The notes under the pieces: generated by a model
What the model saw: the letters and a program-made list of their open reading frames with translations, nothing else
What the model was told of the DNA's origin: nothing
The model's database searches: none
Source of the DNA: Candidatus Rifleibacterium amylolyticum
Lineage (GTDB): Bacteria > Muiribacteriota > Ozemobacteria > Ozemobacterales > Ozemobacteraceae
DNA length: 64,000 bases
Assembly: GCA_009917695.1 (NCBI GenBank)
Contig: JAACJG010000004.1
Span: 124,001-188,000 of the forward strand
Direction: 5' to 3'
Position numbers and translations under genes: made by a program
Shown here: positions 1-64,000 of the stretch, piece by piece
How the letters are laid out: each line of letters begins with the position of its first letter
Numbering within the stretch: position 1 is the stretch's first letter

Positions 1-2505
1 CCCAAGGGCATAATGCTCAGCCATAAGGCATTCATTGCATCGATAGAACTTGGTCTGAAGATTTCAGATTACCATCGCGATGACCGCATGCTGACTCTGC
101 TGCCCTTTACCCACGTTTTTTCACTCGTCGATGCCGGCCTGGTCATGCTTGGCTGTCATTCGACGCTGGTCGTCTGCAACAGTTTCAATCCGGCAGAGAT
201 CATTCCGGTAATGATGAAGTATCGAATTACTTATGTCATGGCAGTGCCTCGCCTCGCCGATCTTTTCGCTTTCGGGCTCATGCAGAAGCCTGAGCTCAAG
301 TTTGCTGGCATTACCATGATCATTGGCGGCGCGGCGCCGCGCGCCCAGGTCATGCAACTGCTTAATTCTCGTGGAATAAGAACTTTTCAGGGATTCGGCA
401 TGACCGAAACCGCGGCCGGCGTGTTGATTGGCCATAACTGTCCTCTTGAAGCCGTCGGAAAGGCCCAGCATGGCGTGAAGGTTATGATCGACAAGCCGGT
501 TAATGGAGTCGGCGAGCTGTTGATAGCGACTCCGACAATTTTTTCAGGCGTTTTCGGGCAGCCGGAGCTAGATCAGGAAATGTTTACCGGTGAATTCTTC
601 AAGACCGGCGATATCGCCCAGATCGACAAAGAGGGTTTTGTTTACATTCGCGGCCGCGCCAAAGAGGTGATCATCTCGGCTTCTGGTTTGAACGTTTATC
701 CTGATGAGCTTGAACTGAGACTGGGAACTCTTCCATATGCCGAAGAATTTGTAGTATTCGGTCTCTGCGAAGCCGGTCTTGAGATTCCAGCCCTCGCCAT
801 GCTTGGGCGAAACGAGTTTTTTAAGGATTACAGCGTCGGCAAAGAACAGGAATACGTAGAAGACGACATTCGCAAACGAGTTGCCGAATGGCCGGAAGCC
901 GAACGTATTCGAAAGGTGTTCATTGTTGATAAACCGCTGCCCCGTTCAGCCAGCGCCAAAATCAAGCGCTTCGAAGTAGCGGCGATGTTCAGCCCGGAAG
1001 CTGCCACGAAGAACCGGCAGGCCGAGCGCTCTACGCCAGCGGCTAAAGCTGCTGATAACAGGGAAACCATCGATGCCTTCGTACATGAAGTTGCTGCATT
1101 TCTTAATGTAGATCCTGATAAATTCGAGCTTACCAGTCGTCTCGACTCTTTTATGCAGCTTGATTCGCTGGGCGTGATCGCGATGCTGATCAAGCTTGAA
1201 CAGCGTTTCAGTGTGTCGTTTCGCGAGTTGATCGGCACTTCGATCGAAACTTTCGAAGAGCTTTATAAGTTTTTTGCCGACCAGGCAAGCCCTGAGAATA
1301 TCGAAAAAGCTGCAAATGGCACTTCTCCGGTTCCGGGTTTGCCGCCGCTGCTCGACTTTTCACCGGTTGCTCTTGAACAACGCCAGAAATTCGTGCGCGA
1401 ACAGTCCGGGTTTAACGATTTTAACCTGCCGGTACCGCAAGATCCGGCAGCGTTCACAGGCAATATCGAGGGGTTTACCGGCTTTGTTCAGGTGCCGGTC
1501 GGTCTCTGTGGTCCGCTCAAGGTTCTCGGTACCTACGCCGAGGGCGAATTCTTCGTGCCGATGGCGACGACTGAAGGCGCGCTGGTTTCTTCAGTATCGC
1601 GTGGTTGCCAGGTAATCACACTGTCAGGTGGCGCTCAGGTGCGCATGGTCGATGAAGGCGTTGTTCGCACGCCGGTGTTTGTGCTCAAAGACCTCGAACA
1701 GCTAGAAAAATTCAGCACCTGGGTCAGCGATAACTTTGCCAAAATCGCGCGCTCGGCCGAGAGCACCACCAGTCACGGCAAACTCAAGGCGATCGAGCCC
1801 TTTCCGATCGGCAGCACGATGGTTTTACGCTTCAACTACTCGACAGGCGATGCGTCCGGTCAGAACATGACCACTATCGCTACACGCAACGCTGTCGATT
1901 ATATTCTCGAAAATTACCCTGGCAAGATCAGAGAGTGGTTTCTTGAATCGAATCTGTCGGGAGACAAAAAGATCAATGCGGTCAACTTTACCCGCACTCG
2001 TGGTAAAAAGCTGGTTGCGCAGTGTCTTATTCCTGCCCGCATCGTTGAAAGCATGCTGCATTCGACGCCGCAGCAGATGTGTCGTCTGGCTGAGCTGGCC
2101 ATGGTGACCTCGATGCAGGCCCACTCATTCGGTATGCAGGCGCATTACGCCAACACTCTGGCTGCCGTCTATATTGCGGCCGGTCAGGACCCAGCCTGTG
2201 TCGCCGAGTCTGCTGCCGGTATCACCAGTTTGCAGCTTGTCGATGGCGATCTGCAGATCAGCGTCACGCTGCCGGGTATCATGGTCGGAACTGTCGGCGG
2301 TGGCACCCGCCTGCCGACGCAGAATCACTGCCTGCACATGATGGGCTGCGCCGGCGCCGGCAAAGCCGGAAAATTCGCCGAAATTCTCGCCGCTGCGGTT
2401 CTTGCCGGTGAAATCTCGATCATCGGTGCCATGGCTTCAGATGAGTTTACCCAGGCCCATGCTCGTTACGGTCGTTCAGGTGGCCTGAAGGGCAAAGGGG
2501 CATAA
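1..2505 (+). CDS. Acyl/aryl-CoA synthetase - acyl carrier protein - HMG-CoA reductase fusion (5' partial)
   Basis: The reading frame is open from base 1 and its first residues, PKGIMLSHK, are the core of the AMP-binding signature. The gene therefore starts left of the window and the ATG at 13 is internal. Three modules follow. The rest of an adenylate-forming enzyme carries GFGMTE, KTGD, GRAKEVI and the terminal lysine region SASAKIKR (to about nt 1000). A carrier domain has LDSLG with the phosphopantetheine serine at 1165-1167. A class I-type HMG-CoA reductase domain starts near nt 1450 and keeps all four catalytic positions: Glu in MATTEG (nt 1573), Lys in GDKK (1966), Asp in GQD (2188) and a C-terminal His (2458), plus the nucleotide loop GDASGQN. 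The usual ENVIG substrate loop reads EGFTG. Known chemistry suggests acid activation, tethering to the carrier and NAD(P)H reduction of the thioester. The substrate is unknown. The formyltransferase follows after one base. Confidence 0.85.
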   Translation, partial: PKGIMLSHKAFIASIELGLKISDYHRDDRMLTLLPFTHVFSLVDAGLVMLGCHSTLVVCNSFNPAEIIPVMMKYRITYVMAVPRLADLFAFGLMQKPELKFAGITMIIGGAAPRAQVMQLLNSRGIRTFQGFGMTETAAGVLIGHNCPLEAVGKAQHGVKVMIDKPVNGVGELLIATPTIFSGVFGQPELDQEMFTGEFFKTGDIAQIDKEGFVYIRGRAKEVIISASGLNVYPDELELRLGTLPYAEEFVVFGLCEAGLEIPALAMLGRNEFFKDYSVGKEQEYVEDDIRKRVAEWPEAERIRKVFIVDKPLPRSASAKIKRFEVAAMFSPEAATKNRQAERSTPAAKAADNRETIDAFVHEVAAFLNVDPDKFELTSRLDSFMQLDSLGVIAMLIKLEQRFSVSFRELIGTSIETFEELYKFFADQASPENIEKAANGTSPVPGLPPLLDFSPVALEQRQKFVREQSGFNDFNLPVPQDPAAFTGNIEGFTGFVQVPVGLCGPLKVLGTYAEGEFFVPMATTEGALVSSVSRGCQVITLSGGAQVRMVDEGVVRTPVFVLKDLEQLEKFSTWVSDNFAKIARSAESTTSHGKLKAIEPFPIGSTMVLRFNYSTGDASGQNMTTIATRNAVDYILENYPGKIREWFLESNLSGDKKINAVNFTRTRGKKLVAQCLIPARIVESMLHSTPQQMCRLAELAMVTSMQAHSFGMQAHYANTLAAVYIAAGQDPACVAESAAGITSLQLVDGDLQISVTLPGIMVGTVGGGTRLPTQNHCLHMMGCAGAGKAGKFAEILAAAVLAGEISIIGAMASDEFTQAHARYGRSGGLKGKGA

Positions 2506-2506
2506 C

Positions 2507-3265
2507 ATGAAAGTTATATATGTGACATCAGATGTTACCTATGTAAAAGACAACTATCTGTCGCTGGTCGATCGCGTCACCGACCCGGCCAATCTGCCGG
2601 CAGGAGTCGAAGTTGCCGCCGTGATAATACTGAAAGTGCCCGAAAAGCTGCTGCTGAAAAACATCATCGGTTTGCAGCTGATCGGCGCGCCACGCTTCAG
2701 TTTCGCTTTGCTGCGCAACATGATGCAGTCGCGCATCAATGATCCGCGCGTCAAAGTGCTCGAAGAACGTGGAATCAAAATCTTTCGCTGTTCAAGCGTC
2801 AATCAGCCGGCAGCTCTACAGTTCATCAGCGATCTTAAGCCTGATCTGATGGTCAACATGCGCACCCGCAATATTTATAAAAAACCGGTGCTGGATCTGC
2901 CAAAGATCGGATGCATCAACATTCATCACGGTCTGCTGCCCGATAATCGTGGCACCATGTGTGACCTCTGGGCCTGGATCGAAGGCCGCCCGGTCGGCTT
3001 TTCAATCCACTGGATGAACGAAAAGATCGACGACGGCGATATAATCGACCGCTGCGAGGTTGACGTTAAGGGCTGTCGCTCTTATATCGAGATTCCCTAC
3101 AGGTCAAGCCAGGTTGAAGCTGATTGCCTGCTGCGCAATCTCGCCCGCATAAAGCGCGAAGGCCACTTCGTCGGCATTCCGAACCGTACCGAGAATATCA
3201 ATTACACACGCACGCCGTCGCCGGCAAAGCTGCTGGAAATCCGCCGCCGCGGACTGAAGTTGTAA
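2507..3265 (+). CDS. Formyltransferase family protein (Fmt/PurN-like fold)
   Basis: The 252-residue protein has the N10-formyltetrahydrofolate transferase core. Around residues 136-180 it shows INIHHGLLP, RGTMCDLWA, and IDDGDII, supplying the Asn, His and Asp of the family's catalytic triad. The usual HPSLLP is HHGLLP here. It lacks the C-terminal tRNA-binding domain of methionyl-tRNA formyltransferase, so it more likely formylates an amine on a small molecule or sugar. The ATG follows the stop of the synthetase-reductase fusion by one base, with an AAAGGGGC-like ribosome site inside the upstream gene, which indicates translational coupling and a shared pathway. The acceptor substrate cannot be read from the sequence. 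Confidence 0.8.
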   Translation: MKVIYVTSDVTYVKDNYLSLVDRVTDPANLPAGVEVAAVIILKVPEKLLLKNIIGLQLIGAPRFSFALLRNMMQSRINDPRVKVLEERGIKIFRCSSVNQPAALQFISDLKPDLMVNMRTRNIYKKPVLDLPKIGCINIHHGLLPDNRGTMCDLWAWIEGRPVGFSIHWMNEKIDDGDIIDRCEVDVKGCRSYIEIPYRSSQVEADCLLRNLARIKREGHFVGIPNRTENINYTRTPSPAKLLEIRRRGLKL

Positions 3266-3276
3266 GAGCTTTTTCC

Positions 3277-3292
3277 GCAGATTGCGCCGATT
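3277..3292. repeat. Copy 1 of a 16-nt dispersed intergenic repeat
   Basis: The sequence gcagattgcgccgatt lies just after the formyltransferase stop, inside a run of CGCAGA-like units. An identical 16-mer occurs at 14817-14832, also intergenic and also beside the lipid/export genes. Two exact copies are seen; function is unknown. Confidence 0.5.
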
Positions 3293-3342
3293 TTCGCAGA
3301 TAAAAGCGGGTCGTTGCCAATAGGCTCGCTGATGTGATAGCT

Positions 3343-3546
3343 TCAGAACAGTAGAAACAGAAGCGTTAATAGTTCTCCGCCGGCAACACTTTCGCTGATG
3401 TCGCTGAAAAGCTTTGCGGTCGCCCCAGAAGTGATATCGAGACATTGCTTGAAGATCGCAGCAGTTTCCAGCAGCCCGAATATTGATAAAAGGCTGCCAA
3501 GAGCGGTTATGGCGACTATCAGAGTTGTTATAAGGATTTCCAGCAT
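3343..3546 (-). CDS. Small hydrophobic membrane protein (67 aa)
   Basis: This short protein begins with MLEILITTLIVAI, a strongly hydrophobic segment. A polar middle follows (residues about 32-55), and it ends in LLTLLFLLF. An AGGAAA ribosome site lies about eight bases before the ATG. It is the second of two tiny minus-strand membrane proteins (the other is at 3644-3823), separated by 97 bases and probably on one transcript. I recognise no family. It could be a small regulatory membrane peptide or a hydrophobic toxin-like peptide. That it is translated is an inference from the ribosome site and composition. Confidence 0.5.
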   Translation of the reverse strand: MLEILITTLIVAITALGSLLSIFGLLETAAIFKQCLDITSGATAKLFSDISESVAGGELLTLLFLLF

Positions 3547-3643
3547 CTGAGTTTTCCTGTTTATATCTCAGTAGACATACAAATTGAACAGCCAGGCTGT
3601 TCATATGCTGCGATAATCAAACCTTGCCGGTTCTGGCGATGAA

Positions 3644-3823
3644 TCAGCCGAGCAGGCTCATGATCTGAATAATAATTTCCAGAATGTCGAGGATGTCCAG
3701 CAGAACCTTGAGCGATTTGCCGAGAAACCAGAGTCCGGCAGTAAGCCCGGTGAAGAAGCTGCTGGGGCCAACGACCATCATTATCAGGCCGGCAAGTGTA
3801 AGACAGACGTATATGGCAAGCAT
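3644..3823 (-). CDS. Small hydrophobic membrane protein (59 aa)
   Basis: The reading frame starts MLAIYVCLTLAGLIMMVVG and ends in an amphipathic stretch (residues about 38-59) rich in Leu, Ile and Asp. A textbook AAGGAGGA ribosome site sits six bases before the ATG, the strongest argument that this short frame is translated. A plausible promoter is at 3877-3904. It pairs with the 67-residue hydrophobic protein downstream. No family is recognised. One transmembrane segment plus an amphipathic helix resembles many small stress-associated membrane peptides, but no function can be assigned. Confidence 0.6.
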   Translation of the reverse strand: MLAIYVCLTLAGLIMMVVGPSSFFTGLTAGLWFLGKSLKVLLDILDILEIIIQIMSLLG

Positions 3824-3876
3824 CTGGTTCCTCCTTTTCCTGATTCTGGTTTGCTAAGCAGGTGTCGTCTTATACT

Positions 3877-3904
3877 ATTCTATTGGCAAGCTGATTAGTA
3901 GCAA
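3877..3904 (-). promoter_or_regulatory. Putative sigma70-like promoter for the small membrane proteins
   Basis: On the minus strand TTGCTA is followed by a 16-base spacer and TAGAAT, about 55 bases upstream of the ATG at 3823. The -10 matches 5 of 6 and the -35 matches 4 of 6 consensus bases. Confidence 0.35.
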
Positions 3905-4011
3905 CCGGCATGCCAGACATGAATCCTTTGTTGACAGGCATTTTGAAAATTCAGGTGCGACCATTTTGTCGTCTGATGTGTCATTTGCATGCTGCAAAGG
4001 GCATTTTTGCG

Positions 4012-5409
4012 TCAATGTTCCGCGTTTTTTGCCTGTTGCACAGAATAAACTCGAAAGCGTGAGGCAATTCCCTTCAGCTCCTCATCACGATGCTTGATTT
4101 TGCATTTTTGTCGTTTAAGAAGCGGCCTTATAGTTTCGTCTTCATACACTGCCCCTGAAATCAGTATTTCGTGTTCGCTGCTCTTCGACTGAACGCGGGC
4201 GGCAATGTTTACGGTTCTGCCGAAAAAATCGAGACTTCGATTGCTGGTAACAGTGATTGCCGGGCCGCGATGCAGTCCGATTTTTACTTCGACATCCTGA
4301 AGCTTGTTCTCCTGATTGAGGCGCCAGAACTCTTTCTGAATCTTCAGCGCCGCCGCCACCGCTTCTGCATTAACAGAAAAAGAAGCCATGACAGCATCTC
4401 CGATAGTTTTTACAATGCCGCCATTATATTCTTTTATGATCTCTGTCATTACGTCAAAGTGCTTCTGAACCAGAGAATACGCAGCGCTGTCGCCAAGTCG
4501 TTCGTACATCGCGGTAGAGCCTTTTATGTCGGTAAACATCAGCGTGATGCTTTTAACCGCAAACGATACATCTTCGCGCAAGAATTCTCCGGCAAAGAGA
4601 TCCTTAAAATCCTGCAGACCTGTTATATAGGATGCACTGACAAAATTATGTACCGGTTTGCGGGGCAGTATCAGAAACCCGTTCATGCCTTCAAACTCGG
4701 CTTTTACGCTGAATTCGACGCGCCCCTGCTTCAGAATCAGATTTTTCTGATCAGGTTCGCTTTTTTTGTTAAAAGTCAGGCTCACCTTTTGTACAGAAGG
4801 TGAAAGCTCATCTAGAACAGTTATTGTGCCAGAATTTTCAAGAAAGGAGGGAAGATGGAAAATGTATTCGCCTGGCAGAAAGTCGCCGGCAGCCTTTGTG
4901 GTCTTGCCGCCATAGATGCAGCAACCAACGGTAAACCTGCGCTTTTCCCGCTCCAGTATGGCATCGAGAAATTGCATTTTTCCCTGAAAATCGAGTTCGC
5001 TCCAGCATTTATAATCAATCTTACGAATATTGGGATTGACCGTGAAGGTCACCTCAACCTGATCAGAAAAATCGAGCTGCCAGTCTATTTCACATAGAGC
5101 GCAATGTGCCTTTTGCTGCAGACCCATCAGGTGCTTGTGAAACACCGGTATTCCCTTGCATGAAGGACAATGAATATCCCAGTTAAGATCCATGATACCA
5201 AGGCGAGCGGCATACAAAAATCCCTGTATGGCTTCGGCTCTGCTTATTCCAGACTGTTCAGCCACCCTGAAAACGTTGATCTTGTAACAGTCAAAGTCAT
5301 TACCGTCAGTGATCAGATTTTTTATGATTTCAAAAGTCGCAGCGGAACATTTGGAGTTATTCAGCTCAGTCAGCAGCTTTTGAGCGGTTCTGGAAATCTT
5401 GTATTTCAT
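4012..5409 (-). CDS. Class III adenylate/guanylate cyclase with N-terminal winged-helix-like and zinc-binding region
   Basis: The C-terminal ~190 residues form a class III nucleotide cyclase. LMFTDIKGST (residue ~290) gives the first metal-binding Asp, KTIGDAVMASF gives the second, and the substrate/transition-state region lies around GRTVNIAARVQ. The N-terminal third looks like a helical DNA-binding-type segment followed by two CxxC pairs (CPSCKG and CALCE), probably a zinc ribbon. The middle is a DUF5939-like region. No membrane segment is evident, so it is probably cytoplasmic. The ribosome site GAGG precedes the ATG by eight bases. The product (cAMP or cGMP) cannot be told by eye. It stands alone on the minus strand within the lipid/export region. 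Confidence 0.85.
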   Translation of the reverse strand: MKYKISRTAQKLLTELNNSKCSAATFEIIKNLITDGNDFDCYKINVFRVAEQSGISRAEAIQGFLYAARLGIMDLNWDIHCPSCKGIPVFHKHLMGLQQKAHCALCEIDWQLDFSDQVEVTFTVNPNIRKIDYKCWSELDFQGKMQFLDAILEREKRRFTVGCCIYGGKTTKAAGDFLPGEYIFHLPSFLENSGTITVLDELSPSVQKVSLTFNKKSEPDQKNLILKQGRVEFSVKAEFEGMNGFLILPRKPVHNFVSASYITGLQDFKDLFAGEFLREDVSFAVKSITLMFTDIKGSTAMYERLGDSAAYSLVQKHFDVMTEIIKEYNGGIVKTIGDAVMASFSVNAEAVAAALKIQKEFWRLNQENKLQDVEVKIGLHRGPAITVTSNRSLDFFGRTVNIAARVQSKSSEHEILISGAVYEDETIRPLLKRQKCKIKHRDEELKGIASRFRVYSVQQAKNAEH

Positions 5410-5624
5410 GTTTTAAACCTCGCAAGTTTTTCATGATCTCATGCGCTGCAGGTTATTTTACCATTCCATATCAGATTAAGTTACGAAAAAAATCATAACG
5501 AAACTTTCCTGGAAGTGTTATAAAAAGCAATCAGGCTGAAAACCGAAGCTATATTGAGAGCTGTAGATAACGCATCCGGCAGGGAACTCCTGTATCGACT
5601 GACGCTGAATGGAGAACTTTTAAA

Positions 5625-6350
5625 ATGAGCGATAAAGAATATGAAAAATATCTCAATGAGGTCAGAGAGCGTCTGGCCGCTTATCCGAATGTTAAGCCCG
5701 GCAATCATTACAATTCTCCTACTCCGACACTAGGTCTGTCTGTGCCTCAATCAAGGGCTGCGCTCAAGGCCGGCTACAACTTCCTGAAACTGCCTGCCGA
5801 AAAAGTTCTGCAGGCTTTCGATCACATCTGGTTCAATGCCGTATTTTTTGAGGAAATGAGTCAGTCGATTTATTATTACGAAAAGAAATCGCTTTCCCAA
5901 GACCAGTTCAGAGCCATTTCGCGCTGGATCGACCGTTGTGACAACTGGGCGCACAGCGACGGGCTTTCTTCTATTTATGCTCTGGCTCTCGAAGAAAATC
6001 CCGACCTTGTTCTGCCGGTTCTGCAAAACTGGAACAGCTCTGACAACCCCTGGAAACGCCGCCAGTCTGTAGTCAGCCTGCTGTATTACTCCCGGGCCCG
6101 CAAGAAGGTGCAGCCTTTTGAGGTCATGATCGGACTGGTGCAAGCTTTGCTGCGCGATAATGACTATTACGTCCAGAAGGGTGTGGGCTGGACATTGCGC
6201 GAACTCTACAACCGTTATCAGGAAAGAACTCTCAGATTTATCAGCGATAACGTAAATGTCATTTCGCCCGCCGCCTGGCAGGCCACTACTGAAAAGCTGT
6301 CAGTCTCGACAAAAAAACAGCTGCTTGAACAGAGGCGCGGCAACAGATAG
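5625..6350 (+). CDS. AlkD-like DNA alkylation repair protein (HEAT-like repeats)
   Basis: The 241-residue all-helical protein matches the DNA alkylation repair family. IDRCDNWAHSDGLS (about residues 103-116) corresponds to the family's NWDLCDS motif with its catalytic Asp. NPWKRRQSVVSL and VQKGVGWTLRE match the conserved helices that bind the DNA backbone. Family members excise N3- and N7-alkylated purines as monofunctional glycosylases. The ATG has a GGAG site about ten bases upstream. No functional link with the neighbouring lipid genes is apparent. Confidence 0.8.
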   Translation: MSDKEYEKYLNEVRERLAAYPNVKPGNHYNSPTPTLGLSVPQSRAALKAGYNFLKLPAEKVLQAFDHIWFNAVFFEEMSQSIYYYEKKSLSQDQFRAISRWIDRCDNWAHSDGLSSIYALALEENPDLVLPVLQNWNSSDNPWKRRQSVVSLLYYSRARKKVQPFEVMIGLVQALLRDNDYYVQKGVGWTLRELYNRYQERTLRFISDNVNVISPAAWQATTEKLSVSTKKQLLEQRRGNR

Positions 6351-6590
6351 CATACGAGCTGATCTGTTAATCATGATGCGGTCTTAAGCCTGTCTGCATC
6401 ATATTTATATGGCGAGATTTTCAGCTGGAACCCCTGAATAAACAAACTATTGTCAGGGTACGGGTTGCGTGTTAAGCTGATGCGTGATTCTGCACCCAGG
6501 AATATAGATTTGGATTACATATAACCTGATTACCCGGGGGCACAAATTTTTTTGTGCCCCTGCTGATATGACCTCGCTACAGGAGGAAAT
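6351..6590 (+). other. Intergenic region before the UbiA-like gene
   Basis: This 240-base region carries no convincing open frame. Its main structure is the perfect hairpin at 6537-6560, and an ACAGGAGGAA ribosome site ends just before the next ATG. I saw no clear promoter. Confidence 0.5.
6537..6560 (+). promoter_or_regulatory. Perfect 10-bp hairpin in the leader of the UbiA-like gene
   Basis: GGGGCACAAA and TTTGTGCCCC form a perfect stem around a TTTT loop, ending 30 bases before the ATG at 6591. No U-tract follows, so it is not a typical terminator. It could be the end of an upstream transcript, a leader structure or an operator. Confidence 0.5.
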
Positions 6591-7511
6591 ATGGCATTTG
6601 TCAGAAGATGGTGGCAGTTCCTTAAGGAACGCCACGAGCCTTTCAGCATTACTTTGATGGTCGCTATTTTCTTTGCGGCCGTCGCCTTTGTCGCCTATCA
6701 GCCAGGGGTACACGCGCCACCATGCTGGAAGCGTCTGGCCGCAGGTTTTGCGATTGTCTGGTTGATATTTTTGCACATGCGCATGTTTGACGAAGTCAAA
6801 GACTATGATGTCGATCGTGAACACAACCCGGAACGCCCGCTGGCACGAGGTTTGATCAGCGTTGGTGAATTCTCGGCGATGACCATGCTGGTGCTCGCGG
6901 TCGAGATTGGGCTGGCTGGCATCATGCGATGGCCGATGTTGCCGGCTTATATGATGGTTCTCTGCTTCACTCTGCTGATGCGCATGGAATTCTTCGTCGG
7001 TGACTGGATGCGCCCGAAGCTCGAACTCTATGCGATTACCCATACCTTTTCGGCAGCCATGATCAGCATGCTGATTCACAGCATTGTCTGTTTTTCTGAT
7101 TTTGCCGGCGCCGACCGCGGTATGCTGCTTTATGCACTCGGAAACTGGTTCGTTTTCAATGTTTTCGAATTCGGCCGCAAAACCTTTGCCGTCGAAGAAG
7201 AGCGCGAAGGCGTCGAATCGTATTCGAACCGGCTCAAACCAATTGGCGCAGTTCTTCTGCTGCTGGTCAACATTGCACTGGCCTATGCCGCTTTTTATTA
7301 TGTTGCAGTCAGCAAGTTTACAGCTGTTGCCGACTGGCGACTGCTGGCTCCGGCCGGCGCGGTTTCGCTGCTGGTCGCTGTAATAGGCCTGATTTACGCG
7401 GCAAAGCCGGTTCTGGCTAACGCAAAGCTGTATCGCGGCGTCGTGACCTTGTATCTGCTGGCTTATCCGGCAACAATAGCCGGAGCAGTCTATCTGCTGG
7501 TTTATCGATAA
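6591..7511 (+). CDS. UbiA-like prenyltransferase (integral membrane)
   Basis: A polytopic membrane protein of 306 residues with about eight hydrophobic segments. After the second segment it shows FDEVKDYDVDREHNPERPLARG, matching the first Asp-rich prenyl-diphosphate-binding motif and the RP signature of the UbiA superfamily. The second Asp-rich motif is not clear: the matching loop contains GRKTFAVEEEREG, with Glu in place of most Asp. Family members transfer a prenyl group to an aromatic or lipid acceptor at the membrane. A strong AGGAGG ribosome site precedes the ATG. It leads a co-directional run with the swivel kinase, the RND exporter and the BtaA-like transferase, so it probably modifies the same product. 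Confidence 0.75.
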   Translation: MAFVRRWWQFLKERHEPFSITLMVAIFFAAVAFVAYQPGVHAPPCWKRLAAGFAIVWLIFLHMRMFDEVKDYDVDREHNPERPLARGLISVGEFSAMTMLVLAVEIGLAGIMRWPMLPAYMMVLCFTLLMRMEFFVGDWMRPKLELYAITHTFSAAMISMLIHSIVCFSDFAGADRGMLLYALGNWFVFNVFEFGRKTFAVEEEREGVESYSNRLKPIGAVLLLLVNIALAYAAFYYVAVSKFTAVADWRLLAPAGAVSLLVAVIGLIYAAKPVLANAKLYRGVVTLYLLAYPATIAGAVYLLVYR

Positions 7512-7548
7512 TATCTAAGCACTAACTCTGAAGGATAGGGGAAACAGG

Positions 7549-10308
7549 ATGTATATTGTTACCAACGAAAACCGCAATTTCGATCAGGTTCTGCCACTGG
7601 TTGGCGGAAAAGGCGGCAATCTGCTCAAACTTACTGCTGCTGGCGCCGATGTTCCGGCCTTTGTCGTGCTCAAGAAAAACTGTTTCGACGAATTCATCGG
7701 TTCTTTTCGTGGCGAATTCAACAAGTGTCTCAAGGCGCTTGACTGCTCGACTCCAGAGAGTATCGCGAGAACTGCCGGCGCTCTGCGCAACTGCATGTTG
7801 ACGCACCCGATTCCGGATCGCATCAAAAACGATCTGTTCAGCACACTGAAAAAGCAGCTGCCGGAAGGAACTTTCGTAGCCGTGCGCTCTTCGGCACTGG
7901 GTGAAGATTCCAAAGAGTTTTCCTATGCCGGAATGCTCGATACCTGCCTGTTCAGGCGCAGCGAAGCCGAAATCTGTGAGGCCGTAGTGACCTGCTGGTC
8001 TTCGATTTATTCCGATCGCGCTGTTGCCTATCGCAATATGCGCAACATCGCCCAGGATACTGTCTCGATGGCTGTCGTCGTGCAGGAAATGATCGATGGT
8101 GTCGCGTCCGGCGTCACTTTCACTGTAAATCCGACGACCCGCTACGAAGACGAGATGCTCATTACCTCTGTTTTCGGTCTTGGTGAGGGACTTGTCTCCG
8201 GAACGCTCGATTCTGACCAGTTCATATGCCTCAAGAAAGATGTTTACCCGGTCGTCGAAAAGCAGCTGGCCAACAAAGTCGAAAAGCTGGTTTTCGATCG
8301 CGAAAAGAATTACGGCACAATCACGGTCGAAGTGCCCGCCGAAGAAGCCAAAAAGTCGAGTCTGAGCGAAGCACAGCTGCGTGCCATCTCAACTGTCTGC
8401 CATCGCATCGAAGGCAGCTACAACAAGGTTCCGCAGGATATCGAATGGACGATCGACTCGGCTGGCCGCGTGCGCATTCTGCAGGCCCGCCCGATCACGA
8501 CAATAGACCGGCCGATTCCCTCTGAACGCGGCTACAGCACAATATGGGATAACTCGAACATTGTCGAGAGCTACTCAGGCGTGACTACGCCTTTGACGTT
8601 TTCATTCGCCATCTATGCCTATCACCGAGTCTACGTGCAGTTTTGCCAGGTTCTCATGGTACCAGAAGAAGAGATTCAGGAAAATGATTACGCCTTCGCT
8701 AATATGCTTGGCTTCTTGAACGGCCGCATCTATTATAACCTCAAGAACTGGTACCGCCTGATCTCTGTACTGCCGGGATACAGCTACAACAGCCGCTTCA
8801 TGGAAGGCATGATGGGTGTCAAGGTCAGCTACGACAAGTCGGTCAAACAGAAGAAGGTAGGTTTTTTCAGCAAGTATTTCGTAGAACTGCCTCGCCTGGC
8901 GCTGGTTGGGGCCAATCTTGCCTATCGTTTCTGGCGTACTGACACAGAAGTAAAGCGCTTCATGGATGTTTATCAGGCCATGTACAACAAATACAAGGAC
9001 TTTGATTTCAATGCGGCACCGGCACATAAGCTCATCGATATATTCAACGAGCTCGATAACACCGTGCTGGCACACTGGAAAGCCCCTATCATCAACGACT
9101 TCATGGCGATGATTTTTTACGGTGTGCTCGACGCGCTTATGAAAAAATGGGATCTCAACGCTGACCCGGCGCTCAAAAACGACCTTCTCGCCGGTCAGGG
9201 CAATGTCGAAAGTACTCTGCCATTGCGCAATATCCAGAAAATAGCGCGTTTCGTCGCTGCTGACAGCGAACTCAAAGAGCTGTTCAAGACCAGGCCTGCG
9301 GCCGAACTTAAAGATATGTTCATTCCGGTGCCGGGCACCGACCGGCCGGCGGGGCACCAGCAGCTGGGCAGCCAGATTGCTGAATACCTCGAAAAGTTTG
9401 GCTATCGCGCCATGTGTGAGCTCAAGCTCGAAGAACCCTCGATGAACGAGCGCCCCGAATTTTTGTTCGACATGATCAAGAACTATGCGGCCGCGCCGAT
9501 GCCGGTTGAAGAAGATATCGGCGAAAAAGAACGCCAGGTGCGTGAGGTTGCTGAACGCAAGGTTCGCGAAGTTCTGGGTGATCAGAAGATTTTCGGCCTG
9601 ATCAAAAAGATCGATGTGCTGATGTTCGTCGCCAACTGGGCCAAAAAAGCGATGGCGGTGCGCGAATACCAGCGTTTCGCCAGAACCCGCATGTATGGTT
9701 TGATGAGCCGTATATACAAGGCTTTCGGTCTGCGTTTCGTCGAACGTGGTGTGCTCGACAAGGTCGATGATATCTTCTATCTGACCATGCAGGAAACTCT
9801 CGAATACGTCAGCGGCACCGCCCGCAGCCAGAAGCTGCGTGAGCTCTCAGCCCTGCGCCGCGCTGAATTCGACGAATACCGCGCTATGGATGAGCTGCCC
9901 GACCGCATTGAAACCACCGGTATCACCTACTGCAACGACCTTACCCGCGGCATGCTGCCAACTAATGTCGAAGACGATGATCCCGATATTATTCGCGGCA
10001 TTGGTGGCTGTTCCGGTAAGGTTACCGGTAAGGTCAAGGTTATTCTCAATCCGAGCGACGATATGTCACTCAATGGCGAAATACTCGTGGCCGCCCGCAC
10101 AGATCCGGGCTGGGTGCCGTTGTTTGCCACTGCTTCTGCTCTGCTGATCGAACGCGGCAGCATGTTGTCGCACTCGGTCATAGTTGCGCGCGAACTCGGT
10201 CTGCCGGCTGTCGTTGGCGCTACCGGCGTGACTAAAAAGGTCAAGACTGGCGATGTGGTTGAGCTCGATGGCACGACCGGCATCGTCAAGGTCATTTCAA
10301 GAGCATGA
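7549..10308 (+). CDS. PEP synthase/rifampicin phosphotransferase-like dikinase
   Basis: A 919-residue protein. An N-terminal ATP-grasp domain opens with VGGKGGNLLKL and contains AVRSSALGEDS and QEMIDGVASGV. A large central helical region of about 450 residues matches no motif I know. The C-terminal swivel domain includes GSMLSHSVIVARELGLPAVVG-type sequence, with the phosphocarrier His near residue 875. The pyruvate/PEP-binding barrel of true PEP synthase is absent. The order ATP-grasp, acceptor domain, swivel domain is that of rifampicin phosphotransferase, which moves the beta-phosphate of ATP to a small-molecule hydroxyl. The acceptor here is unknown; a pathway alcohol is an attractive inference. 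The end overlaps the exporter start by four bases (ATGA). Confidence 0.8.
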   Translation: MYIVTNENRNFDQVLPLVGGKGGNLLKLTAAGADVPAFVVLKKNCFDEFIGSFRGEFNKCLKALDCSTPESIARTAGALRNCMLTHPIPDRIKNDLFSTLKKQLPEGTFVAVRSSALGEDSKEFSYAGMLDTCLFRRSEAEICEAVVTCWSSIYSDRAVAYRNMRNIAQDTVSMAVVVQEMIDGVASGVTFTVNPTTRYEDEMLITSVFGLGEGLVSGTLDSDQFICLKKDVYPVVEKQLANKVEKLVFDREKNYGTITVEVPAEEAKKSSLSEAQLRAISTVCHRIEGSYNKVPQDIEWTIDSAGRVRILQARPITTIDRPIPSERGYSTIWDNSNIVESYSGVTTPLTFSFAIYAYHRVYVQFCQVLMVPEEEIQENDYAFANMLGFLNGRIYYNLKNWYRLISVLPGYSYNSRFMEGMMGVKVSYDKSVKQKKVGFFSKYFVELPRLALVGANLAYRFWRTDTEVKRFMDVYQAMYNKYKDFDFNAAPAHKLIDIFNELDNTVLAHWKAPIINDFMAMIFYGVLDALMKKWDLNADPALKNDLLAGQGNVESTLPLRNIQKIARFVAADSELKELFKTRPAAELKDMFIPVPGTDRPAGHQQLGSQIAEYLEKFGYRAMCELKLEEPSMNERPEFLFDMIKNYAAAPMPVEEDIGEKERQVREVAERKVREVLGDQKIFGLIKKIDVLMFVANWAKKAMAVREYQRFARTRMYGLMSRIYKAFGLRFVERGVLDKVDDIFYLTMQETLEYVSGTARSQKLRELSALRRAEFDEYRAMDELPDRIETTGITYCNDLTRGMLPTNVEDDDPDIIRGIGGCSGKVTGKVKVILNPSDDMSLNGEILVAARTDPGWVPLFATASALLIERGSMLSHSVIVARELGLPAVVGATGVTKKVKTGDVVELDGTTGIVKVISRA

Positions 10309-12698
10309 ACGAACAGCAAAACAGCACGCAACCGCAACCACGAAAGCGCTTCGCCGACCAGCAGTTCAGGGCAGCGGCACGTTTTATCGTGCGCTACCGT
10401 CGCGCACTGGCTTTCCTGTTGATGATCGTCTGTGTTGGCGGGCTGTATTTCGCTCGCAATATCAACCTCGACAACAGCCTCGAACTCTGGTTTCTCGAAG
10501 ACGACCCGACACTGGCCGCCTACCGTGAATTCAAAGAAAAATACGGCAACGACGAGATAATTCTGGCAATGGTCGACTGCCGTAAAGATGGCATGTTTTC
10601 GCCGGCGATGCTGACCGCCCTCTATAAGGCTTCGAAAGCGATCGAGGATGATACCCTAAACTTTCGGCGTGTGTTGAGTGTCGGTTTATCGCCATACATC
10701 GGCCTTCATAACGACGAACTGATCATCGAAGACCTGATGGATGGCCCCGTAGAAACAGCCGAAGCGGCGGAGCGCATCAAGGCCCGCTTCATGGATGACC
10801 CGTTCAAACGCAAAATTCTACAGAATGCCAGTTCGACCTGGGCTATCATCATTGCCGAACCGGTTGCTACTCCTGATATGGACACCCGCCGCCCGCTGAT
10901 CATCGAATCGGTGCGCAAGAAACTCGCCGGTTTCGAATATCGACTGGCCGGTATGGGCGTGATGTACGATGAACTCAATCGGCTGAGCATTCTCGATGGC
11001 GGCGTTTTCAACGCGGTTGCCTACACGGTTATCGCGATACTTATTTTCGCGCTCTATCGTTCGTGGACGTTCCTGTTCATGGCGCTTGGCGCCATGCTGT
11101 TCAGCGGCCTGAGTTTTCTGGGTGCTTATGGTTTGTTCGGTCAGAACTTCAATATGGTAACCATCGTTCTGCCAACGCTGATGATGATACTTTCTATTTC
11201 TGACGTGGCCTATGTCTATAACAACTATTGTTTCAATTCAGAGCGCATCCGCAAAAATCGCGAAGAAGGTCTTGAACACGTCTTTAACGAAGTTCTCTCG
11301 CCCTGTCTGTTTACTTCACTGACCAATACCTGCGGCTTTTTTGCTTTGACCGCAAGCTCTTTGTCGGTTTTGCGCACATTCGGCTGGTTTGCCGGTTTTG
11401 CCAGTATGACTGAATATGTTGTTTCGATGATCGTCTCGGCCTATATTCTTGGCCGCGTCGAGCTCAAAGAAGACATTCAGATCAAACGCCCGATGGAAGG
11501 TCCGATAAACTGGTTGACGCGGCATATTCCCAGTTATTATCGTCAGATTTTACTGGCTTTCGCGATTGCTGCCGGTCTTGGCCTGTATGGCTTGTCGCAG
11601 CTTCACGTCGATACTTATTCTATGGGTTTTCTGCATGAGAAAAATCCGATAAGAGTAGACAGCGACAAGGTCGAAGAGGTTTATGGCAATTATCTGCCGC
11701 TCGAAGTCAGACTGCTGACGGGGCAGCGCAATGGTATTCTCACCGTCGATTTCATGCAGCGTCTGCAGAAGATGCACGATGATCTCGAGGCTATTCCCGG
11801 CTTCGAGAAGGCGGCCTCTATCGTCGATGTTTTCAAGAAGCTCAATCAGGTCTGGAGCGACGGCACCGAAGCGACTTACGTGGTGCCGGACAGCGACGCC
11901 AAAATCGCCCAGTTGATGATGCAGTATGAGTCTGACCCCGATAATGACCTGGTTTACATGACTGATAATCCCGATTATACGGAAGCACGCCTTACCGTGC
12001 GTGTGCCAATGCTGAGCGCAGCGGTGCTGCGTGATTACGAAGAGAAGGCAATGCAGGTGCTGCACAAGAACTTCGATGGGACCGGAGTGACCTGGAAATT
12101 CGGCGGCTATGTGCCGCTTTATGCGCGCATCATCAGTTACGTTACCTGGAGCCAGGTTTCGAGCTTCGCTCTCGCGTTCGTTTTTGTGTTTGGGGCTATT
12201 GCCATACTGTTCAGGCGCCTCAGCGCAATGATTCTGGTAATACTTCCCAATGTTTTCCCGATTCTGCTGACACTGGGCGTCATGGGCCTGACCGGCATCA
12301 GACTCGATATCGCCACGGTGACCATAGCCGCCATTGCTCTTGGTATCGTGGTTGACGACACCATTCATAGTTTGTATCAGTTGTATGACCCATCTCGTTC
12401 GCATATGTCGCCGACCGAGGCGATAATCGACGGCGTTAAAGAAGCCGGGCCGGCGATGTTTTCGACATCGATGATCTATGCCATCGGCTTTTTGTTCATG
12501 GTATTTGCCAGCATCAAGTCGATTCTCTATTTCGGCGTGCTGCTGTCGTTCACTATCTTTGTGGCGCTGCTTTGTGATCTTGTGTTTCTGCCGGCGCAGA
12601 TTTGTCTGCTGCGCCGTTTTCTGGCGAAAGATTTTCGTGGCGAAGACGAAACATCGGTTTCTGCAGTCGCCGGGAATGATGATTCAACCGTTAATTAA
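10305..12698 (+). CDS. MMPL/RND-family lipid exporter
   Basis: A 797-residue inner-membrane protein with two repeats. In each, one transmembrane helix is followed by a periplasmic loop and a block of five helices (about residues 230-370 and 620-770). Conserved polar residues include ISDVAYVYNNY in the first block and GIVVDDTIH in the second, the positions of the proton-relay Asp in MMPL and hopanoid-exporter proteins. It begins at an ATGA overlap with the swivel kinase gene, so the two are co-translated. With the LolA-like protein and the barrel downstream, it probably moves a lipid from the inner membrane towards the outer membrane. Confidence 0.85.
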   Translation: MNEQQNSTQPQPRKRFADQQFRAAARFIVRYRRALAFLLMIVCVGGLYFARNINLDNSLELWFLEDDPTLAAYREFKEKYGNDEIILAMVDCRKDGMFSPAMLTALYKASKAIEDDTLNFRRVLSVGLSPYIGLHNDELIIEDLMDGPVETAEAAERIKARFMDDPFKRKILQNASSTWAIIIAEPVATPDMDTRRPLIIESVRKKLAGFEYRLAGMGVMYDELNRLSILDGGVFNAVAYTVIAILIFALYRSWTFLFMALGAMLFSGLSFLGAYGLFGQNFNMVTIVLPTLMMILSISDVAYVYNNYCFNSERIRKNREEGLEHVFNEVLSPCLFTSLTNTCGFFALTASSLSVLRTFGWFAGFASMTEYVVSMIVSAYILGRVELKEDIQIKRPMEGPINWLTRHIPSYYRQILLAFAIAAGLGLYGLSQLHVDTYSMGFLHEKNPIRVDSDKVEEVYGNYLPLEVRLLTGQRNGILTVDFMQRLQKMHDDLEAIPGFEKAASIVDVFKKLNQVWSDGTEATYVVPDSDAKIAQLMMQYESDPDNDLVYMTDNPDYTEARLTVRVPMLSAAVLRDYEEKAMQVLHKNFDGTGVTWKFGGYVPLYARIISYVTWSQVSSFALAFVFVFGAIAILFRRLSAMILVILPNVFPILLTLGVMGLTGIRLDIATVTIAAIALGIVVDDTIHSLYQLYDPSRSHMSPTEAIIDGVKEAGPAMFSTSMIYAIGFLFMVFASIKSILYFGVLLSFTIFVALLCDLVFLPAQICLLRRFLAKDFRGEDETSVSAVAGNDDSTVN

Positions 12699-12713
12699 TC
12701 TGGAGGTTTGGTT

Positions 12714-13814
12714 ATGACCAAGAAACCCGCAGTCGTTTACAGCAATGTCTGGGAAGACCCCGAACTCAACCGTGTCTCGCTCAAGGTAGAACCCGGCCAG
12801 AACGTGCTTTCAATCACCTCTGGCGGTTGCAACTCTCTCTGTCTGCTGCTCGAAGACCCGGCAAAACTGATTTCGATCGACCTCAATCCGGCGCAGCTGG
12901 CAATGCTTGAATTCAAGCGTGCTGCGATCATGGAACTCGACTACGATGACTTCATCGAATCGATGGGCACTCCATTTCTGTTCAAGCAGGGCAAGCCGGC
13001 CGAATATCGCATTGAACTCTACAATCGCATCAAAAAGCATATGCCGGCTTATGCCGTGCAGTTCTGGGATGAAAACCAGCACCATATTCGCGATGGCATT
13101 ATGATGTGCGGCAAGGTCGAGAAATTTTTCAAGATTTATCGCACTTTGCTCGGATTCTTGTATTCTAAAGAAGATCTGATGAGCCTGTTCAAGGCAGAAA
13201 ATCTCGAAAAGCAGAGAGAAGCTTACGCCAGTTTCCACAAAAAGCGCTGGAATGCCCTGCATCGACTGTTATTGAATCGCTTCGTTCTAAGTCTGGTCAA
13301 AGGTGCTCATTCATTCGCTCAGGTTGATTTTGAAGACTTTGCCGGCAATCTCAATGTTAAACGTAGTCGCGGCATGACGCGCTTTTTCAACCCAGACAAC
13401 TATTTTATGTGTCTGCTGATGCTCGGCGCGCATTATCATGAGAAGGGCATGGCACCTTATCTGCTGCGCGAGAACTACCCGAAGCTCAAGGCCAACATCG
13501 ATCGTCTTGAGATCTTCATGGGCACTATCGGCGATGTGCTGAAAAAGGATGGCCCGGGCAGTTACGATCGTTTTAATCTTTCAAACATCTTTGAATGGAT
13601 GACCAACGAAGTTTTCAACGGCATCGTGCGCGAAGTCCTTGAACTGGCCCGACCCGGTTCACGCATGGCCTGGCGCTACACCTTCGCCCGCCCGCGCGAA
13701 CTCGACGCCGAGAACCTCAGCAAACTGGTCTACGAACCCGAACTCTCTGAACAGCTGTTTAATCAGGATCGCGCCTTCATCTACGAGAGCTTCCACGTCT
13801 ACCACCTCAAATAG
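12714..13814 (+). CDS. BtaA-like S-adenosylmethionine 3-amino-3-carboxypropyl transferase (DUF3419)
   Basis: The 366-residue protein has the DUF3419 pattern: YSNVWEDPELN near the N-terminus, then VLSITSGGCNSLCLLL and ISIDLNPAQLAMLEFK, which form the S-adenosylmethionine site. BtaA, the best-known member, transfers the 3-amino-3-carboxypropyl group of SAM to diacylglycerol in the first step of betaine-lipid synthesis. No BtaB-like N-methyltransferase is nearby, so the product may not be a standard betaine lipid. I chose the ATG at 12714, seven bases after CTGGAGG, over an in-frame TTG at 12708 that would leave no room for a ribosome site. It lies 15 bases after the exporter. Confidence 0.8.
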   Translation: MTKKPAVVYSNVWEDPELNRVSLKVEPGQNVLSITSGGCNSLCLLLEDPAKLISIDLNPAQLAMLEFKRAAIMELDYDDFIESMGTPFLFKQGKPAEYRIELYNRIKKHMPAYAVQFWDENQHHIRDGIMMCGKVEKFFKIYRTLLGFLYSKEDLMSLFKAENLEKQREAYASFHKKRWNALHRLLLNRFVLSLVKGAHSFAQVDFEDFAGNLNVKRSRGMTRFFNPDNYFMCLLMLGAHYHEKGMAPYLLRENYPKLKANIDRLEIFMGTIGDVLKKDGPGSYDRFNLSNIFEWMTNEVFNGIVREVLELARPGSRMAWRYTFARPRELDAENLSKLVYEPELSEQLFNQDRAFIYESFHVYHLK

Positions 13815-13877
13815 AACGGGTTGTCAGAATTCTCAGGTCGGTGCTTTACAGAACTTAACGTTGGCAGCAGCGGAGTT

Positions 13878-13907
13878 TTGTTAAGCATTGGGCTTTTATG
13901 ATACAAT
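13878..13907 (+). promoter_or_regulatory. Putative promoter of the LolA-like gene
   Basis: TTGTTA, an 18-base spacer and TACAAT lie 30-60 bases before the ATG at 13939. A 6-bp inverted repeat (TATAGT and ACTATA, 13908-13925) sits around the expected start of transcription and could be an operator. Confidence 0.4.
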
Positions 13908-13938
13908 TATAGTAGTAGCACTATAAGTGGAGGCGTTT

Positions 13939-14709
13939 ATGCAAAAACAGAAGTTGTTCCTTGCTCTGATAGTGATAATTCTGGCTGGTGCCGGCGCGGC
14001 TATGGCCCTGACCGCCCAGGAAGTCCTGCAGAAGGTCGAAGACCGCTACATCGGCAATACTTCAAAGGCCAATGTGCAGATGGATATAGTCGATAAAAGC
14101 GGCAATGTGCGCGAGCGCAAGATGACAATCTCGCGCCGCAAGGCCGATGCAAACAACAAAGATAACTTTATACATTTTGTTGCGCCGCCAGATATACGCA
14201 ATACGACCTATCTGGTAAACGAAAAGAACCGCGATCGCCAGAAATGGATTTATCTTTCGGCATTCAAGAAAACCCGCAAGATCGTTGCCGAAGATTATGG
14301 TCTGGCATTCGTTTCCAGCGATTTCACCTACGAGAACATGGATGAGATAAGAGCTGACGACTATGTAGCCAGCGACCTCAAAGAAGAAAAATACAACGGT
14401 ATGGATGTTTACACCTTCACCGCTGTTAAGAAAGACCAGAACACCAGCTATTCGAAGATAGTGCTGAAGGTCTGCAAGAACTCATTCACCATTCTGCATA
14501 CCGACATGTACGACAAGAAAGACCCCGAAAAGCTCATCAAGGTCATGACCGCCGAAGACCTTGAAACTATTCAAGACATAGTCACTCCCAAAAAAGTCAC
14601 CATGAAAGATCTCAGCAAAGGCACTCACACCGTGTTGACAACCGCCAAGATCGTTTATGATCTGCCACTGCCAGACGAAGAATTCTCACAGCGCAACATG
14701 GAAAAATAA
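13939..14709 (+). CDS. LolA-like outer-membrane lipoprotein-sorting protein
   Basis: A 256-residue protein with a cleavable signal peptide (MQKQKLFLALIVIILAGAG, likely cut near AMA-LT). The mature region has the LolA-like half-barrel pattern: LTAQEVLQKVEDRY, FIHFVAPPDIRNTTYLV, RQKWIYLSAFKKTRKI and FVSSDFTYENM. This is the larger variety that is usually encoded with MMPL/RND transporters rather than classic LolA. It should carry a hydrophobic cargo across the periplasm. The ATG at 13939 follows GTGGAGG; an in-frame GTG at 13927 lies inside that ribosome site and was rejected. A terminator follows at 14740-14771. Confidence 0.8.
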   Translation: MQKQKLFLALIVIILAGAGAAMALTAQEVLQKVEDRYIGNTSKANVQMDIVDKSGNVRERKMTISRRKADANNKDNFIHFVAPPDIRNTTYLVNEKNRDRQKWIYLSAFKKTRKIVAEDYGLAFVSSDFTYENMDEIRADDYVASDLKEEKYNGMDVYTFTAVKKDQNTSYSKIVLKVCKNSFTILHTDMYDKKDPEKLIKVMTAEDLETIQDIVTPKKVTMKDLSKGTHTVLTTAKIVYDLPLPDEEFSQRNMEK

Positions 14710-14739
14710 CCGCCAGATAAGTCCCGCACTAAGACACCA

Positions 14740-14771
14740 AGCCGCAAAGAACGCCATTTGCGGCTTTTTTA
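14740..14771 (+). terminator. Rho-independent terminator after the LolA-like gene
   Basis: AGCCGCAAA and TTTGCGGCT form a 9-bp stem with an 8-base loop, followed directly by a T-run. It ends the operon about 30 bases after the stop. Confidence 0.8.
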
Positions 14772-15023
14772 TTGCGAACGAAACAGCAGATACCGCAGAA
14801 ACCGCAGAGAAAATCGGCAGATTGCGCCGATTCCGCCGAGAGACCGAATATGTAATATAGATCCGGTTACTGATTTTGTTTACAGGATTCAAGAAATTCA
14901 GATTCCGCTGTTAATACTGAAGTAAAAAGTTCAGTCGGGGTGGCTATTTGTCGATAGAGTTATTAGAGACAACCAGGAGGCCGGCAGATCGACCGAATTC
15001 TGCAATACTGCCGAAACCTGTTT
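14772..15023 (+). other. Intergenic region between the terminator and the barrel gene
   Basis: No convincing gene is present. It holds several CCGCAGA units, the second copy of the 16-nt repeat and, at 14983-14990, an AGGAGG-like sequence about 34 bases before the barrel ATG, too far to serve that start directly. Confidence 0.5.
14817..14832. repeat. Copy 2 of a 16-nt dispersed intergenic repeat
   Basis: Identical to gcagattgcgccgatt at 3277-3292 and placed among CCGCAGA units after the terminator. Confidence 0.5.
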
Positions 15024-16322
15024 ATGAACAGGTTTATGCGCCGGGCTGGGCTTTTACCAGCTCTGGCTGTTGTGCTTTTGCTGGTTTTTGCCAATCGCTG
15101 TTCGGCTGATGACTGGGGCGACTGGGGCAGTGAAACGACAACATCGGGACCGGTAATCAAGCGTCCGTTCATTTCAGGCTGGTGGAACTGGCAATACAAT
15201 GAGTTTTCTTCGTTTGACCAGGGCCGCCTCAACTTCGAGCGCGAACTCGATAAACAGCGCAAGATAGTTGCCGGCGTCAACTTCAACCACTACACCGAAG
15301 ACAACAACAAAAAATGGAAAGTCTATCCCGGCGAGAACTACTACTTCTTCAAAGCCGGCGATTTTGATTACAAGCTCGGCATGCTGATAGAGAACATCGG
15401 CAGCGGCGACAAGTTTTCGTTTGTCGATAAGATCAACTCGCGCTATTTCCATAACGGCCTGGCTAACGATTATGATCGCGACAAAAAGGAAGTGCCGGGC
15501 ATGCGCGCAACCTGGTACATTAACAAGAAACTGCGCTTTTCCGGGCATTATCTGCCATATTTCATGGCCAGTGAGTTCCCATCGATATTCAGCCGCTGGG
15601 CCTATGCCATTCACAAAACCATCGCCAAAGAGCTGCTGTTTAACGGCGCAACCTACAATGCGGCCGATGATGAGTCTTTCAATCCGCAGTTTCACCTGGA
15701 ATTCGCCATGACATTGCCGAAACTCGAAATGCGATTTCATTACCTGCGCATGCATGAGCGTCTGCCGGTGATCAGCCAGGACCGCCCCGGCGTATTCAAT
15801 GGAAGCTATCCGCTCGATGAGACCTTTGCCGTTAACGGCAATGTTACGGTTACCAGCGACCTGCTGCTGCGTTATGAACTGGCCTGGAGTCGTGATCGCA
15901 CCTGGTCTGCTTTTGAGAACGGCATAATCGGCCAGAAATTCGTCAGCGATCACATTGGCATGCTTGTTGGCAGCGACCGCAATCTGCCTCAGAATTTTTA
16001 CATAAATGTACAGGGAATGGTCTCTTATGTTCCTGACCTGCTGCATGCCACCCCGCTGCAGCTCGAACAGACAGAGTATCTCGGCTCTCTGCAGCTGCGC
16101 CAGAATTTTCGTCAGGATCGCCTGCAGATAGAATTCAATTCTCTGGCCAATTTTACTACCGGTGAATATGTGCTTAATCCCAAGATCATGCTGATTCAGT
16201 CAGATTATCTGACATTCGTGCTGGGATATCAGGCCAATGGTGCGGGTGCCGAGTCGCTCGGCCCAGTTGGACAGTTCTCCAAAAACAACACTGCCACCTT
16301 TGAAACGCGCGTAACCTTTTAA
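15024..16322 (+). CDS. Outer-membrane beta-barrel protein
   Basis: The 432-residue protein has a signal peptide (residues 1 to about 28, ending near NRCSA-DD). Its mature sequence alternates hydrophobic and aromatic residues in strand-like segments, and the chain ends with phenylalanine (FETRVTF), the usual outer-membrane barrel signal. It resembles the DUF1302-type barrels that accompany MMPL exporters and LolA-like proteins, though the family match is by context more than motif. It may form the outer-membrane step of the export route. The start is uncertain: no good ribosome site stands right before the ATG at 15024, and an ATG at 15036 is an alternative. It converges on mutM with four bases between them. 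Confidence 0.7.
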   Translation: MNRFMRRAGLLPALAVVLLLVFANRCSADDWGDWGSETTTSGPVIKRPFISGWWNWQYNEFSSFDQGRLNFERELDKQRKIVAGVNFNHYTEDNNKKWKVYPGENYYFFKAGDFDYKLGMLIENIGSGDKFSFVDKINSRYFHNGLANDYDRDKKEVPGMRATWYINKKLRFSGHYLPYFMASEFPSIFSRWAYAIHKTIAKELLFNGATYNAADDESFNPQFHLEFAMTLPKLEMRFHYLRMHERLPVISQDRPGVFNGSYPLDETFAVNGNVTVTSDLLLRYELAWSRDRTWSAFENGIIGQKFVSDHIGMLVGSDRNLPQNFYINVQGMVSYVPDLLHATPLQLEQTEYLGSLQLRQNFRQDRLQIEFNSLANFTTGEYVLNPKIMLIQSDYLTFVLGYQANGAGAESLGPVGQFSKNNTATFETRVTF

Positions 16323-16326
16323 CCGG

Positions 16327-17130
16327 CTATTTCTGGCAGTTCGGGCAGAAGCATGAGCTGCGGCCGCTGATGCGCACCATCTTGATACGACTTTTGCGGC
16401 ATTTCGGACAGAGCTCGTCATGCTGGTCGTAAACCAGAGTCTCGATGTCAAAATGGGTTGTCTGGTCATTGATTTCGGGTCGCTCGCCGAGACTGTCGAT
16501 TCCAGCTTTTACCGCGGCCTCGATCACCGCAATGCAGGCTGCGCAAAGCTTCTTAATTTCTCCAGGTTTGAGCGACCCGGCCGGCCGATCCGGTCTGATG
16601 CCTGCTTTGAACAGCGACTCAGCCGCATAAATGTTGCCAAGGCCGGCAATTACCTGTTGATCCATGATCAAAGCTTTTATGCTGCATTCACGGCCGCCGC
16701 AGGCAACTTTCAGGTATGCCGGAGTCAGTTCGCCGGCAAATGGCTCGACGACCCTGGCAGCCGGCAGACTGGTGACCTCTATCGAGCCGAACCGGCGCGG
16801 GTCACAGAAGGTCAAGGTGCGCCCCGACGCGAGCAGAAGTTGCAGATGAGCGTGTTTAAACGCTTCTGGCTGCTGCCGTGTAAGGCAGAAGTAGCCAGTC
16901 ATACCGAGATGAATCTTTAACAAGTGTTGGCCGCCAAAGTCGATGAATATGTTTTTGGCCACACGCTTAACACTTTTGATTTTGCGGCAGGTCACCGACG
17001 CCGCTTCGGCAGCGTCAGGTATCAGTTTGCGCAGCTTCGGCGATAATCGCTGCCAGGAGCTGATGCTGTCATTATGCAGCTGTCTGGCGAGTGCTACCGC
17101 CAGCGTGTTTACTTCGGGCAGTTCGGGCAT
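16327..17130 (-). CDS. mutM: Formamidopyrimidine-DNA glycosylase
   Basis: The 267-residue protein starts MPELPEVN, which supplies the catalytic N-terminal Pro and Glu after Met removal. It keeps the beta-elimination Lys in RVAKNIFID, HLGMTGYF, DPRRFGSIE and GLGNIYAAE. A C-terminal zinc finger is formed by CPKC and CPNC, with GRSSCFCP in place of the common GRSTFFCP. It removes 8-oxoguanine and other oxidised purines and nicks the strand. Length and all key residues are normal for Fpg. Confidence 0.95.
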   Translation of the reverse strand: MPELPEVNTLAVALARQLHNDSISSWQRLSPKLRKLIPDAAEAASVTCRKIKSVKRVAKNIFIDFGGQHLLKIHLGMTGYFCLTRQQPEAFKHAHLQLLLASGRTLTFCDPRRFGSIEVTSLPAARVVEPFAGELTPAYLKVACGGRECSIKALIMDQQVIAGLGNIYAAESLFKAGIRPDRPAGSLKPGEIKKLCAACIAVIEAAVKAGIDSLGERPEINDQTTHFDIETLVYDQHDELCPKCRKSRIKMVRISGRSSCFCPNCQK

Positions 17131-17155
17131 GCTGGCGATAACTCCGTTCTCTAGC

Positions 17156-18283
17156 TTATTTGAGTTTTAGTGTCAGACTGAAAGTCGTGCCGCTGTCGCC
17201 AGTTTCGAACGCGACCTGACCGCCCAGAAATCCTTCGCCAAGCAGTTTTATGGCATAAGTGCCAAGCCCGCGGCCTGACTCGCGCTGGCTTGAAAAGTGG
17301 CGCTGGAATATCCGATTTCGCATCAGCTCGATTATTGGTTGATGGTTCCAGACCGTGAATACGATGTCATCGTTGCCTTTGATTGTAATGCCAAGTTTAA
17401 CTACACGTCCGGGATCGGTGTGTTCGAAAGCGTTCAGTAGCAGATTCTGCAGAATTCTGACCAGGATTTCCCAGTCGGTGTATATTCGGGTGTCAGCAGC
17501 CTTCTCTGGCCGTTCAAGGCTTTTGCCAACAACGAATGGCGATTCGGTAATTCCATCAACAGCCAGATTGATCACTTCGCTGAGAAGTATTTCACTTGGT
17601 CTTCTGGTCTGATGTTCGCTATCGTGACCAAGAAGAAATCTGTGTATCCTTATGTCGCTTTGAAGGAGCAAAGTTCGCTGTTCCAGACTTCGTAACAGAG
17701 TGGGAAGGTCTTCAAATCGGCTGTTGCGGGCGATTCTGGTTTTACAGTCAATAGCTGTGACAGCTCGCCCAAAGTCACTCATAAAATAGCGTTCAAGATT
17801 CTCAAGATCGCGCAGACGAGTGGTTTCATTTAGATTCATTATTGCCACATTCAGCCCGTCGATCTGGTATGGCATGCACTTTATGGAAAAGCAGCGACTC
17901 AGAACTCCTTTGGGATGGTTGATCGTGATCTTTGCATTTTCTTTAACTCTAATTTTGTCGTGCAGGCAATTCAACATTGCCATATTGGCATCGCAGCTAC
18001 GGCACCAGGGCGATAAACCACATCCAATAAGAGTGGCAGAGTGTTGACAACCGAAGATTTCGCCAATACGGCGACCCACAAGGCTGGCGTCGTCAGCAAG
18101 ATTCAAATTTTCGATAGTTTCTCGGTTAGCACATAGTAATTGACGCTTGTCGTTAAAAACCATTAGCAGACCGCCACATGCGTCAATAAGGTTTTTTATT
18201 GCGAGATCGCTCATCAACAATGCTGTTTGCTGACTTAGTTGATTTTTATCTGCTTTTGAAGGTGCTGCAAAAAGGTGATTCAT
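17156..18283 (-). CDS. PAS-type sensor histidine kinase-like protein lacking the phosphoacceptor His
   Basis: The 375-residue protein has a PAS-like domain with a cysteine cluster (CGLSPWCRSCDA, about residues 88-100). A short dimerisation helix and an ATPase domain follow, with N-box NLLLNAFEHT and G-box SGRGLGTYAIKLL. This is the family in which the helix normally reads LERxFFHDxxN. Here the aligned stretch is LERYFMSDFGR, with Ser where the His should be. No other H-box is seen, so autophosphorylation in the usual way is unlikely. The cysteine cluster may bind metal or sense redox state. A near-consensus promoter lies at 18461-18489. No response regulator gene is adjacent. Confidence 0.75.
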   Translation of the reverse strand: MNHLFAAPSKADKNQLSQQTALLMSDLAIKNLIDACGGLLMVFNDKRQLLCANRETIENLNLADDASLVGRRIGEIFGCQHSATLIGCGLSPWCRSCDANMAMLNCLHDKIRVKENAKITINHPKGVLSRCFSIKCMPYQIDGLNVAIMNLNETTRLRDLENLERYFMSDFGRAVTAIDCKTRIARNSRFEDLPTLLRSLEQRTLLLQSDIRIHRFLLGHDSEHQTRRPSEILLSEVINLAVDGITESPFVVGKSLERPEKAADTRIYTDWEILVRILQNLLLNAFEHTDPGRVVKLGITIKGNDDIVFTVWNHQPIIELMRNRIFQRHFSSQRESGRGLGTYAIKLLGEGFLGGQVAFETGDSGTTFSLTLKLK

Positions 18284-18635
18284 TTCAGATCCTCGTCTGT
18301 GTAATAGTTAGTATGTGTTTCACAGAACTGTCGGGCGGCCCCGGCAACTTTAGCCAACCTCGGTAAGTAAGAAAAGCAGAACTTTCTAATCAGCCTTCTG
18401 ATGCAGTCAGATAGCTATTTCCCCGCGCTTTCGACTTTATCAGTTACTTCCAATATTCAGATTATAATAAAAAATGAAATCATTGTGAAGAACAATTTGC
18501 CAGGAGAAATGTAAAGATATCTACTGAAGCTGTTAAAGCCCGTTTTGCAGACTTATGACGCTTTTGCTCGCAATCAGTATGCTTTTTTTATGTTTTTATT
18601 GGTAACTGCAGAAGTAAAGCAGACTCTAATTCTAT
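18284..18635 (-). other. Intergenic region upstream of the kinase-like gene
   Basis: This 352-base stretch separates two minus-strand genes. It holds the promoter at 18461-18489 and a long 5' leader for the kinase-like gene. I found no credible small ORF and no clear terminator for the upstream gene. Confidence 0.5.
18461..18489 (-). promoter_or_regulatory. Near-consensus sigma70 promoter of the kinase-like gene
   Basis: On the minus strand TTCACA (5 of 6), a 17-base spacer and a perfect TATAAT lie about 180 bases upstream of the ATG at 18283. Confidence 0.65.
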
Positions 18636-19991
18636 CTACATACCGAGTTCTTTGATCTGGCGAGGTGAGATAAGGTAAAAGCGGTCTTCGATCTTGAGAA
18701 ATGGATTCAGTTTTGTCCATTTGCCACGGTAGTTCGGTGAGGCTCCTTCAAAGCCGACATAAAGCACCTTGCCGTCAAATTCGAGGTCTTCAGAGCCGGC
18801 CGGTAATTCGAGTGTGGTAAGGTGAGTCTCGCTGTCTACTACCCATGCCTCGGCAGAGTAAGTCTTGCTTTGCCCCTCCGGTTTAAAGAAGAGCTTGATG
18901 GCTCTGTTGCTGCCTGGCTGCTTGTAAAAAGCCAGTTTCGAGCTGCGCGCACCGTAAGAAATGCTCAGAGCGACGAATCCTTTGCCAGAAGCGAACCCCT
19001 GTACCGATTCGCGACAGAGAATGACGCGGTCGGGTTTGTAGGCTTCGCGGCTTTTGCCGTCACTGGTGAACTTATACATTTGTCTGGCAGTTGGCATTCC
19101 ATCTTTTGCGACGTGATAGCCGGAGATCCAGGTTTTAAGCTGGTAACTGTTGGCAGCATGATGCGGAACCGGTCCATATTTGCTGTCAGACGATTTAACG
19201 AAGTCGCCGACCCAGAGATGTTCTCCGTCAAAGCTGACATAGCTGGCGGTAGAATCGACCGGATAAGATCTTTTCATGATGAGATCGCGCGCCGGAAGCT
19301 TGAAGCTGGGCGGCAGACCATCGGCCGGCGTCTCAGGTGTCTTCAACGATTTGTTGGCAACGAAACTGATGATTTGCTGTAGGTCGAAGCCATACAGTTT
19401 ATAGCCTGAAGCCACCCAAAGGTATTTGCCGGCTGCGGTAATGCCTCCGGCATGACCGGTGTAGGGTTTGCCATCTTCAAGATAGAGCGCAAAACGGCGT
19501 ATGGCAAGCCCGGTCAGGCTGTCAATTACGATCAACTGTGAAGGCTGGCTGGTTTTATCGGTTTTCGGGTAATAGGACAGAATGATATAGCGGTAAAAAG
19601 CTTCTTCTTTGACAGCAGCCAAAGATGTTCGCGGCGGCATCGGGCAGATGCCCTGAAAGACGAATTCCGCGGTTTCATGCCCGGGGATTTTAATGGCCCG
19701 ACTTATGTAAGATGGCAGTTTGCCGGGCTTGTTGCGATTTTTGACGGCATCGACAAGTTTGTTGAAGCCATTTTTGAAAAAGTTGCCGATGCGCTTGAAA
19801 AAATTGCTGTTTTTGTCAGTATCTTCATTGCTGGCAGAAGGTTCGTTTACAGCGGCTTGAGCGCTTTCGACCGTCTTTTTTACCTCGACCGGGCCATCTG
19901 TAAATGGTGTCTGAGCTGACAAACCTCCGGTGATGATTGTCAAAAACATTATGGAAATTGTTATCAGAATGGTATTGCGTGCTGCCAGCAT
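18636..19991 (-). CDS. Secreted protein with propeller-like repeats, unknown function
   Basis: A 451-residue protein with a signal peptide (MLAARNTILITISIMFLTII, cut near LSAQ). A Lys/Asn-rich linker follows to about residue 95, then a region with short repeated strands such as AAGKYLWVASGYKLYGFD and VSFDGEHLWVGDF. The G-x-LWV-x pattern suggests a beta-propeller. No catalytic motif is visible. A ribosome site AAGGAT precedes the ATG. It is divergent from the ten-haem cytochrome gene, with 158 bases between them. Confidence 0.6.
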   Translation of the reverse strand: MLAARNTILITISIMFLTIITGGLSAQTPFTDGPVEVKKTVESAQAAVNEPSASNEDTDKNSNFFKRIGNFFKNGFNKLVDAVKNRNKPGKLPSYISRAIKIPGHETAEFVFQGICPMPPRTSLAAVKEEAFYRYIILSYYPKTDKTSQPSQLIVIDSLTGLAIRRFALYLEDGKPYTGHAGGITAAGKYLWVASGYKLYGFDLQQIISFVANKSLKTPETPADGLPPSFKLPARDLIMKRSYPVDSTASYVSFDGEHLWVGDFVKSSDSKYGPVPHHAANSYQLKTWISGYHVAKDGMPTARQMYKFTSDGKSREAYKPDRVILCRESVQGFASGKGFVALSISYGARSSKLAFYKQPGSNRAIKLFFKPEGQSKTYSAEAWVVDSETHLTTLELPAGSEDLEFDGKVLYVGFEGASPNYRGKWTKLNPFLKIEDRFYLISPRQIKELGM

Positions 19992-20091
19992 ATTTCAATC
20001 CTTTATGCAGGAATACTACAGATTACTAACATACAATATACCGCAGTTCGCTTAAATTTGTTTTCGAAACATTGCATGTGAAAGATTCTAT

Positions 20092-20120
20092 CTGACGTCC
20101 CGGGGAATTTCTGCTATACT
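20092..20120 (+). promoter_or_regulatory. Extended -10 promoter of the cytochrome gene
   Basis: CTGACG, a 17-base spacer and TATACT preceded by TGC (extended -10) lie 30 bases before the TTG start at 20150. Confidence 0.55.
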
Positions 20121-20149
20121 CTCTGGTAAAGCTTTGTAGGAATAATTCA

Positions 20150-20977
20150 TTGCGGAACAGCTTTTTAATCGTTGTTGTCTGGCTTTTGTCTTCGGTTTGC
20201 GTAGTCTGGGCTGCCAGTTATAAAACGCAGGCCAATCTTCGGTTTTCCCACCATACGCACGACAAAAACTCGGTAAGTTGCGCTACCTGCCACGTCGATC
20301 GCGAAGTCAGCGAGTCAGAACGCATGCCTGGCCTGCCTCCCGGTTGGCAGCCTTTACGCCGAACACCGGTAGTTGATCCTGGCGCCGGCAGTGCTGGCTC
20401 AGAGAAGCCCGCGATTGACGACTCTTTTGGTCGTCCAGGTGAGGCCCGTTGTCTTGAATGTCACTTCAAAACGCGGGAAAAAGCTGACTGCGGACTTTGT
20501 CATCTCGAAAAGCCAGGGTATACCGAGCGCAAACGCCAACGCTACAAAAAACCTTTCAGCTTTTCCCATAAAACGCACGCTCAAACGGAGTGCAGTGTCT
20601 GTCATCCCGGCATTACTGCCTGGGAAAACCTTGACGGACATTATATCAGAGGACGAATGAAAGATTGTCTCGAATGCCATGACGGCGATCAGATTGCAAA
20701 AAACTGCGTAATGTGCCACAGCCCGACTCCGAGGCCTGAAGACCATACGCGAAATTACGAAAAGAAGCACGGTATGGCTTATCGTTCAGATCCGCAGCGC
20801 TGTTCGATGTGCCACGAAGATTCTTCCTGCCTTGACTGCCATTCACGCAAACCACGCGATCACACGGTAGCCTGGGTTAAGCGCCGGCATGGCATAGCGG
20901 CTCAGACCAACCCGCAGAAGTGCCGCGCCTGCCATCTTGACCAGCACGTCTGTCTGCGCTGCCATGAGAACTGGTAA
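20150..20977 (+). CDS. Ten-haem c-type cytochrome, exported
   Basis: The 275-residue protein has an N-terminal signal peptide (MRNSFLIVVVWLLSSVCVVW, cut near WAA) and ten CxxCH haem-binding motifs: CATCH, CLECH, CGLCH, CSVCH, CLECH, CVMCH, CSMCH, CLDCH, CRACH and CLRCH. Further His residues (for example SHHTH and SHKTH) can act as distal ligands. It should act in the periplasm or on the cell surface in electron transfer. No reductase partner or quinol dehydrogenase lies beside it, so the redox partner is unknown. The start is TTG, nine bases after GTAGGA. The pseudopilin cluster begins 115 bases downstream. Confidence 0.85.
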   Translation: MRNSFLIVVVWLLSSVCVVWAASYKTQANLRFSHHTHDKNSVSCATCHVDREVSESERMPGLPPGWQPLRRTPVVDPGAGSAGSEKPAIDDSFGRPGEARCLECHFKTREKADCGLCHLEKPGYTERKRQRYKKPFSFSHKTHAQTECSVCHPGITAWENLDGHYIRGRMKDCLECHDGDQIAKNCVMCHSPTPRPEDHTRNYEKKHGMAYRSDPQRCSMCHEDSSCLDCHSRKPRDHTVAWVKRRHGIAAQTNPQKCRACHLDQHVCLRCHENW

Positions 20978-21044
20978 TGAAAAAAAAACTTGCGCGCGTA
21001 AAAAAAGTTTTACAAAAAAGTCGCTCTGGATGAGGGTTTGAGGC

Positions 21045-21074
21045 TTGGTATTTGGTGCTCTTTTTTGGTAGAAT
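21045..21074 (+). promoter_or_regulatory. Putative promoter of the first pseudopilin cluster
   Basis: TTGGTA, an 18-base spacer and TAGAAT lie just upstream of the GGGAGTAGAG ribosome site and the ATG at 21093. Confidence 0.45.
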
Positions 21075-21092
21075 AGTATAGGGAGTAGAGAA

Positions 21093-21869
21093 ATGTTGCA
21101 GCATCGCCCGTCAAACGGCAACGGGTTTACTCTGGTCGAGATAATCGTGGCAGCCTCGGTGTTTTCGCTGTTTTTTCTCGGCGTATTCAACCTGTACCGG
21201 ATGGGCAGCAACATGTTTCTGCGTGGCAGCTGGAAGCTACAGAAACAGAAGGAGGCCGAGCGTTTTCTGGCAATTCTGCGCGAGCGTCTTGAGATGGCTT
21301 CGTCTCCGTCGGTCGTGTCTGAGTCGGCGGTCAGTGAACAGCTTGTGCATATTTACACGGTTGCCAGCGGAACCCAGGTGGTTGAGCCAACCAGCGCCAC
21401 CCGGGTCATGCTGTTTGCTATCTGCAAGCCAAATGTACAACCGACCGGCACCAATGGCATGATCATGCCGCACGTTCTGACGATGCGGCGCGATGCCGGC
21501 AGTAAGCTGTCTACATTGATTCTCGAGGGCAAATCGCAGATCGATTTTCCCGGAATAAATAACGATTTTCTCACCGAACTCAATACTGGCGCAGGAATAG
21601 GAGACTTCACCGCGTCGCCGCAGAATTTTGGCCTTGGTGCCGGCACCGGATTTCAGGCAAGTCTCAGTGAAGTTCATTCGATTCGAGTTTTTGTTGGAGC
21701 TGCCAGCGGCACAGTTGATGCCGCTTCAGTCGGCACTGCCGGGCATACGCTTGGCATAGAGGTAACCATGCGTAACCCGAAGAACGAGGAAACCATGGTC
21801 ACTCAGAGCATTTTTGCCCGTATAAACGATGCTTCTCCGATCAGAACGAGGTTGCCAGATGATTTATAG
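21093..21869 (+). CDS. Type IV pilin-like / pseudopilin protein
   Basis: The 258-residue protein has a prepilin signal: a short basic leader, then GFTLVEIIVAASVFS, with the Gly-Phe cleavage site and the Glu at mature position 5, followed by a hydrophobic helix. The rest is a globular region rich in Ser, Thr and Val. It would be processed by a prepilin peptidase and assembled in a type IV pilus or type II secretion-like pseudopilus as a minor subunit. It is the first of three co-directional genes of this kind, overlapping the next by 11 bases. Confidence 0.75.
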   Translation: MLQHRPSNGNGFTLVEIIVAASVFSLFFLGVFNLYRMGSNMFLRGSWKLQKQKEAERFLAILRERLEMASSPSVVSESAVSEQLVHIYTVASGTQVVEPTSATRVMLFAICKPNVQPTGTNGMIMPHVLTMRRDAGSKLSTLILEGKSQIDFPGINNDFLTELNTGAGIGDFTASPQNFGLGAGTGFQASLSEVHSIRVFVGAASGTVDAASVGTAGHTLGIEVTMRNPKNEETMVTQSIFARINDASPIRTRLPDDL

Positions 21870-22449
21870 CCGGCTGCACAGAAAGGGTGTCACATTAACA
21901 GAGATCATGCTGGCTCTGTTCATTCTGTCTGCCGCATTTCTGCCGATAATCGGGGTTATGAGCACCGGGATACGCGGCACCCAGAAGGATGAAACCATTC
22001 TGCGCGGCGTTCAGCTCGCGCAGAAAACTCTTAATACCGCCTTACAGTTGCCTTTTGGCGATCTGGTTGCCAACCGTGGTGGCGGGGGAAACGGCCCCTG
22101 GACATTCGGCAGTGCCGGCGCTGAATTCAGGTATGCGACAGGTTCAACTGAACTTTGCCTCGGTAAGGTTCTTGAAGGAACTCTTGAATACACACTTGTT
22201 CTGGAAATCAGCGATGTACCTTTCATTTTCAATCTCAGCGTTCATAACCCCATGGCGCGCAACAATGCGTCAGATTCGCCAGCTCTCTGGGGATGGCAGA
22301 CAAACGTAAAGGTTCCTCGCGTTGGTGAACAGTCCGGTTTGTATCATCGTTATGCTCTTACCGCGAACTGGTTTGACCGCGGTGCAACCGAGGGCACGCA
22401 GCGAACCTATCGCCTGGTCTCGTATAAGGCCCGACTACAGGAACTCTAA
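21859..22449 (+). CDS. Type IV pilin-like / pseudopilin protein
   Basis: A 196-residue protein starting MIYSRLHRKGVTLTEIML, with the prepilin cleavage site after Gly and Glu at position 5, then ALFILSAAFLPIIGVMS as the transmembrane helix. I chose the ATG at 21859, eight bases after an ACGAGG site and overlapping the previous stop, rather than the earlier in-frame ATG at 21829 inside the upstream gene. It resembles minor pseudopilins of the PulI/GspI sort in length. It acts with its two neighbours. Confidence 0.7.
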   Translation: MIYSRLHRKGVTLTEIMLALFILSAAFLPIIGVMSTGIRGTQKDETILRGVQLAQKTLNTALQLPFGDLVANRGGGGNGPWTFGSAGAEFRYATGSTELCLGKVLEGTLEYTLVLEISDVPFIFNLSVHNPMARNNASDSPALWGWQTNVKVPRVGEQSGLYHRYALTANWFDRGATEGTQRTYRLVSYKARLQEL

Positions 22450-22465
22450 GGAGCACGCAATCTAC

Positions 22466-22990
22466 ATGAAAGTAAGACGCAGAGGAACGGCAGTCGTTAT
22501 TGCACTGGTGTTTGGCATGCTGCTGTTGCAGATGGGTATCGTCTATATCAATATTCTGCGCAGCTCTAAGCCGCAAACCAGCCGTATTGACGAGCGTTCG
22601 CGCGTTGAGTTTCTTGCCAATGGCCTGATTGAGCTGGCACTGCTCAAATTCAGATTTCTGCCAACTGATTTTTATGCCAGCTATGATGCGGCATTTTCGC
22701 CGGCAATTCCGGTGAGTAATCGAAACAACGCTTATTTGCGGAGTTTTATCGAAGACCCGGTGTTTACAGTTCATGAGCAGGTTGAAGATTCTCTGCTCGG
22801 CAACGTTGTTTATAATGCTCAGATTTCCGACATGATTCTGCATACAGTGGCGACAAGTACCTGGTGGGGAGTGCAGGCTCTGGAAATCCGCGCAACAGTA
22901 ACTTTTACTTCGCCTGAGGCAGAAAACATCAGTCGAACGGTAACCAAGGTCTATCGCATCGATCGTACAAGCACTGCACCGGTAAATTGA
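22466..22990 (+). CDS. Pseudopilin-cluster membrane protein
   Basis: The 174-residue protein starts MKVRRRGTAVVIALVFGMLLLQ: a basic leader, Gly, then a hydrophobic helix, like the GspK/PilX-type members of pilus tip complexes, although the usual Glu at +5 is missing. I set the start at 22466 (12 bases after TAAGGAG); the open frame extends upstream over the previous gene without a ribosome site. No more specific family was recognised. Confidence 0.6.
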   Translation: MKVRRRGTAVVIALVFGMLLLQMGIVYINILRSSKPQTSRIDERSRVEFLANGLIELALLKFRFLPTDFYASYDAAFSPAIPVSNRNNAYLRSFIEDPVFTVHEQVEDSLLGNVVYNAQISDMILHTVATSTWWGVQALEIRATVTFTSPEAENISRTVTKVYRIDRTSTAPVN

Positions 22991-23010
22991 ACGGAGGATA
23001 CATAGAGAAA

Positions 23011-23982
23011 ATGAAGAAAACCCAGACGATATTTGCAGTTATTGCAGTATTAACTGTCGCAGTATGTTGCATCGCCGATGCCAGAACCCCGTCGCCTCAG
23101 ATAGCCACGGTTGATCTGGCCTCGCTTATGGTTATGCATCCGGCAATGGCCTCTTACGATCCCAATATGCAGGCATTCAAGGTTACCCGGCCCCGACAGC
23201 AGTTCATTCAGGATAAAGCGCGTATGGCTGCGGAAAAGTCGCGCAGAATAGACGAGTATCGTGCCCGTATCAAAGCTCTTGAAAGTCAGATGAGTGCAGA
23301 GCGTCAGCGCCAGATCAGAGAAGAAGCCCAGCAGAAAATCGAATTTGACAAGGCCATGGTAAGCCTGGCCACAGAAGCTGTCAGGTTGCATCGCGAAGTA
23401 TATCGTAATAAAGAAGCTGAGAACCGTCAGAAGAATACTGCACGTATTCGATCGTTCAAACTGCAGATAGATCAGCTGAATCGCCAGATCGAAAACGAGA
23501 ATGCCGAAATGATTTCTGACCGTTTCACAACGCCGGCAGAGACCAGGCAGCGCATCGCCCAGATTCTGTCTGAAATACGACAATACGCACAGGTTGTCGC
23601 AGCCGGAAAGAATATTACGATAGTTCTTGATTCGGCCGGAGCTTCTTTTCAGCAGTTGCCGGGCAATGCCGACGGCGTTTCTGCTGGCGATATCGACTAT
23701 TCAGAAGTTTTTGCCAAGCCTATGTTGTCGCCGATCACTCTTTCGTCTGATGAGGCGTCAGTGCAGGGTTACTATAATCTTCGACGTGACAAGGCCATTG
23801 TCTGGTATAACCAGCGTGCCATGATTCTGGCCCCATATCGAAATGAACTTGCCAATACCGCAGTGCTGGTAGGCGGTGTCGATATTACCCTGGAAGTCCT
23901 CAACGCAATTCTAAAGAATTACAGGGTAGAGCAGGCTGTATATTCTATTCTCAACAGCGTCATACAGAGTGGAGGACGCTGA
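23011..23982 (+). CDS. Secreted OmpH/Skp-like coiled-coil protein
   Basis: The 323-residue protein has a signal peptide (MKKTQTIFAVIAVLTVAVCC) followed by TVDLASLMVMHP and ASYDP. A long charged coiled coil (residues about 60-180) and the Skp-like stretch AAGKNITIVLDSAG come next. The C-terminus has GGVDITLEVLNAILKNY. OmpH/Skp proteins are periplasmic holdases for unfolded outer-membrane proteins. This one is larger than E. coli Skp. It shares its N- and C-terminal motifs with the protein at 28770-29714. I prefer the ATG at 23011 to the in-frame TTG at 22987 because it yields a normal signal peptide. Confidence 0.7.
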   Translation: MKKTQTIFAVIAVLTVAVCCIADARTPSPQIATVDLASLMVMHPAMASYDPNMQAFKVTRPRQQFIQDKARMAAEKSRRIDEYRARIKALESQMSAERQRQIREEAQQKIEFDKAMVSLATEAVRLHREVYRNKEAENRQKNTARIRSFKLQIDQLNRQIENENAEMISDRFTTPAETRQRIAQILSEIRQYAQVVAAGKNITIVLDSAGASFQQLPGNADGVSAGDIDYSEVFAKPMLSPITLSSDEASVQGYYNLRRDKAIVWYNQRAMILAPYRNELANTAVLVGGVDITLEVLNAILKNYRVEQAVYSILNSVIQSGGR

Positions 23983-24035
23983 TGAAAAGCCGTTTTATTG
24001 ATTCCATCGCCGGGGAATGTAAAGGGAGGTATGTG

Positions 24036-27000
24036 ATGAAAAAAAGTCATGGCAGATGTGTCGTTCTGGTAATACTGATGTTGCTGGCGGCATCGCAGGT
24101 TATGGCTCAAGTCCCAGCACTCGCCGAAGAATACATGCGCAATGGCGAGATATATCTGCTGATCAGCTACAAAGATGTTCCCATTGGCGATCATGCTGGA
24201 GTTCATCGCCTCAGCGACCCGGCCAATGCAGGTTTGTATGTGGGCCGACTCTATGACCCGGGCTCAAGTATTGGTATCTGTGTTGACCTGAACCGTGTCA
24301 TCTACACCTTTACCGAAGATAAGAGCGCTACTGTCTATCAGTTCCTCCCCAACATGAAGCTTTTGCGGCAGGTCGTCGATGAATCCTGCTATGCCGGCGA
24401 CCTTGTGCGCGCCCAGTGTATCGTCGATTATGGATACCACCAGTATTTTCACGCTGACCATAGACCAGCTAACCCCGCAGGTGTTCGCGAGCAGGTATAC
24501 CGTGTTGGGCCGGTCGGCCGTTATGTGCGCGGCTCCGGACAAGCATATGGCACCCGATCTGGTTGGCCTGGAGCTGGAACTTCTAATCATTCAGCCTTAT
24601 ATACCAAGCCAATCAATGCGCAAATGCCATGTTGCCAGCTCTATACCCATTTGCCCAGCCCAACTGTCGCAGGATGTGGAACTCCTACAGATCCGCCAGC
24701 AGCTGGAGTCAACCCGCTGCCGAAGATAAACAACATCCAGGATCCCATGTTCCCCGGCAAGCAGTGGTATCTTGTTCCCAACGGCGCCTGGTATTCTACC
24801 TGGCAGAGCAAACCAACTCAGACCAACTACTGGGGGCCACACCCAGATCGCATTTTTTACCAGGTTTTCAGAGATTATGTTACCGGTCGCCCGCGCTACT
24901 GGAAGCTCACCACCTGGGACAGCAACACCAAGAGCATCGGCGCCCCCGCCAACATAGGGCCTGTGGTTGGTACTACCTATGACGTTCAGATCGCCCGTAA
25001 AATTCTCGCCGGCTGTCTCGATGGCTGTGGTGGTGCAACCGGTTCGGGCTCTGGTACAGCCAACCCCATGTGGGTCAGCGTTGCTTTTCAGCCACCTATC
25101 GGTGGTGGCCAGTCGCGAACCTATCTCTATTCGAGAGAGCGACCGCTGCCGAATTATAATCTGACCCTTTCTAAAGGCGGTGGAGCCGCGACAGATTACA
25201 ATCCACCGGCTGACAATCCTCTGATCGGCAGCCCTTATGATATGGGCGCAACCCAGGAAAAAGGCACCCGATGGGTTGGTATCTCTCTGCGTGATGCTAA
25301 TACCGATTATGTTTACACGCTGGGTACGTCTTTGATCAACTCATGGTATGAAGAAGCTACGCCAGGTACCGGTGATTTTTCGATAGACGCAGTGACCGTA
25401 TCGAACCAGTGGGATCAAAACGGCGGTATCGTCTATGCTTACGACAAGAACCTCGGACTTGTTCTCAAGTTTGTACGAAATGAAAAGACCAGATCGGTAG
25501 TGCAATTCGAGCCTATCCCGGTTGGAAATAATGTCGATGCCATCGCTGCCGATGGTTTTGGCAGCCTGTATTTCTCTAAAACCGTTGCTGATCCGGTTAC
25601 AGCTTCGCTTCTTACGACTTTTGAAGCGAACCCAAATTCTTATATAGAACGAGTTAGAACTCTGGTAACCGATGACGGATCGAATGAAGGCGTTGCCTTC
25701 TTCGAACAGAGATATTCAAAGACAGTTTTTGAACGCAATGTCTATACCGGCCAGATCGAAACCGCCGGTAATTACCATCTCGGATCGAATTTCCGTGCCA
25801 GACGATATGTATTGCCTCCTGATATCGTCATCGATACTAACCCGACTGGTTTCGAAGCGCGGCTTATCGCCGCCGGCGGTTGGTGGGCCGGCTGGCTGTC
25901 GAGCCTGCCGACTTCAGATATGCTGAATGATGGCGCGCCGCCGGTGATAACTTACGATCCTAACGACTCGCCTGATCATATCGAGCTTTCGGTTATCAAC
26001 GTGCCAACTCCTCCAATGCCGCACCGTTTCGAAGATGGCTCGCGTGTCGATATCGTAGGAGCTTTCCAGAACTACCCGGTTCCATCGACAGACAGCAATA
26101 ATCAGGGTGGAGCTCTGGCGCCCGGCACTATTCTCGACAACCGCCGCGCATATTTCTTCATGCCGGAAAACTATCCGCTCGATTCGGGAAAACTTAATCC
26201 GACCGAGCAGCCCGACTGGAATGCGAATGGCTATCTCGCCGGCTTTGTTAATACCCTCGACAAAGTGCGCTACACATGGAAACTCTGGACAGTCAGTCAG
26301 CCAACCGTGAATCACCCGGAAAACCTGCCGGAAGTATTCGTCAATGCCGATCCGGTGGTTGAGACAACTTCTGAGCCGTATTTTGTTTTCTATTCGCCGA
26401 TTGGCGGCAAGTATGTTCTCACTCTGGAAGCCAAATTCGACTGGTATGACTTTACCAAGCTGCCATTTGGCGGTATGCGCGACGATGTCTATTCGCCGAC
26501 CGGAATTTATCGCAGTACTGTTTATAAAACCGATGAAAAGGCCGTGGCACGCTCGCGCGAAGCCACGATTGAAAACATCAAAAGCGCCTTTTCCGGCAGT
26601 CTGATTATGCCGGAACTGTCTGCTCGTCTCGATACTATCGTTCCGCCAGGGTCAGATGGCAAATGTTTTGTTGCAGCCATACCGATCAATGTTGCTACGT
26701 CAGCACCTGTCATTGGTACTGATACGCTTAAGGCGCGTATCGAGCGTTGTGATGACATGACCATTGCCGAGAACCTCCGCATCTGGGCAGCCCACAATCT
26801 CAGCAATGGTTACCACCACGGCGTCAATGCCGGCCCTGCTTCTTATGGCTGGCGCATTGAAGACAAGTATCTCAAGCACATGTTTTTTGATATCTCAACT
26901 TCGAATCTGACTTCTAACGAAAACGACAGCAAATACAATTATGTTGCCGATCGCATTACCACTTCTGGAGACCCGCTTTATGTCAGAAGTGATCCTCTTC

Positions 27001-28712
27001 TCAGATTCGAAAACAACCCCGGTGATCTGCGCTGGGATGGCGATGTTATTCTTACCGGTGTAATGGAACTGGCTCTGCCAAGTGGTCAGCAGACGGTAAG
27101 ACTGTTCGGCAACGACAGTAATCCAGAAATACAGGTAACAGACAAGAAGCAGGCTTTCGGTGTTGCGCCGATCGCTTATCCTTCAGACCCAAAATTCCAT
27201 CGTCTTATGATCACGGCCCGACGTAACTTCAGATATAAGGTATACCCGATTGCCATTATCACCCACCCGGTAACTGGTGTAGAAAGCGAAATGCCGCTTT
27301 CGCCGATCTGGCTGACGAATGTTATGAGTATCGAGGCCGAAGCCTTCATTCTGGGTGTTGATAAAGAAGCTCCGTTACTTCAGGCCGCGCAGACCAATCC
27401 GTGCAATATATTCGGTCTGACCGGTCAGCCGTTGACGGCCAATGTTGGCCCTTCCGGTTATGCCAACCCGGAAGCGATATACTGGCAGCTGTCTGATAAC
27501 AGCCCATGGGAGAACAGCTCACAAACCGGCGTTTCTGCGGCAATATCTGTGGCTAACCGTTCCTATAACCAGGCTTATGACGGTAAGGCAACTTATAATC
27601 TGAAACCTGTGTTCAGCAAAGCAATCCGTAAGATCAGCCTGAAATACGAGTTCACTGAAAATCCCAATCAGTATGCGGTAACGCGCGGCACAACCGTGCA
27701 GGAACTCTCGGGTTCAGGTGTGTTTGAAGGAAAGAACGATCCTGGCAGTGACAACACCATAAACAGTCATCTTGGTTTCACTGTTCCGCTCGAAAGCATT
27801 GGTTATGGCAACATCGCCAGGAATTATGCCAATAATACTCCGGGTTATGTTCCTTATACTTTCGATATAATTGCTACCGACTCATCGGGTAATATTCTGG
27901 AGACCAAGCTTAATCTGGTGCTTAACGTGCGCGATAATATTCCGCCAATTCCATGGCTGACCATGCAGGACCGTAAGACCGGCGAATCATCGATTATTCC
28001 AAGGATTGCCGGGATGTCGCAGCAGGATTACAGTCTGCTGCCTTTCAAAATTACCGACTCCTTTCCTGCTTACAAGCCGACGGTTGCAACCAACAGTATC
28101 GCCTGGAATTCAACTACCGAGGATGGTATCGTCGGCGGCTTTACCGGCGAAACTCTTCTGGCTTTGCCTCATATAAGCGCTGGAGTGCTAAATCCCGCGG
28201 ATTCATCAAATGTTGATGCGATGAATAAACTTATAAAACAAGGCGTACCGCCGAATTTCCTCGAAGATAACGTTGAATTTCTGATGTTTCCGTTTGCCGC
28301 CGATAATGCCGGCGGAGCCGTCGCGACCGTCACCGTGCGTTATATAGATGCAGCCAATGGAAACGAGGCGACTTGGTCTTCAGGAAACGGCGCTATCCGT
28401 GATAACAGCTCTTTACAGCCGCTTATTGCAAGCGGATCGCCATTGGTTGGCTTCTTCAGAGGCCTGCCGGGGGACTTCCCAATGCTGGCACCAGTTGTCG
28501 TCAGTGCCGAAGACGATGCCCGAAGTTGGAACTGGTATGTGTCACCAACAGGCGATAAAAAATGGGTTTGGCCGGCAAATGGCAGTAAGCCTGATTTTAG
28601 TAATGCAAACCCGCCGGTTCTTGCCAACGAAAGAACATTCAGCACTATGTTGCTGATCTACGACAGTAGAATGCGCGTCAGAACAATTGACACAAGACAG
28701 CAGCGCGATTAA
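24036..28712 (+). CDS. Very large secreted protein of unknown function (about 1558 aa)
   Basis: A signal peptide (MKKSHGRCVVLVILMLLAAS, cut after VMA) leads a very long extracellular-type sequence rich in Asn, Pro, Tyr, Gly and Thr. The first ~600 residues contain short propeller-like strands (RVIYTFTEDKSATVYQF, VYAYDKNLGLVLKFV). Later parts look like immunoglobulin-like beta domains. No catalytic motif or C-terminal sorting signal was recognised. The ATG at 24036 follows AAAGGGAGGT; an in-frame ATG at 23982, also with a GGAGG site and overlapping the previous stop, would add 18 residues in front of the signal. It ends the pseudopilin/Skp cluster and is the obvious cargo or surface product. 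A strong terminator follows. Confidence 0.75.
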   Translation: MKKSHGRCVVLVILMLLAASQVMAQVPALAEEYMRNGEIYLLISYKDVPIGDHAGVHRLSDPANAGLYVGRLYDPGSSIGICVDLNRVIYTFTEDKSATVYQFLPNMKLLRQVVDESCYAGDLVRAQCIVDYGYHQYFHADHRPANPAGVREQVYRVGPVGRYVRGSGQAYGTRSGWPGAGTSNHSALYTKPINAQMPCCQLYTHLPSPTVAGCGTPTDPPAAGVNPLPKINNIQDPMFPGKQWYLVPNGAWYSTWQSKPTQTNYWGPHPDRIFYQVFRDYVTGRPRYWKLTTWDSNTKSIGAPANIGPVVGTTYDVQIARKILAGCLDGCGGATGSGSGTANPMWVSVAFQPPIGGGQSRTYLYSRERPLPNYNLTLSKGGGAATDYNPPADNPLIGSPYDMGATQEKGTRWVGISLRDANTDYVYTLGTSLINSWYEEATPGTGDFSIDAVTVSNQWDQNGGIVYAYDKNLGLVLKFVRNEKTRSVVQFEPIPVGNNVDAIAADGFGSLYFSKTVADPVTASLLTTFEANPNSYIERVRTLVTDDGSNEGVAFFEQRYSKTVFERNVYTGQIETAGNYHLGSNFRARRYVLPPDIVIDTNPTGFEARLIAAGGWWAGWLSSLPTSDMLNDGAPPVITYDPNDSPDHIELSVINVPTPPMPHRFEDGSRVDIVGAFQNYPVPSTDSNNQGGALAPGTILDNRRAYFFMPENYPLDSGKLNPTEQPDWNANGYLAGFVNTLDKVRYTWKLWTVSQPTVNHPENLPEVFVNADPVVETTSEPYFVFYSPIGGKYVLTLEAKFDWYDFTKLPFGGMRDDVYSPTGIYRSTVYKTDEKAVARSREATIENIKSAFSGSLIMPELSARLDTIVPPGSDGKCFVAAIPINVATSAPVIGTDTLKARIERCDDMTIAENLRIWAAHNLSNGYHHGVNAGPASYGWRIEDKYLKHMFFDISTSNLTSNENDSKYNYVADRITTSGDPLYVRSDPLLRFENNPGDLRWDGDVILTGVMELALPSGQQTVRLFGNDSNPEIQVTDKKQAFGVAPIAYPSDPKFHRLMITARRNFRYKVYPIAIITHPVTGVESEMPLSPIWLTNVMSIEAEAFILGVDKEAPLLQAAQTNPCNIFGLTGQPLTANVGPSGYANPEAIYWQLSDNSPWENSSQTGVSAAISVANRSYNQAYDGKATYNLKPVFSKAIRKISLKYEFTENPNQYAVTRGTTVQELSGSGVFEGKNDPGSDNTINSHLGFTVPLESIGYGNIARNYANNTPGYVPYTFDIIATDSSGNILETKLNLVLNVRDNIPPIPWLTMQDRKTGESSIIPRIAGMSQQDYSLLPFKITDSFPAYKPTVATNSIAWNSTTEDGIVGGFTGETLLALPHISAGVLNPADSSNVDAMNKLIKQGVPPNFLEDNVEFLMFPFAADNAGGAVATVTVRYIDAANGNEATWSSGNGAIRDNSSLQPLIASGSPLVGFFRGLPGDFPMLAPVVVSAEDDARSWNWYVSPTGDKKWVWPANGSKPDFSNANPPVLANERTFSTMLLIYDSRMRVRTIDTRQQRD

Positions 28713-28722
28713 AGTCAGTCGC

Positions 28723-28759
28723 AAAAGGCCGGGCAAACTGTTGTTTGCCCGGCCTTTTT
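28723..28759. terminator. Strong bidirectional rho-independent terminator
   Basis: AAAAGGCCGGGCAAAC and its perfect complement form a 16-bp stem around TGTT, with T-runs on both strands. It serves the giant secreted protein gene on the plus strand and the Skp-like gene ending at 28770 on the minus strand. Confidence 0.9.
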
Positions 28760-28769
28760 CCTGATCATA

Positions 28770-29714
28770 CTAATTGCGAGGATTGCGCTTGTTCAGCAGT
28801 TTTTCGAGTCTCTCGATGACTTCATCATCACATTTATATCTTTTCAGCAGGCGCTTAACTACTTCGGTCGTAATGTCGATGCCACCTCTCAGAACCATTG
28901 GATGAGGATTTATCGGCAATTGCTCCTGCACAGCCGGTTGTCGGCTCTGCTCCAGCCAGGTGGCCGCTCCATTCGCTTCTTTTTGCATGCCGGCAGCATG
29001 CTCTCTGTCTTTTTTCTGCTGCGCACTTTCGCGGGTGTTGGCGAGAAATGCATAATACAGGTCTGTCTCGGCATGCGAGAGGTTTTTGTCGGTAAGAATC
29101 TCAAACGATCGCTGCATATTACGTTTGCCATTATTCGGGATCGCAGCATTGAGAATCAGATTGAAACCGCCTTCTTCGGCGACTTTGTCGACTGTTTCCT
29201 GTATTTCCCTTTCGATCCGGTTTAACATTGCAGCTGTCTGTTCAGGTAGCATGAGGTCAGGGTTGGCCAGTCTGAAATTGATGAGATTGCGTTTCTGCCA
29301 GAGTTCACTGATCAGGTGGTTTGTTTTCTCTGTTGTCTTATGCAGTTTCTCTTTTTCTCTGGCATCGGCAGCTTTCTGAAGGTCATTCATCAACATGAAC
29401 TGCTTCTGTTTTAATGCAGAGTATTCGTTGTTGATAACTGCAAGCTCTTTTTCGAGATCATCTTGATTGGCTTTTCCCTGTTCCAGAAGTTTCTGCCTCT
29501 CTTCATGCAGGGATTTTGCATCAAGCCCGAACTCGACATTGACAAAGCTCATGCGATTGAAATCATAGAGCGACATGAGCGGATGCAGCGCAGTTACCAG
29601 CGTGAGATCTACGACTCCCGGCTGCTGACCACTCAGATTCACCTGCTGGCTGAGTCCAATTGTGCAGATAAGAAGCATGCAGCTCAGCATTCTGATTATT
29701 GTTGCTTTCTTCAT
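28770..29714 (-). CDS. Secreted OmpH/Skp-like coiled-coil protein (paralogue)
   Basis: The 314-residue protein has a signal peptide (MKKATIIRMLSCMLLICTIG), then VVDLTLVTALHP and SLYDFNRMSF. A charged coiled coil spans residues about 65-165, EEGGFNLILNAA follows, and the C-terminal motif is GGIDITTEVVKRLLKRY. Both end motifs match the protein at 23011-23982, so the two are paralogues. It starts directly at the stop of the upstream gene at 29715 (TAA then ATG) and is surely co-translated with it. The likely role is periplasmic chaperone or scaffold for the secreted proteins of this region. Confidence 0.65.
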   Translation of the reverse strand: MKKATIIRMLSCMLLICTIGLSQQVNLSGQQPGVVDLTLVTALHPLMSLYDFNRMSFVNVEFGLDAKSLHEERQKLLEQGKANQDDLEKELAVINNEYSALKQKQFMLMNDLQKAADAREKEKLHKTTEKTNHLISELWQKRNLINFRLANPDLMLPEQTAAMLNRIEREIQETVDKVAEEGGFNLILNAAIPNNGKRNMQRSFEILTDKNLSHAETDLYYAFLANTRESAQQKKDREHAAGMQKEANGAATWLEQSRQPAVQEQLPINPHPMVLRGGIDITTEVVKRLLKRYKCDDEVIERLEKLLNKRNPRN

Positions 29715-30377
29715 TTATGGTTCCCTTTCAAAAGATTTCTGAAAAACCACCGGTCGTCGGCATTGTGGAAAAATCTGGCTGATTTCATAGGAATTCTCGA
29801 TATATTCTGCAATATACCTTTCATGTGGGCTCCACAAATATATCTGCAGTGGGCTGCTGAGCCAGTTTTTATGAACCTGAGTTTCTGTAGCCGGCAGGTA
29901 GTTGAGATAGATGGCGTTGGGGTCATTAAAGCGCGCTCTGATATCATTGACCAGGTTGCCAATATCCGGCAGGATGCCGGAGTCTCTGCTGGAAAGTTGT
30001 TGCAGGTTTTGCTGCCTGGCGAGAAGCTCATATTTGTGAGATTTGAGGTCTTTTTCCTGCCGGGCAAGCACAAGATTCTTTTGCCAGCCGTCAGCTTCGG
30101 CATTTGAGTCTTTTGCTTCAAGAAGCTTTTCAGCATTGGCCCGCTGTAATACTGCCAGGTCAGACAATTTTTGTTCTATTTCCATAATTTTCTGGCCGAT
30201 AGATGCAATTTCGTCTGGTATTACAGTTGAGTTCAAAAAACAGCGTGTTATCGGGTCATAACTGGCACCTGTCGGATGTTCTGCAATAAAAGCATCGAGG
30301 TCGAAAGATCGATAGCTCTGCGCGGCAAGCGAATGGCTACCCGCCAGGATCAATATGCAAACGATGAGTTTTCTCAT
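29715..30377 (-). CDS. Short secreted relative of the Skp-like proteins
   Basis: The 220-residue protein has a signal peptide (MRKLIVCILILAGSHSLAAQ), followed by SFDLDAFIAEHP and ASYDP, the same N-terminal motif as in the two Skp-like proteins. A coiled coil follows (about residues 60-130). The GG-DIT-EV C-terminal motif is absent; the tail is rich in Pro, Tyr and aromatic residues. Its gene directly abuts the next one. It may be a diverged partner of the same assembly. Confidence 0.55.
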   Translation of the reverse strand: MRKLIVCILILAGSHSLAAQSYRSFDLDAFIAEHPTGASYDPITRCFLNSTVIPDEIASIGQKIMEIEQKLSDLAVLQRANAEKLLEAKDSNAEADGWQKNLVLARQEKDLKSHKYELLARQQNLQQLSSRDSGILPDIGNLVNDIRARFNDPNAIYLNYLPATETQVHKNWLSSPLQIYLWSPHERYIAEYIENSYEISQIFPQCRRPVVFQKSFEREP

Positions 30378-30401
30378 AAGCGCCTCTGGTTTCGAAATGA
30401 T

Positions 30402-31127
30402 CTATTCAGGTAAGTCCGGAAAGTCGAAGGTGTAGGGATCGAAAATCTGTTCAGGCCTTGTGGCAAGGAACTTTTCGGCGAGAAGCTGTTCGACATATTC
30501 ATGGTTGTCGATCAGAGCCCTTCTTGTCTGATATACTGGAAAAACTGCGAGAGAGAGAATTCTGCCCGGCAGCGGCAGCTGATAAAAGACCAGCGAGACC
30601 CACGTCATGCCCCTGCTTTCCTGTGCCCATGGTGTCTGGCGACTGGCGTAGACCGAGCGAATTCTCGAAGTTTGCATTAACACCAGCTGAAAGCAGCGGT
30701 TACTTGAATTGCTGTCGACAAATAGTGCTATCTGCAGCTGATTTTGGTCTGCGCCTATGATCAGTGGTATTTCAGACTGGTTCTGCCTTCCTTTCGCCAG
30801 TTCGACAACCGATGCTGTCGTCGGCAGAGTCTGCCATGGCAGATGCGCTTCCCAGTTCGGCAGAAGCGGCAGGAGTGCAATTGAAAATGAGCTGAACAAA
30901 TTGTGGTTGGCAACCCAGAGTATTTGTTTGAGGCTGTTGCGCGGAAACTTGTCGAGAATCGCGTCGAGCTCTGCCAGTGGCGTGAGAGGAGCTGATAAAG
31001 GCAGGCGCAGATGAAACAGCCGCTTCCAGTCGTGCAGGGCCAGGCTGCATGCCTGGGCTTGATATGCGCAGGTTAAAAGCCAGCCAAGTGTTATCAATAC
31101 TGCAAATTTATGCTGTAATTTCTGCAT
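30402..31127 (-). CDS. Secreted protein of unknown function
   Basis: The 241-residue protein has a signal peptide (MQKLQHKFAVLITLGWLLTC, cut near AQA-CS). The mature part contains WVANHNLFSSFSIALLPLLP and many hydrophobic strands, without a motif I know. It lies 24 bases upstream of the short Skp-like relative in a minus-strand set of three secreted proteins, so a joint role in the envelope is likely. Confidence 0.5.
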   Translation of the reverse strand: MQKLQHKFAVLITLGWLLTCAYQAQACSLALHDWKRLFHLRLPLSAPLTPLAELDAILDKFPRNSLKQILWVANHNLFSSFSIALLPLLPNWEAHLPWQTLPTTASVVELAKGRQNQSEIPLIIGADQNQLQIALFVDSNSSNRCFQLVLMQTSRIRSVYASRQTPWAQESRGMTWVSLVFYQLPLPGRILSLAVFPVYQTRRALIDNHEYVEQLLAEKFLATRPEQIFDPYTFDFPDLPE

Positions 31128-31246
31128 ACAGATACTTTATCACGCCACTCTGCGCAGCTCAAGACGGAAGTCGCCGAATCTGGCAGCATGTATTTTGTGC
31201 CGTTTTGCTGTATCATGCATTTTGAGTTGTACCCAGGAGGTTGAAG

Positions 31247-32554
31247 ATGAACAGGGAAAGGCTGCTGGATAAGGTAAAAAACATTTGCGACCGGGAATAT
31301 GAGAATTTTATCAGCTTGTTGAGCCGTCTGATTGCATGCCGTTCTCTCAGCGGTCAGGAAGAAGGCTGTGCCAGGCAACTCACTGACTTTTTTAAAAGTG
31401 CCGGGATTCCATGTTTTGTCGATGCGCGAGGCAGTGTTCTCGCCGTTTTTCTGCCGAATAACAGTTCCAGCCCTCCTTCAGATTCGGAAACAGCCTCGAT
31501 AAGGCAGTGGCTGGCCGCAGAGATTGCCATTGCCCGTGCTGCCGGCCGAAAATTGCTGGCTTACAACGCGCATATGGATGTCGTGCCTGCTGATAATGCA
31601 GAAGATTGGCAATCTGACCCATTTACCGCTGACCGTCGTGGCGGGCGCATCTATGGTCGCGGTACCTGCGACATGAAGGGTGCTCTGGCGGCCATGGCCA
31701 TGTCTCTTACTCTGAGTCGAGAGATTGCTGATGCAGCCACTTCTCAGGCGGTGGTTCTCGGATGCTTCTGCACCGAGGAAGAGGCTGGCGAAGGCCTTGC
31801 CTTCAGGGATCTTTGCGATGAGTTTGATCTTCAGCCTGATTACGTAATTCTGGGCGAACCCTCTAAAATGCAGATTGCCAGAGGACAACGAGGAAAGCTC
31901 GAATGTCTTATCGAAACCAGTGGAGTCTGCGCGCACACTTCGGTTCCAGAGACCGGGGACAGCGCAGCTTATAAACTGGCGCGGGCATTACTCGCGGTCG
32001 AAGCATTGGATGAAGCTCAGCGCAAGCAGTATGGCACTGACTCTGACCAGGTTTTGCAACGCACCACGGCAACGGTAACTTCTATTCAAAGCTGGCCGCA
32101 GAGTAAGAGTTTCGTGCCGAACCGGGCAATGGCTCATGTTACAGCCCGTCTGGCTCTTGGAGAAAACCTGGCTTCTCTCGCAGCAAAACTGAAATCTGAC
32201 CCGAACTGGCCAGAGGCACAAATTATTCCGGTTGTCTATCGGGGTCGCTCTTATCGAGGTCGCGAAAGCGAATGGAGCTCAGAACACCCGGCTTGGGAAA
32301 CTCCTGTTACCAGTCCATTTTTTAATATTCTCGAAACAACAGCAAGTCTGATTCTAGGCCACAGGCCGGCCAACAAGATTTGGCCGTTCTCTACCGATGG
32401 CGTTTACAGTGCCGGTATGGCTGGCATTCCCACTTTGGGCATTGGCCCGGGTCATGAAGAAATGGCGCACAAAGTTGATGAGTGGGTAGAGGAGTCGGAA
32501 TTGTTGCAGGCACTGCAACTCTATGCGCTTCTGCCGTGCTGTCTGCCGGAGTAG
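31247..32554 (+). CDS. M20-family metallopeptidase/deacylase (ArgE/DapE-like)
   Basis: The 435-residue protein has the M20 metal-site series: NAHMDVVP (His and Asp), GRGTCDMKG (bridging Asp), CTEEEAGE (general base and metal Glu), GEPS, and a late His in GPGHEEMAHK. The central insert (about residues 215-320) is the usual dimerisation domain. Family members hydrolyse amide bonds of N-acyl amino acids or small peptides in the cytoplasm. I chose the ATG at 31247, six bases after CAGGAGG, rather than an in-frame TTG two codons before. The end converges on the HD gene with four bases between them. Confidence 0.85.
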   Translation: MNRERLLDKVKNICDREYENFISLLSRLIACRSLSGQEEGCARQLTDFFKSAGIPCFVDARGSVLAVFLPNNSSSPPSDSETASIRQWLAAEIAIARAAGRKLLAYNAHMDVVPADNAEDWQSDPFTADRRGGRIYGRGTCDMKGALAAMAMSLTLSREIADAATSQAVVLGCFCTEEEAGEGLAFRDLCDEFDLQPDYVILGEPSKMQIARGQRGKLECLIETSGVCAHTSVPETGDSAAYKLARALLAVEALDEAQRKQYGTDSDQVLQRTTATVTSIQSWPQSKSFVPNRAMAHVTARLALGENLASLAAKLKSDPNWPEAQIIPVVYRGRSYRGRESEWSSEHPAWETPVTSPFFNILETTASLILGHRPANKIWPFSTDGVYSAGMAGIPTLGIGPGHEEMAHKVDEWVEESELLQALQLYALLPCCLPE

Positions 32555-32558
32555 TCAG

Positions 32559-33824
32559 CTAGCCTATATTTTCGAGAAAGGTGCGGTATTCCTGGCGCGA
32601 TTCTTCCTGGGCCTTTATGCGTACCTGGTTTATCTCTTCATGATGTTTTTTGACAAGCTCGACAATATCATGGTCAAGCTTGCCGTTCTCAGCCATTTTG
32701 CTGAGAATCAGCAGGGTTTGTTCATTGGACATTCCCTTTCGGTAAGGCCGGTTTTCGGTGAGGGCGGTAAACACATCAGCTACTGCCATTACTCGTGAAC
32801 CGAGTGGCAGCTGATTCTGTTTTAGTCTGAACGGATACCCGCTGCCATCAAGTCTTTCGTGATGATATGAGCCAAACTGGTTGATAATGGCCAGATCTTT
32901 GATGGCCTCGAGGACGCGGTATGTGTAGAAGGTGTGCCCACGCATCAGGTTGAATTCGTCGTCAGTCAGCTTACCCGGTTTTTCGAGAATCTCTGCTGGG
33001 ATGGCCAGTTTGCCAAGATCATGCAGAAAACCGGCGACTTTCATTTCAAAACGCTCATATTCGTTCATGCCTGCCAGACCGGCTATATGCTCTGCGGTTG
33101 CCGAGACACCGCTGGAGTGAGTAGCGGTAAACGGACTGCGAAAATCGATCATGCGCCGGATCAGGCTTGCCAGCGACAGGAGCTCAGACTGGCACATGCA
33201 GATTGTATCGAGTTTGACGTTTGCCTCCAGCTGTTTGTTGATAAGAGGCGACACAATGTCGAGCCAGAAATATTCCATTTCAGCGAGTTTTTCGAATGCC
33301 TCTACCACCAGCGGGTCAAGCATGTGTCCTGCGACTCCAGAAATTCTCTCGATAATTGCTTCTGACTGACTGAGAACAGGTCGCTTACGATCTATCAGCA
33401 GTGCAACCCTGTCTGCCACCTGAAGAATTCTACTTCCTATCGGCACCGGCCGCCCTTTGTAAGTGCTACCTTCTCCGTTATTCCAGTAGACATGATGGTA
33501 TCTGATCAATTCTGCTGCCCCGCTCATCGGCGCAAAGATATTGATCAGGTGATAGCCCATTTCAGCATGCGCCTGTCCGGTGGTGTATTCGAATCTTAGA
33601 GTCTCCATCCGCTCTGCCAGCGAAATGGCGCCGATGTCGTGCAGAATTCCGGCGCAGACGATTTCATTTTGCTCAGCCGCGGGCAGTTCCATGATATCGG
33701 CAATGCGCATGGCAATCATGGCAACCTGCTTATGATGGTCATTGAGCAGTGGGCTGATCCAGTCGAGAATGTCTGAAAGGCAGCTGAGAAAATCAAACAG
33801 CTTGAGCCGGTATTGTGGTTTCAT
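32559..33824 (-). CDS. Tandem HD / HD-GYP phosphodiesterase-like protein
   Basis: Two HD modules are seen. The N-terminal one (residues ~20-150) has NDHHKQVA, AGILHDIGAIS and YHHVYWN but no GYP. The C-terminal one (~215-400) has THSSGV, GFLHDLGKLAIP, LMRGHTFYT, YHHERLDGSGYPF and ADVFTALTENRPYRK, a full HD-GYP set. HD-GYP domains hydrolyse cyclic di-GMP or related dinucleotides. No receiver or membrane domain is present, so the input is unclear. A second HD-GYP protein is at 62600. Confidence 0.85.
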   Translation of the reverse strand: MKPQYRLKLFDFLSCLSDILDWISPLLNDHHKQVAMIAMRIADIMELPAAEQNEIVCAGILHDIGAISLAERMETLRFEYTTGQAHAEMGYHLINIFAPMSGAAELIRYHHVYWNNGEGSTYKGRPVPIGSRILQVADRVALLIDRKRPVLSQSEAIIERISGVAGHMLDPLVVEAFEKLAEMEYFWLDIVSPLINKQLEANVKLDTICMCQSELLSLASLIRRMIDFRSPFTATHSSGVSATAEHIAGLAGMNEYERFEMKVAGFLHDLGKLAIPAEILEKPGKLTDDEFNLMRGHTFYTYRVLEAIKDLAIINQFGSYHHERLDGSGYPFRLKQNQLPLGSRVMAVADVFTALTENRPYRKGMSNEQTLLILSKMAENGKLDHDIVELVKKHHEEINQVRIKAQEESRQEYRTFLENIG

Positions 33825-33853
33825 TATTTGTTAGCTCCGCTTTTAACTGCCAT

Positions 33854-33859
33854 ATTATA
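33854..33859 (-). promoter_or_regulatory. Consensus -10 element upstream of the tandem HD gene
   Basis: A perfect TATAAT on the minus strand lies 30 bases before the ATG at 33824. The -35 candidate (TTCAAT, 16-base spacer) is weak. Confidence 0.4.
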
Positions 33860-33898
33860 ACCCTATTTGCTCAAAATTGAATGAGAAATTTAACAGGC

Positions 33899-33930
33899 AG
33901 ATCTGCCGGCAACGAATTGTCGGCAGATCT
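33899..33930 (-). terminator. Hairpin downstream of ssb
   Basis: AGATCTGCCGGCAA and TTGTCGGCAGATCT form a stem with one mismatch, about 15 bases after the ssb stop at 33946. No T-run follows on the minus strand, so its strength as an intrinsic terminator is doubtful. Confidence 0.45.
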
Positions 33931-33945
33931 TCGAAGCTCAGAGGA

Positions 33946-34320
33946 TTACATTATTGCCGGTTCTTCTTCAGTGCGGGAGCTTTCTTTGCCAGAGCGATTG
34001 AGAAAGGTCACCTGATCGCCGACAACCTGTGTAATATACTGGGTCTGCCCTTCACGATTCTTGTAGCATCTCGTTTGCAGACGGCCTTCGACAAGAACAG
34101 CGCCGCCCTTTTTGAGGTAACGCGCACAGGTCTCGGCGGTGCCATTCCAGACTATGATACGAAAATAGGCTGTTTCTTTGTGTTTTTCGCCATCCTGCGA
34201 GCGCCACTGCTTGTTGACCGCTACCGGGAACACGGTCATTGCTTTGCCGTTGCTGGTTTCTTTAAGCTGTGGGTCGCTTGCCAGATTGCCTGCCAGAATC
34301 ACACGATTAACACTTACCAT
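33946..34320 (-). CDS. ssb: Single-stranded DNA-binding protein
   Basis: The 124-residue protein has the bacterial SSB oligonucleotide-binding fold: VNRVILAGNLASDPQLKET at the start, then ETAYFRIIVWNGTAE, CARYLKKGGAVLVEGRLQTR and a shortened tail. The usual acidic tip that binds partner proteins (DDDIPF) is not present; the chain ends in EEEPAIM, which may be a diverged version. It coats single-stranded DNA in replication and repair. Confidence 0.92.
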   Translation of the reverse strand: MVSVNRVILAGNLASDPQLKETSNGKAMTVFPVAVNKQWRSQDGEKHKETAYFRIIVWNGTAETCARYLKKGGAVLVEGRLQTRCYKNREGQTQYITQVVGDQVTFLNRSGKESSRTEEEPAIM

Positions 34321-34405
34321 TGTTTTCCCTCCAAAATTTCAGGCTGACCTTTTTAACTGGTCGCAATAGTTAATCAGCCGAAAAACGATTTGGGGAAAAA
34401 ATATT

Positions 34406-35218
34406 TTAGATTCTTTTGCGCAGGCGGTAATAAATCAGGCCTAACCACTCATGCAGAGCGGCGCGCATTGAGGTCAGATAATTTTCGGAACTGTAAAAAA
34501 TGTTAGTGCGATTATGAACCGGTGCCGGCAATACGTTAAAGCCAGCCTGACTGAACGTCAAAAAACTCCGGTAAATGTGGGCGCCGCTGGTAACCAGAAG
34601 AATTGTATCTATATTGTCTGCCGCCAGAGCTTTACGGGCATAGCTGGCCTCAGTAAATGTTGTCGTGATCTCGGGGCTGACAAATATGGTAAAGCTGGCC
34701 GGGTCAAGGTTTAACAGCTGGGTATAGCTGGCAACCCAGCCATATTCAAGGTGGCCGGTTCTTGTTGAATATCCGGTGCTTATGTAGAGATGTGGAGCTC
34801 GTCCCGCTTTAAGAAGATTTACGCCATGTGTGATTCTCTGTATGCCGCTTAACTGAAACTCGCCTGTCTTTGTCGCGCCCGAAGCAAGTACCAGAATAGC
34901 CGGCGCGTCAGCGGTCGAATGTTCCATGAGCAGAGGGCGCGCCAGATAGCCACCCAGCGGGTAAACATAGCAGGCAAGAATGATCAGCAACAGAAAAATG
35001 TTGCCGGCTACCAGACATGAAAGGAATTCAGACTTCTTTGCCTGGCCTTTTCCTGCCATTGCATTAACGCAACTACGCCAGAATGATATTGCCAGAAACC
35101 CTGCAACAGCAATTAAAACCGCCGTTGCAATTTCTTTGGCAGGCTGATGCAACTGGTCTATCCAGATAAACAGAATAAGGGGAGTCAAAAACAGCAATGC
35201 TTTGAGAATCTTGTGCAT
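34406..35218 (-). CDS. DUF218 / YdcF-ElyC-SanA-like membrane protein
   Basis: The 270-residue protein has two to three N-terminal membrane segments, then a soluble domain with AILVLASGA, SGIQRITHGVNLLKAGRAP, TEASYARKAL and LLVTSGAHIYRSFLTF, the pattern of the DUF218 family. Members such as ElyC and SanA affect envelope integrity and lipid-carrier or peptidoglycan metabolism, but the reaction is not settled. Its start lies three bases after the comEC stop, so it probably shares that transcript. Confidence 0.75.
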   Translation of the reverse strand: MHKILKALLFLTPLILFIWIDQLHQPAKEIATAVLIAVAGFLAISFWRSCVNAMAGKGQAKKSEFLSCLVAGNIFLLLIILACYVYPLGGYLARPLLMEHSTADAPAILVLASGATKTGEFQLSGIQRITHGVNLLKAGRAPHLYISTGYSTRTGHLEYGWVASYTQLLNLDPASFTIFVSPEITTTFTEASYARKALAADNIDTILLVTSGAHIYRSFLTFSQAGFNVLPAPVHNRTNIFYSSENYLTSMRAALHEWLGLIYYRLRKRI

Positions 35219-35220
35219 GG

Positions 35221-37443
35221 TTATTGTTCAGGCCTCAGTTCATTCTGGATTTTGCGCCTGGCTTCGATATCGAATTCGATAAATTCACGACACCAGCTGA
35301 GGAGGTCGCGGCGCAGAGAGAGATGCTGCTCGAGCGCTTCGTCTGAAGAATTGCCGGCAACGATTCTTTCGAGCTGATTGCGGGCGCGCCCATAGATCGA
35401 TTGCGCGCGTGAAACCAGCAGCATAAAGTTTTCGTCATGGGCTCTTGTCAGCAACTGCGAATTCAAAATGGCGTCAGCCAGAATCGATGTGGCCAGATAG
35501 CGGTCGCGCACTACATGATCCACTCTGATATCGCCAGGTTGCGGTGATGGAAAGATGTGACTGCTGACCCTGTTGATAATTTCATTGCCAACTAATGCCA
35601 GCAGATATATATGCGCCTGCAGCAGGCGCTCTGGCTCTTTTCGGAGCTGGCTTCCGTCAAGATCTATGAGTTGATGATAAAGATTCTGCATGTCGATGCT
35701 GAGCAGAGATAAAGGCAGAAGATCAGAACCTCTGTCGGCTGAAGACTTGAGTGGTCTGCGTCGACAGCCAAGAAGAAGGGCGTCGATTGCTCTGATCAGC
35801 TTTTCGTCGCGAAAGGGGTTGTTTATGCGGTAATCGGGTGGAACAGGCTTCTCTGGTTCGCTGGAAACCGGCTGGGCTGGTTTTGTTGGCTCTGTCGTCA
35901 GCTCAGGCGTTCTCAAGCGAAAAGAGCTCTCTGTCGAAGGCTTTTCCTGAGGATGCAGGCTGGTCAGATTCCCGGACAGGCTGAGTTCTCTATTGTTCAG
36001 CAGGCTGATAGTGTAGAGAAATAGAGCGAAGAAAAAAGCGATGCTTATTCCTGAAAGATTTCCTGCGTAAAAAAAGTGACCGGGCAGGCTTGCAGCCTTC
36101 TGAAGAAACATAAGCATACCATCTATCAGCAGAGTCAGCGCAGGAGCCAGCAACAGCGCCAGTGATGGAAAAGCTGGCGCCAGAATGACAATTAAAAAGG
36201 AAATTGGCAGAATATAGCCGAAAACCCACAGCAACATGGGATTGACCAGTAATGCAACAAGAGAGACAGAGCCGAAAAGCAGTGCAGTCATGGGTATGGT
36301 CGCAATATTTGCCGCCAGTGCAGCAGCCAGATAACGCGACAGATTTTTTGGGAAAAAAAGCGTTTTGAACAGATTTTCGAGAGGCCGACGCAGAAATATA
36401 ATGCCCAGCACGGCAGTAAAACTCAATAAAAACGCGGCATTGGCAATATTTTGCGGGTCATACAGCAGCAAGAGCAGAGCAGCCAGTGAAACAGCTCTGA
36501 TTGGAGAAGGAGATGCTTCGAGGTGAAGAACTACCGAAATGCAGAGATACATGGCTAACGCACGCCAGATTGATGGGCTGCCAGAAGTTGTCATGGCATA
36601 TGCGATAAGAATTGCTGCTGTGAGCAGACTGCGTGATATAGGTGGTATTTTCAGCCAGTGAAAAATGGCTGCAAGCAACATTATGAGTACCATCAGATGC
36701 TGGCCTGACACCGCCAGAAGATGGCTGATGCCGGTTTCTCTGAATAGCTGGCGGTCTTCGACACTGATGCCTGAAGTATCGCCAAGAATAAAACCGGTTA
36801 CGATCGCCGCGTGTCTTCTGGGTAGAGCCATTTTGAGGCTGTTTCTGATCTGAAGCTGGAGCTTGCCAAAGAATCTTCCGGGAGCGAGAATTCCGCTTTC
36901 GGGGTGCAGGTTGCTGCCTTTGAAAACAGGATTCCGTGCAATCTGGGTGATCGAAAACTTGCCGGAACATGAATATCTTTGTTCGGGTTCTGGTATAAAT
37001 TCGCAGGCAGATATTCTGCAATCTATTGCAATGGGCATGCGAACCAGCTGGTCATCGAATTCAAATTCCGCGTCAACCATTCGAAAAGATGCTGAGTCGG
37101 TATGTAAACTCCGGTAATCGCCGCGAAAAGTTCCGGTCAGACGGCCTTTTACTCCATCCAGTTTGAAAAGTTCAGCAAATTCATAACCAGGCGGAACTCT
37201 GACCAGTGAATAAAACACGCCAGCGCAGAGAGCCCCGGTAATCAGGAAATGCCAGCGATATCGTTGGAGAAAGTCCGGGAGACTCAGAATCACTGCGAAA
37301 GCAGTCAGTGTAAAGAACAGCCATGCCGTGTCTCTGGCAAACATTTCAGCAGCTGAAATGCCGATGACAAAGAACACCGTGAACAATGGCAGTATCTCAA
37401 GCTGCGGAACCGATATTTCCCGGGATTTTCCTGACTTTTCCAT
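35221..37443 (-). CDS. comEC: ComEC/Rec2-like DNA-uptake channel without metallo-beta-lactamase domain
   Basis: The 740-residue protein has N-terminal membrane helices and a DUF4131-type region (residues ~40-200), then the ComEC competence domain with ISHLLAVSGQHLMVLIML (about 233-250) and many helices to about residue 480. In most ComEC proteins a periplasmic metallo-beta-lactamase nuclease domain follows. Here there is instead a Pro/Glu-rich linker and a charged helical region of about 220 residues that I do not recognise. No HxHxDH motif is present. ComEA is encoded at 39687. A perfect 22-bp palindrome lies against the start codon, with no separate ribosome site. Confidence 0.8.
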   Translation of the reverse strand: MEKSGKSREISVPQLEILPLFTVFFVIGISAAEMFARDTAWLFFTLTAFAVILSLPDFLQRYRWHFLITGALCAGVFYSLVRVPPGYEFAELFKLDGVKGRLTGTFRGDYRSLHTDSASFRMVDAEFEFDDQLVRMPIAIDCRISACEFIPEPEQRYSCSGKFSITQIARNPVFKGSNLHPESGILAPGRFFGKLQLQIRNSLKMALPRRHAAIVTGFILGDTSGISVEDRQLFRETGISHLLAVSGQHLMVLIMLLAAIFHWLKIPPISRSLLTAAILIAYAMTTSGSPSIWRALAMYLCISVVLHLEASPSPIRAVSLAALLLLLYDPQNIANAAFLLSFTAVLGIIFLRRPLENLFKTLFFPKNLSRYLAAALAANIATIPMTALLFGSVSLVALLVNPMLLWVFGYILPISFLIVILAPAFPSLALLLAPALTLLIDGMLMFLQKAASLPGHFFYAGNLSGISIAFFFALFLYTISLLNNRELSLSGNLTSLHPQEKPSTESSFRLRTPELTTEPTKPAQPVSSEPEKPVPPDYRINNPFRDEKLIRAIDALLLGCRRRPLKSSADRGSDLLPLSLLSIDMQNLYHQLIDLDGSQLRKEPERLLQAHIYLLALVGNEIINRVSSHIFPSPQPGDIRVDHVVRDRYLATSILADAILNSQLLTRAHDENFMLLVSRAQSIYGRARNQLERIVAGNSSDEALEQHLSLRRDLLSWCREFIEFDIEARRKIQNELRPEQ

Positions 37444-37465
37444 AATGTAGAATGCATTCTACATT
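37444..37465. promoter_or_regulatory. Perfect 22-bp palindrome at the comEC start
   Basis: AATGTAGAATG followed by CATTCTACATT is a perfect inverted repeat with no spacer. It directly touches the comEC ATG and occupies the place of the ribosome site. It may be an operator or an mRNA hairpin controlling competence gene expression. Confidence 0.55.
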
Positions 37466-37487
37466 CTTCGTCATCGAAAAAAAAGGG

Positions 37488-38459
37488 TCAATCAAGTCTT
37501 AATATCGACAGTGCCGGATGTTTTACCTGCAGGGTATAAATAGCGCCGTTTTTGTCTATCCAGTCGGGGCGGTTGACGTCGTAACCAGGGTCTTGCAACG
37601 CGGTTGTGCGCTTTTTGACTATTCTTCCTTCCGGGTCGAGGGCTATATAATGCCGTGCCATGGATGTGTCATAAACTACATACAGATTTTTCTGGCTGTC
37701 ATAGCCGATAAGAGAGCACCATACTATCGGATTCTCGGCGTTTAGACGTGCCAGTCTGGTCAGTTCTGTCCCTGGTTTTTCGCTCGTCAGAATATGCCAT
37801 TCGGTAAATTCGCCGTCACTGGCTGATATCAGTGACATGCGCGAAGACTCGTCAATGGCCAGTCCGATGTGTCCTGCCAGAGTTTTTTGCGGCCTGCCAT
37901 CGCGGCTAAGAATTACAGTCTGGCGCAGGGCAACGTCTTCGATGTATATCTTGCCTTCACCATCGCTGTGAATGCGGTTTATCTGCGACCAGTGCTGGGC
38001 ATTCCCCGGCTGTGGCGATCTGAAAGCGCGTGCCTTGCCGCTGCGCACGTCTATTTCGATTATGGCATTGTTGGAGGCATCAGCTGCCAGCAGTTTGCCG
38101 TTTATACTGGCAACCAGATCGATCAACAGCGGATCAGAGGCCAGTCCGGCTTCTTTTGCCGCATTTATCAGGTCATATTCACGACCCTGGCGACCAGTGT
38201 CGTCAAAAGCAAGAACGCGGGCGTTAAGGCTGTCGCCAACCCAGAGATTGCCATTTTTGTCGGTGATAAAAGCCATGGGCCCCTGAAAAGGGCCGTCGAG
38301 CATGCTGCCATCTTCTTCGTTCAGCCACATTAGCTGCTTTTCGCCGCTTCCCTGAGAAAAAACCAGCCAACTGCTGAAGTTAGCGTCGGCTGGTTCGGGG
38401 TTCAATGCAAAAGTTATATTGCTGATCATTATCAGCAGAAAAACACAAAATCTAATCAT
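37488..38459 (-). CDS. Secreted NHL/SMP-30-like beta-propeller protein
   Basis: The 323-residue protein has a signal peptide (MIRFCVFLLIMISNITFA). Repeats of the kind DKNGNLWVGDSLNARVLAFD, INGKLLAADASNNAIIEID, DGEGKIYIED and DSQKNLYVVYDTS are typical of six-bladed NHL or SMP-30-type propellers. No catalytic metal site is apparent. It probably binds a partner in the periplasm or on the surface. It sits between comEC and the NlpC/P60 hydrolase on the same strand. Confidence 0.65.
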   Translation of the reverse strand: MIRFCVFLLIMISNITFALNPEPADANFSSWLVFSQGSGEKQLMWLNEEDGSMLDGPFQGPMAFITDKNGNLWVGDSLNARVLAFDDTGRQGREYDLINAAKEAGLASDPLLIDLVASINGKLLAADASNNAIIEIDVRSGKARAFRSPQPGNAQHWSQINRIHSDGEGKIYIEDVALRQTVILSRDGRPQKTLAGHIGLAIDESSRMSLISASDGEFTEWHILTSEKPGTELTRLARLNAENPIVWCSLIGYDSQKNLYVVYDTSMARHYIALDPEGRIVKKRTTALQDPGYDVNRPDWIDKNGAIYTLQVKHPALSILRLD

Positions 38460-38515
38460 GTTAACAGCTCTGATCTCCGTTCTGACTTCTGTTGCCTTAC
38501 GGCAGCTTCATTATG

Positions 38516-39517
38516 TCAGGTTTTGGAGAGGCGGTCAAGCATGGTATCCATGTTTTTGACACGATATACGCCGGCCCAGCGTGAAGCGTAGCGTGCTGGC
38601 AGTACTTCGATACGCACACCGGAATAACCAACTTTTCCGGCTATTCTGGTTGAACTGTTTACTCTGGTAGGGGTGGAATGGGCTATGATTGGCTGGCCAG
38701 ACGGAGTGTAGCCCATGAACAGGCCTACATGCCCTACGCCGCTGCTGCCGGGGTTCATGACAAAGACATCGCCGGGCCTGATCAGATCACGAGGACTGGG
38801 CGGTGGAAACTTGCTGGTGATTTTATTGGTATGCTGAGTCTTGTAAACCTGGCTCGAAGGATACCAGCTGTTTTTCGGAAAAACTGGCGCGACACCAGCG
38901 GCAGCTGACATTTTCTGAATGAATTGTCCGACAAAGCCTGAACAGTCAGTTTTTTCGGCATAGCCAGAGGTATATTTGTGACCGGCACCAAAGACGTAAG
39001 CTTTGTTGCTGGAGCAGAATTTTTCGACAATATCAAAAACCGATTTGAACATTTTGGCGTTGTAGCCGAAGCGCGCGGGGTCGAGGGTGCCATCGGGGAG
39101 TGTGCCGACCGGCCCAACAACAGACCCTGAATTGCCTGGATTGTTGACAGCGGCTCGTTCGTCACCGACTTCGACGTAGTTACTGTGAACATACGCATAG
39201 CCACCGTTGTATTCGATTTTGTACCAGCTGCCTTCCTTGCCGACGATCTTGAGCTTGTCGCCGTCATAAAGCTTGCCGATGATTTTGCCCCAGGGTCTGG
39301 TTCTGACATTCAATCTGGTGCGTACATTAACAAAACCAATTTGACTCGAAGGTGCCTTGCTGCCGGCATCGGCCGAGTTAACAGCTGCGCTGTTACCACT
39401 CTGACTGACCGAAGCATCAATTGAAATCTGATCGACGTTAAAGGGATTGCCGGCTATGGCGATGCAGGCAACCATAATGCCTGCCAGAGCCATGAAGATA
39501 ATGTTCCGGTATTTCAT
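38516..39517 (-). CDS. Secreted SH3-domain NlpC/P60 peptidoglycan hydrolase
   Basis: The 333-residue protein has a signal peptide (residues 1-23, ending near IAIAGN) and a bacterial SH3 domain (about 60-120: RLNVRTRPWG, GDKLKIVGKEGSWYKIEY). A C-terminal NlpC/P60 domain follows with the catalytic Cys in TDCSGFVGQF and His in GVGHVGLFMG and IIAHS. Such enzymes cut stem peptides of peptidoglycan, usually between D-Glu and diaminopimelate. Only a secretory signal is seen, so it acts in the periplasm. Confidence 0.85.
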   Translation of the reverse strand: MKYRNIIFMALAGIMVACIAIAGNPFNVDQISIDASVSQSGNSAAVNSADAGSKAPSSQIGFVNVRTRLNVRTRPWGKIIGKLYDGDKLKIVGKEGSWYKIEYNGGYAYVHSNYVEVGDERAAVNNPGNSGSVVGPVGTLPDGTLDPARFGYNAKMFKSVFDIVEKFCSSNKAYVFGAGHKYTSGYAEKTDCSGFVGQFIQKMSAAAGVAPVFPKNSWYPSSQVYKTQHTNKITSKFPPPSPRDLIRPGDVFVMNPGSSGVGHVGLFMGYTPSGQPIIAHSTPTRVNSSTRIAGKVGYSGVRIEVLPARYASRWAGVYRVKNMDTMLDRLSKT

Positions 39518-39686
39518 CTCTTTCGCTCCTGTACCTTTCGGTCTGGACTATAAATATATACGCTCGAACGTGAATAAAGTTTCAGTAATAATTATGTACA
39601 AAAGACAAAATAACTCACTGCTGAGGCAACACTCAGCCCATATGGTCAATTATAATGAAAAAGTCTGGTGGCGCCATGCCATTTTT

Positions 39687-40121
39687 TTACCTGTTATCAG
39701 TCGGATCGTTTGCATTCAATCTAACTCCGGCTTCTTTGAGATTTTCAATTTTTGTGTTGCTCATTCCTTTTACCCGGTCATGCAGGTCACGCCAGTCATA
39801 GAACTCAGAGAAAGAACGCTCTTTGATGATCAGCGCAGCGGTTTTTGAGCCTATGCCCGGGCAGGACATCAGTTGTTCATGGGTGGCCATATTGATTACG
39901 ACGCGGTTGACTGCGATCTTCTCGTTATGCTCAGCAATGCCTGCCAGCTGATATTCGCTGGTATCATCATGGCTGATTACAACAGTTGCCGGCCCGTCTG
40001 GCCAGACTTCAGAAATATGTAACGCCCGGGGGGGTGTCATGGCCGACCAGACCCCAAGTAATAAAGGTATGCAGATGAGAATGCGAAAATGTCTGGCGTT
40101 GAGGTGGCTCATGCAAAGCAT
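39687..40121 (-). CDS. comEA: ComEA-like helix-hairpin-helix DNA-binding protein
   Basis: The 144-residue protein has an N-terminal membrane anchor (ILICIPLLLGVW). A C-terminal double helix-hairpin-helix follows (VINMATHEQLMSCPGIGSKTA, then FYDWRDLHDRVKGMSNTKIENL), the ComEA DNA-receptor fold. With ComEC on the same strand 2.2 kb away, it points to DNA uptake. Its start overlaps the LeuRS-like gene by 13 bases; a second ATG at 40112 is an alternative. Confidence 0.8.
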   Translation of the reverse strand: MLCMSHLNARHFRILICIPLLLGVWSAMTPPRALHISEVWPDGPATVVISHDDTSEYQLAGIAEHNEKIAVNRVVINMATHEQLMSCPGIGSKTAALIIKERSFSEFYDWRDLHDRVKGMSNTKIENLKEAGVRLNANDPTDNR

Positions 40122-40867
40122 ATCTGCAGGCCTTCAGCAAGATTTTTAATGTTTACCGTTCTGTTTCCTGCGGCTTTTTTTACCCAGCGGATTTTGAGCA
40201 GCTCACCGACGGGGTCCTGGTCGAAACTGCCTCTTGCAAAGACTTTCCAATGCCATCCGCCGCCAGGCAGAGCAAATCTTATACAGGCAAACTCGCTAAA
40301 ATTCTGGATAAGCCAGGGCATTGCCAAGGGAATGCCAGATGCGTCTGTGAGATTGAATCTTGCCCAAAGCGGGCAGTAAGGATAAACCGCACTGATGATC
40401 AGGTTTTTTTGCAGCGGATTAAGGTTTTGCCCCGGAGGAGCTTCGCGCAACGCCCGGCGTATCTGGGAAAAGCCGCAATAAGCCCTGCTGCGTCCGATTA
40501 TGTGGTCGTAGCTCTGCAGTGCCGCTTCAAGCCACGGCGCAGTCGAAAACGATTTGCTCTCGCATTGGTTGAACTGCATGTCGAGCCGTGCCAGCCATTT
40601 GAAGGATGATTCGAGCAGGGAGCTCGCGGGCACGCTTCCCTGGGCACAAATATGTGCGATTCTCGCGGCGTCGATACCGTATTCCTCGACCAGCGACCTG
40701 TCGATTACCGGGACTGAGCCAGTCGGGTCTATCCAGGCGTGTTCGAGTTCGTTCCACAGCATTTTACAACGCTGCCTGATATCTTGATCAAGACTGGCGG
40801 TAGAAAAAGAAGCAGGCCATCTTTTTGCCTGCTTCTCGATTCGATGCGGATTGTATCGGGCGGTCAA
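40109..40867 (-). CDS. Leucyl-tRNA synthetase-like remnant lacking the catalytic and editing domains (tentative)
   Basis: The 252-residue protein starts TARYNPHRIEKQ, which resembles the LeuRS N-terminus (YNPHxIExKWQ in Thermus). It continues directly with LVEEYGIDAARIAHICAQ and SFKWLARL, corresponding to the part after KMSKS (EKYGADxARLxxLFAxPP, then GAxRFLxRx). Next come VYPYCPLWARFNL, like the anticodon-binding NPFxPHxxEELW, and a tail GNRTVNIKNLAEGLQICFA like the LeuRS C-terminus. About 500 residues with HIGH, the editing domain and KMSKS are missing. I made this match from memory of LeuRS sequences, so it is tentative. The start is TTG, coupled to the TPR gene stop (TTGA). A terminator-like hairpin lies in codons 11-22. 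Confidence 0.5.
   Translation of the reverse strand: MTARYNPHRIEKQAKRWPASFSTASLDQDIRQRCKMLWNELEHAWIDPTGSVPVIDRSLVEEYGIDAARIAHICAQGSVPASSLLESSFKWLARLDMQFNQCESKSFSTAPWLEAALQSYDHIIGRSRAYCGFSQIRRALREAPPGQNLNPLQKNLIISAVYPYCPLWARFNLTDASGIPLAMPWLIQNFSEFACIRFALPGGGWHWKVFARGSFDQDPVGELLKIRWVKKAAGNRTVNIKNLAEGLQICFA
40804..40836 (-). terminator. Terminator-like hairpin inside the 5' end of the LeuRS-like gene
   Basis: On the minus strand AGAAGCAGGC and GCCTGCTTCT form a perfect 10-bp stem with a 9-base loop, followed by TTTTC. It lies about 30 bases after the TPR gene stop and could end or attenuate the transcript there. Confidence 0.6.
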
Positions 40868-41577
40868 TTGGTCAGAATACCCCAGAGGCTGCGAGTTTTT
40901 TCGTTGTCGATTCCTGCGTCAGTTGTGGCAAAAAACAACAATTCGCGAGCCTGATTGAGAATGGCCGGCTCGTTCAGAGCCTTGCCACATGCAATCAAAA
41001 ATCGGATTTCAAATATGAAGAAGTCCTGGTCGGATGGCTGAGATATTTTTTCGACTTCAAGCAGATCTTTCATTGCCTGTTCATAGTCGCCATCGTTAAA
41101 AGTTTTGCAGAGCTTCGAGACTTCCCGTGCCGTTGCCGTTGTCGCGGAAAGTTCGGCCTTGCGTTCGCCTTCCGGCAGATGTTTGAGATCTTCCTCGGCC
41201 CGCGCCACCCATTCGTCTGCGCTTTTCAGGTCGAAAAACTTTTCGTGTGCAATAGCCAGTGACACACTGATCGCGATCTCATGTATCTCATCAGGGGTGA
41301 CCTGGTTTTCGGCGGCATTAAAACGTCGATAAAAGTTTAGCGACGAGTTGAAAGTCGCCAGCGCCTCTTTGAAAAGCGGGTAGGCCTTTTCAGGGCTGCC
41401 TGAATTGAACAGCTGATAGCCATCGGCAAGCAGCTTTTCCTGCTGTTGCTGCATTTTGCTTCCCTGACTGTAGATTACTCCGGCGACTATAAGCCCTGCC
41501 ACAAGCAGAAGTATCACCAATATAAGGGCGATTCCGCCTGCGCGTACCGGAAAATGACGGTCAGTAATCTTCTTCAT
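40864..41577 (-). CDS. Membrane-anchored TPR-like protein
   Basis: The 237-residue protein starts MKKITDRHFP and has one transmembrane helix (GIALILVILLLVAGLIVAGVI), then a helical region with TPR-like repeats (LADGYQLFNSGSPEKAYPLFKEAL). I set the start at 41577, overlapping the DUF2225 stop by 17 bases; the longer open frame reads into that gene. It probably serves as a scaffold on the periplasmic face. It is coupled to the DUF2225 gene before it and the LeuRS-like gene after it. Confidence 0.65.
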   Translation of the reverse strand: MKKITDRHFPVRAGGIALILVILLLVAGLIVAGVIYSQGSKMQQQQEKLLADGYQLFNSGSPEKAYPLFKEALATFNSSLNFYRRFNAAENQVTPDEIHEIAISVSLAIAHEKFFDLKSADEWVARAEEDLKHLPEGERKAELSATTATAREVSKLCKTFNDGDYEQAMKDLLEVEKISQPSDQDFFIFEIRFLIACGKALNEPAILNQARELLFFATTDAGIDNEKTRSLWGILTN

Positions 41578-42535
41578 CTGGTTCGTCCTGTGGAATTGGT
41601 AGATTTTTCTGGGTTGTTGCTTCCTGGCGCATTTCTCTGGCCTGGTTAACAAACCAGAGGATGATGCCCTGGGCACTCTGGCTTCCATAGATGATCTGCT
41701 CGAGAAAGCGGTTGCTTTCGTCGATTTTGCCAAGCAACCGATTTGCTCCGGCCAGTATATACATTATTTCAAAAACTCTTGACTGTGGCAGGTTTTCTTT
41801 GGGAATGCGTGTGCCATCGGGCATAAATGCGTCGTCTATGCCGGTTGCCTTGTTGGTGATTTCCAGAAACGCGACTGCTTCGGTGAGATAGGCTTCTTCA
41901 AAAGCCTTGAATCGCTCTTTAAGGGCGGGATCAGTGGTTCCTTCGAAGGCGTCTCTGGCGGTCCAGGCACCGTTCAGGTAGGTATAACCGAGCAGACGAT
42001 GATTGGCGCGTCTGGCTTTTAAGCAGATGGCTGCAAGCTCCCAGGATCTGATTGCGGCTTCGAGGTCGCCGTCTCTCTGGAGCTCATTATAAGGCTTGCC
42101 CTTTTCGATTATGCTGGCGGCGGCTTTACGCAGAAGAGGCGAAATCTGGCGCAATATGGTGATATTGGCGTTAGTGAGTTCGCGCAGCTTTTCAGCTTCG
42201 ACATCTTTCCAGATCTGCTGGCCGCTTGAAGCAGCGCGAACACGGCTGGCTGCTTCCCATTGTGACTTGTGGCTGTCGAGAAGTTGCTTGCGTCGCATGT
42301 CTTCGATGTTCATCTGCGGGCAGAAAAACTTGTCTTCAGCCGAGAAAAAGCAGTGCGGGCAGACGCAGACATTGAAATATCGCGGATTTATCGAGCCAAG
42401 ATATACTGGACGGTAATCTATATCGCGCTTATCAAGGCTGAATTGTTTTTTACGCAGAAGATAGCGGGTAAATTCCTTTTCACAGATGGGGCATACAATA
42501 TCTTTGGGTAGAAAGAGTTTTTCATTTAAAGCCAT
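41561..42535 (-). CDS. DUF2225 protein with N-terminal zinc ribbon
   Basis: The 324-residue protein starts MALNEKLFLPKDIVCPIC. Cys pairs CPICEKEF and CVCPHCFFS form a likely zinc ribbon, followed by a long helical region with TPR-like features. This is the DUF2225 layout, whose function is not known. It overlaps the TPR-like gene downstream, and the pair is probably a functional unit. Confidence 0.75.
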   Translation of the reverse strand: MALNEKLFLPKDIVCPICEKEFTRYLLRKKQFSLDKRDIDYRPVYLGSINPRYFNVCVCPHCFFSAEDKFFCPQMNIEDMRRKQLLDSHKSQWEAASRVRAASSGQQIWKDVEAEKLRELTNANITILRQISPLLRKAAASIIEKGKPYNELQRDGDLEAAIRSWELAAICLKARRANHRLLGYTYLNGAWTARDAFEGTTDPALKERFKAFEEAYLTEAVAFLEITNKATGIDDAFMPDGTRIPKENLPQSRVFEIMYILAGANRLLGKIDESNRFLEQIIYGSQSAQGIILWFVNQAREMRQEATTQKNLPIPQDEPDEEDY

Positions 42536-42597
42536 GATGTCACCGTTTTCTCAAGCGATATATTCGTTAGCATAATTTCTAACACAATACCGTAAAT

Positions 42598-43347
42598 CTA
42601 TGGAATGCGCAACAGTTTATGAACTTGTGGTATCCAGCGGATATGGGCAAACAATGGGGCGAACAGGTTTATCCATTCAAGAATGGTTCCGGTATCCCAG
42701 TCGCTGATATGAGAGAGTCCAGTCATTTTGGGTTGTAAAATCAGCGTGTAGCGACTTATTGGCAACATGGCCAGGCGTGCCAGCAGTATATGAGGATTTT
42801 CATGAGCATCGACGGTCAGGCGCAGATATGTCGAGTCAGGACTGGTCATTTCGATTATCGATGCCAGTCGTGTCAGCTCTTTCCCGTTCTCTTTTTTCGG
42901 AAGCTCGATGTTCAGACATATAAAGTCGAGCATGCCGACGATTCTGGCAAAGTCCTTTGCCGACGGAACTGAGGTCTGGACGAAGGTTTTCAAGTTATCC
43001 CGTTTCAGAAGAGCAAGGAAATCTGCGAGAAAATCTGCGTGCAGTAATGGTTCTTCGCCGATCATCGATATACAGAAAAATTGCTCGAGCGGGAAAAATT
43101 TAACAATGCCCTTATACAGCTTATGTGCCGTTACCGGACTCTTTCCTCTGCTGTTGCGGGTGCCGGGCAATGTTCTGAACCAGAAATCCTGATTGGGTAT
43201 CTCGTCATGATTCGTAGTTTTATTGCGGCAGTCGTGTGTCGCTGACCCAAAGCGGATAAACAGCTGCATGGAGCCAAGGAAAAGTCCTTCGCCCTGTATG
43301 GAGGCAAAAACTTCACTTACTTCAGCCCGTGAATTTACCATTTTCAA
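42598..43347 (-). CDS. QueE-like protein lacking the radical-SAM cysteine cluster
   Basis: The 249-residue protein follows 7-carboxy-7-deazaguanine synthase (QueE) through VSEVFASIQGEGLFLGSMQLFIRF, an IGEEPLLH stretch equal to GGEPLL, and TFVQTSVP equal to VxVETxGT. Where QueE has CxxxCxxC to hold the 4Fe-4S cluster, this protein reads GSATHDCRNKTTN with a single Cys (residue 40). It should not perform radical-SAM chemistry and may be a binding or regulatory relative. A TTG at 43347 has a GGAG site seven bases upstream; an ATG at 43341 is the alternative. It overlaps the ligA end by 26 bases. Confidence 0.65.
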   Translation of the reverse strand: MKMVNSRAEVSEVFASIQGEGLFLGSMQLFIRFGSATHDCRNKTTNHDEIPNQDFWFRTLPGTRNSRGKSPVTAHKLYKGIVKFFPLEQFFCISMIGEEPLLHADFLADFLALLKRDNLKTFVQTSVPSAKDFARIVGMLDFICLNIELPKKENGKELTRLASIIEMTSPDSTYLRLTVDAHENPHILLARLAMLPISRYTLILQPKMTGLSHISDWDTGTILEWINLFAPLFAHIRWIPQVHKLLRIP

Positions 43348-45352
43348 TTTTCATCTCCAGCATGCGGGCAAGTTCGAATTCATCAATAATAGGGATTTTA
43401 AGCTCGATGGCGCGGCTCTTTTTGTTTGATACAAAAGATTCGTTCTCCTGCGACCCGATCAAAAGATAACTGGTTTTAGGTGATACCGAAGATTTGACAT
43501 TGCCGCCGTATTTTTTGATCTGTTCTTCGATTTGTCGCCGGGGCATTGAGGCTTCGCCAGTTACCACGAAAGTTTTGCCGGTGAGTTGACTGCCGGCGCT
43601 CATCTGGGCCAGTTGCACACTGTCAGGGCCTTTCCACCAGGCTTTCAGTGCGTTGATCAGAGAGTGGTTGTCAGGGTTTTTCAAAAATTCGATGATACTG
43701 CCGGCTACCTTTTCTTTGATGCCGTCGATTTGCACCAGATCTGTTTCGGTAGCCTCAAGAAATGCGGAAAATGACTGTCTGTACCAGGTTGCGATTTTCT
43801 CGCTGACGACAGTTCCGACATTATTTATGCCCAGCGCCGAAATGAGCTTTGCCAAAGGCTGATGGGCTGCATTTTCAATGCCCGTAACAATTTTTTCGGC
43901 TGATTTTTCGCCCATACGTTCGAGTGCCGCGAGTTGTAGCCGGCTAAGTGCTAGAATATCTTCGACTCCCTGAACCTGCTCTTTCTCGATAAGCTGCTCA
44001 ACCAGTTGTGTCCCAAAGTTTTCGATCTCGATCTGTGTTATGAAATGAATTATGCGTCGGGCGAGAACTCCCTGACATGAGGGATTATCGCAGCGTATCT
44101 GGGTTGCTGAATTCTCGTCGCGGCTTATTTTTAAAGGCTGCTGACAGGATGGGCAGTGTGTCGGGGGTTCGATCGTCTGCTCGCTTCCGTCTCGTTTATC
44201 TGCTGCCGGCGCAACGATATAGGGAATGATATAACCGGCTTTTTCTACAGTAACCATATCGCCAAGTCTGATATCTTTTTCTCTTATCTGATCTATGTTA
44301 TGTAGAGATGCCCGCGATACCGTAGTGCCGCCCAGCTCTACCGGATCAATATGGGCTACCGGAGTGAGCTGCGATCTTCCGGTTTGCCATTCAACCCTGA
44401 GCAGTCGTGACATCGCCCTTTCCTGTGGGTATTTGTAGGCAATAGCCCAACGCGGAGCTTTGTTGGTACTGCCGAGTTCCGCCTGCAGCAGAAGGTTGTC
44501 GATTTTAATGACGATTCCATCGATGTCAAAATCGAAACTGTTCCGGCGGGCTGCTATTTCTTCAATAAAATCTGTTATTTCTTCATATGACTGGCAGCGT
44601 TTCCATGCCTGGTTGAGCTTAAAGCCCTGTTTTGCGAGAAATTCGAGGGTGGCTGAGTGATGGCTGAAGCCAAGCTCCGTTGCCTGCGCAATGCCGTATA
44701 CCATGACCTGTAAGCCGCGCTGAGCGGCCACAGCAGGATCAAGCGACTTTATCGTGCCGGCAGTGAGATTTCGGCAATTTTTGAAAGGCTCTTCGCCATT
44801 AGCGGATCGTTGCTGATTGAGAACATCCAGCATGGACTTCGGAGTGTAAATTTCTCCTCTGACATCCATGTCGAGATCGCTTTCTATGGTAAGTGGCAGT
44901 GATCTGATCGTTCGCGCGTTCTCGGTAATCAAGTCGCCTTCTGTGCCATTTCCGCGCGTAGCACAATTCTGCAGACGGCCGTCGCGGTAGCAGAAAGAGC
45001 CTGAGACTCCATCTATCTTGAGTTCACAAACTACTGGAAAAACACCAGTACCGGCGGCTTTTTCAAGTCGTTGCAGCCACTCGAAAATGTCTGCGATGGA
45101 GTATGAGTTTTCTATGCTCATCATGGGAACTCGGTGTTTGACAGTGTTAAAAGAAGAGACCGCTTCGCCGACGCGTTGAGTTGGCGAATCCGGCGTTATA
45201 AGTTCAGGATGCTGGCGTTCCAGGTCCTGGAGTTCGGCCATGAGCAGGTCGAATTCGCGGTCAGAAATTTCAGGAGCCGCCAGCACGAAATAGCAGCGCT
45301 CATGATGGCGTATCAGTCGGCGCAATTCATCAATTCTGGTTGTGATTTGCAT
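43322..45352 (-). CDS. ligA: NAD-dependent DNA ligase
   Basis: The 676-residue protein has the normal LigA order: an N-terminal NAD-binding helical domain (FVLAAPEISDREFDLLM), adenylation Lys in CELKIDGVS (about residue 111), and the OB fold with GGTTVSRASLHN. The four-Cys zinc site follows (CPSC, CDNPSC), then helix-hairpin-helix repeats and a C-terminal BRCT domain (GKTFVVTGEASMPRRQIEEQ). It seals nicks during replication and repair. It starts two bases after the propeller gene stop. Confidence 0.95.
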   Translation of the reverse strand: MQITTRIDELRRLIRHHERCYFVLAAPEISDREFDLLMAELQDLERQHPELITPDSPTQRVGEAVSSFNTVKHRVPMMSIENSYSIADIFEWLQRLEKAAGTGVFPVVCELKIDGVSGSFCYRDGRLQNCATRGNGTEGDLITENARTIRSLPLTIESDLDMDVRGEIYTPKSMLDVLNQQRSANGEEPFKNCRNLTAGTIKSLDPAVAAQRGLQVMVYGIAQATELGFSHHSATLEFLAKQGFKLNQAWKRCQSYEEITDFIEEIAARRNSFDFDIDGIVIKIDNLLLQAELGSTNKAPRWAIAYKYPQERAMSRLLRVEWQTGRSQLTPVAHIDPVELGGTTVSRASLHNIDQIREKDIRLGDMVTVEKAGYIIPYIVAPAADKRDGSEQTIEPPTHCPSCQQPLKISRDENSATQIRCDNPSCQGVLARRIIHFITQIEIENFGTQLVEQLIEKEQVQGVEDILALSRLQLAALERMGEKSAEKIVTGIENAAHQPLAKLISALGINNVGTVVSEKIATWYRQSFSAFLEATETDLVQIDGIKEKVAGSIIEFLKNPDNHSLINALKAWWKGPDSVQLAQMSAGSQLTGKTFVVTGEASMPRRQIEEQIKKYGGNVKSSVSPKTSYLLIGSQENESFVSNKKSRAIELKIPIIDEFELARMLEMKIENGKFTG

Positions 45353-45354
45353 TT

Positions 45355-46494
45355 TCAGTCTACCATCGCAGTATTTATAAATTGAACAGCGTTGTCAGTT
45401 CCGAGCCAGAGCAGGTCGCCACTGGCAGTCAGCTTGCGTATATGACGTGCGAAGTTTCCTGACTCTGGCGAAATCAGCTGGATATGCTCGTTCTTGATGC
45501 GGGCAATGCCTTCGTTGGTGGCTACCCAAAGTGCGCCGCGGTGATGAATCATACTGTTGATGCGGTCGGCCGGCAGGCCATGCACGCGGGAATAGCTGAC
45601 CAGATTCGGCATGAAATCTGAAAAAAATCTGCTGACAGGGGTTGTCAGATGAAGCACTCCCCGCGGCGTGCTCAGCCACAAATATTTGCCGTCAAAGGCA
45701 AAGTCTGTAACTGGCCTGGTTAAACCCGACCTGGCATGGTCGATGTTTTTCCACCATTCCGGGTTGGCCGCAGGAAAGCTTGTGTTCCACAGACTGATGC
45801 CGTTGTCGTGTGAAGCTGCAAACCAGTTTTCCACGCGAAAAACCCGTTGACACCAGTTTTGACGCAAGCCGCCGTTGGAACCCTCTTCATCGATTACCAC
45901 GAAGTTGTCGTCTTTGCCAAGAAATGCTGCACCGCTTTGAGTTCCGACCCACAAGGTTTTTCCGTCGCTGGTCATGTCCCAGATCATTTGCGATGGCAGC
46001 CCTTGTGAGGCTTCTGCTCTAACGAACCTTTTGTTTTCGTTGAATACACAAAGTCCGAAAAGAGTGCCTGCCCAGAGGCGAGAGCCATCGTGTGCCAGGC
46101 ACTGTGCCTGCGGAAATGGAAAAGTGCCGTCAGCAAGCCGGTAGTGCGTAATCTGATCGTTTCTGATCGAGACTATGCCAGCTTCGGTCGCAGCCCAGAG
46201 GGTTCCTGCCGGATCGACGAGCAGGTCATTCACGGCAGCAGTTGTTACCGGTCGGCTGAAAGGAATCCGCAGAGTCGCTGACGGATCGTTACTGTCGCTT
46301 ATTTTTCTTGGGGCGATATCGGTCACCGTAGCTGCAGGAGGTTCTGGAGACCTTTGACTGATGCTTTCTTCGCGTACGTTCTCAGGCGATCTTTTGGATT
46401 CATTGATAAAATAGAACGCCAGGGCGACGCCAAACAGCAGCAGCCAGAATCCGGCTCCGTTATTTTTTCCGTTTTTCTGGGTATTTTCGCTCAA
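45355..46494 (-). CDS. Membrane-anchored propeller protein (two-component regulator propeller type)
   Basis: The 379-residue protein has an N-terminal transmembrane anchor (GFWLLLFGVALAFYFI) and repeated blades of the kind DPAGTLWAATEAGIVSI, DGSRLWAGTLFGLCVF, DGKTLWVGTQSGAAFL and YLWLSTPRGVLHL. These are the ligand-binding blades found in hybrid two-component sensors. There is no kinase domain here. The ATG overlaps the stop of the substrate-binding protein gene (ATGA), so the two are coupled. Confidence 0.75.
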   Translation of the reverse strand: MSENTQKNGKNNGAGFWLLLFGVALAFYFINESKRSPENVREESISQRSPEPPAATVTDIAPRKISDSNDPSATLRIPFSRPVTTAAVNDLLVDPAGTLWAATEAGIVSIRNDQITHYRLADGTFPFPQAQCLAHDGSRLWAGTLFGLCVFNENKRFVRAEASQGLPSQMIWDMTSDGKTLWVGTQSGAAFLGKDDNFVVIDEEGSNGGLRQNWCQRVFRVENWFAASHDNGISLWNTSFPAANPEWWKNIDHARSGLTRPVTDFAFDGKYLWLSTPRGVLHLTTPVSRFFSDFMPNLVSYSRVHGLPADRINSMIHHRGALWVATNEGIARIKNEHIQLISPESGNFARHIRKLTASGDLLWLGTDNAVQFINTAMVD

Positions 46495-47666
46495 AACAGC
46501 GCCTCCAGATTGACTGGTATTTTCTGACGTTCTTTAATAATAGCGATTTCGGCTGGTCTGACCTGGTTGCCGTGATTGTCAAAGCCACCAGACCCTGCAA
46601 CACTTTCCCAGCCGTGCAGCTGAGCCAGACTGTTTCTGATTGCCAGCCGGTTTGCTTCGCCGGCGCGTAGAGCCAGCACTTCGAGCATCAGCGCTTCGTA
46701 TCCGAGTGCTGCAAAACTGTCTGCCTGCGACGAATAGGTGTCATAATACTCCGACAGAAAATAATCTGCTCTTTGTCCGCCCAACCTGGGATTAAATGGC
46801 ATTGTAGTAATAACTGATTCGGCATATACCCCGGAAATAGTTGAATATTCTGGTAATGACAGATGGTTTCCGCCTAGAATCGGGTGGTTGAAACGTGCTT
46901 CGCGGGCCTGGCGGGTAATGATTGCAGCGGTGTCTGCCGGAGTCAGGAGCACCAGAGCATCAGGATTCGAAGCTTGTATAACCTGCAGCTGTCTACGAAA
47001 ATTCAGACTGTCTGGCTGATAAGAAACAGCAGCACAAACCTGTTGCCCGAATTTTATGCAGATTTCCATATATTTGTGAGCGCTTTCTTCTCCATACAGA
47101 GTAGAATCATAGATCAAAGCAGGCTTGCGGCAGTTGAATCGGCGCGCTGAAAACTCAGCCAGCGCTTCGAACTGGCTTTTGTCATCGGTGATGCTGCGAA
47201 ATGTAAAAATAGAACCGTTTTCGGTTATTTCATGATGGGTACAGAGAGCCGTCAGAAAAGGAACCTGTGCGTTTTCGGCAACTTGTTGAATCGCCCTGGT
47301 CTCTGCCGGACTCAATCCACCGATAAGCGATACGACTTCAGTTTCGTAGATCAGATCTCTGGCAAGTTCGGCTGCCAGGGTAGCTGAGCCTTTGCTGTCG
47401 CAGGTTTCCAGGCGAATTTTGCGCCCGTTGATGCCGCCCTGAGCGTTGATGTGCTTAAGTGCCAGCTCCAGGCCATTGCGGTGACTTCCTGCACGCAGTG
47501 AGCCTGCGCCGGTAAGAGGCAATATGACGCCTATTCTGATGTCGGTATTTCTGAAATCGCCTGAAAACATTATTACCAGCAGAAGAACTGGAATCGAGAG
47601 AACCTGATAGATGTCGAGACTTTTCAGAAAGGCGACAAATCTGAGATAATGACGTTTAACCATCAT
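46491..47666 (-). CDS. Periplasmic substrate-binding protein of the branched-chain amino acid (LivJ) type
   Basis: The 391-residue protein has an uncleaved-looking N-terminal hydrophobic anchor (VLSIPVLLLVIMFSG). The Peripla_BP_6 fold follows: IRIGVILPLTGAGSLRAG, GLELALKHINAQGGINGRKIRLE, LIGGLSPAETRAIQQVA and FAALGYEALMLEVLALRAG. No ABC permease or ATPase genes are nearby, so it may feed the coupled propeller protein as a sensor rather than a transporter. Confidence 0.8.
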   Translation of the reverse strand: MMVKRHYLRFVAFLKSLDIYQVLSIPVLLLVIMFSGDFRNTDIRIGVILPLTGAGSLRAGSHRNGLELALKHINAQGGINGRKIRLETCDSKGSATLAAELARDLIYETEVVSLIGGLSPAETRAIQQVAENAQVPFLTALCTHHEITENGSIFTFRSITDDKSQFEALAEFSARRFNCRKPALIYDSTLYGEESAHKYMEICIKFGQQVCAAVSYQPDSLNFRRQLQVIQASNPDALVLLTPADTAAIITRQAREARFNHPILGGNHLSLPEYSTISGVYAESVITTMPFNPRLGGQRADYFLSEYYDTYSSQADSFAALGYEALMLEVLALRAGEANRLAIRNSLAQLHGWESVAGSGGFDNHGNQVRPAEIAIIKERQKIPVNLEALF

Positions 47667-48028
47667 GCGCAGCTGTTTCTGATGTAAGTGAGTACTAGAA
47701 GAAAGACTCCCATGTAAACTGAGAGCGTGAAAAAGTACATCAGGGCAAAAAAGAAAAATGGCATCTCTCTTATTACCTTGTTGAACAGCTCATTTTCGAC
47801 TTCCTGAAATATCAGGTTTTTGCGCGAAAAAATATCAAAAAAGAAGACAGTTACCGCTCCAAGGCCGAAAAATCCAAGCGCAAAGCCGAAACCCGCCGCG
47901 AATACCGGCGTGTAATTGTTCATTGGCGCTGTCGAATAAAGCGTATAGGCGACGAGAAGACTGATGCAAAGAAGTCCACAAAAGACTACCGACGCCCAGA
48001 AGATCCAGCCCCACAAAAATTCTTTCAT
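47663..48028 (-). CDS. Small integral membrane protein, unknown
   Basis: The 121-residue protein has three to four hydrophobic helices (FWASVVFCGLLCISLLVAYTL, FAAGFGFALGFFGLGAVTVFF, FFFFALMYFFTLSVYMGVFLL). I set the start at 48028 (MKEFLWGW), five bases after the MazG-like stop; the longer frame overlaps that gene. It overlaps the substrate-binding protein start by four bases. No family is recognised. Confidence 0.6.
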   Translation of the reverse strand: MKEFLWGWIFWASVVFCGLLCISLLVAYTLYSTAPMNNYTPVFAAGFGFALGFFGLGAVTVFFFDIFSRKNLIFQEVENELFNKVIREMPFFFFALMYFFTLSVYMGVFLLVLTYIRNSCA

Positions 48029-48032
48029 ATTA

Positions 48033-48458
48033 TCAGAGTGGCTCCGGCTTTTTCCAGTTGCCATTGTAGTCGCTGGTCGGGTATTTCTGACAATTTTTGC
48101 GCATTTTGGCAACCATCGAACTGGAGATATCTATATCGAGAACATTGGCCAGGCTGAGCAGATATGCGATTACATCACACATTTCTTCGGCTATCTCAAG
48201 GCGTTTGTGCGCATCGATTTCTTCGTTTGCCGGTGGCGACCACTGAAAGTGCTCAAGAAGCTCTGAAGCCTCAAGAACCACTGAAACCGCGATGTTCTTA
48301 GGAGTATGATACTTGTGCCAGTCGCGGTCAGCGATGAATTTAGCCACCAGCGTCTTGAGTTCGCTGATACTGGTTTCGGTGTCTGATAGAATTTTTGTGC
48401 CGTCGGCGGGTGCGCTGTTGTTATGCATTGATTCGAGTTGTGACATCTGGAATGGCAT
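48033..48458 (-). CDS. MazG-like nucleotide pyrophosphohydrolase
   Basis: The 141-residue protein has DRDWHKYHTPKNIAVSVVLEASELLEHFQW and IAEEMCDVIAYLLSLANVLDIDI, the two helical Glu/Asp metal motifs (ExxEL and ExxDV) of the all-alpha NTP pyrophosphatases, closest to the dCTPase/RS21-C6 group. The family removes diphosphate from unusual nucleoside triphosphates to clean the nucleotide pool. It is 11 bases after the M28 peptidase and probably co-transcribed. Confidence 0.85.
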   Translation of the reverse strand: MPFQMSQLESMHNNSAPADGTKILSDTETSISELKTLVAKFIADRDWHKYHTPKNIAVSVVLEASELLEHFQWSPPANEEIDAHKRLEIAEEMCDVIAYLLSLANVLDIDISSSMVAKMRKNCQKYPTSDYNGNWKKPEPL

Positions 48459-48468
48459 TCTCAGTTTC

Positions 48469-49794
48469 TCAATTCAGGCGGCCGGCGTCAATTGCATATG
48501 CATACATGGCAGCAGCGTTCAGTCGCAATATCTGCAGACACAGATCCTGATTTATGCTTTCGACCAGGTCGGTAGTTTTGTGATAATTGGGGTTGCTGGA
48601 AAACTCTGATTCAATAGTCAGTACAGCCGGTATTTTCGCCTGCAGGAAAGGCGCATGATCTGAGCCCCAGGCGTTGAAGCTTGTATGAATAGTAAAGTCA
48701 GCGTAGTCGAGCGCGAGTTTCTGCATCTTTTCAACCATGGGGCGGTTGAATGAGCTGGTTTCGATCATGACGGAAAGTGGCGCAACAGCGTCAAAGCCAA
48801 TCATGTCGAGATTGAAGACCGCCTTTATGGTCGGGCGCTCGGTCGCGCTCAGTGCTTTAACATAAGCCTTTGAGCCATACAGGCCTTGCTCTTCGCCCAT
48901 AAACAATATGAATTTTACGGTTGCGGCTGGCTTGATGCCTGATTCATGCAGAAGTCTGGCCAGCGCCATGACACCGGCAGCGCCGCTGCCATTGTCGTCT
49001 GCGCCCGGAGCGTTGGTGCGCGGTGATTCTGAGGTGCTGTCGAGGTGCCCGACAATCAAAACCTGGCCAAATTTGTCTTCGTCGCTGCCTCTGATTTCGG
49101 CAATCAGATTGTTTGTGCGGCTGCTGCCAATGTTATAGGGCTGCTGGCTGGTGGTGTAGCCCATTTCTTTGAGAGCTTCTTCGCAGTGGTCTACGGCTTT
49201 TTGTCCCTGAGATACATAGGAATATCTGGTCTTAAGATTGACTAGATCGGTAAGATCCTGCATGAAGGCCGGCATGTCTAGCTTGTCGACGAACTTTGCC
49301 AGCGCATCTTCACTTTTAATGCGGGTAATTCCGGTTGTCAGCGGTCTGCTGAGAACAACCTGGTTTTCTGGCAGCAGTTCGACTTTGGTGAAATCGGTCT
49401 GTTTTGACATCAGGTTCATGGCAGCAGTCTCACCGGCCAGAAGAACGATGAAACCCATGTCACGATACACTGTGCGGGTTCCCGGAAAAACCATATTGAA
49501 TACTGCCGGATCTTTGGTTGTTATCAGATAAAGTTTTTCGCCAGGCCGCACCGGCATTACATTCACCGGATCAGTTTTGAGAATCTGATCATTAAAAACA
49601 TCGCCTGAGTTGATTATTAAAACATCGCCCAGCTGACAAAATGTTTCGCTGCCAGAGCCCGCTTTCTTTATGAGCTCGTAACCGGTTTCGCTGGTAACCA
49701 CCTGAATCCACTGACCGGCCATGGCCGCAGTAGCACAGGCCAGCATCAATACTATAGATACTACAATGTTGCCGGCTCGCACGAAATTTTTCAT
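48469..49794 (-). CDS. Secreted M28-family aminopeptidase
   Basis: The 441-residue protein starts MKNFVRAGNIVVSIVLML with a signal peptide cut after AMA. The C-terminal half shows the two-zinc M28 site: VGHLDSTS (His), GADDNGSGAAGVM (bridging Asp), FMGEEQGLYGSKAY (Glu pair), NLDMIGFD (Asp) and the late His in NYHKTTD. The first ~190 residues form a prodomain or beta domain I do not recognise. The ATG at 49794 follows AAGGAGA; 20 further residues upstream would precede the signal. Substrates are peptides in the periplasm or outside. Confidence 0.85.
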   Translation of the reverse strand: MKNFVRAGNIVVSIVLMLACATAAMAGQWIQVVTSETGYELIKKAGSGSETFCQLGDVLIINSGDVFNDQILKTDPVNVMPVRPGEKLYLITTKDPAVFNMVFPGTRTVYRDMGFIVLLAGETAAMNLMSKQTDFTKVELLPENQVVLSRPLTTGITRIKSEDALAKFVDKLDMPAFMQDLTDLVNLKTRYSYVSQGQKAVDHCEEALKEMGYTTSQQPYNIGSSRTNNLIAEIRGSDEDKFGQVLIVGHLDSTSESPRTNAPGADDNGSGAAGVMALARLLHESGIKPAATVKFILFMGEEQGLYGSKAYVKALSATERPTIKAVFNLDMIGFDAVAPLSVMIETSSFNRPMVEKMQKLALDYADFTIHTSFNAWGSDHAPFLQAKIPAVLTIESEFSSNPNYHKTTDLVESINQDLCLQILRLNAAAMYAYAIDAGRLN

Positions 49795-49904
49795 GACAAT
49801 TCTCCTTGCCTGTTTACGCAGATACTTCTTTAATGATAACTTATTAAAAATCAAATCTCAAAAGTTTTGTAGAGAATTTTGTCGGTAAGGGGAAGGTCGT
49901 ATAA

Positions 49905-50396
49905 ATGTTTGCTTTCAGCAGACCTGCCAGACCAGGGAAAAGCCCTCGCCGGGCGCGTGCTTATACAATGCCGGAGCTCCTGATTACAATTCTGCTGTTA
50001 TCAATTCTATTCACACTTGGTATAATTTTCTCGAGCGGTATTAACCAGTCAAGACGTCTGCGAGATTACAGCGTGGCAGTAGCGCTGGCGCAGCAGGCCA
50101 TCGAAATTATGCGCAGCGCGCCATTCAAGCTTCTCGATGATGCAGACGCCGGTAAAGACAGCGTTGAAACAGACCTTAACAGCTCGTCCGGCGAAAATGA
50201 CCCATTTGTTCCAGAAATTGAATCAGGCGGAATCAAATACGAACGCATCGTTGAGATTACCGATGTCATGGCTCTCGAAGACAAGACCAGGCCGATTGGA
50301 CTCAAACTGGTCAAGGTAACGGTTAACTGGCAGCCTCTCGATGGCGGCCGCCACGACCCATTCGTCGTTACCACTACCATTGCTGACATGAATTGA
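49905..50396 (+). CDS. Type IV pilin-like protein (PilV-like)
   Basis: The 163-residue protein has a basic leader, then RAYTMPELLITILLLSILFTLG, a prepilin-type helix with Glu at mature position 5. The residue before the cleavage site is Ala rather than Gly. Mid-protein it has QQAIEIMRSAPFKLL, like the PilV group. It is the first of three co-directional pseudopilin-type genes and overlaps or abuts the second. Confidence 0.7.
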   Translation: MFAFSRPARPGKSPRRARAYTMPELLITILLLSILFTLGIIFSSGINQSRRLRDYSVAVALAQQAIEIMRSAPFKLLDDADAGKDSVETDLNSSSGENDPFVPEIESGGIKYERIVEITDVMALEDKTRPIGLKLVKVTVNWQPLDGGRHDPFVVTTTIADMN

Positions 50397-50401
50397 GACT
50401 A

Positions 50402-51157
50402 ATGAGTAAGCGCATTAACCGAGCTGAATCAGGCAGACCTTCGCATCGATGTGGATTTACCATCATCGAAGCGCTGATAGTGGTTTTTATTACCGCGCTG
50501 ATACTGGTGTTTGCCTATCGCCTGTTTTTCTCACAGACGCGAATGGTGACACAGTCTATCGAGTTTTTACAGGTCAATGAAGGTTTTCGCAAGATCATAT
50601 CTTTTATGGGTGATGACATTCGTGAGGCGACAAACATTCTTAAACCGGCGCCGGTTCTTTCTGACAAGGTTGTCGAACTGGCTACCAGGCCGGGAGTGAT
50701 ACTGCATCTGCAGAGCTCCGATCTCGACCCTTACATTCCCTTTGACAGTCCGCTGGGCGGTCAGGTTTCACTCAGACGCGATATCACCTATGAGCTCGAG
50801 AAGATAAAAAATCCCGAATCGCAGACGATTCCACGTTATCGTTTGATACGAACTGCAACCATTGAAGAAAAGTCAGGCGAAAAAACGACGCAGCGCCAGA
50901 CCATCGTTGATAACATCAGGGATCTCATCGTTTATCGCACGATCAGGCGGCCATTCAAGCCGGCAAATGTCGGCGGCAAAGAAGACTTTCTGGTGTTGCC
51001 GATGCCGATAAGCCAGTCCGGCACCGGCAACAGCCTGGTGCATCTCAATATGGTGCTTGAGCGCACCCGAAGAGGCGATGAAGCCGGAGATGTCTATTCG
51101 ATCAGCATGAATACGAGCTTCTATAAGCGCGGAAAAGAGATTTTCAAACACCCATGA
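50402..51157 (+). CDS. Type IV pilin-like protein (PilW-like)
   Basis: The 251-residue protein has the prepilin signal CGFTIIEALIVVFITALIL, with the Gly-Phe site and Glu at position 5. FRKIISFMGDDIREATNIL and the Arg/Val-rich C-terminal region resemble PilW/GspJ-type minor pilins. The ATG at 50402 is preferred to the in-frame TTG at 50393. It overlaps the next gene by four bases (ATGA). Confidence 0.7.
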   Translation: MSKRINRAESGRPSHRCGFTIIEALIVVFITALILVFAYRLFFSQTRMVTQSIEFLQVNEGFRKIISFMGDDIREATNILKPAPVLSDKVVELATRPGVILHLQSSDLDPYIPFDSPLGGQVSLRRDITYELEKIKNPESQTIPRYRLIRTATIEEKSGEKTTQRQTIVDNIRDLIVYRTIRRPFKPANVGGKEDFLVLPMPISQSGTGNSLVHLNMVLERTRRGDEAGDVYSISMNTSFYKRGKEIFKHP

Positions 51158-53478
51158 AAACACTTCACTACAGCCGCAGCGGTTCTGGATACCTTATTGT
51201 TCTGGCTTTTGCCGGAATATTGCTGATCTTTTTCATGATTTTTGGCACCTTCAAGAGTGGCCAGCAGCAGTTGCAGTCGAAAGATGTGCGCCGCTTCGTA
51301 ACTTCTACCCTCGGCGAAGCCGCTCTTAACTGTATTATCGCTGAGCTTAATGCAAACCGTGGTTTCAGCACGCACCGTTATTATCGCGAAAAGGGTGATG
51401 AATTCTGGAATACTCCAGTAAAGAACCGCGAGACTCTTATCGGTGATATCGGCAAAATTTATGTGAAGGGTGTTAAAGCCGGCATTTATCACGGTGGTTC
51501 TGATTTTGGTGAATTCAAGGCCAAAGTTGCGCCCATGTTCAGCGCGCGCGAGAACTCAAAAACAAAAACGTTGCTGGAAGCCGAAATGTACACCCGCGCT
51601 GAAATTGTCGTTAAAGTTGGCGCTGGCTGGGGTATTCAGGAAGAAACCTGTCGCAAGATCACTGCCTTGCTCGAACGTCGTTATCCTGCGACCGAAAACA
51701 TCCTTTACGATGGTGAACTGCTTGATATCGGTGCTCTCGGACCTTTTGCCGGTCGCGAAAACCAGCTTCGGCGTGGTCGACTTTATGGCTATAACTGGAT
51801 AACCATGACCACAGCCGGAGGTGCCTGCCGTGGCTCACAGCTCTACGAGATGGAGAAGATCGAATCTCCAGGCTTCATCAGAGCTCTTAAAGATACCCGC
51901 ATCGAGTTCGCTGATGGCAGCACTATGAACCTGTCATCGGCTAACGACTCGATCAAGATGGATAAATTCGATCCGCACGAAGGTTTTATTCTTGACGGTG
52001 CCAACGGAGCACATCCGATCAAACTCTCTCGATTGCCGCGTGAGCGCATAAAGGCTACGGCTGAACGTTATCGAAAAAGTTACGGCCTGACTCTAACCAA
52101 AGGCATGCTTGAATTTGGCAAATACCGCAATCCCTATGACAGTGGTACTCAGTATGTCGATCTTGATTTTGGTGATTACAGAGTTTTGAAGGGGGCCAGC
52201 AAGAGAACTGGACGCCCAGATGATGACGATGAAGAAGATGCAGGCTCCGCTGAAGAAGATGGAGAAGACGAGACCGGTGAAGGTGCCGACTACTCAACGG
52301 CTTCCGATGATCCTGAGATAATTCGCAAATTGCGCGGCGATAGAATACTGATTTATTCAGAAGTTCCGCTGCGGGTCTGGGGCTGCCCCGATCGAACGAT
52401 AACGATATATTGCACTGAAGATATTGTTGTTGGTGGTGATTTCAATCAGAATCCCCGGGTACCGCAGCTTTACGAAAACGACGATTACATCAATTACAGA
52501 TTCCCTCTCGAAAACGGCAAAGATCGCCACAAGATCGGCGCCCTGCTGATGTCAGAAGGACGTGTCCTGATCGATATGTCGCGACCAACTCTTTTTGCCC
52601 GCAACGAAATCAAACCCTATTTCCTCTATGCCCTGGCCAGGAGCCTTCATCCATCAACCCCTGAGATTGAGGCTGAGATCAAGTATATTCTCTGTCCGCT
52701 CAACCCTGATAACCGCAAAGCGCTTGTAGGACTGGGTGAACTTGGAACCGATGGCAATTTTATTCCGCGCTACGGTACGATAGCCTGGCTCTATAACAAC
52801 AAAGAAGTCAACAGCGGCGGGCAGTATGATGCCAACATGGAAGACCTTCTGGCGTTCTTTACCCCTGGCGGCGGTGACCGACCGAGATTCGGCATCAATG
52901 ACGAGAACGTTCGCAATGAAATTATCGAGTATTTTAAAGCCGCTGTGCGCTACGGCGGCGATCTCACTATGCCAGAGCAGGACCGCATTTTCGAAATGGC
53001 CTGGAATCAGGCCATAATAGAAGAAGAGGCCGCCCCTAATCCTTATAACGGTGCAATGGGGTTGATGATGGGTTTGTTTGAAGAAGCGCGAAAAGATCCC
53101 AGTGATGGCCTTTTCATGCCAGAGATTACCATCAATGCTGTGCTGGTAAGTTCTACCCGCCGCGCCTCGCGCTTCAGCATCGGAAACTCGCCAGAAAAGG
53201 TTGATGACGAAATCGGCAATGCCGGCAGCACTCAATATATGCGTCCGCCCGGCTTCATTATTCAGAGGGTTTATGGCGGTGTGATACGCCTGGCCAGCAA
53301 AGAACCTAAGTATTTCATATCAGGGGCACATACTGGCGCCAACATTCTGCGTCGCCGTCTCTGGGATCGCACCAACCTTTCCAGCAACCCCTTCAGACCC
53401 TTTGAATCACCGGCTGTACACAATCTGCTTACTTTTACCGAAGAAATGATTTCGGAAAAGGAATACGACAAGTTCTGA
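51154..53478 (+). CDS. Large pseudopilin-cluster protein (PilX/GspK-like N-terminus)
   Basis: The 774-residue protein has an N-terminal SGSGYLIVLAFAGILLIFFMI helix, then a long globular region with an Asp/Glu-rich stretch around residues 348-372 (DDDDEEDAGSAEEDGEDE). The layout, N-terminal helix and cluster position suggest the large tip protein of a pilus-like complex. The acidic stretch could bind calcium. No other domain is recognised. The start overlaps the PilW-like gene (ATGA). Confidence 0.6.
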   Translation: MKTLHYSRSGSGYLIVLAFAGILLIFFMIFGTFKSGQQQLQSKDVRRFVTSTLGEAALNCIIAELNANRGFSTHRYYREKGDEFWNTPVKNRETLIGDIGKIYVKGVKAGIYHGGSDFGEFKAKVAPMFSARENSKTKTLLEAEMYTRAEIVVKVGAGWGIQEETCRKITALLERRYPATENILYDGELLDIGALGPFAGRENQLRRGRLYGYNWITMTTAGGACRGSQLYEMEKIESPGFIRALKDTRIEFADGSTMNLSSANDSIKMDKFDPHEGFILDGANGAHPIKLSRLPRERIKATAERYRKSYGLTLTKGMLEFGKYRNPYDSGTQYVDLDFGDYRVLKGASKRTGRPDDDDEEDAGSAEEDGEDETGEGADYSTASDDPEIIRKLRGDRILIYSEVPLRVWGCPDRTITIYCTEDIVVGGDFNQNPRVPQLYENDDYINYRFPLENGKDRHKIGALLMSEGRVLIDMSRPTLFARNEIKPYFLYALARSLHPSTPEIEAEIKYILCPLNPDNRKALVGLGELGTDGNFIPRYGTIAWLYNNKEVNSGGQYDANMEDLLAFFTPGGGDRPRFGINDENVRNEIIEYFKAAVRYGGDLTMPEQDRIFEMAWNQAIIEEEAAPNPYNGAMGLMMGLFEEARKDPSDGLFMPEITINAVLVSSTRRASRFSIGNSPEKVDDEIGNAGSTQYMRPPGFIIQRVYGGVIRLASKEPKYFISGAHTGANILRRRLWDRTNLSSNPFRPFESPAVHNLLTFTEEMISEKEYDKF

Positions 53479-53483
53479 GAGCT

Positions 53484-54536
53484 TTAATAGCTGCTTTTTC
53501 CGCCTTTTCCCGCTATTGAGAAGAGCCAGCCGTTTTGAGCTGTTATCCCTGTGGCTTTATCACGCAGATATATATCGATAAAGTAGTTGCCGGGCGCGAA
53601 AGCCGAAGATACCGAAGCTCTCAACTCGCGAGTCTCCGGGTTAAAACTGAAATCTGCTTTTTTGCCGGTAATCTTGGCGTTGAGAACATACTTGTCAGGG
53701 CTGTAGTCTCCAAGTCCATCAAGGCGGCAGCTGAACGTGGCCAGCTGTTCGACCACCTGACCTGGTTCGGGATACTGCTGTGAAAGCGGTAGTGCGCGCA
53801 TGCCGAATCTGATCAGAAACTTGTTCATATCGTCAGTGTTATAAATAACCTGACGTTTGACCAGATAAGGCGAGAGACCCCGGTAGCTGGCGCCACCGTC
53901 AACTGTCATCGCGCCGGCGAAACCGGATTCTTTGATCAGCTTGAGGGTGCGGTCAGTGTAAACGCCGTAAGGCCAGACCATGAATCTGACCTTATTGCCC
54001 AGCTGCTTTTCGATAATACTGCGGGAATCCAGAATCTCGCGTTTGAGAAAAAGTGTTTCCTGTTCTGGATCGGCATACTTGCTGGCCAGGTTGGCATGTG
54101 TCATTGAGTGGCATTCGACGCTCCAGCCGGCATCTATAAGTTTTTTCAGTTGTTCCCAGCTCATGGCCAGACGTGAACCGATAAACGCCGGATAAATACA
54201 AACCATGCCGCGGAAACCGAACTTCTGCATTATGGGAAAAGCGTGATCGAAAACGGTCCGATAGCCATCATCAAAGGTAATTACCATTGCTTTGTCGGTT
54301 GGCAGTGCATCAGGTGCCAGAGCAGACAGCAGTTCGTCAGAATTGAGGCTTTTGTAACCTCTCTGATGAAGATATTCCAGTTGCGCCGTAAACTTCTCGG
54401 TTGATAAGGAGAACTTGTTGCTGGTGAAAGGCTCTACCTGATGGTAGCAGAATACTGGTATGTCAGATCGTGCGTAGATTGCGCTAGTAGAAATAGCCAG
54501 AAGCAGCAGGACTGACAATGTTTTGATTTTATACAT
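53484..54536 (-). CDS. Secreted polysaccharide deacetylase (NodB domain)
   Basis: The 350-residue protein has a signal peptide (MYKIKTLSVLLLLAISTSA, cut near IYA). The NodB domain has VITFDDGYRTVFDHA (metal Asp), SVECHSMTHANLAS (metal His pair), VWPYGVY and GFAGAMTVDGG. A C-terminal beta domain follows (from about residue 255). Such enzymes remove acetyl groups from N-acetylglucosamine in poly-GlcNAc, chitin or peptidoglycan. The ATG at 54536 has AAAAGG seven bases upstream; a longer frame has no ribosome site. Confidence 0.85.
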   Translation of the reverse strand: MYKIKTLSVLLLLAISTSAIYARSDIPVFCYHQVEPFTSNKFSLSTEKFTAQLEYLHQRGYKSLNSDELLSALAPDALPTDKAMVITFDDGYRTVFDHAFPIMQKFGFRGMVCIYPAFIGSRLAMSWEQLKKLIDAGWSVECHSMTHANLASKYADPEQETLFLKREILDSRSIIEKQLGNKVRFMVWPYGVYTDRTLKLIKESGFAGAMTVDGGASYRGLSPYLVKRQVIYNTDDMNKFLIRFGMRALPLSQQYPEPGQVVEQLATFSCRLDGLGDYSPDKYVLNAKITGKKADFSFNPETRELRASVSSAFAPGNYFIDIYLRDKATGITAQNGWLFSIAGKGGKSSY

Positions 54537-54599
54537 TTTAAGCCTTTTCGATGGTTCGACATTGGTAAGATGACCCTGAGATATTATCATAAAACGGGC

Positions 54600-54627
54600 A
54601 AAAAAAAAGGCCACTTACTGTAGCCTT
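54600..54627 (-). terminator. Rho-independent terminator of the candidate sRNA/leader
   Basis: On the minus strand an 8-bp stem (one G-U pair) with a 5-base loop is followed by a run of nine T residues. Confidence 0.8.
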
Positions 54628-54768
54628 GATCAAGGAAAGGAATGATTGAAGACAACTGACGAATAAGTCGTGCAGTGTTAATATTTATAACGCAATTATC
54701 GTGCCAACTTTTAAACGCCTTTATTTATCAAAATCTGTTCATTTTCGTCTTTGCAAACCCTCTGTTGA
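54600..54768 (-). ncRNA. Candidate small RNA between hfq and the deacetylase gene
   Basis: On the minus strand a perfect TATAAT (54775-54780) is followed by about 170 bases with no credible reading frame. These end in a canonical terminator: AAGGCTAC and GTGGCCTT around AGTAA, then nine T residues. The hfq terminator at 54844-54872 isolates it from hfq. The terminator lies 64 bases before the deacetylase ATG, so it is not simply that gene's promoter. A long 3' U-run beside hfq is what an Hfq-binding sRNA needs. There is no transcription evidence; a leader or attenuator of the deacetylase gene is the alternative. Confidence 0.5.
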
Positions 54769-54774
54769 TAAATA

Positions 54775-54801
54775 ATTATACAGCTGCGTGCACGCAGCTG
54801 T
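54775..54801 (-). promoter_or_regulatory. TATAAT box with overlapping perfect 22-bp palindrome
   Basis: ACAGCTGCGTG followed by CACGCAGCTGT (54780-54801) is a perfect inverted repeat. It directly abuts and overlaps a consensus minus-strand -10 (54775-54780), occupying the space between -10 and -35. No good -35 is visible, so an activator or repressor may bind here. Confidence 0.5.
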
Positions 54802-54843
54802 TTAAAAAATGAACATTTGGCCTGCGTAATCTTTGTGCACGGC

Positions 54844-54872
54844 AAAGAAAAAGTCCACCCGCAAAGGGGTGG
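54844..54872 (-). terminator. Rho-independent terminator of hfq
   Basis: CCACCC and GGGTGG form a stem with a 6-base loop about 25 bases after the hfq stop, followed on the minus strand by ACTTTTTCTTT. Confidence 0.7.
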
Positions 54873-54896
54873 CCTTCTTATCCTGGATAATTACGA

Positions 54897-55115
54897 TCAG
54901 CCGGGCAGATTAAAATTATCTGGCAACTGAATGGTCGATACTGCGTGCTTGTAAATCAACTGCTTTTTACCTTCGGACTCAAGCAAAACCACAAAGGTAT
55001 CAAAATCAAGAATGGTACCCTGAATCTGGAAGCCTTTCATCAAAAAAATCTTAACGACTTCCCTTTTGTCTTTCAAATACTGAAGAATATTATCCTGGAT
55101 ATTTATAGCAGGCAT
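54897..55115 (-). CDS. hfq: RNA chaperone Hfq
   Basis: The 72-residue protein has Sm1 (QDNILQYLKDKREVVKIFL, then GFQIQGTILDFDTFVVLL) and Sm2 (KQLIYKHAVSTIQL), including the YKH motif and the Gln and Lys that bind uridine at the proximal face. The C-terminal tail is short, as in many non-proteobacterial Hfq proteins. It forms a hexamer that binds small RNAs and mRNAs. A GGAGGT ribosome site precedes the ATG. It lies 58 bases downstream of the TPR gene and has its own terminator. Confidence 0.95.
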   Translation of the reverse strand: MPAINIQDNILQYLKDKREVVKIFLMKGFQIQGTILDFDTFVVLLESEGKKQLIYKHAVSTIQLPDNFNLPG

Positions 55116-55173
55116 TTTTCTTACCTCCGAATGGATTCTTATTGTTAATAGAACATTTTAGAGAAAAAAGCAA

Positions 55174-58167
55174 TCAATTTTCATGGTGCGAACACTTAAT
55201 CGGTTCACCATTTTTGCGCGTCCAGTTTCCCTTGGCCGGGCATACAGGTATGCCCAGTTCACCGGCCAGCTTGACCAGATCATCTGATGTCAGGTCTGTT
55301 ACCTCGCTTTTTTCGAGAATCCTGCTCAGGCGTTGTCGACTGTAACGACAAGCATCTGCATCGTCGAGAAACAAAGGAATCGCCGGCGCAAGAACATGAG
55401 ATGAACATCTGACAATACCAGTTTGCGCGTCAAAATCAATAATTCCGCCATCAGGGCATGTCTCTTTCTGGTCGATGCTGAAAAACATGCGGTTCAAAAA
55501 GCATCTGGTGTGGTTAAGATACCTCATAAGAAAGCGCATCAGTATCGGGTTGATTCTGCTCAATCGGTTGGTGATGAATTTGTCTACTTTTTCGAAATCA
55601 GTTGAAATATAGATGATGTCTTTGTCATGACGCACTCTGATTGTGCTTTCTATGCCGATTTCTTTGGTGAAAATCTTGAATTCGAAGAGTTTGCGGGCAA
55701 ACCGGCGCATAAAAGCTTCATCCTCTTCCTTGCCGGTCGTGACAGTGGAAAATTCATTGAGATCACCGTTTTCGTAGGTGTATCTTGTTTGAATGCGTGT
55801 AAATGGCCGGAACGGATTAGCGATGAATGGTCGCAGAATCTGTGGCAGCATTACCTGCATGGCTTGCCAGTCATACATAATGGCGGCAAAACAGTTCCTG
55901 TCGAGTGGCAAAACCTGTTTCAGGTTGTCTATGGCTGATTTGCCGGTAAAACGTCGACTGCTTATATAAAGCGAATTGTCTACTGCACACATGAACATGC
56001 GTGGCTTGCCGGCAAATGAAACCTTTACGGTGACGCTATCCTTTTCTGTTTCTATGGTTCCGTTGAGCTGCTCGACAAAATCGCAGGCCAAAGTCAGCAT
56101 GATTTGTCCGTTTGTATTCTGAGAATCTATGCGGATAACAGAATTGCGGCGCGGTTGTCTGAACTTTTCTATGAAAACAGCCACCGACTTATCGGCAAAT
56201 GCAGACATGGCCGGTACATACTGCTGCAGGAAAACAAAAAACGCTGGCCCGAAAGAGAACGACAGCGGGTGCCCGCTGGCTCTCGGCAAGCCCATAAAGG
56301 GCGAGATTTTGGCTGTATCTGTGGCCGGCTGTTCTTCTGGTTGTGCCGGCCTCTCTGTTGCCGGGCTGGCTTCGGTCGATGTTTCGTTGGCTTTTTGTTC
56401 TTCCTGTTGAGGAATAAGCTGTTCTTCTTCAGTTGCCTCAACTGTTATTCTGGGCTTTTCCTGTTCTTCAAACTTATAGCTGCTGAAAAGAGGTTCTTTG
56501 ATCGATTTTTCGCCGCTCTTGATTTCAGAGCAGAGCTTTGTCACCTCAATTGCCTTGTCGTAGAGCTTTTCTTCCTGGTACATTCTGGCAATGCCCATGA
56601 GAATATTGTTGATCTTGTTTCTGTCGGCGTTTTCCTTGAACAGACCGTGGTAGTCAGCAAGAGCCCGGTGATATGACTTCAGTCTGATGGCGACATAAAG
56701 CGAATTGTCAGGATCGTTCAAGCCTGGATCAGCCTTATAAGCTTCTTTTAAATAAGTCAGTGCCCGGTCAAATTCGTTCATATCGAGATATACTCGACCT
56801 ATATGCAGCAATATCTCGCCCTGTCCCGGTGCTATCTGTGCTGCTTTGAGCAGCAGAGTCAGCGCGGTGTCAAGCTCTCCCATGCGGTAATGAGCCCAGC
56901 CAAGGGTATCTATGTAAGAGGCGTTTTGCGGCTCCATGCGGACAGCTGTCTTCGCCATTGCCAGCGCTTCAGGCAATTTTTTTCCCTGTTCGGTATAGAG
57001 ATAGGCGAGATTATTCAACGCTTCGACCGCATCTGGCTTGATGGCAATCGCCTGTTCGTAATGCTCAGCCGCTTTTTCTAGTTGACCGGTAGCGTAATAC
57101 AGGGTTCCCAGATGATAATGCGGCTCGTATACGTTTCTCTTGATCGACAGAGACTTTTTCAGCTCTTCTTCAGCCTTTTCGTAATCACGATTTTTAAAGG
57201 CTGCCCAGCCAAGACTGTCGCGAAAACCAGGGTTGTCGGGGTTGATGTCGACGGCTTTCTGACACAATTCCTGAGCCTGCTTCGTGTTAACGCCATATTC
57301 GGCGTAGAGAAATCCGAGATTGTTGAGTGCGTGCGGGTTATGCGGCGATATCGCAAGTATTTTCTTGTAAACAGCTTCTTCGAGCCAGAACGGTTCCTGT
57401 TTGCCCGAGCTCTGGTAATTTTCGTGCAGCCCCATATAGATGCCGAGCAGCGCGTTCTGAAGTTTATGATTGCGCGGATCGAGGCTGGCAGCTCGTTCAT
57501 ATGAAGCGATCGATAAAAACATCGCCGTATCCATATTGCCGAGAAAGCGAAATGCCTGGCCGAGAACGTAGTAATAATGGGCTGTGCGCGGAATCAGCCC
57601 AAGCGCTCTTTTCAGATCTTCCTCGGGTTTCATCGGCATGAAATAGTCATTGGGACGGTTGCGCAGGAGATGAAAGATTATACCCTTTATCAGCCAGTAA
57701 TCGCCGTTTTCTGCCAGCTGTTCTTCGGCTTCTATCAGCAGATCTTCAAATTTTTGATCATTTTTGTTAGCAGGGTCAGGATCTTTGTCCTGGCTTAGCA
57801 GCAGCCCGGCAAAGAAGATCTCACGCAGTCTCTCGCTGTCACTTACCGTCTTTTTGCCGGCGTTTGAAAAAAAGTTGCTGCTGCTTTTGATCAGCTCTTC
57901 ACGGCGCGGAGCGTCTGAAAGCCGTAGCAGGCTGAACCAGCGGTTTATTCCGTGCAGCTGCTGCAACATCGAACCTTCATTTTCCATGATGTACTTCTTG
58001 AGCAGGTGAATGTTGAAATCAGCGGGTTTGCTTTTTTCGAAGCGAATTTCTTCAAATCCAAAGAGGGGAAGGCCGAAGTCGAAATTTGCTTCACCAGATG
58101 CCGCGCCTGATAAGGTCGCTGATAGTAAAATTACCAGAAAAACTGCACTAAGAAACTGCTTGCGCAC
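55174..58167 (-). CDS. Large secreted TPR protein
   Basis: The 997-residue protein has a signal peptide (MRKQFLSAVFLVILLSATLS). About ten TPR repeats run from residue ~190 to ~530 (for example NPHALNNLGFLYAEYG, EPHYHLGTLYYATGQLEKAAEHYEQAI, NASYIDTLGWAHYRMGELDTALTLL). A low-complexity Glu/Gln linker follows, and then about 380 C-terminal residues with FDAQTGIVRCSSHVL and a Cys-His pattern I do not recognise. It probably scaffolds a complex at the periplasmic face. It follows the VWA gene by 23 bases in the tubulin-like operon. Confidence 0.75.
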   Translation of the reverse strand: MRKQFLSAVFLVILLSATLSGAASGEANFDFGLPLFGFEEIRFEKSKPADFNIHLLKKYIMENEGSMLQQLHGINRWFSLLRLSDAPRREELIKSSSNFFSNAGKKTVSDSERLREIFFAGLLLSQDKDPDPANKNDQKFEDLLIEAEEQLAENGDYWLIKGIIFHLLRNRPNDYFMPMKPEEDLKRALGLIPRTAHYYYVLGQAFRFLGNMDTAMFLSIASYERAASLDPRNHKLQNALLGIYMGLHENYQSSGKQEPFWLEEAVYKKILAISPHNPHALNNLGFLYAEYGVNTKQAQELCQKAVDINPDNPGFRDSLGWAAFKNRDYEKAEEELKKSLSIKRNVYEPHYHLGTLYYATGQLEKAAEHYEQAIAIKPDAVEALNNLAYLYTEQGKKLPEALAMAKTAVRMEPQNASYIDTLGWAHYRMGELDTALTLLLKAAQIAPGQGEILLHIGRVYLDMNEFDRALTYLKEAYKADPGLNDPDNSLYVAIRLKSYHRALADYHGLFKENADRNKINNILMGIARMYQEEKLYDKAIEVTKLCSEIKSGEKSIKEPLFSSYKFEEQEKPRITVEATEEEQLIPQQEEQKANETSTEASPATERPAQPEEQPATDTAKISPFMGLPRASGHPLSFSFGPAFFVFLQQYVPAMSAFADKSVAVFIEKFRQPRRNSVIRIDSQNTNGQIMLTLACDFVEQLNGTIETEKDSVTVKVSFAGKPRMFMCAVDNSLYISSRRFTGKSAIDNLKQVLPLDRNCFAAIMYDWQAMQVMLPQILRPFIANPFRPFTRIQTRYTYENGDLNEFSTVTTGKEEDEAFMRRFARKLFEFKIFTKEIGIESTIRVRHDKDIIYISTDFEKVDKFITNRLSRINPILMRFLMRYLNHTRCFLNRMFFSIDQKETCPDGGIIDFDAQTGIVRCSSHVLAPAIPLFLDDADACRYSRQRLSRILEKSEVTDLTSDDLVKLAGELGIPVCPAKGNWTRKNGEPIKCSHHEN

Positions 58168-58190
58168 TTTGTTGCCTCCGCCGCTCTAAA

Positions 58191-59234
58191 TCAATTCCAG
58201 GTTCGGATTCTTTTAAAAGTCTGCCCGCCCGACTGAACCTCAAGTTCGACCGTTCCCGGCTGGTTCATGTCGCTGCTTGCCGTAAATTCGACAACCTGTA
58301 CGTTGTTGATGATCTGCCCAAGTTTTATGAACCAGTCGTCGAGGTTCGAGCTGTCGGGCACATAAGAGTAAAATCCATCGGTGCTTTCAGAAAGCTGCTT
58401 GAGCTTGGTGACATCGAGCCAGCCGAAACCAAACACGAAAATCGGAACATTGTGCATCTGACAGCGCTTGATTACGCTATCAAGCGTGGCCATCGACGAG
58501 TTGTCATTTCCGTCAGTTGTCAGAATTATAAAACGCAGGTGCGGCCGTGACTGGATCTTTTCTATACCGCGGTCGATGCCGTCGAAAAGCGCCGTGTTCG
58601 CAAGGGTGACGCGTTTCTGCAGGGCATCGATGATTTCCTGACGATCAGTCGATAGTTCGAGAATGTCATGTACGCTGGTGTTGAACTTTACTACCGCCGC
58701 AGTGACCGGCAGGCTGATCTGGTTGATAAGCTCCGAATAGTTGGTTTCTATTGCGGTCAGATCTTTTTTGAACATGCTGGCCGAATTGTCCATGACTGAT
58801 GAGAAGCTTATCGGGGCAGCCCATTCGGTATACATGTGCAGAGGCCTCACTCTGATTATGCTTGCACTGAGATTCTGGCCACTGCTGTCAGTAACCTTGA
58901 TACTGATTTCATTCGGATTGATCACTTTCATCGGACTGCCGTCCTTGTCAGTGACCGATACAAACAGTCTGAATTTCTTCGCATCGTCACGCTCAAAGCA
59001 ATGAATGCGCAGGGAATTCTCGAAGTCGTCTTCCGGCTGCATCTTAGGGTGGTAGGTGCTTAGAAACGAAAAGTATCGCCGCAGAGTTTCGAGATAACTG
59101 TTGCTGGCACCGTAATTTGAAGAGAGCAGATACCAGAGAATGCCCAGGGTCAGAAGGGCGATGAGAAACATGAAAAGCAGATACTTCCAGACCGGAATTT
59201 TGAGTCTTTCGCCTCCGGGTGCAACTTCGACCAT
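58191..59234 (-). CDS. Membrane-anchored VWA-domain protein
   Basis: The 347-residue protein has a short cytoplasmic tail, one transmembrane helix (KYLLFMFLIALLTLGILWYLL, ~residues 17-37), a beta linker and a von Willebrand A domain. The metal site is VMDNSASM (DxSxS), with ANTALFDGIDRG (Thr) and ILTTDGNDNSS (Asp) completing it. VWA domains bind partners through this metal. It lies between the tubulin-like and TPR genes, so it may link the cytoplasmic filament protein to the periplasmic TPR protein. Confidence 0.85.
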   Translation of the reverse strand: MVEVAPGGERLKIPVWKYLLFMFLIALLTLGILWYLLSSNYGASNSYLETLRRYFSFLSTYHPKMQPEDDFENSLRIHCFERDDAKKFRLFVSVTDKDGSPMKVINPNEISIKVTDSSGQNLSASIIRVRPLHMYTEWAAPISFSSVMDNSASMFKKDLTAIETNYSELINQISLPVTAAVVKFNTSVHDILELSTDRQEIIDALQKRVTLANTALFDGIDRGIEKIQSRPHLRFIILTTDGNDNSSMATLDSVIKRCQMHNVPIFVFGFGWLDVTKLKQLSESTDGFYSYVPDSSNLDDWFIKLGQIINNVQVVEFTASSDMNQPGTVELEVQSGGQTFKRIRTWN

Positions 59235-59267
59235 CAGTTTGCCTCGTATTCGATTAGGATTGTGTGA

Positions 59268-62200
59268 TTACTGAGCAGCAGTGTCAGTTTCGAGAGCGCC
59301 GCCGGGGCGCTGACTGAGTATGTGTTCGAACTGGTCGTTGTAATCCTGCAAAATCTTGAGTATGCCGCGTTTTATCGACAGCAGTTCATCGCTTGACGCG
59401 CTTACTTCATGATTTTTCTTGATTTCATCTTCGATTGCATCTTCAAGTTTTTTCACCTTTTCGGTCATGACCGGCAGGTATTTGCTTACTATCTCGCGCT
59501 GTTTCGGGAAGGGCAGTGTCTTCCAGTATTCGCTGTAGACGCTTCTGATAAGGTAAATGCCCATGGTATTGTTCTTGAGATAATCGAACATCTGAGTAAT
59601 GGTGCGTCCGATCGGCTGTGGTTTATCCTGCTGATACCAGAGCTCGAACTGCACAAGCTCATCGTTGTATTCGATGCCATGGCGGGTATTGCTGTCGTCA
59701 GCAAACATTTCGTAGCGCAGCAGCAGATAGACCATGTAATGCTCTTCCAGCTTCTTGGCGGGAATCAGGCCATAACTTGACCAGAGAACCGGGTAGGCGT
59801 CATTGGTAAGAATTGCGTGACAGTTAATCTTGGCGTTGTTCTGACGGTACAGGTTATGCCATTGCGTAATGGCGCTGATGTTGTAAGGTGCGATGCCATG
59901 CAGGGTCTGCAACAGGCTGATCTCATAAGGATTACGGGTCGGAGCGACGGTGACGCCAATATCGCCCTTGCGCAATGCGTCTTTGATTTCTTCTGACAGC
60001 TTGCTGTTTTCGTTGGCGATGCCGAGTGTAACAATATTCATGCGCTGCGGACTGTTGTTGCCGCGGTCATTGAGGGTCATGAGCGGAGTTGCCTGGTTCA
60101 TCAGACTTTCGACCAGGCTCTTTTTAAAGCCTTTGCGCACTGAATCCTTCCAGTGTATGAAGTCTTCGATGCCACCAAACAAACGGCGCTCGATAATGCC
60201 CCGGCAGTATTTGACAATATCCTTTTCGAGCGAGCTGCTCTCTGGGTTGGTGTATTTATCCCAGTTTTCCTTGAGGTTGATGTTAACCAGAAAGTCGCCT
60301 TCGATATCGTTATTCGAGAGGTCACCGAGCAGATATTTATAAAATGGCTCGATATCGCGATCTTCAAAGATAAAGGTTCTGATGAAATTTTGAACTTTTG
60401 AATAAGGCTTGATGCGGTCGAGGCACTGCTCATACTGGCGCTCGATCATGCCGTCTTTCGAAATTCGTGTGAGCTTGGCCGAGAATACTTCGACCTGCTT
60501 TTTGATCGACTGACTCTGAACGCTGAGGAATCTCAGGTAATCTTCGGCGCAGTTGATGCAGAACATTTCGTATTCCATATCGACTGCTTCTTTGGCCTCT
60601 TTAAGCAGCTTGTCGCGCTCATCGTTGAGGTCGGTCATGCGCAGAACCGTGCCGAGTTCCATGAGCTTGCCGCCCAGACCGGCAAAGCCGCTGAGTTTTT
60701 CTTTGAGGCGGTTGCTTATCTCCCGGTATTCGCGCTGTTCTTTGTCAAGTCTGACTTTGATCTCCTGAACCTTGCGATTAAGGATCTCGCGTGGATAACG
60801 TGACAGATACTTTTCGAAGGCAGTCAGGAAATCGACTGCGATATGCGCGCCAAGATCGGGATTGTTGATGATTTCGATGACTTTTTCGAGCAGGTGCTCG
60901 CCAGTCTTTATCGCGGCCTGCTCAAAGCTGACCTTGACCTTTGATCTGATTTCGTCTTTTTTGACGCGATTCTGGTTCATTTCATCGATCTGGCGCAGAA
61001 TGAATGCCGATGCTGATTCGCCTTCGCGCTGCTTGCTGGTGGTGCGCATGGTGTGAAACATCGGGTTGTCCCAGTACTGTTTGCGATCGATGACTTCTTT
61101 GGTCATCAGAAACAGTGCTTCTGGCGTCAGATCGACCTTGCCTGGGTTGTTTTCGGCGAATTCCTGCACCATCGAATCGATGAGAATGCGATCGACTGAC
61201 AGGCGCAGCCAGTAAGTCAGATCCATTGACAGTTTGAAAGTGTAAAGATCTCTGATGACATCGAGGGGGTAATAGAAGCTCTTGAAACCGGCTGAACTGA
61301 AGCATTTGAGCTGCTTGCCTTCAAGATCTGAACTCAGCTGACCCAGTATCTGTGAAGCGTTGTCGAGCATCGAATTCTGTGCCTGGCGCAGCTGTGTTGC
61401 CAGCTTGGTGAAGATGAATTCAGAAGCGATAGCGTAATAGGTTGGAATGTCGTCCTGGTTGCTGGTGCCGAGAAGATAACACTGATCGAAAGGTGTTTCT
61501 TCGCAGACAGCGCCAAATGTCGTTGCATCATTGCTTTTGCCGACCGGGCCGAAATTAACCATGAATTTGTTGCGGCGATCCTGATTGATAATATCTTTTG
61601 CGCTGCGACCAGGCGGAAAATGTTCCTTGTTCATGAAATAGAAGGTTTCGACAAGAGAAGCGTAGCCGTTGCCTTCGAGGCGACCAGTTGAATTGACGTT
61701 GGGGTCGATGGCGATCTGGGTGAAAGCTTCGGGGGTCAGCATAATGCCGACGATGCTGGGCTTGCCGCGCCCGCCAGAAAGCTGATAATAGGCCATTTTC
61801 ATGAGATAGGCGATGTCGATGAACATGCCGGCCCCCGAACCACCGCAAAGCGAGCCGACTATATAGAATTCAGGCGTGAGTATCTGCCCCTGCTTGTTGG
61901 TCAGCGGGACTATGATGTCATCCTGATTGACGTTGCTGCGGGCCATGATTCGGCTCATTTTTGTCTTGATCTGCTGAAAGATCTTCTGAACATCGACAAA
62001 GATGCCAAAACGACCGGTAAATCTGAACTGATGGGCGCCTTGACTGATCTGGCCGATGTGATTCTTCAGCTTCTGCGGGAACCATTCGTAAAGATAGTTG
62101 TAGGTGTCTGAATCAAGATTGCCGGTGATCTGCCCGGCATTCTGAATATTGATCTGATGATATTCGCTTTCGGTCAGTTTGGCGGCTGTTTTTGCCTCTT

Positions 62201-62423
62201 CTTCTGACTGACTGGCATCGAAAATGTCAGTATCTATACACATAAGGTCGATGAAATCCGGGAGCGCAGGTTCTTTGCCGCCGGCCTGATGAAAGGCCTT
62301 CTTTATCTGCGGGCTGCTGAGAAAGGTTTCTTTGAAGTTGATCAGCGATTTTTTGCCTGTCCCACCCAGGCCAACGATAAGAGCCGGGTTCAGCGCAATC
62401 CTGTTCTCGTAGTTTGTACTCAT
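59268..62423 (-). CDS. Large bacterial tubulin/FtsZ-like protein
   Basis: The 1051-residue protein opens with a nucleotide-binding region PALIVGLGGTGKKSLINF (about residues 14-31). Around residue 185 it has IVGSLCGGSGAGMFIDIAYLM, the equivalent of the tubulin/FtsZ GGGTGSG signature. The rest is long and helical with coiled coils (about residues 530-660). This is the tubulin-like family often encoded with VWA proteins and proposed to remodel membranes. The start at 62423 follows a GGGAG site and has a serine-asparagine N-terminus; an upstream in-frame start reads into the divergent promoter region. It heads the operon with the VWA and TPR genes. Confidence 0.8.
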   Translation of the reverse strand: MSTNYENRIALNPALIVGLGGTGKKSLINFKETFLSSPQIKKAFHQAGGKEPALPDFIDLMCIDTDIFDASQSEEEAKTAAKLTESEYHQINIQNAGQITGNLDSDTYNYLYEWFPQKLKNHIGQISQGAHQFRFTGRFGIFVDVQKIFQQIKTKMSRIMARSNVNQDDIIVPLTNKQGQILTPEFYIVGSLCGGSGAGMFIDIAYLMKMAYYQLSGGRGKPSIVGIMLTPEAFTQIAIDPNVNSTGRLEGNGYASLVETFYFMNKEHFPPGRSAKDIINQDRRNKFMVNFGPVGKSNDATTFGAVCEETPFDQCYLLGTSNQDDIPTYYAIASEFIFTKLATQLRQAQNSMLDNASQILGQLSSDLEGKQLKCFSSAGFKSFYYPLDVIRDLYTFKLSMDLTYWLRLSVDRILIDSMVQEFAENNPGKVDLTPEALFLMTKEVIDRKQYWDNPMFHTMRTTSKQREGESASAFILRQIDEMNQNRVKKDEIRSKVKVSFEQAAIKTGEHLLEKVIEIINNPDLGAHIAVDFLTAFEKYLSRYPREILNRKVQEIKVRLDKEQREYREISNRLKEKLSGFAGLGGKLMELGTVLRMTDLNDERDKLLKEAKEAVDMEYEMFCINCAEDYLRFLSVQSQSIKKQVEVFSAKLTRISKDGMIERQYEQCLDRIKPYSKVQNFIRTFIFEDRDIEPFYKYLLGDLSNNDIEGDFLVNINLKENWDKYTNPESSSLEKDIVKYCRGIIERRLFGGIEDFIHWKDSVRKGFKKSLVESLMNQATPLMTLNDRGNNSPQRMNIVTLGIANENSKLSEEIKDALRKGDIGVTVAPTRNPYEISLLQTLHGIAPYNISAITQWHNLYRQNNAKINCHAILTNDAYPVLWSSYGLIPAKKLEEHYMVYLLLRYEMFADDSNTRHGIEYNDELVQFELWYQQDKPQPIGRTITQMFDYLKNNTMGIYLIRSVYSEYWKTLPFPKQREIVSKYLPVMTEKVKKLEDAIEDEIKKNHEVSASSDELLSIKRGILKILQDYNDQFEHILSQRPGGALETDTAAQ

Positions 62424-62502
62424 TTTAAAGACACTCCCGTTTGGAGATAATTTGCCAAAGTATAGTCTCAGGCCGATTCCTCTGTCAAGAAAAGCAAAAT
62501 TA

Positions 62503-62528
62503 AAGGTTTTTACCAAGGTTTTACCTTG
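62503..62528. promoter_or_regulatory. Tandem repeats and inverted repeat in the divergent promoter region
   Basis: AAGGTTTTTACC and AAGGTTTTACC occur in tandem, and CAAGGT with ACCTTG forms an inverted repeat around TTT (62514-62528). The site overlaps the -35 of the HD-GYP gene promoter and lies upstream of the tubulin-like gene. Confidence 0.4.
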
Positions 62529-62547
62529 AGAGTGAATCTGTTATACT
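62520..62547 (+). promoter_or_regulatory. Extended -10 promoter of the HD-GYP gene
   Basis: TTTACC, a 16-base spacer and TATACT with TGT just before it (extended -10) lie about 55 bases before the ATG at 62600. Confidence 0.5.
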
Positions 62548-62599
62548 GACTTGTCTGAAAAGTAGTAAAACTAACTGGCATTGAAGAAAGGGAAAACCT

Positions 62600-63544
62600 A
62601 TGAAACCCCTGGAACTCAGCTGCATTGCCGGAGTCTGGAATACTTCTCTCGGCATTTTGAACGAAAACCTGCAAGGTATAGGCAGTGACCTGCAACTATG
62701 GTTCCCCTGGGGCGGTACCTGGCGCGGGCGTGATCTTGACGGAGGTCTGCCGCCGACTGATTTTCCTGATGATCTTGCTGGTCCGGGTGTCAGCCGGTTT
62801 GGCGGCCGTTTCTGGAAGGCTGTTTCGATCAATGGTACCAGCTGGCTTATCAGTGTGCGCGCACCCAGCACGGCTACCCCTGAGATGGCTGCCTGGGAAT
62901 TACCCGAAAAAGCAGCAGAATCACTTAAAATGCTGTCTGATTTTGTCAGGCTTGAATGCCTTCTTGGCCTGACCATGAAGATTCTCGAAAACCAGTCGCG
63001 CGAAAACATCGGTCATTGGGACCGAGTAAGACATCTGAGTGTTGCTATCGGCAGCGAGATGCGGCTTTCCCCGCGCGAGCTGGCAGACCTCGAAATTGCT
63101 GCGCTTCTGCATGATATTGGCAAGGTGGGTTTACCCGATGAATTGCTCGAGCTGGCTGGCCCACTCGACGAAGAAGACCGCAAAAAGGTTGAGGCGCATT
63201 CCCTGATCGGCTCTGCAATGATTAGAGAAATCCCCGGCATGGAAATGATCGCCGAAATCGTATTGAGTCATCACGAAGCTGTAGACGGCTCAGGTTATCC
63301 GCGTGGCCTCAAACACGAAGAGATTCCTTTCGGTTCTCTTATCATCGCAGTTGCTGACTCTTTTGACGCAATGACTCATTATCGACCCTATGCGATAGAG
63401 CGCACCTATCTGGAAAGCTTCGACGAAATGAAACGTGAGAAGGGTAAATTTTCGCCAGAAGTTCTGGCAGCACTTGAAAGAGTGCTTAAAAATCTCGGAA
63501 TTCTCGATACCAAGCCGCTTGTTGGCTCAAAAGAAGACTGGTAA
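62600..63544 (+). CDS. HD-GYP domain cyclic dinucleotide phosphodiesterase
   Basis: The 314-residue protein has an N-terminal domain of ~115 residues I do not recognise. The HD-GYP domain follows: HWDRVRHLS, AALLHDIGKVGLP, HSLIGSAMI, SHHEAVDGSGYPRGL and ADSFDAMTHYRPY, a full metal and GYP set. It should degrade cyclic di-GMP or a similar signal. It is divergent from the tubulin-like operon and is followed after 16 bases by a BMP-family gene with its own ribosome site. Confidence 0.85.
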   Translation: MKPLELSCIAGVWNTSLGILNENLQGIGSDLQLWFPWGGTWRGRDLDGGLPPTDFPDDLAGPGVSRFGGRFWKAVSINGTSWLISVRAPSTATPEMAAWELPEKAAESLKMLSDFVRLECLLGLTMKILENQSRENIGHWDRVRHLSVAIGSEMRLSPRELADLEIAALLHDIGKVGLPDELLELAGPLDEEDRKKVEAHSLIGSAMIREIPGMEMIAEIVLSHHEAVDGSGYPRGLKHEEIPFGSLIIAVADSFDAMTHYRPYAIERTYLESFDEMKREKGKFSPEVLAALERVLKNLGILDTKPLVGSKEDW

Positions 63545-63560
63545 AAATTCTGGAGGAAAA

Positions 63561-64000
63561 ATGAAGATCAAGTTCCTGGCTTTGTTGGTTGCGTTGATTG
63601 TTCTGGCCGTTGCTCCGGTATCTGCGGATACTCTGCGAGTTGGTGTTGTTCTGTCAATTGGCGGCCTTGGTGATGAATCGTTCAATGATGCTGCCTATCA
63701 GGGAATAATGCAATTGCGCAAAGAGGGAGACTGTATCGTCGAAGTTGTCGAGCCCGGCAGCATAAGTGGCATTGAGCCGGCATTGCGCTATTTCTGTGAG
63801 CGAAATATGGACATGGTCTGCGCCGTCGGCATTTTTGCCAACGATGCCGTTCGGCGTATCGCTGTGGCTTTTCCTGAAAGCCGTCTGGTGCTTATCGACT
63901 CTGTGGTAACCATGCCAAATGTTTTGTCGATTTTGTTCGATGAAGAGCAGGGTTCATTTTATGCCGGCGCTTTTGCGGCGCTGGCCAGTCGCAGCAATGT
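63561..64000 (+). CDS. BMP-family ABC transporter substrate-binding protein (3' partial)
   Basis: The frame starts at an ATG after TGGAGGAAAA and stays open to the window end (146 residues visible). It has a signal peptide (MKIKFLALLVALIVLAVAPV, cut near VSA). The BMP pattern follows: VGVVLSIGGLGDESFNDAAYQGI and FDEEQGSFYAGAFAA. BMP proteins bind nucleosides or similar ligands for ABC transporters. No lipobox Cys follows the signal, so it looks soluble. The missing part lies right of the window. Confidence 0.8.
   Translation, partial: MKIKFLALLVALIVLAVAPVSADTLRVGVVLSIGGLGDESFNDAAYQGIMQLRKEGDCIVEVVEPGSISGIEPALRYFCERNMDMVCAVGIFANDAVRRIAVAFPESRLVLIDSVVTMPNVLSILFDEEQGSFYAGAFAALASRSN

Follow-up and report, generated by a model that had tools for sequence, protein, structure and literature searches.

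The window (the whole stretch of 64,000 nucleotides that was analyzed) opens inside a gene whose product joins, in this order, an acyl-adenylating domain, a carrier domain with its attachment serine (Ser559) and an HMG-CoA reductase (HMGR)-fold domain with all four catalytic residues. From its sequence, this chain is probably an FcrA-based carboxylic-acid-to-alcohol reductase that loads its own substrate, with the alcohol feeding a lipid pathway encoded by downstream genes. An HMGR-fold domain would thereby have been taken over for the reductive step in an NRPS-like loading line, and the chain is a candidate for converting a free acid to an alcohol within one protein, by a route that is probably insensitive to statins.

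An intact chain conserved among relatives

The coordinates of the chain, of its domains and of the downstream genes are given in Table 1. The reading frame is open from the window edge and continues leftward. In the assembly sequence, an ATG start codon behind AAGGAG lies at window position -509, i.e. 509 bases before the window begins, and the full gene (L003:9491-12505) encodes one chain of 1004 amino acids. A domain search on this full-length gene, including the sequence left of the window, returned the AMP-binding and HMG-CoA_red families directly and the carrier by way of homologues. In the Pfam scan of the whole chain, the carrier remained below threshold; once the carrier region was scanned as a cut-out, PP-binding was matched in all 12 of the 12 homologues considered. 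A profile of this region also hits acyl carrier proteins of solved structure (best E 5e-11), and Ser559 (window 1165-1167) is found within an invariant LDSLG, such that both the PP-binding fold and the invariant DSL serine of a carrier are present. The adenylation domain keeps YTSGTTGKPKG, GFGMTET, KTGD and the catalytic Lys490, while the catalytic residues of the reductase domain are Glu695 (window 1573), Lys826 (1966), Asp900 (2188) and His990 (2458), equivalent to Glu559, Lys691, Asp767 and His866 of the human enzyme. The AF2 model of the chain is of moderate quality (mean pLDDT 70, pTM 0.45), and in Foldseek it matched the EntE-EntB adenylation-carrier fusion over ~640 columns and an archaeal HMGR over 376 columns.

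Table 1. Positions in the window of the fused chain, its domains and the associated downstream genes.
Feature	Position	Strand	Evidence
A-ACP-FcrA chain, in-window part	1..2505	+	Open frame, start site, full-length homologues
Acyl-adenylating (AMP-binding) domain, residues ~15-504	1..1002	+	Pfam PF00501 E 9.5e-62; first third left of window
Carrier (ACP/PP-binding) domain, residues ~520-605	1048..1305	+	PP-binding in homologues; profile vs solved ACPs
FcrA-type HMGR-fold reductase domain	1336..2475	+	Pfam PF00368 (HMG-CoA_red) E 1.4e-113; residue test; tree
Formyltransferase-like gene	2507..3265	+	PF00551 E 1.3e-16; synteny
UbiA-like membrane transferase	6591..7511	+	PF01040 E 2e-6 (below gathering); synteny
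PEP-synthase-like enzyme (PPDK_N + PEP-utilizers)	7549..10308	+	Pfam; synteny
MMPL/RND-type transporter with sterol-sensing-like region	10305..12698	+	PF03176 E 9e-15; synteny
DUF3419 protein	12711..13814	+	PF11899 E 6.5e-67; synteny

Chains of the same order are carried by ~20 Riflebacteria/Wallbacteria genomes, at 41-87% identity. They are found throughout the host family (Ozemobacteraceae) and in a second, Wallbacteria-type family of the phylum, and the reductase domain occurs in 22 of 40 genomes of the phylum. In 19 of 19 aligned full-length chains, the core adenylation motifs, Lys490, Ser559 and the four catalytic reductase residues are unchanged, and the reductase domains of the fused Riflebacteria/Wallbacteria chains form one clade in the tree (support 100/99). 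Because ~20 genomes carry the intact architecture, a frameshift, an assembly error or chance can be excluded, and the domains are not separate genes. The original prediction of the three domains in a single chain, with all four catalytic residues of the last one present, was thus borne out.

The reductase domain carries the marks of FcrA

The same prediction had taken the last domain for an HMG-CoA reductase, and in this respect it did not hold. FcrA (Grossi et al. 2025, PMC11948995) is an HMGR homologue that reduces acyl-CoA of C14 and longer to the alcohol in an NADPH-dependent manner, shows no activity on HMG-CoA and is insensitive to simvastatin. Its marks, in human numbering, are the replacement of Ser684 by Glu, which may repel the HMG carboxylate, the absence of the Lys that binds HMG (numbered Lys795 in that paper and found at Lys735 in our alignment) and a bulky residue at Leu862, and in the published models they accompany a long pocket (PMC11948995). 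All three are present in the chain, as Glu819, seven residues ahead of the catalytic Lys (as in Glu360/Lys367 of N. pharaonis), as a deleted Lys735 position and as Phe986, four residues ahead of the catalytic His (as in Trp528/His532).

Related loci were collected by scanning 85,000 species genomes with an alignment of the domain, which yielded 464 related stretches, the best 80 of which belong to Riflebacteria, Bacteroidota, Vibrionaceae, Verrucomicrobiota, Planctomycetota, Acidobacteriota and others. Throughout the related loci (73 of 73), Glu559, Lys691, Asp767 and His866 are kept as in the chain, Ser684 is replaced by Glu or Asp, the Lys735 position is a gap and Leu862 is replaced by Phe. 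When referring to these counts, it should be considered that the scan relied on the patterns GDASGQNM and FLE[STC]N[LI]SGD, so that the conservation of those motifs is partly due to selection; neither the missing Lys735 nor the Phe at 862 depends on these patterns. The Ser, Lys and Leu are all kept in the four true HMGRs compared, namely the archaeal 6hr7, one from a plant and two from Streptomyces, of which one (L105) sits inside a complete mevalonate cluster. The tree splits these four from the FcrA-like proteins (100/96), and, as it was built without a characterized FcrA sequence, FcrA membership rests on the published residue marks. Judged by the signature residues and by the HMGR/FcrA-like split of the tree, the domain is to be placed with the FcrA type.

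The EGFTG loop, proposed as a telling change from ENVIG, is indeed present, but EGFA, EGLI, ENFF and EAFF occur at this place among the fused relatives, and ENxI is found in many stand-alone relatives. As read from the alignment, the decisive changes are rather those at Ser684, Lys735 and Leu862.

Pfam and NCBIfam both label the domain as HMG-CoA reductase, and its catalytic residues are intact, as one would expect if the chain were a true mevalonate-pathway HMG-CoA reductase with extra domains. Against this, the residues that bind the HMG carboxylate at Ser684 and Lys735 are lost in all 73 relatives, and the domain, the only one of HMGR fold in the host genome, scores 354 with TIGR00533, under the cut-off of 442. 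HMG-CoA synthase gave no match in the host genome and none over the cut-off in 37 relatives (two sub-threshold matches only), while the control genomes were matched; 34 of these 37, among them the host and all near-complete genomes, have the MEP-pathway enzyme DXR. Among 30 genomes that carry other members of the subfamily, HMG-CoA synthase was matched in 4 and DXR in 25. The residue test and the missing HMG-CoA synthase thus led us to reject a true HMG-CoA reductase, a reading that is largely refuted and to which we give hardly any credence, and the original suggestion of a role outside isoprenoid synthesis stands.

FcrA-like proteins are labelled 'hydroxymethylglutaryl-CoA reductase' in hundreds of genomes, e.g. 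in Vibrio, which amounts to a widespread annotation error; one such protein is encoded on a Vibrio fluvialis plasmid, though its family has the FcrA marks. The Vibrionaceae loci (L049-L051, L053, L055-L058 and others) hold FcrA-like genes that stand alone and lack the UbiA/PPDK/DUF3419 set. Several of these genes adjoin a gene for a large predicted protein of 690-750 amino acids, and one (L058) has a glycerol-3-phosphate-dehydrogenase-like gene nearby. Two further plasmid-borne homologues were observed. On a Sinorhizobium plasmid (L107:5983-7227), an 'HMG-CoA reductase' is flanked on both sides by carboxylase subunits, with an indolepyruvate ferredoxin oxidoreductase gene nearby; this homologue misses the HMG-binding Lys and also the FcrA Glu, has Lys in place of Arg590, and is possibly a third functional type. 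On an Alteromonas macleodii plasmid (L108:5971-7137), the homologue has Trp at 862, as haloarchaeal FcrA does, and Ala at 684, and is found a few genes behind an AMP-binding gene, a gene for an iron-containing redox enzyme and an SDR gene.

Proposed reaction and substrate

In the proposed reaction, the adenylation domain would use ATP to activate a free fatty acid, probably a long-chain one, and load it onto the phosphopantetheine arm at Ser559. The FcrA-type domain, using the HMGR chemistry of its Glu, Lys, Asp and His, would then reduce the acyl thioester by four electrons, in two hydride steps that consume two NADPH, and release the primary alcohol. The suggestion that a carrier-bound thioester is reduced to an alcohol is probably right, although it is from the fusion alone that we infer that the carrier feeds the reductase, as the characterized FcrA used free acyl-CoA and not acyl-ACP. 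This last fact agrees with a different division of labor, in which other ligases supply free fatty acyl-CoA for the FcrA domain to reduce and the adenylation and carrier domains serve another hand-off, such as a chain shuttle. The authors who described FcrA proposed a shuttle role for the Lad and ACP domains found in other FcrAs (PMC11948995), and CoA ligases are the closest relatives of the adenylation domain. Nonetheless, none of the core adenylation motifs, Lys490, Ser559 or the reductase residues varies among the 19 homologues, a joint conservation that argues for one working line, and we hold such a division to be unlikely.

The substrate of an adenylation domain is not predictable from sequence, and the preference for a long-chain fatty acid should be read accordingly. 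Besides the CoA ligases in general, the domain resembles feruloyl-CoA, malonyl-CoA and OSB-CoA ligases, and the neighboring formyltransferase and DUF3419 genes hint at amino groups, such that the same machine might act on an acid of another kind (aryl, hydroxy, polyketide or amino-lipid) in the making of a specialized lipid or natural product. We consider this quite improbable, since the published models associate the FcrA marks with a long pocket and the best curated match of the adenylation domain, under the cut-off of that family, is a long-chain fatty acid ligase family.

Downstream genes and the possible fate of the predicted alcohol

In 15 of 20 loci, that of the window included, the fusion is followed directly by a formyltransferase-like gene. 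Four genes of an operon type that we found in other phyla (UbiA-like, PEP-synthase-like, MMPL and DUF3419) also follow the fusion in the window. Between the formyltransferase and the UbiA-like gene are an adenylate/guanylate cyclase with DUF5939 (4012-5409, minus strand) and a DNA-alkylation-repair-type protein (5625-6350, plus strand), both of which look unrelated to the pathway. An upstream esterase-like gene was considered as a pathway member and rejected, being kept in only 3 of 20 loci.

Outside Riflebacteria, 23 of 60 loci show an operon headed by a stand-alone FcrA gene and containing UbiA-like, PEP-synthase-like, DUF3419, CTP-kinase-like, GNAT and acyl ligase genes, and in 12 of these 23 the order is identical (HMGR/FcrA, UbiA, PPDK, DUF3419, CTP-kinase-like, GNAT, acyl ligase). 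The genes mostly overlap or nearly abut. The carriers, as named in the records, belong to about nine phyla: Bacteroidota, Acidobacteriota, Verrucomicrobiota, Planctomycetota, Pseudomonadota, Thermodesulfobacteriota, Melainabacteria, Auribacterota and Lentisphaerota. The UbiA-like family also adjoins stand-alone FcrA genes in other phyla, the MMPL gene has the same operon place in a Muproteobacteria genome (L082) as in the window, and the window DUF3419 gene, whose family is an FcrA operon partner in other phyla, is the only copy of the host genome. A CTP-kinase-like homologue is located elsewhere in the host genome, and a search there for the operon GNAT found no homologue. The name CTP-kinase-like is tentative, with one of 15 members matching PF01148 (at 7.7e-5) and searches of solved structures giving no identification for the family.

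In a Gastranaerophilales genome, a chain of 1162 amino acids (L045:318-3806) precedes FcrA and the full operon; it reads as Aas-like, combining an MFS transporter, a PlsC-like acyltransferase and an acyl ligase, the first two recognized by eye. In the Muproteobacteria genome, a gene for an AurF-type diiron oxygenase (L082:830-1867) overlaps the start of FcrA.

Wax synthase (WS/DGAT) was found in none of 37 relatives, while the same search matched in 3 of 26 other FcrA genomes, and wax-ester use was rejected on this ground. The alcohol would most likely enter a lipid pathway of the downstream genes, rather than wax esters or isoprenoids. We tentatively suggest that this could be an undescribed pathway of UbiA-like, PEP-synthase-like, DUF3419 and CTP-kinase-like enzymes, with a possible new class of alkyl lipids as its product in about ten bacterial phyla. 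The head of such a lipid might be of an amino-acid type because DUF3419 includes BtaA-type aminocarboxypropyl transferases. Our literature search found no description of the FcrA operon, nor of HMGR together with UbiA and PEP synthase, and the DUF3419 literature, in the parts available to us, deals with betaine lipids of algae and plants or with unrelated subjects. A widespread operon of lipid type is now approachable in culturable hosts such as Dyadobacter.

Comparison with known systems

Carboxylic acid reductases (CAR) have the order A-T-R, with an SDR-type reductase that releases an aldehyde. The chain shares with them the order of adenylation, carrier and reductase, and differs in its HMGR-fold domain, which is expected to give an alcohol. 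Class I HMG-CoA reductases (6hr7, human HMGR) have the fold and the catalytic residues in common with the window domain, whereas the HMG-binding residues that they keep are lost in the latter, and no mevalonate pathway is found here.

With FcrA, the chain shares the HMGR fold, the catalytic Glu, Lys, Asp and His, the Glu at 684, the loss of the HMG-binding Lys, the bulky replacement of Leu862 and genomes that lack the mevalonate pathway. It differs in its fused adenylation domain, by which the same chain can load its substrate, in the absence of WS/DGAT from the host and its relatives, and in its operon, which the main text of PMC11948995, in the part available to us, does not contain. The original prediction knew of no described enzyme of this kind. 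For the exact adenylation-ACP-FcrA chain, our literature search likewise found no description, and the available text of PMC11948995 does not mention a fused adenylation domain; FcrA itself, including ACP-fused members, was already described there in 2025. What appears to be new, as far as these sources extend, is therefore the packing with a loading enzyme in a single chain.

The comparison with ElbD of Myxococcus ether-lipid synthesis, which is drawn in the FcrA paper itself (PMC11948995), is of most relevance for the architecture. ElbD (Lorenzen et al. 2014) holds a synthetase, an ACP, a FAR1-like reductase and an acyltransferase in one chain, as described in PMC9131029 and PMC11948995. Its reductase is FAR1-like and N-terminal, while that of the window chain is of HMGR fold and C-terminal, and neither the acyltransferase of ElbD nor a FAR-type domain was found in the Pfam scan of the window chain, which sets it apart from ElbD. 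As both proteins nonetheless unite an acyl-CoA synthetase, a carrier and a fatty acyl reductase in one chain, ElbD is, by analogy of architecture, the nearest counterpart of the window chain.

Follow-up and report, generated by a model that had tools for sequence, protein, structure and literature searches.

PigC uses ATP to join two pyrrole compounds, and both PigC and RedH, which have the same architecture as rifampicin phosphotransferase (RPH), spend ATP on joining two molecules. The PigC assay described in one part of PMC10187637 includes ATP. RPH-type enzymes are portrayed in passages of PMC4844700 as a large and, in its substrates, mostly unexplored group whose members are often misannotated as phosphoenolpyruvate (PEP) synthase, and section 10 of that paper holds that distant RPH clades probably keep phosphotransfer, not substrate specificity. 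In the part of PMC12167813 that deals with them, the RPH relatives HpeHI, CreHI and PpsAB phosphorylate small hydroxyl compounds with formation of AMP, and HpeHI is homologous to the ATP-grasp domain and to the swivel and acceptor domains of RPH. Those systems consist of two proteins and are catabolic, whereas the enzyme analyzed here is one chain in a lipid-like cluster. Phosphorylation of small hydroxyls by RPH relatives is therefore already known (PMC12167813, same part); what is new is a subfamily signature, its partner genes and their spread over unrelated bacteria.

We analyzed a stretch of 64,000 nucleotides from Candidatus Rifleibacterium amylolyticum (contig JAACJG010000004.1; hereafter the window), which encodes the following dikinase and domains:

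7549..10308, + strand: swivelling dikinase with RPH architecture, 919 aa, overlapping the following gene (RND/MMPL) by 4 bases
7594..8511, + strand: ATP-grasp domain, PPDK_N, residues 16-321 (Pfam E 6.3e-78); K21, R113, T132 and E299 align with RPH K22, R117, T136 and E297
8530..9963, + strand: central acceptor-type domain, residues 328-805 (modelled alone); E340 corresponds to RPH Q337, R705-E706 to R666-E667 and R709 to K670
10075..10281, + strand: swivel phosphohistidine domain, PEP-utilizers, residues 843-911 (Pfam E 4.8e-23); H875 aligns with RPH H825

The reading frame opens with ATG and contains zero internal stops, and we regard it as a real conserved gene because orthologues with 54-94% identity, full or near-full length, occur across Riflebacteria. 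PPDK_N and PEP-utilizers are its only Pfam matches, with nothing between them, and by structural match the swivel domain reaches residue 917 of 919. An earlier, sequence-only reading had assigned this domain order to RPH rather than to PEP synthase; Pfam order and structural matches both agree, the phosphotransfer residues are intact, and a Pfam search of the 919-aa protein for a central PEP/pyruvate-binding domain returned no PEP-utilizers_C barrel. Its description of the central domain as unknown was too strong: the region is blank only in Pfam, an NCBIfam model spans residues 17-917, and the fold matches the acceptor domain of RPH.

Structure prediction yielded a whole-dikinase model with a mean pLDDT of 86.6, whose best structural match was RPH-Lm (PDB 5hv1/5fbs) at Z 36.4 over 817 aligned residues, with an rmsd of 16.8 that suggests differing domain placement. 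When the central 478 residues were modelled alone (pLDDT 86.3) and compared with RPH, as the sequence-only reading had proposed, they aligned with the acceptor domain at Z 24.4 and rmsd 3.6 over 396 residues with 14% identity; six RPH entries scored Z 17.4-24.4 in this search, followed by the best unrelated chain at Z 5.7. The modelled central domain has an RPH-like fold at very low sequence identity; the structural search placed no non-RPH family close to it, and other folds remain compatible. The ATP-grasp domain also matched HpeI (Z 31.4, rmsd 4.3, 309 aligned). The likeness to RPH-Lm thus covers the domain order, all three domain folds and the equivalents of K22, R117, T136, E297, R666, E667 and H825.

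For the residue comparison we took the positions discussed for RPH in part of PMC4844700, with L. innocua RPH, which is one residue shorter, standing in for RPH-Lm in the numbering. Counts were made on 35 of 46 aligned rows, omitting five RPHs, one PigC, the C. difficile and Haladaptatus rows and the remote rows L082 (3596), L084 and L085. R113, E299, R705, E706 and H875 are invariant (35/35), and the Arg-Glu pair and phosphohistidine (R705, E706, H875) are present in all 46 rows. K21 is kept in all 31 rows that extend to this position, the sequence slices of L037, L058, L041 and L040 starting downstream of the Lys22 position, and T132 is Thr or Ser throughout the subfamily rows. RPH carries a Gln in block 1 and a Lys in block 9 (PMC4844700, within section 10), both missing from the dikinase, where Gln337 is replaced by Glu340 and Lys670 by Arg709 in 35/35 rows each. 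Including the three remote rows gives Glu at residue 340 in 36/38 and Asp in 2/38, and Arg at residue 709 in 37/38, with Lys in L084. As far as residues and fold tell, the dikinase appears to resemble RPH in mechanism, but it is not an RPH.

Profile scores and phylogeny point the same way. The top dikinase profile was NCBIfam PRK06241.2-2, named phosphoenolpyruvate synthase, at 810.7 bits over residues 17-917, short of its cut-off of 883. This full-length match, together with the phosphotransfer residues, places the dikinase by sequence within the swivelling-dikinase (PRK06241-type) superfamily. After the PRK06241 models, the nearest named profiles were RedH (397.1 bits, residues 17-917, cut-off 1350) and PigC (348.9 bits, residues 17-915, cut-off 1300), each in a single stretch; RIF_Ptrans_rph (NCBIfam) reached 322.7 bits in two stretches (cut-off 999) and the PEP-synthase profile 308 bits (cut-off 739.75). 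Among the reference controls, two RPHs scored 1605 and 1423 bits on the RPH profile, and a PigC encoded beside a pigD-like gene scored 1565 bits on the PigC profile. A quick tree of the 46 rows united the five RPHs with the C. difficile and Haladaptatus proteins in one clade (SH-aLRT 100) and placed the window dikinase in a separate set of 29 rows (SH-aLRT 100) that have the motif D/S/G-N-x-N-x-x-E-S/G-Y/F in common. Because its scores lie under the cut-offs and its clade is separate, we assign the dikinase to a predicted subfamily of RPH-architecture enzymes other than RPH itself.

The same data allow a condensing role, since Glu and Arg at positions 340 and 709 are shared with the one PigC row and not with RPH, and since RedH and PigC are the nearest named profiles, both exceeding the RPH score and in one stretch rather than two. 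A PigC/RedH-like ligase would use the ATP phosphate to activate the oxygen of one partner and lose it on joining, so that no phosphorylated product would build up. We consider this doubtful: the dikinase scores are less than a third of the RedH and PigC cut-offs, against 1565 bits for the true PigC; in the tree the PigC row stands on the side of the RPHs, and its long branch makes the placement unsure; and a Pfam scan of ten window genes found none of the pyrrole pathway, the cluster being without prodiginine genes. Better supported, and in our view reasonably probable, is a new RPH-type swivelling-dikinase subfamily whose target is a hydroxyl of a lipid pathway, which the enzyme would either phosphorylate or phospho-activate; from the observed domain order, fold, residues, loss of contacts and gene context we infer the phosphotransfer reaction, which acceptor it serves, how the steps follow one another and what is made.

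The gene context on which the lipid assignment draws comprises the following neighbors, all inside 16.3 kb of the window:

13..2505, + strand: 3' part of a 1010-aa fusion of AMP-ligase, carrier domain and HMG-CoA-reductase-like domain, starting upstream of the window (L070:11473-14505)
2507..3265, + strand: formyltransferase-like protein with N138, H140 and D175
6591..7511, + strand: UbiA-like membrane protein that keeps the first motif, D-[ED]-x-K-D-x3-D, and has E-x-x-R-K in place of an aspartate-rich second motif
10305..12698, + strand: RND/MMPL (HpnN-like) exporter, adjoining the dikinase in many Riflebacteria loci
12708..13814, + strand: DUF3419 protein, BtaA-like, with a putative 3-amino-3-carboxypropyl transfer from SAM
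13927..14709, + strand: LolA_like protein of the outer-membrane lipoprotein-sorting family
15024..16322, + strand: conserved 432-aa protein with a signal-like start and no Pfam match

The gene at 6591-7511 had been read as a prenyltransferase beside the dikinase. Its UbiA-like character stands; the prenyltransferase label is less secure, with a Pfam UbiA score of 27.6 bits below the cut-off of 34.2 and a second motif that is not aspartate-rich. Canonical UbiA members have aspartates at the second-motif position. Within this family the first acidic motif (D67, D71, D75) is kept in all 42 rows with letters there and E-x-x-R-K is invariant in 43/43. DUF3419 includes BtaA, which moves 3-amino-3-carboxypropyl from SAM onto a lipid hydroxyl. 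The Asn-His-Asp set of the formyltransferase-like protein (N138, H140, D175) is kept in 14/14 homologues. The RND and LolA-like genes suggest that the lipid is exported, and the 432-aa protein may, as a guess, be an outer-membrane partner. Two further genes break up the window cluster, one for a nucleotide-cyclase-domain protein at 4012-5409 (- strand) and a DNA-alkylation-repair-like gene at 5625-6350 (+ strand); a search of the related locus L013 gave no match to either product.

To follow these partners across bacteria we used 57 loci picked by peptide patterns of the window dikinase, a non-random sample. The subfamily signature DN[SA]N-x-x-E[SG][YF] occurs in 38 of the 57; L026 ends ahead of the signature and was counted in neither group. 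A UbiA-like and/or DUF3419 gene lies within 12 kb in 36/38 signature loci (exceptions L043 and L047), compared with 0/18 other dikinase relatives. The partners recur in Riflebacteria, Hyphomonadaceae, Bartonella, Saprospiraceae, Chlorobiota and Verrucomicrobia, with low identity to the window genes and varying extras, and this conserved clustering in unrelated phyla lends support to the link that the sequence-only reading had drawn from the dikinase to the UbiA-like and reductase genes. Clusters in Hyphomonadaceae, Bartonella apihabitans (L045), Saprospiraceae (L033, L052) and Chlorobiota (L032) add genes for an HMG-CoA-reductase-like protein, a polyprenol-kinase-like membrane protein, a GNAT-like acyltransferase and an AMP-ligase, so that this extended cluster spans Alphaproteobacteria, Bacteroidota and Chlorobiota. 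On a Roseinatronobacter plasmid (L071, whose record begins just upstream of UbiA), UbiA, dikinase, DUF3419 and ligase genes occur with two uncharacterised proteins of extended-cluster families. The polyprenol-kinase-like label reflects the pattern D-x-x-A-x3-G-x3-[GY]...K-[ST]-x-x-G, which we take to be that of dolichol kinases, and one sub-cut-off CTP_transf_1 match; Pfam searches with four proteins of the family gave at best 16.8 bits (cut-off 24), and a PDB search with one gave 0 matches. The GNAT-like label reflects one marginal Pfam match and our reading of the sequences. The window genome has one polyprenol-kinase-like homologue, on contig C2 (E 2.6e-68), apart from the cluster genes.

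The clustering could also reflect shared horizontal transfer only, with a dikinase target unrelated to the neighbors. The dikinase is sometimes found apart from the reductase, and signature loci L043 and L047 have no partners. We find this account improbable, as the same partners recur across six groups at low identity and with differing extras, and one relative, in L082, is a dikinase-acyltransferase fusion. The fusion is a 1248-aa protein (L082:2462-6205, - strand; G012 contig C27) in whose frame a match to the cluster GNAT-like family also lies. It neighbors genes for a class III aminotransferase, a phosphatidylserine-decarboxylase-family protein, DUF3419, a UbiA-like protein, a 3-beta-HSD-like dehydrogenase and an AMP-ligase. 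This locus is a variant of the dikinase cluster.

Returning to a hydroxyl-directed dikinase in a lipid pathway, the enzyme probably phosphorylates a building block of the cluster's lipid. Its ATP-grasp domain would hand the beta-phosphate of ATP to His875, yielding AMP and Pi; the swivel domain would then carry the phosphohistidine to the central domain, and there Arg705-Glu706 may help move the phosphate onto the acceptor oxygen. The most likely acceptor is an intermediate of the surrounding pathway that carries a hydroxyl, and the pathway alcohol proposed in the sequence-only reading is plausible: the ligase-carrier-reductase fusion would produce an alcohol that the dikinase then phosphorylates. 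The UbiA-like protein could couple the lipid parts and the DUF3419 protein attach aminocarboxypropyl as head group; a formyl- or acyltransferase would cap the amine, and the RND/LolA-like set would carry the product out. More tentatively, the UbiA-like/dikinase/DUF3419 trio may, with a carrier-acyl reductase of HMG-CoA-reductase fold and a formyl- or acyltransferase, make, in several phyla, a class of amino-acid-headed lipid not yet described, in a pathway where the dikinase's phosphomonoester possibly replaces the diphosphate for the UbiA-like enzyme, with its basic pair at the second aspartate motif. The conserved partners point to a lipid pathway for which we found no published description: a literature search, with subscription journals and preprints mostly outside its coverage, returned no account of a UbiA-like/dikinase/DUF3419 lipid cluster. 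Signature and conserved partners, including those in the complete genome of Bartonella apihabitans, make the acceptor question directly testable.

The RPH fold and catalytic residues might also suggest an enzyme that inactivates rifamycin-type antibiotics. This is largely refuted and very improbable: most rifampicin contacts of RPH are lost, with Y351, T354, V368 and M673 replaced by A354, A357, Y396 and R712, the RPH-profile score of 323 bits falls far below both the cut-off and the two reference RPHs, and the biosynthetic gene context is conserved. The dikinase shares ATP-grasp and swivel domains with PEP synthase and PPDK, and its relatives are automatically annotated as PEP synthase after the top NCBIfam model, but that function is scarcely credible given the absent barrel, the C-terminal swivel domain, the PEP-synthase score of 308 bits against 739.75 and the misannotation of such enzymes that passages of PMC4844700 call common.

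The reductase-like domain of Riflebacteria forms the C-terminal part of a fusion, after an AMP-ligase and a carrier-like domain that has a weak Pfam match and an LDSL motif. The 36 genomes yielded 20 reductase matches. The open frame around the match measures 997-1160 codons in 18 cases and 927 codons in one; the remaining match, at a contig edge, sits in a frame of 531 codons. The window copy (13-2505 and upstream, L070:11473-14505) is the sole reductase of its family in its genome. The domain retains motifs that we take to hold the catalytic Glu, Lys and His. A role in the mevalonate pathway was judged unlikely because the host genome has IspG, a search of it found no HMG-CoA synthase, and no mevalonate kinase there exceeded the cut-off (best match 40 bits against 163). 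Since the catalytic motifs are kept and no mevalonate route is evident in the host, the fusion would instead reduce a carrier-bound acyl group to an alcohol. At the alignment position that we take to be human Ser684, Glu occurs in 27 of the 28 rows from the cluster or from Riflebacteria and Asp in the other, and the single mevalonate-operon control (L104) has Ser. The contrast is weak because Asp is also found here in a solitary Vibrio reductase whose displayed stretch contains no cluster of this kind. Further HMG-CoA-reductase-like genes lie on Vibrio, Alteromonas and Sinorhizobium replicons (L101:7803-9065, L102:7944-9110, L103:7890-9134); the stretches shown carry no other annotated mevalonate gene, one of these genes being near an AMP-ligase and an SDR and one in an acyl-CoA-carboxylase operon.

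Co-occurrence was examined in 36 Riflebacteria genomes, with a score of at least 500 bits counted as presence of the dikinase (in two genomes it is split over contigs). DUF3419 is found in 20/21 genomes with the dikinase and 3/15 without it (Fisher p 4.2e-6), and the reductase-like gene in 16/21 and 4/15 (p 0.006), p values that overstate independence because the genomes are related. Three dikinase genomes (G029, G033, G036) have no reductase-like gene, and in several Riflebacteria the fusion lies elsewhere in the genome from the dikinase. Several have two loci, one with the fusion and the formyltransferase-like gene, sometimes also UbiA, and another with the dikinase, RND exporter, DUF3419 and LolA-like genes.

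Two variants of the gene neighborhood were also seen. At L079:11262-14042, adjoining UbiA-like and dikinase genes, a 927-aa protein carries DUF3419 at its end, its first ~570 residues being without a Pfam match. Streptomyces dikinase relatives (L107:6848-9688, L109:6733-9420) lie beside AfsA-like and isoprenylcysteine-methyltransferase-like genes.
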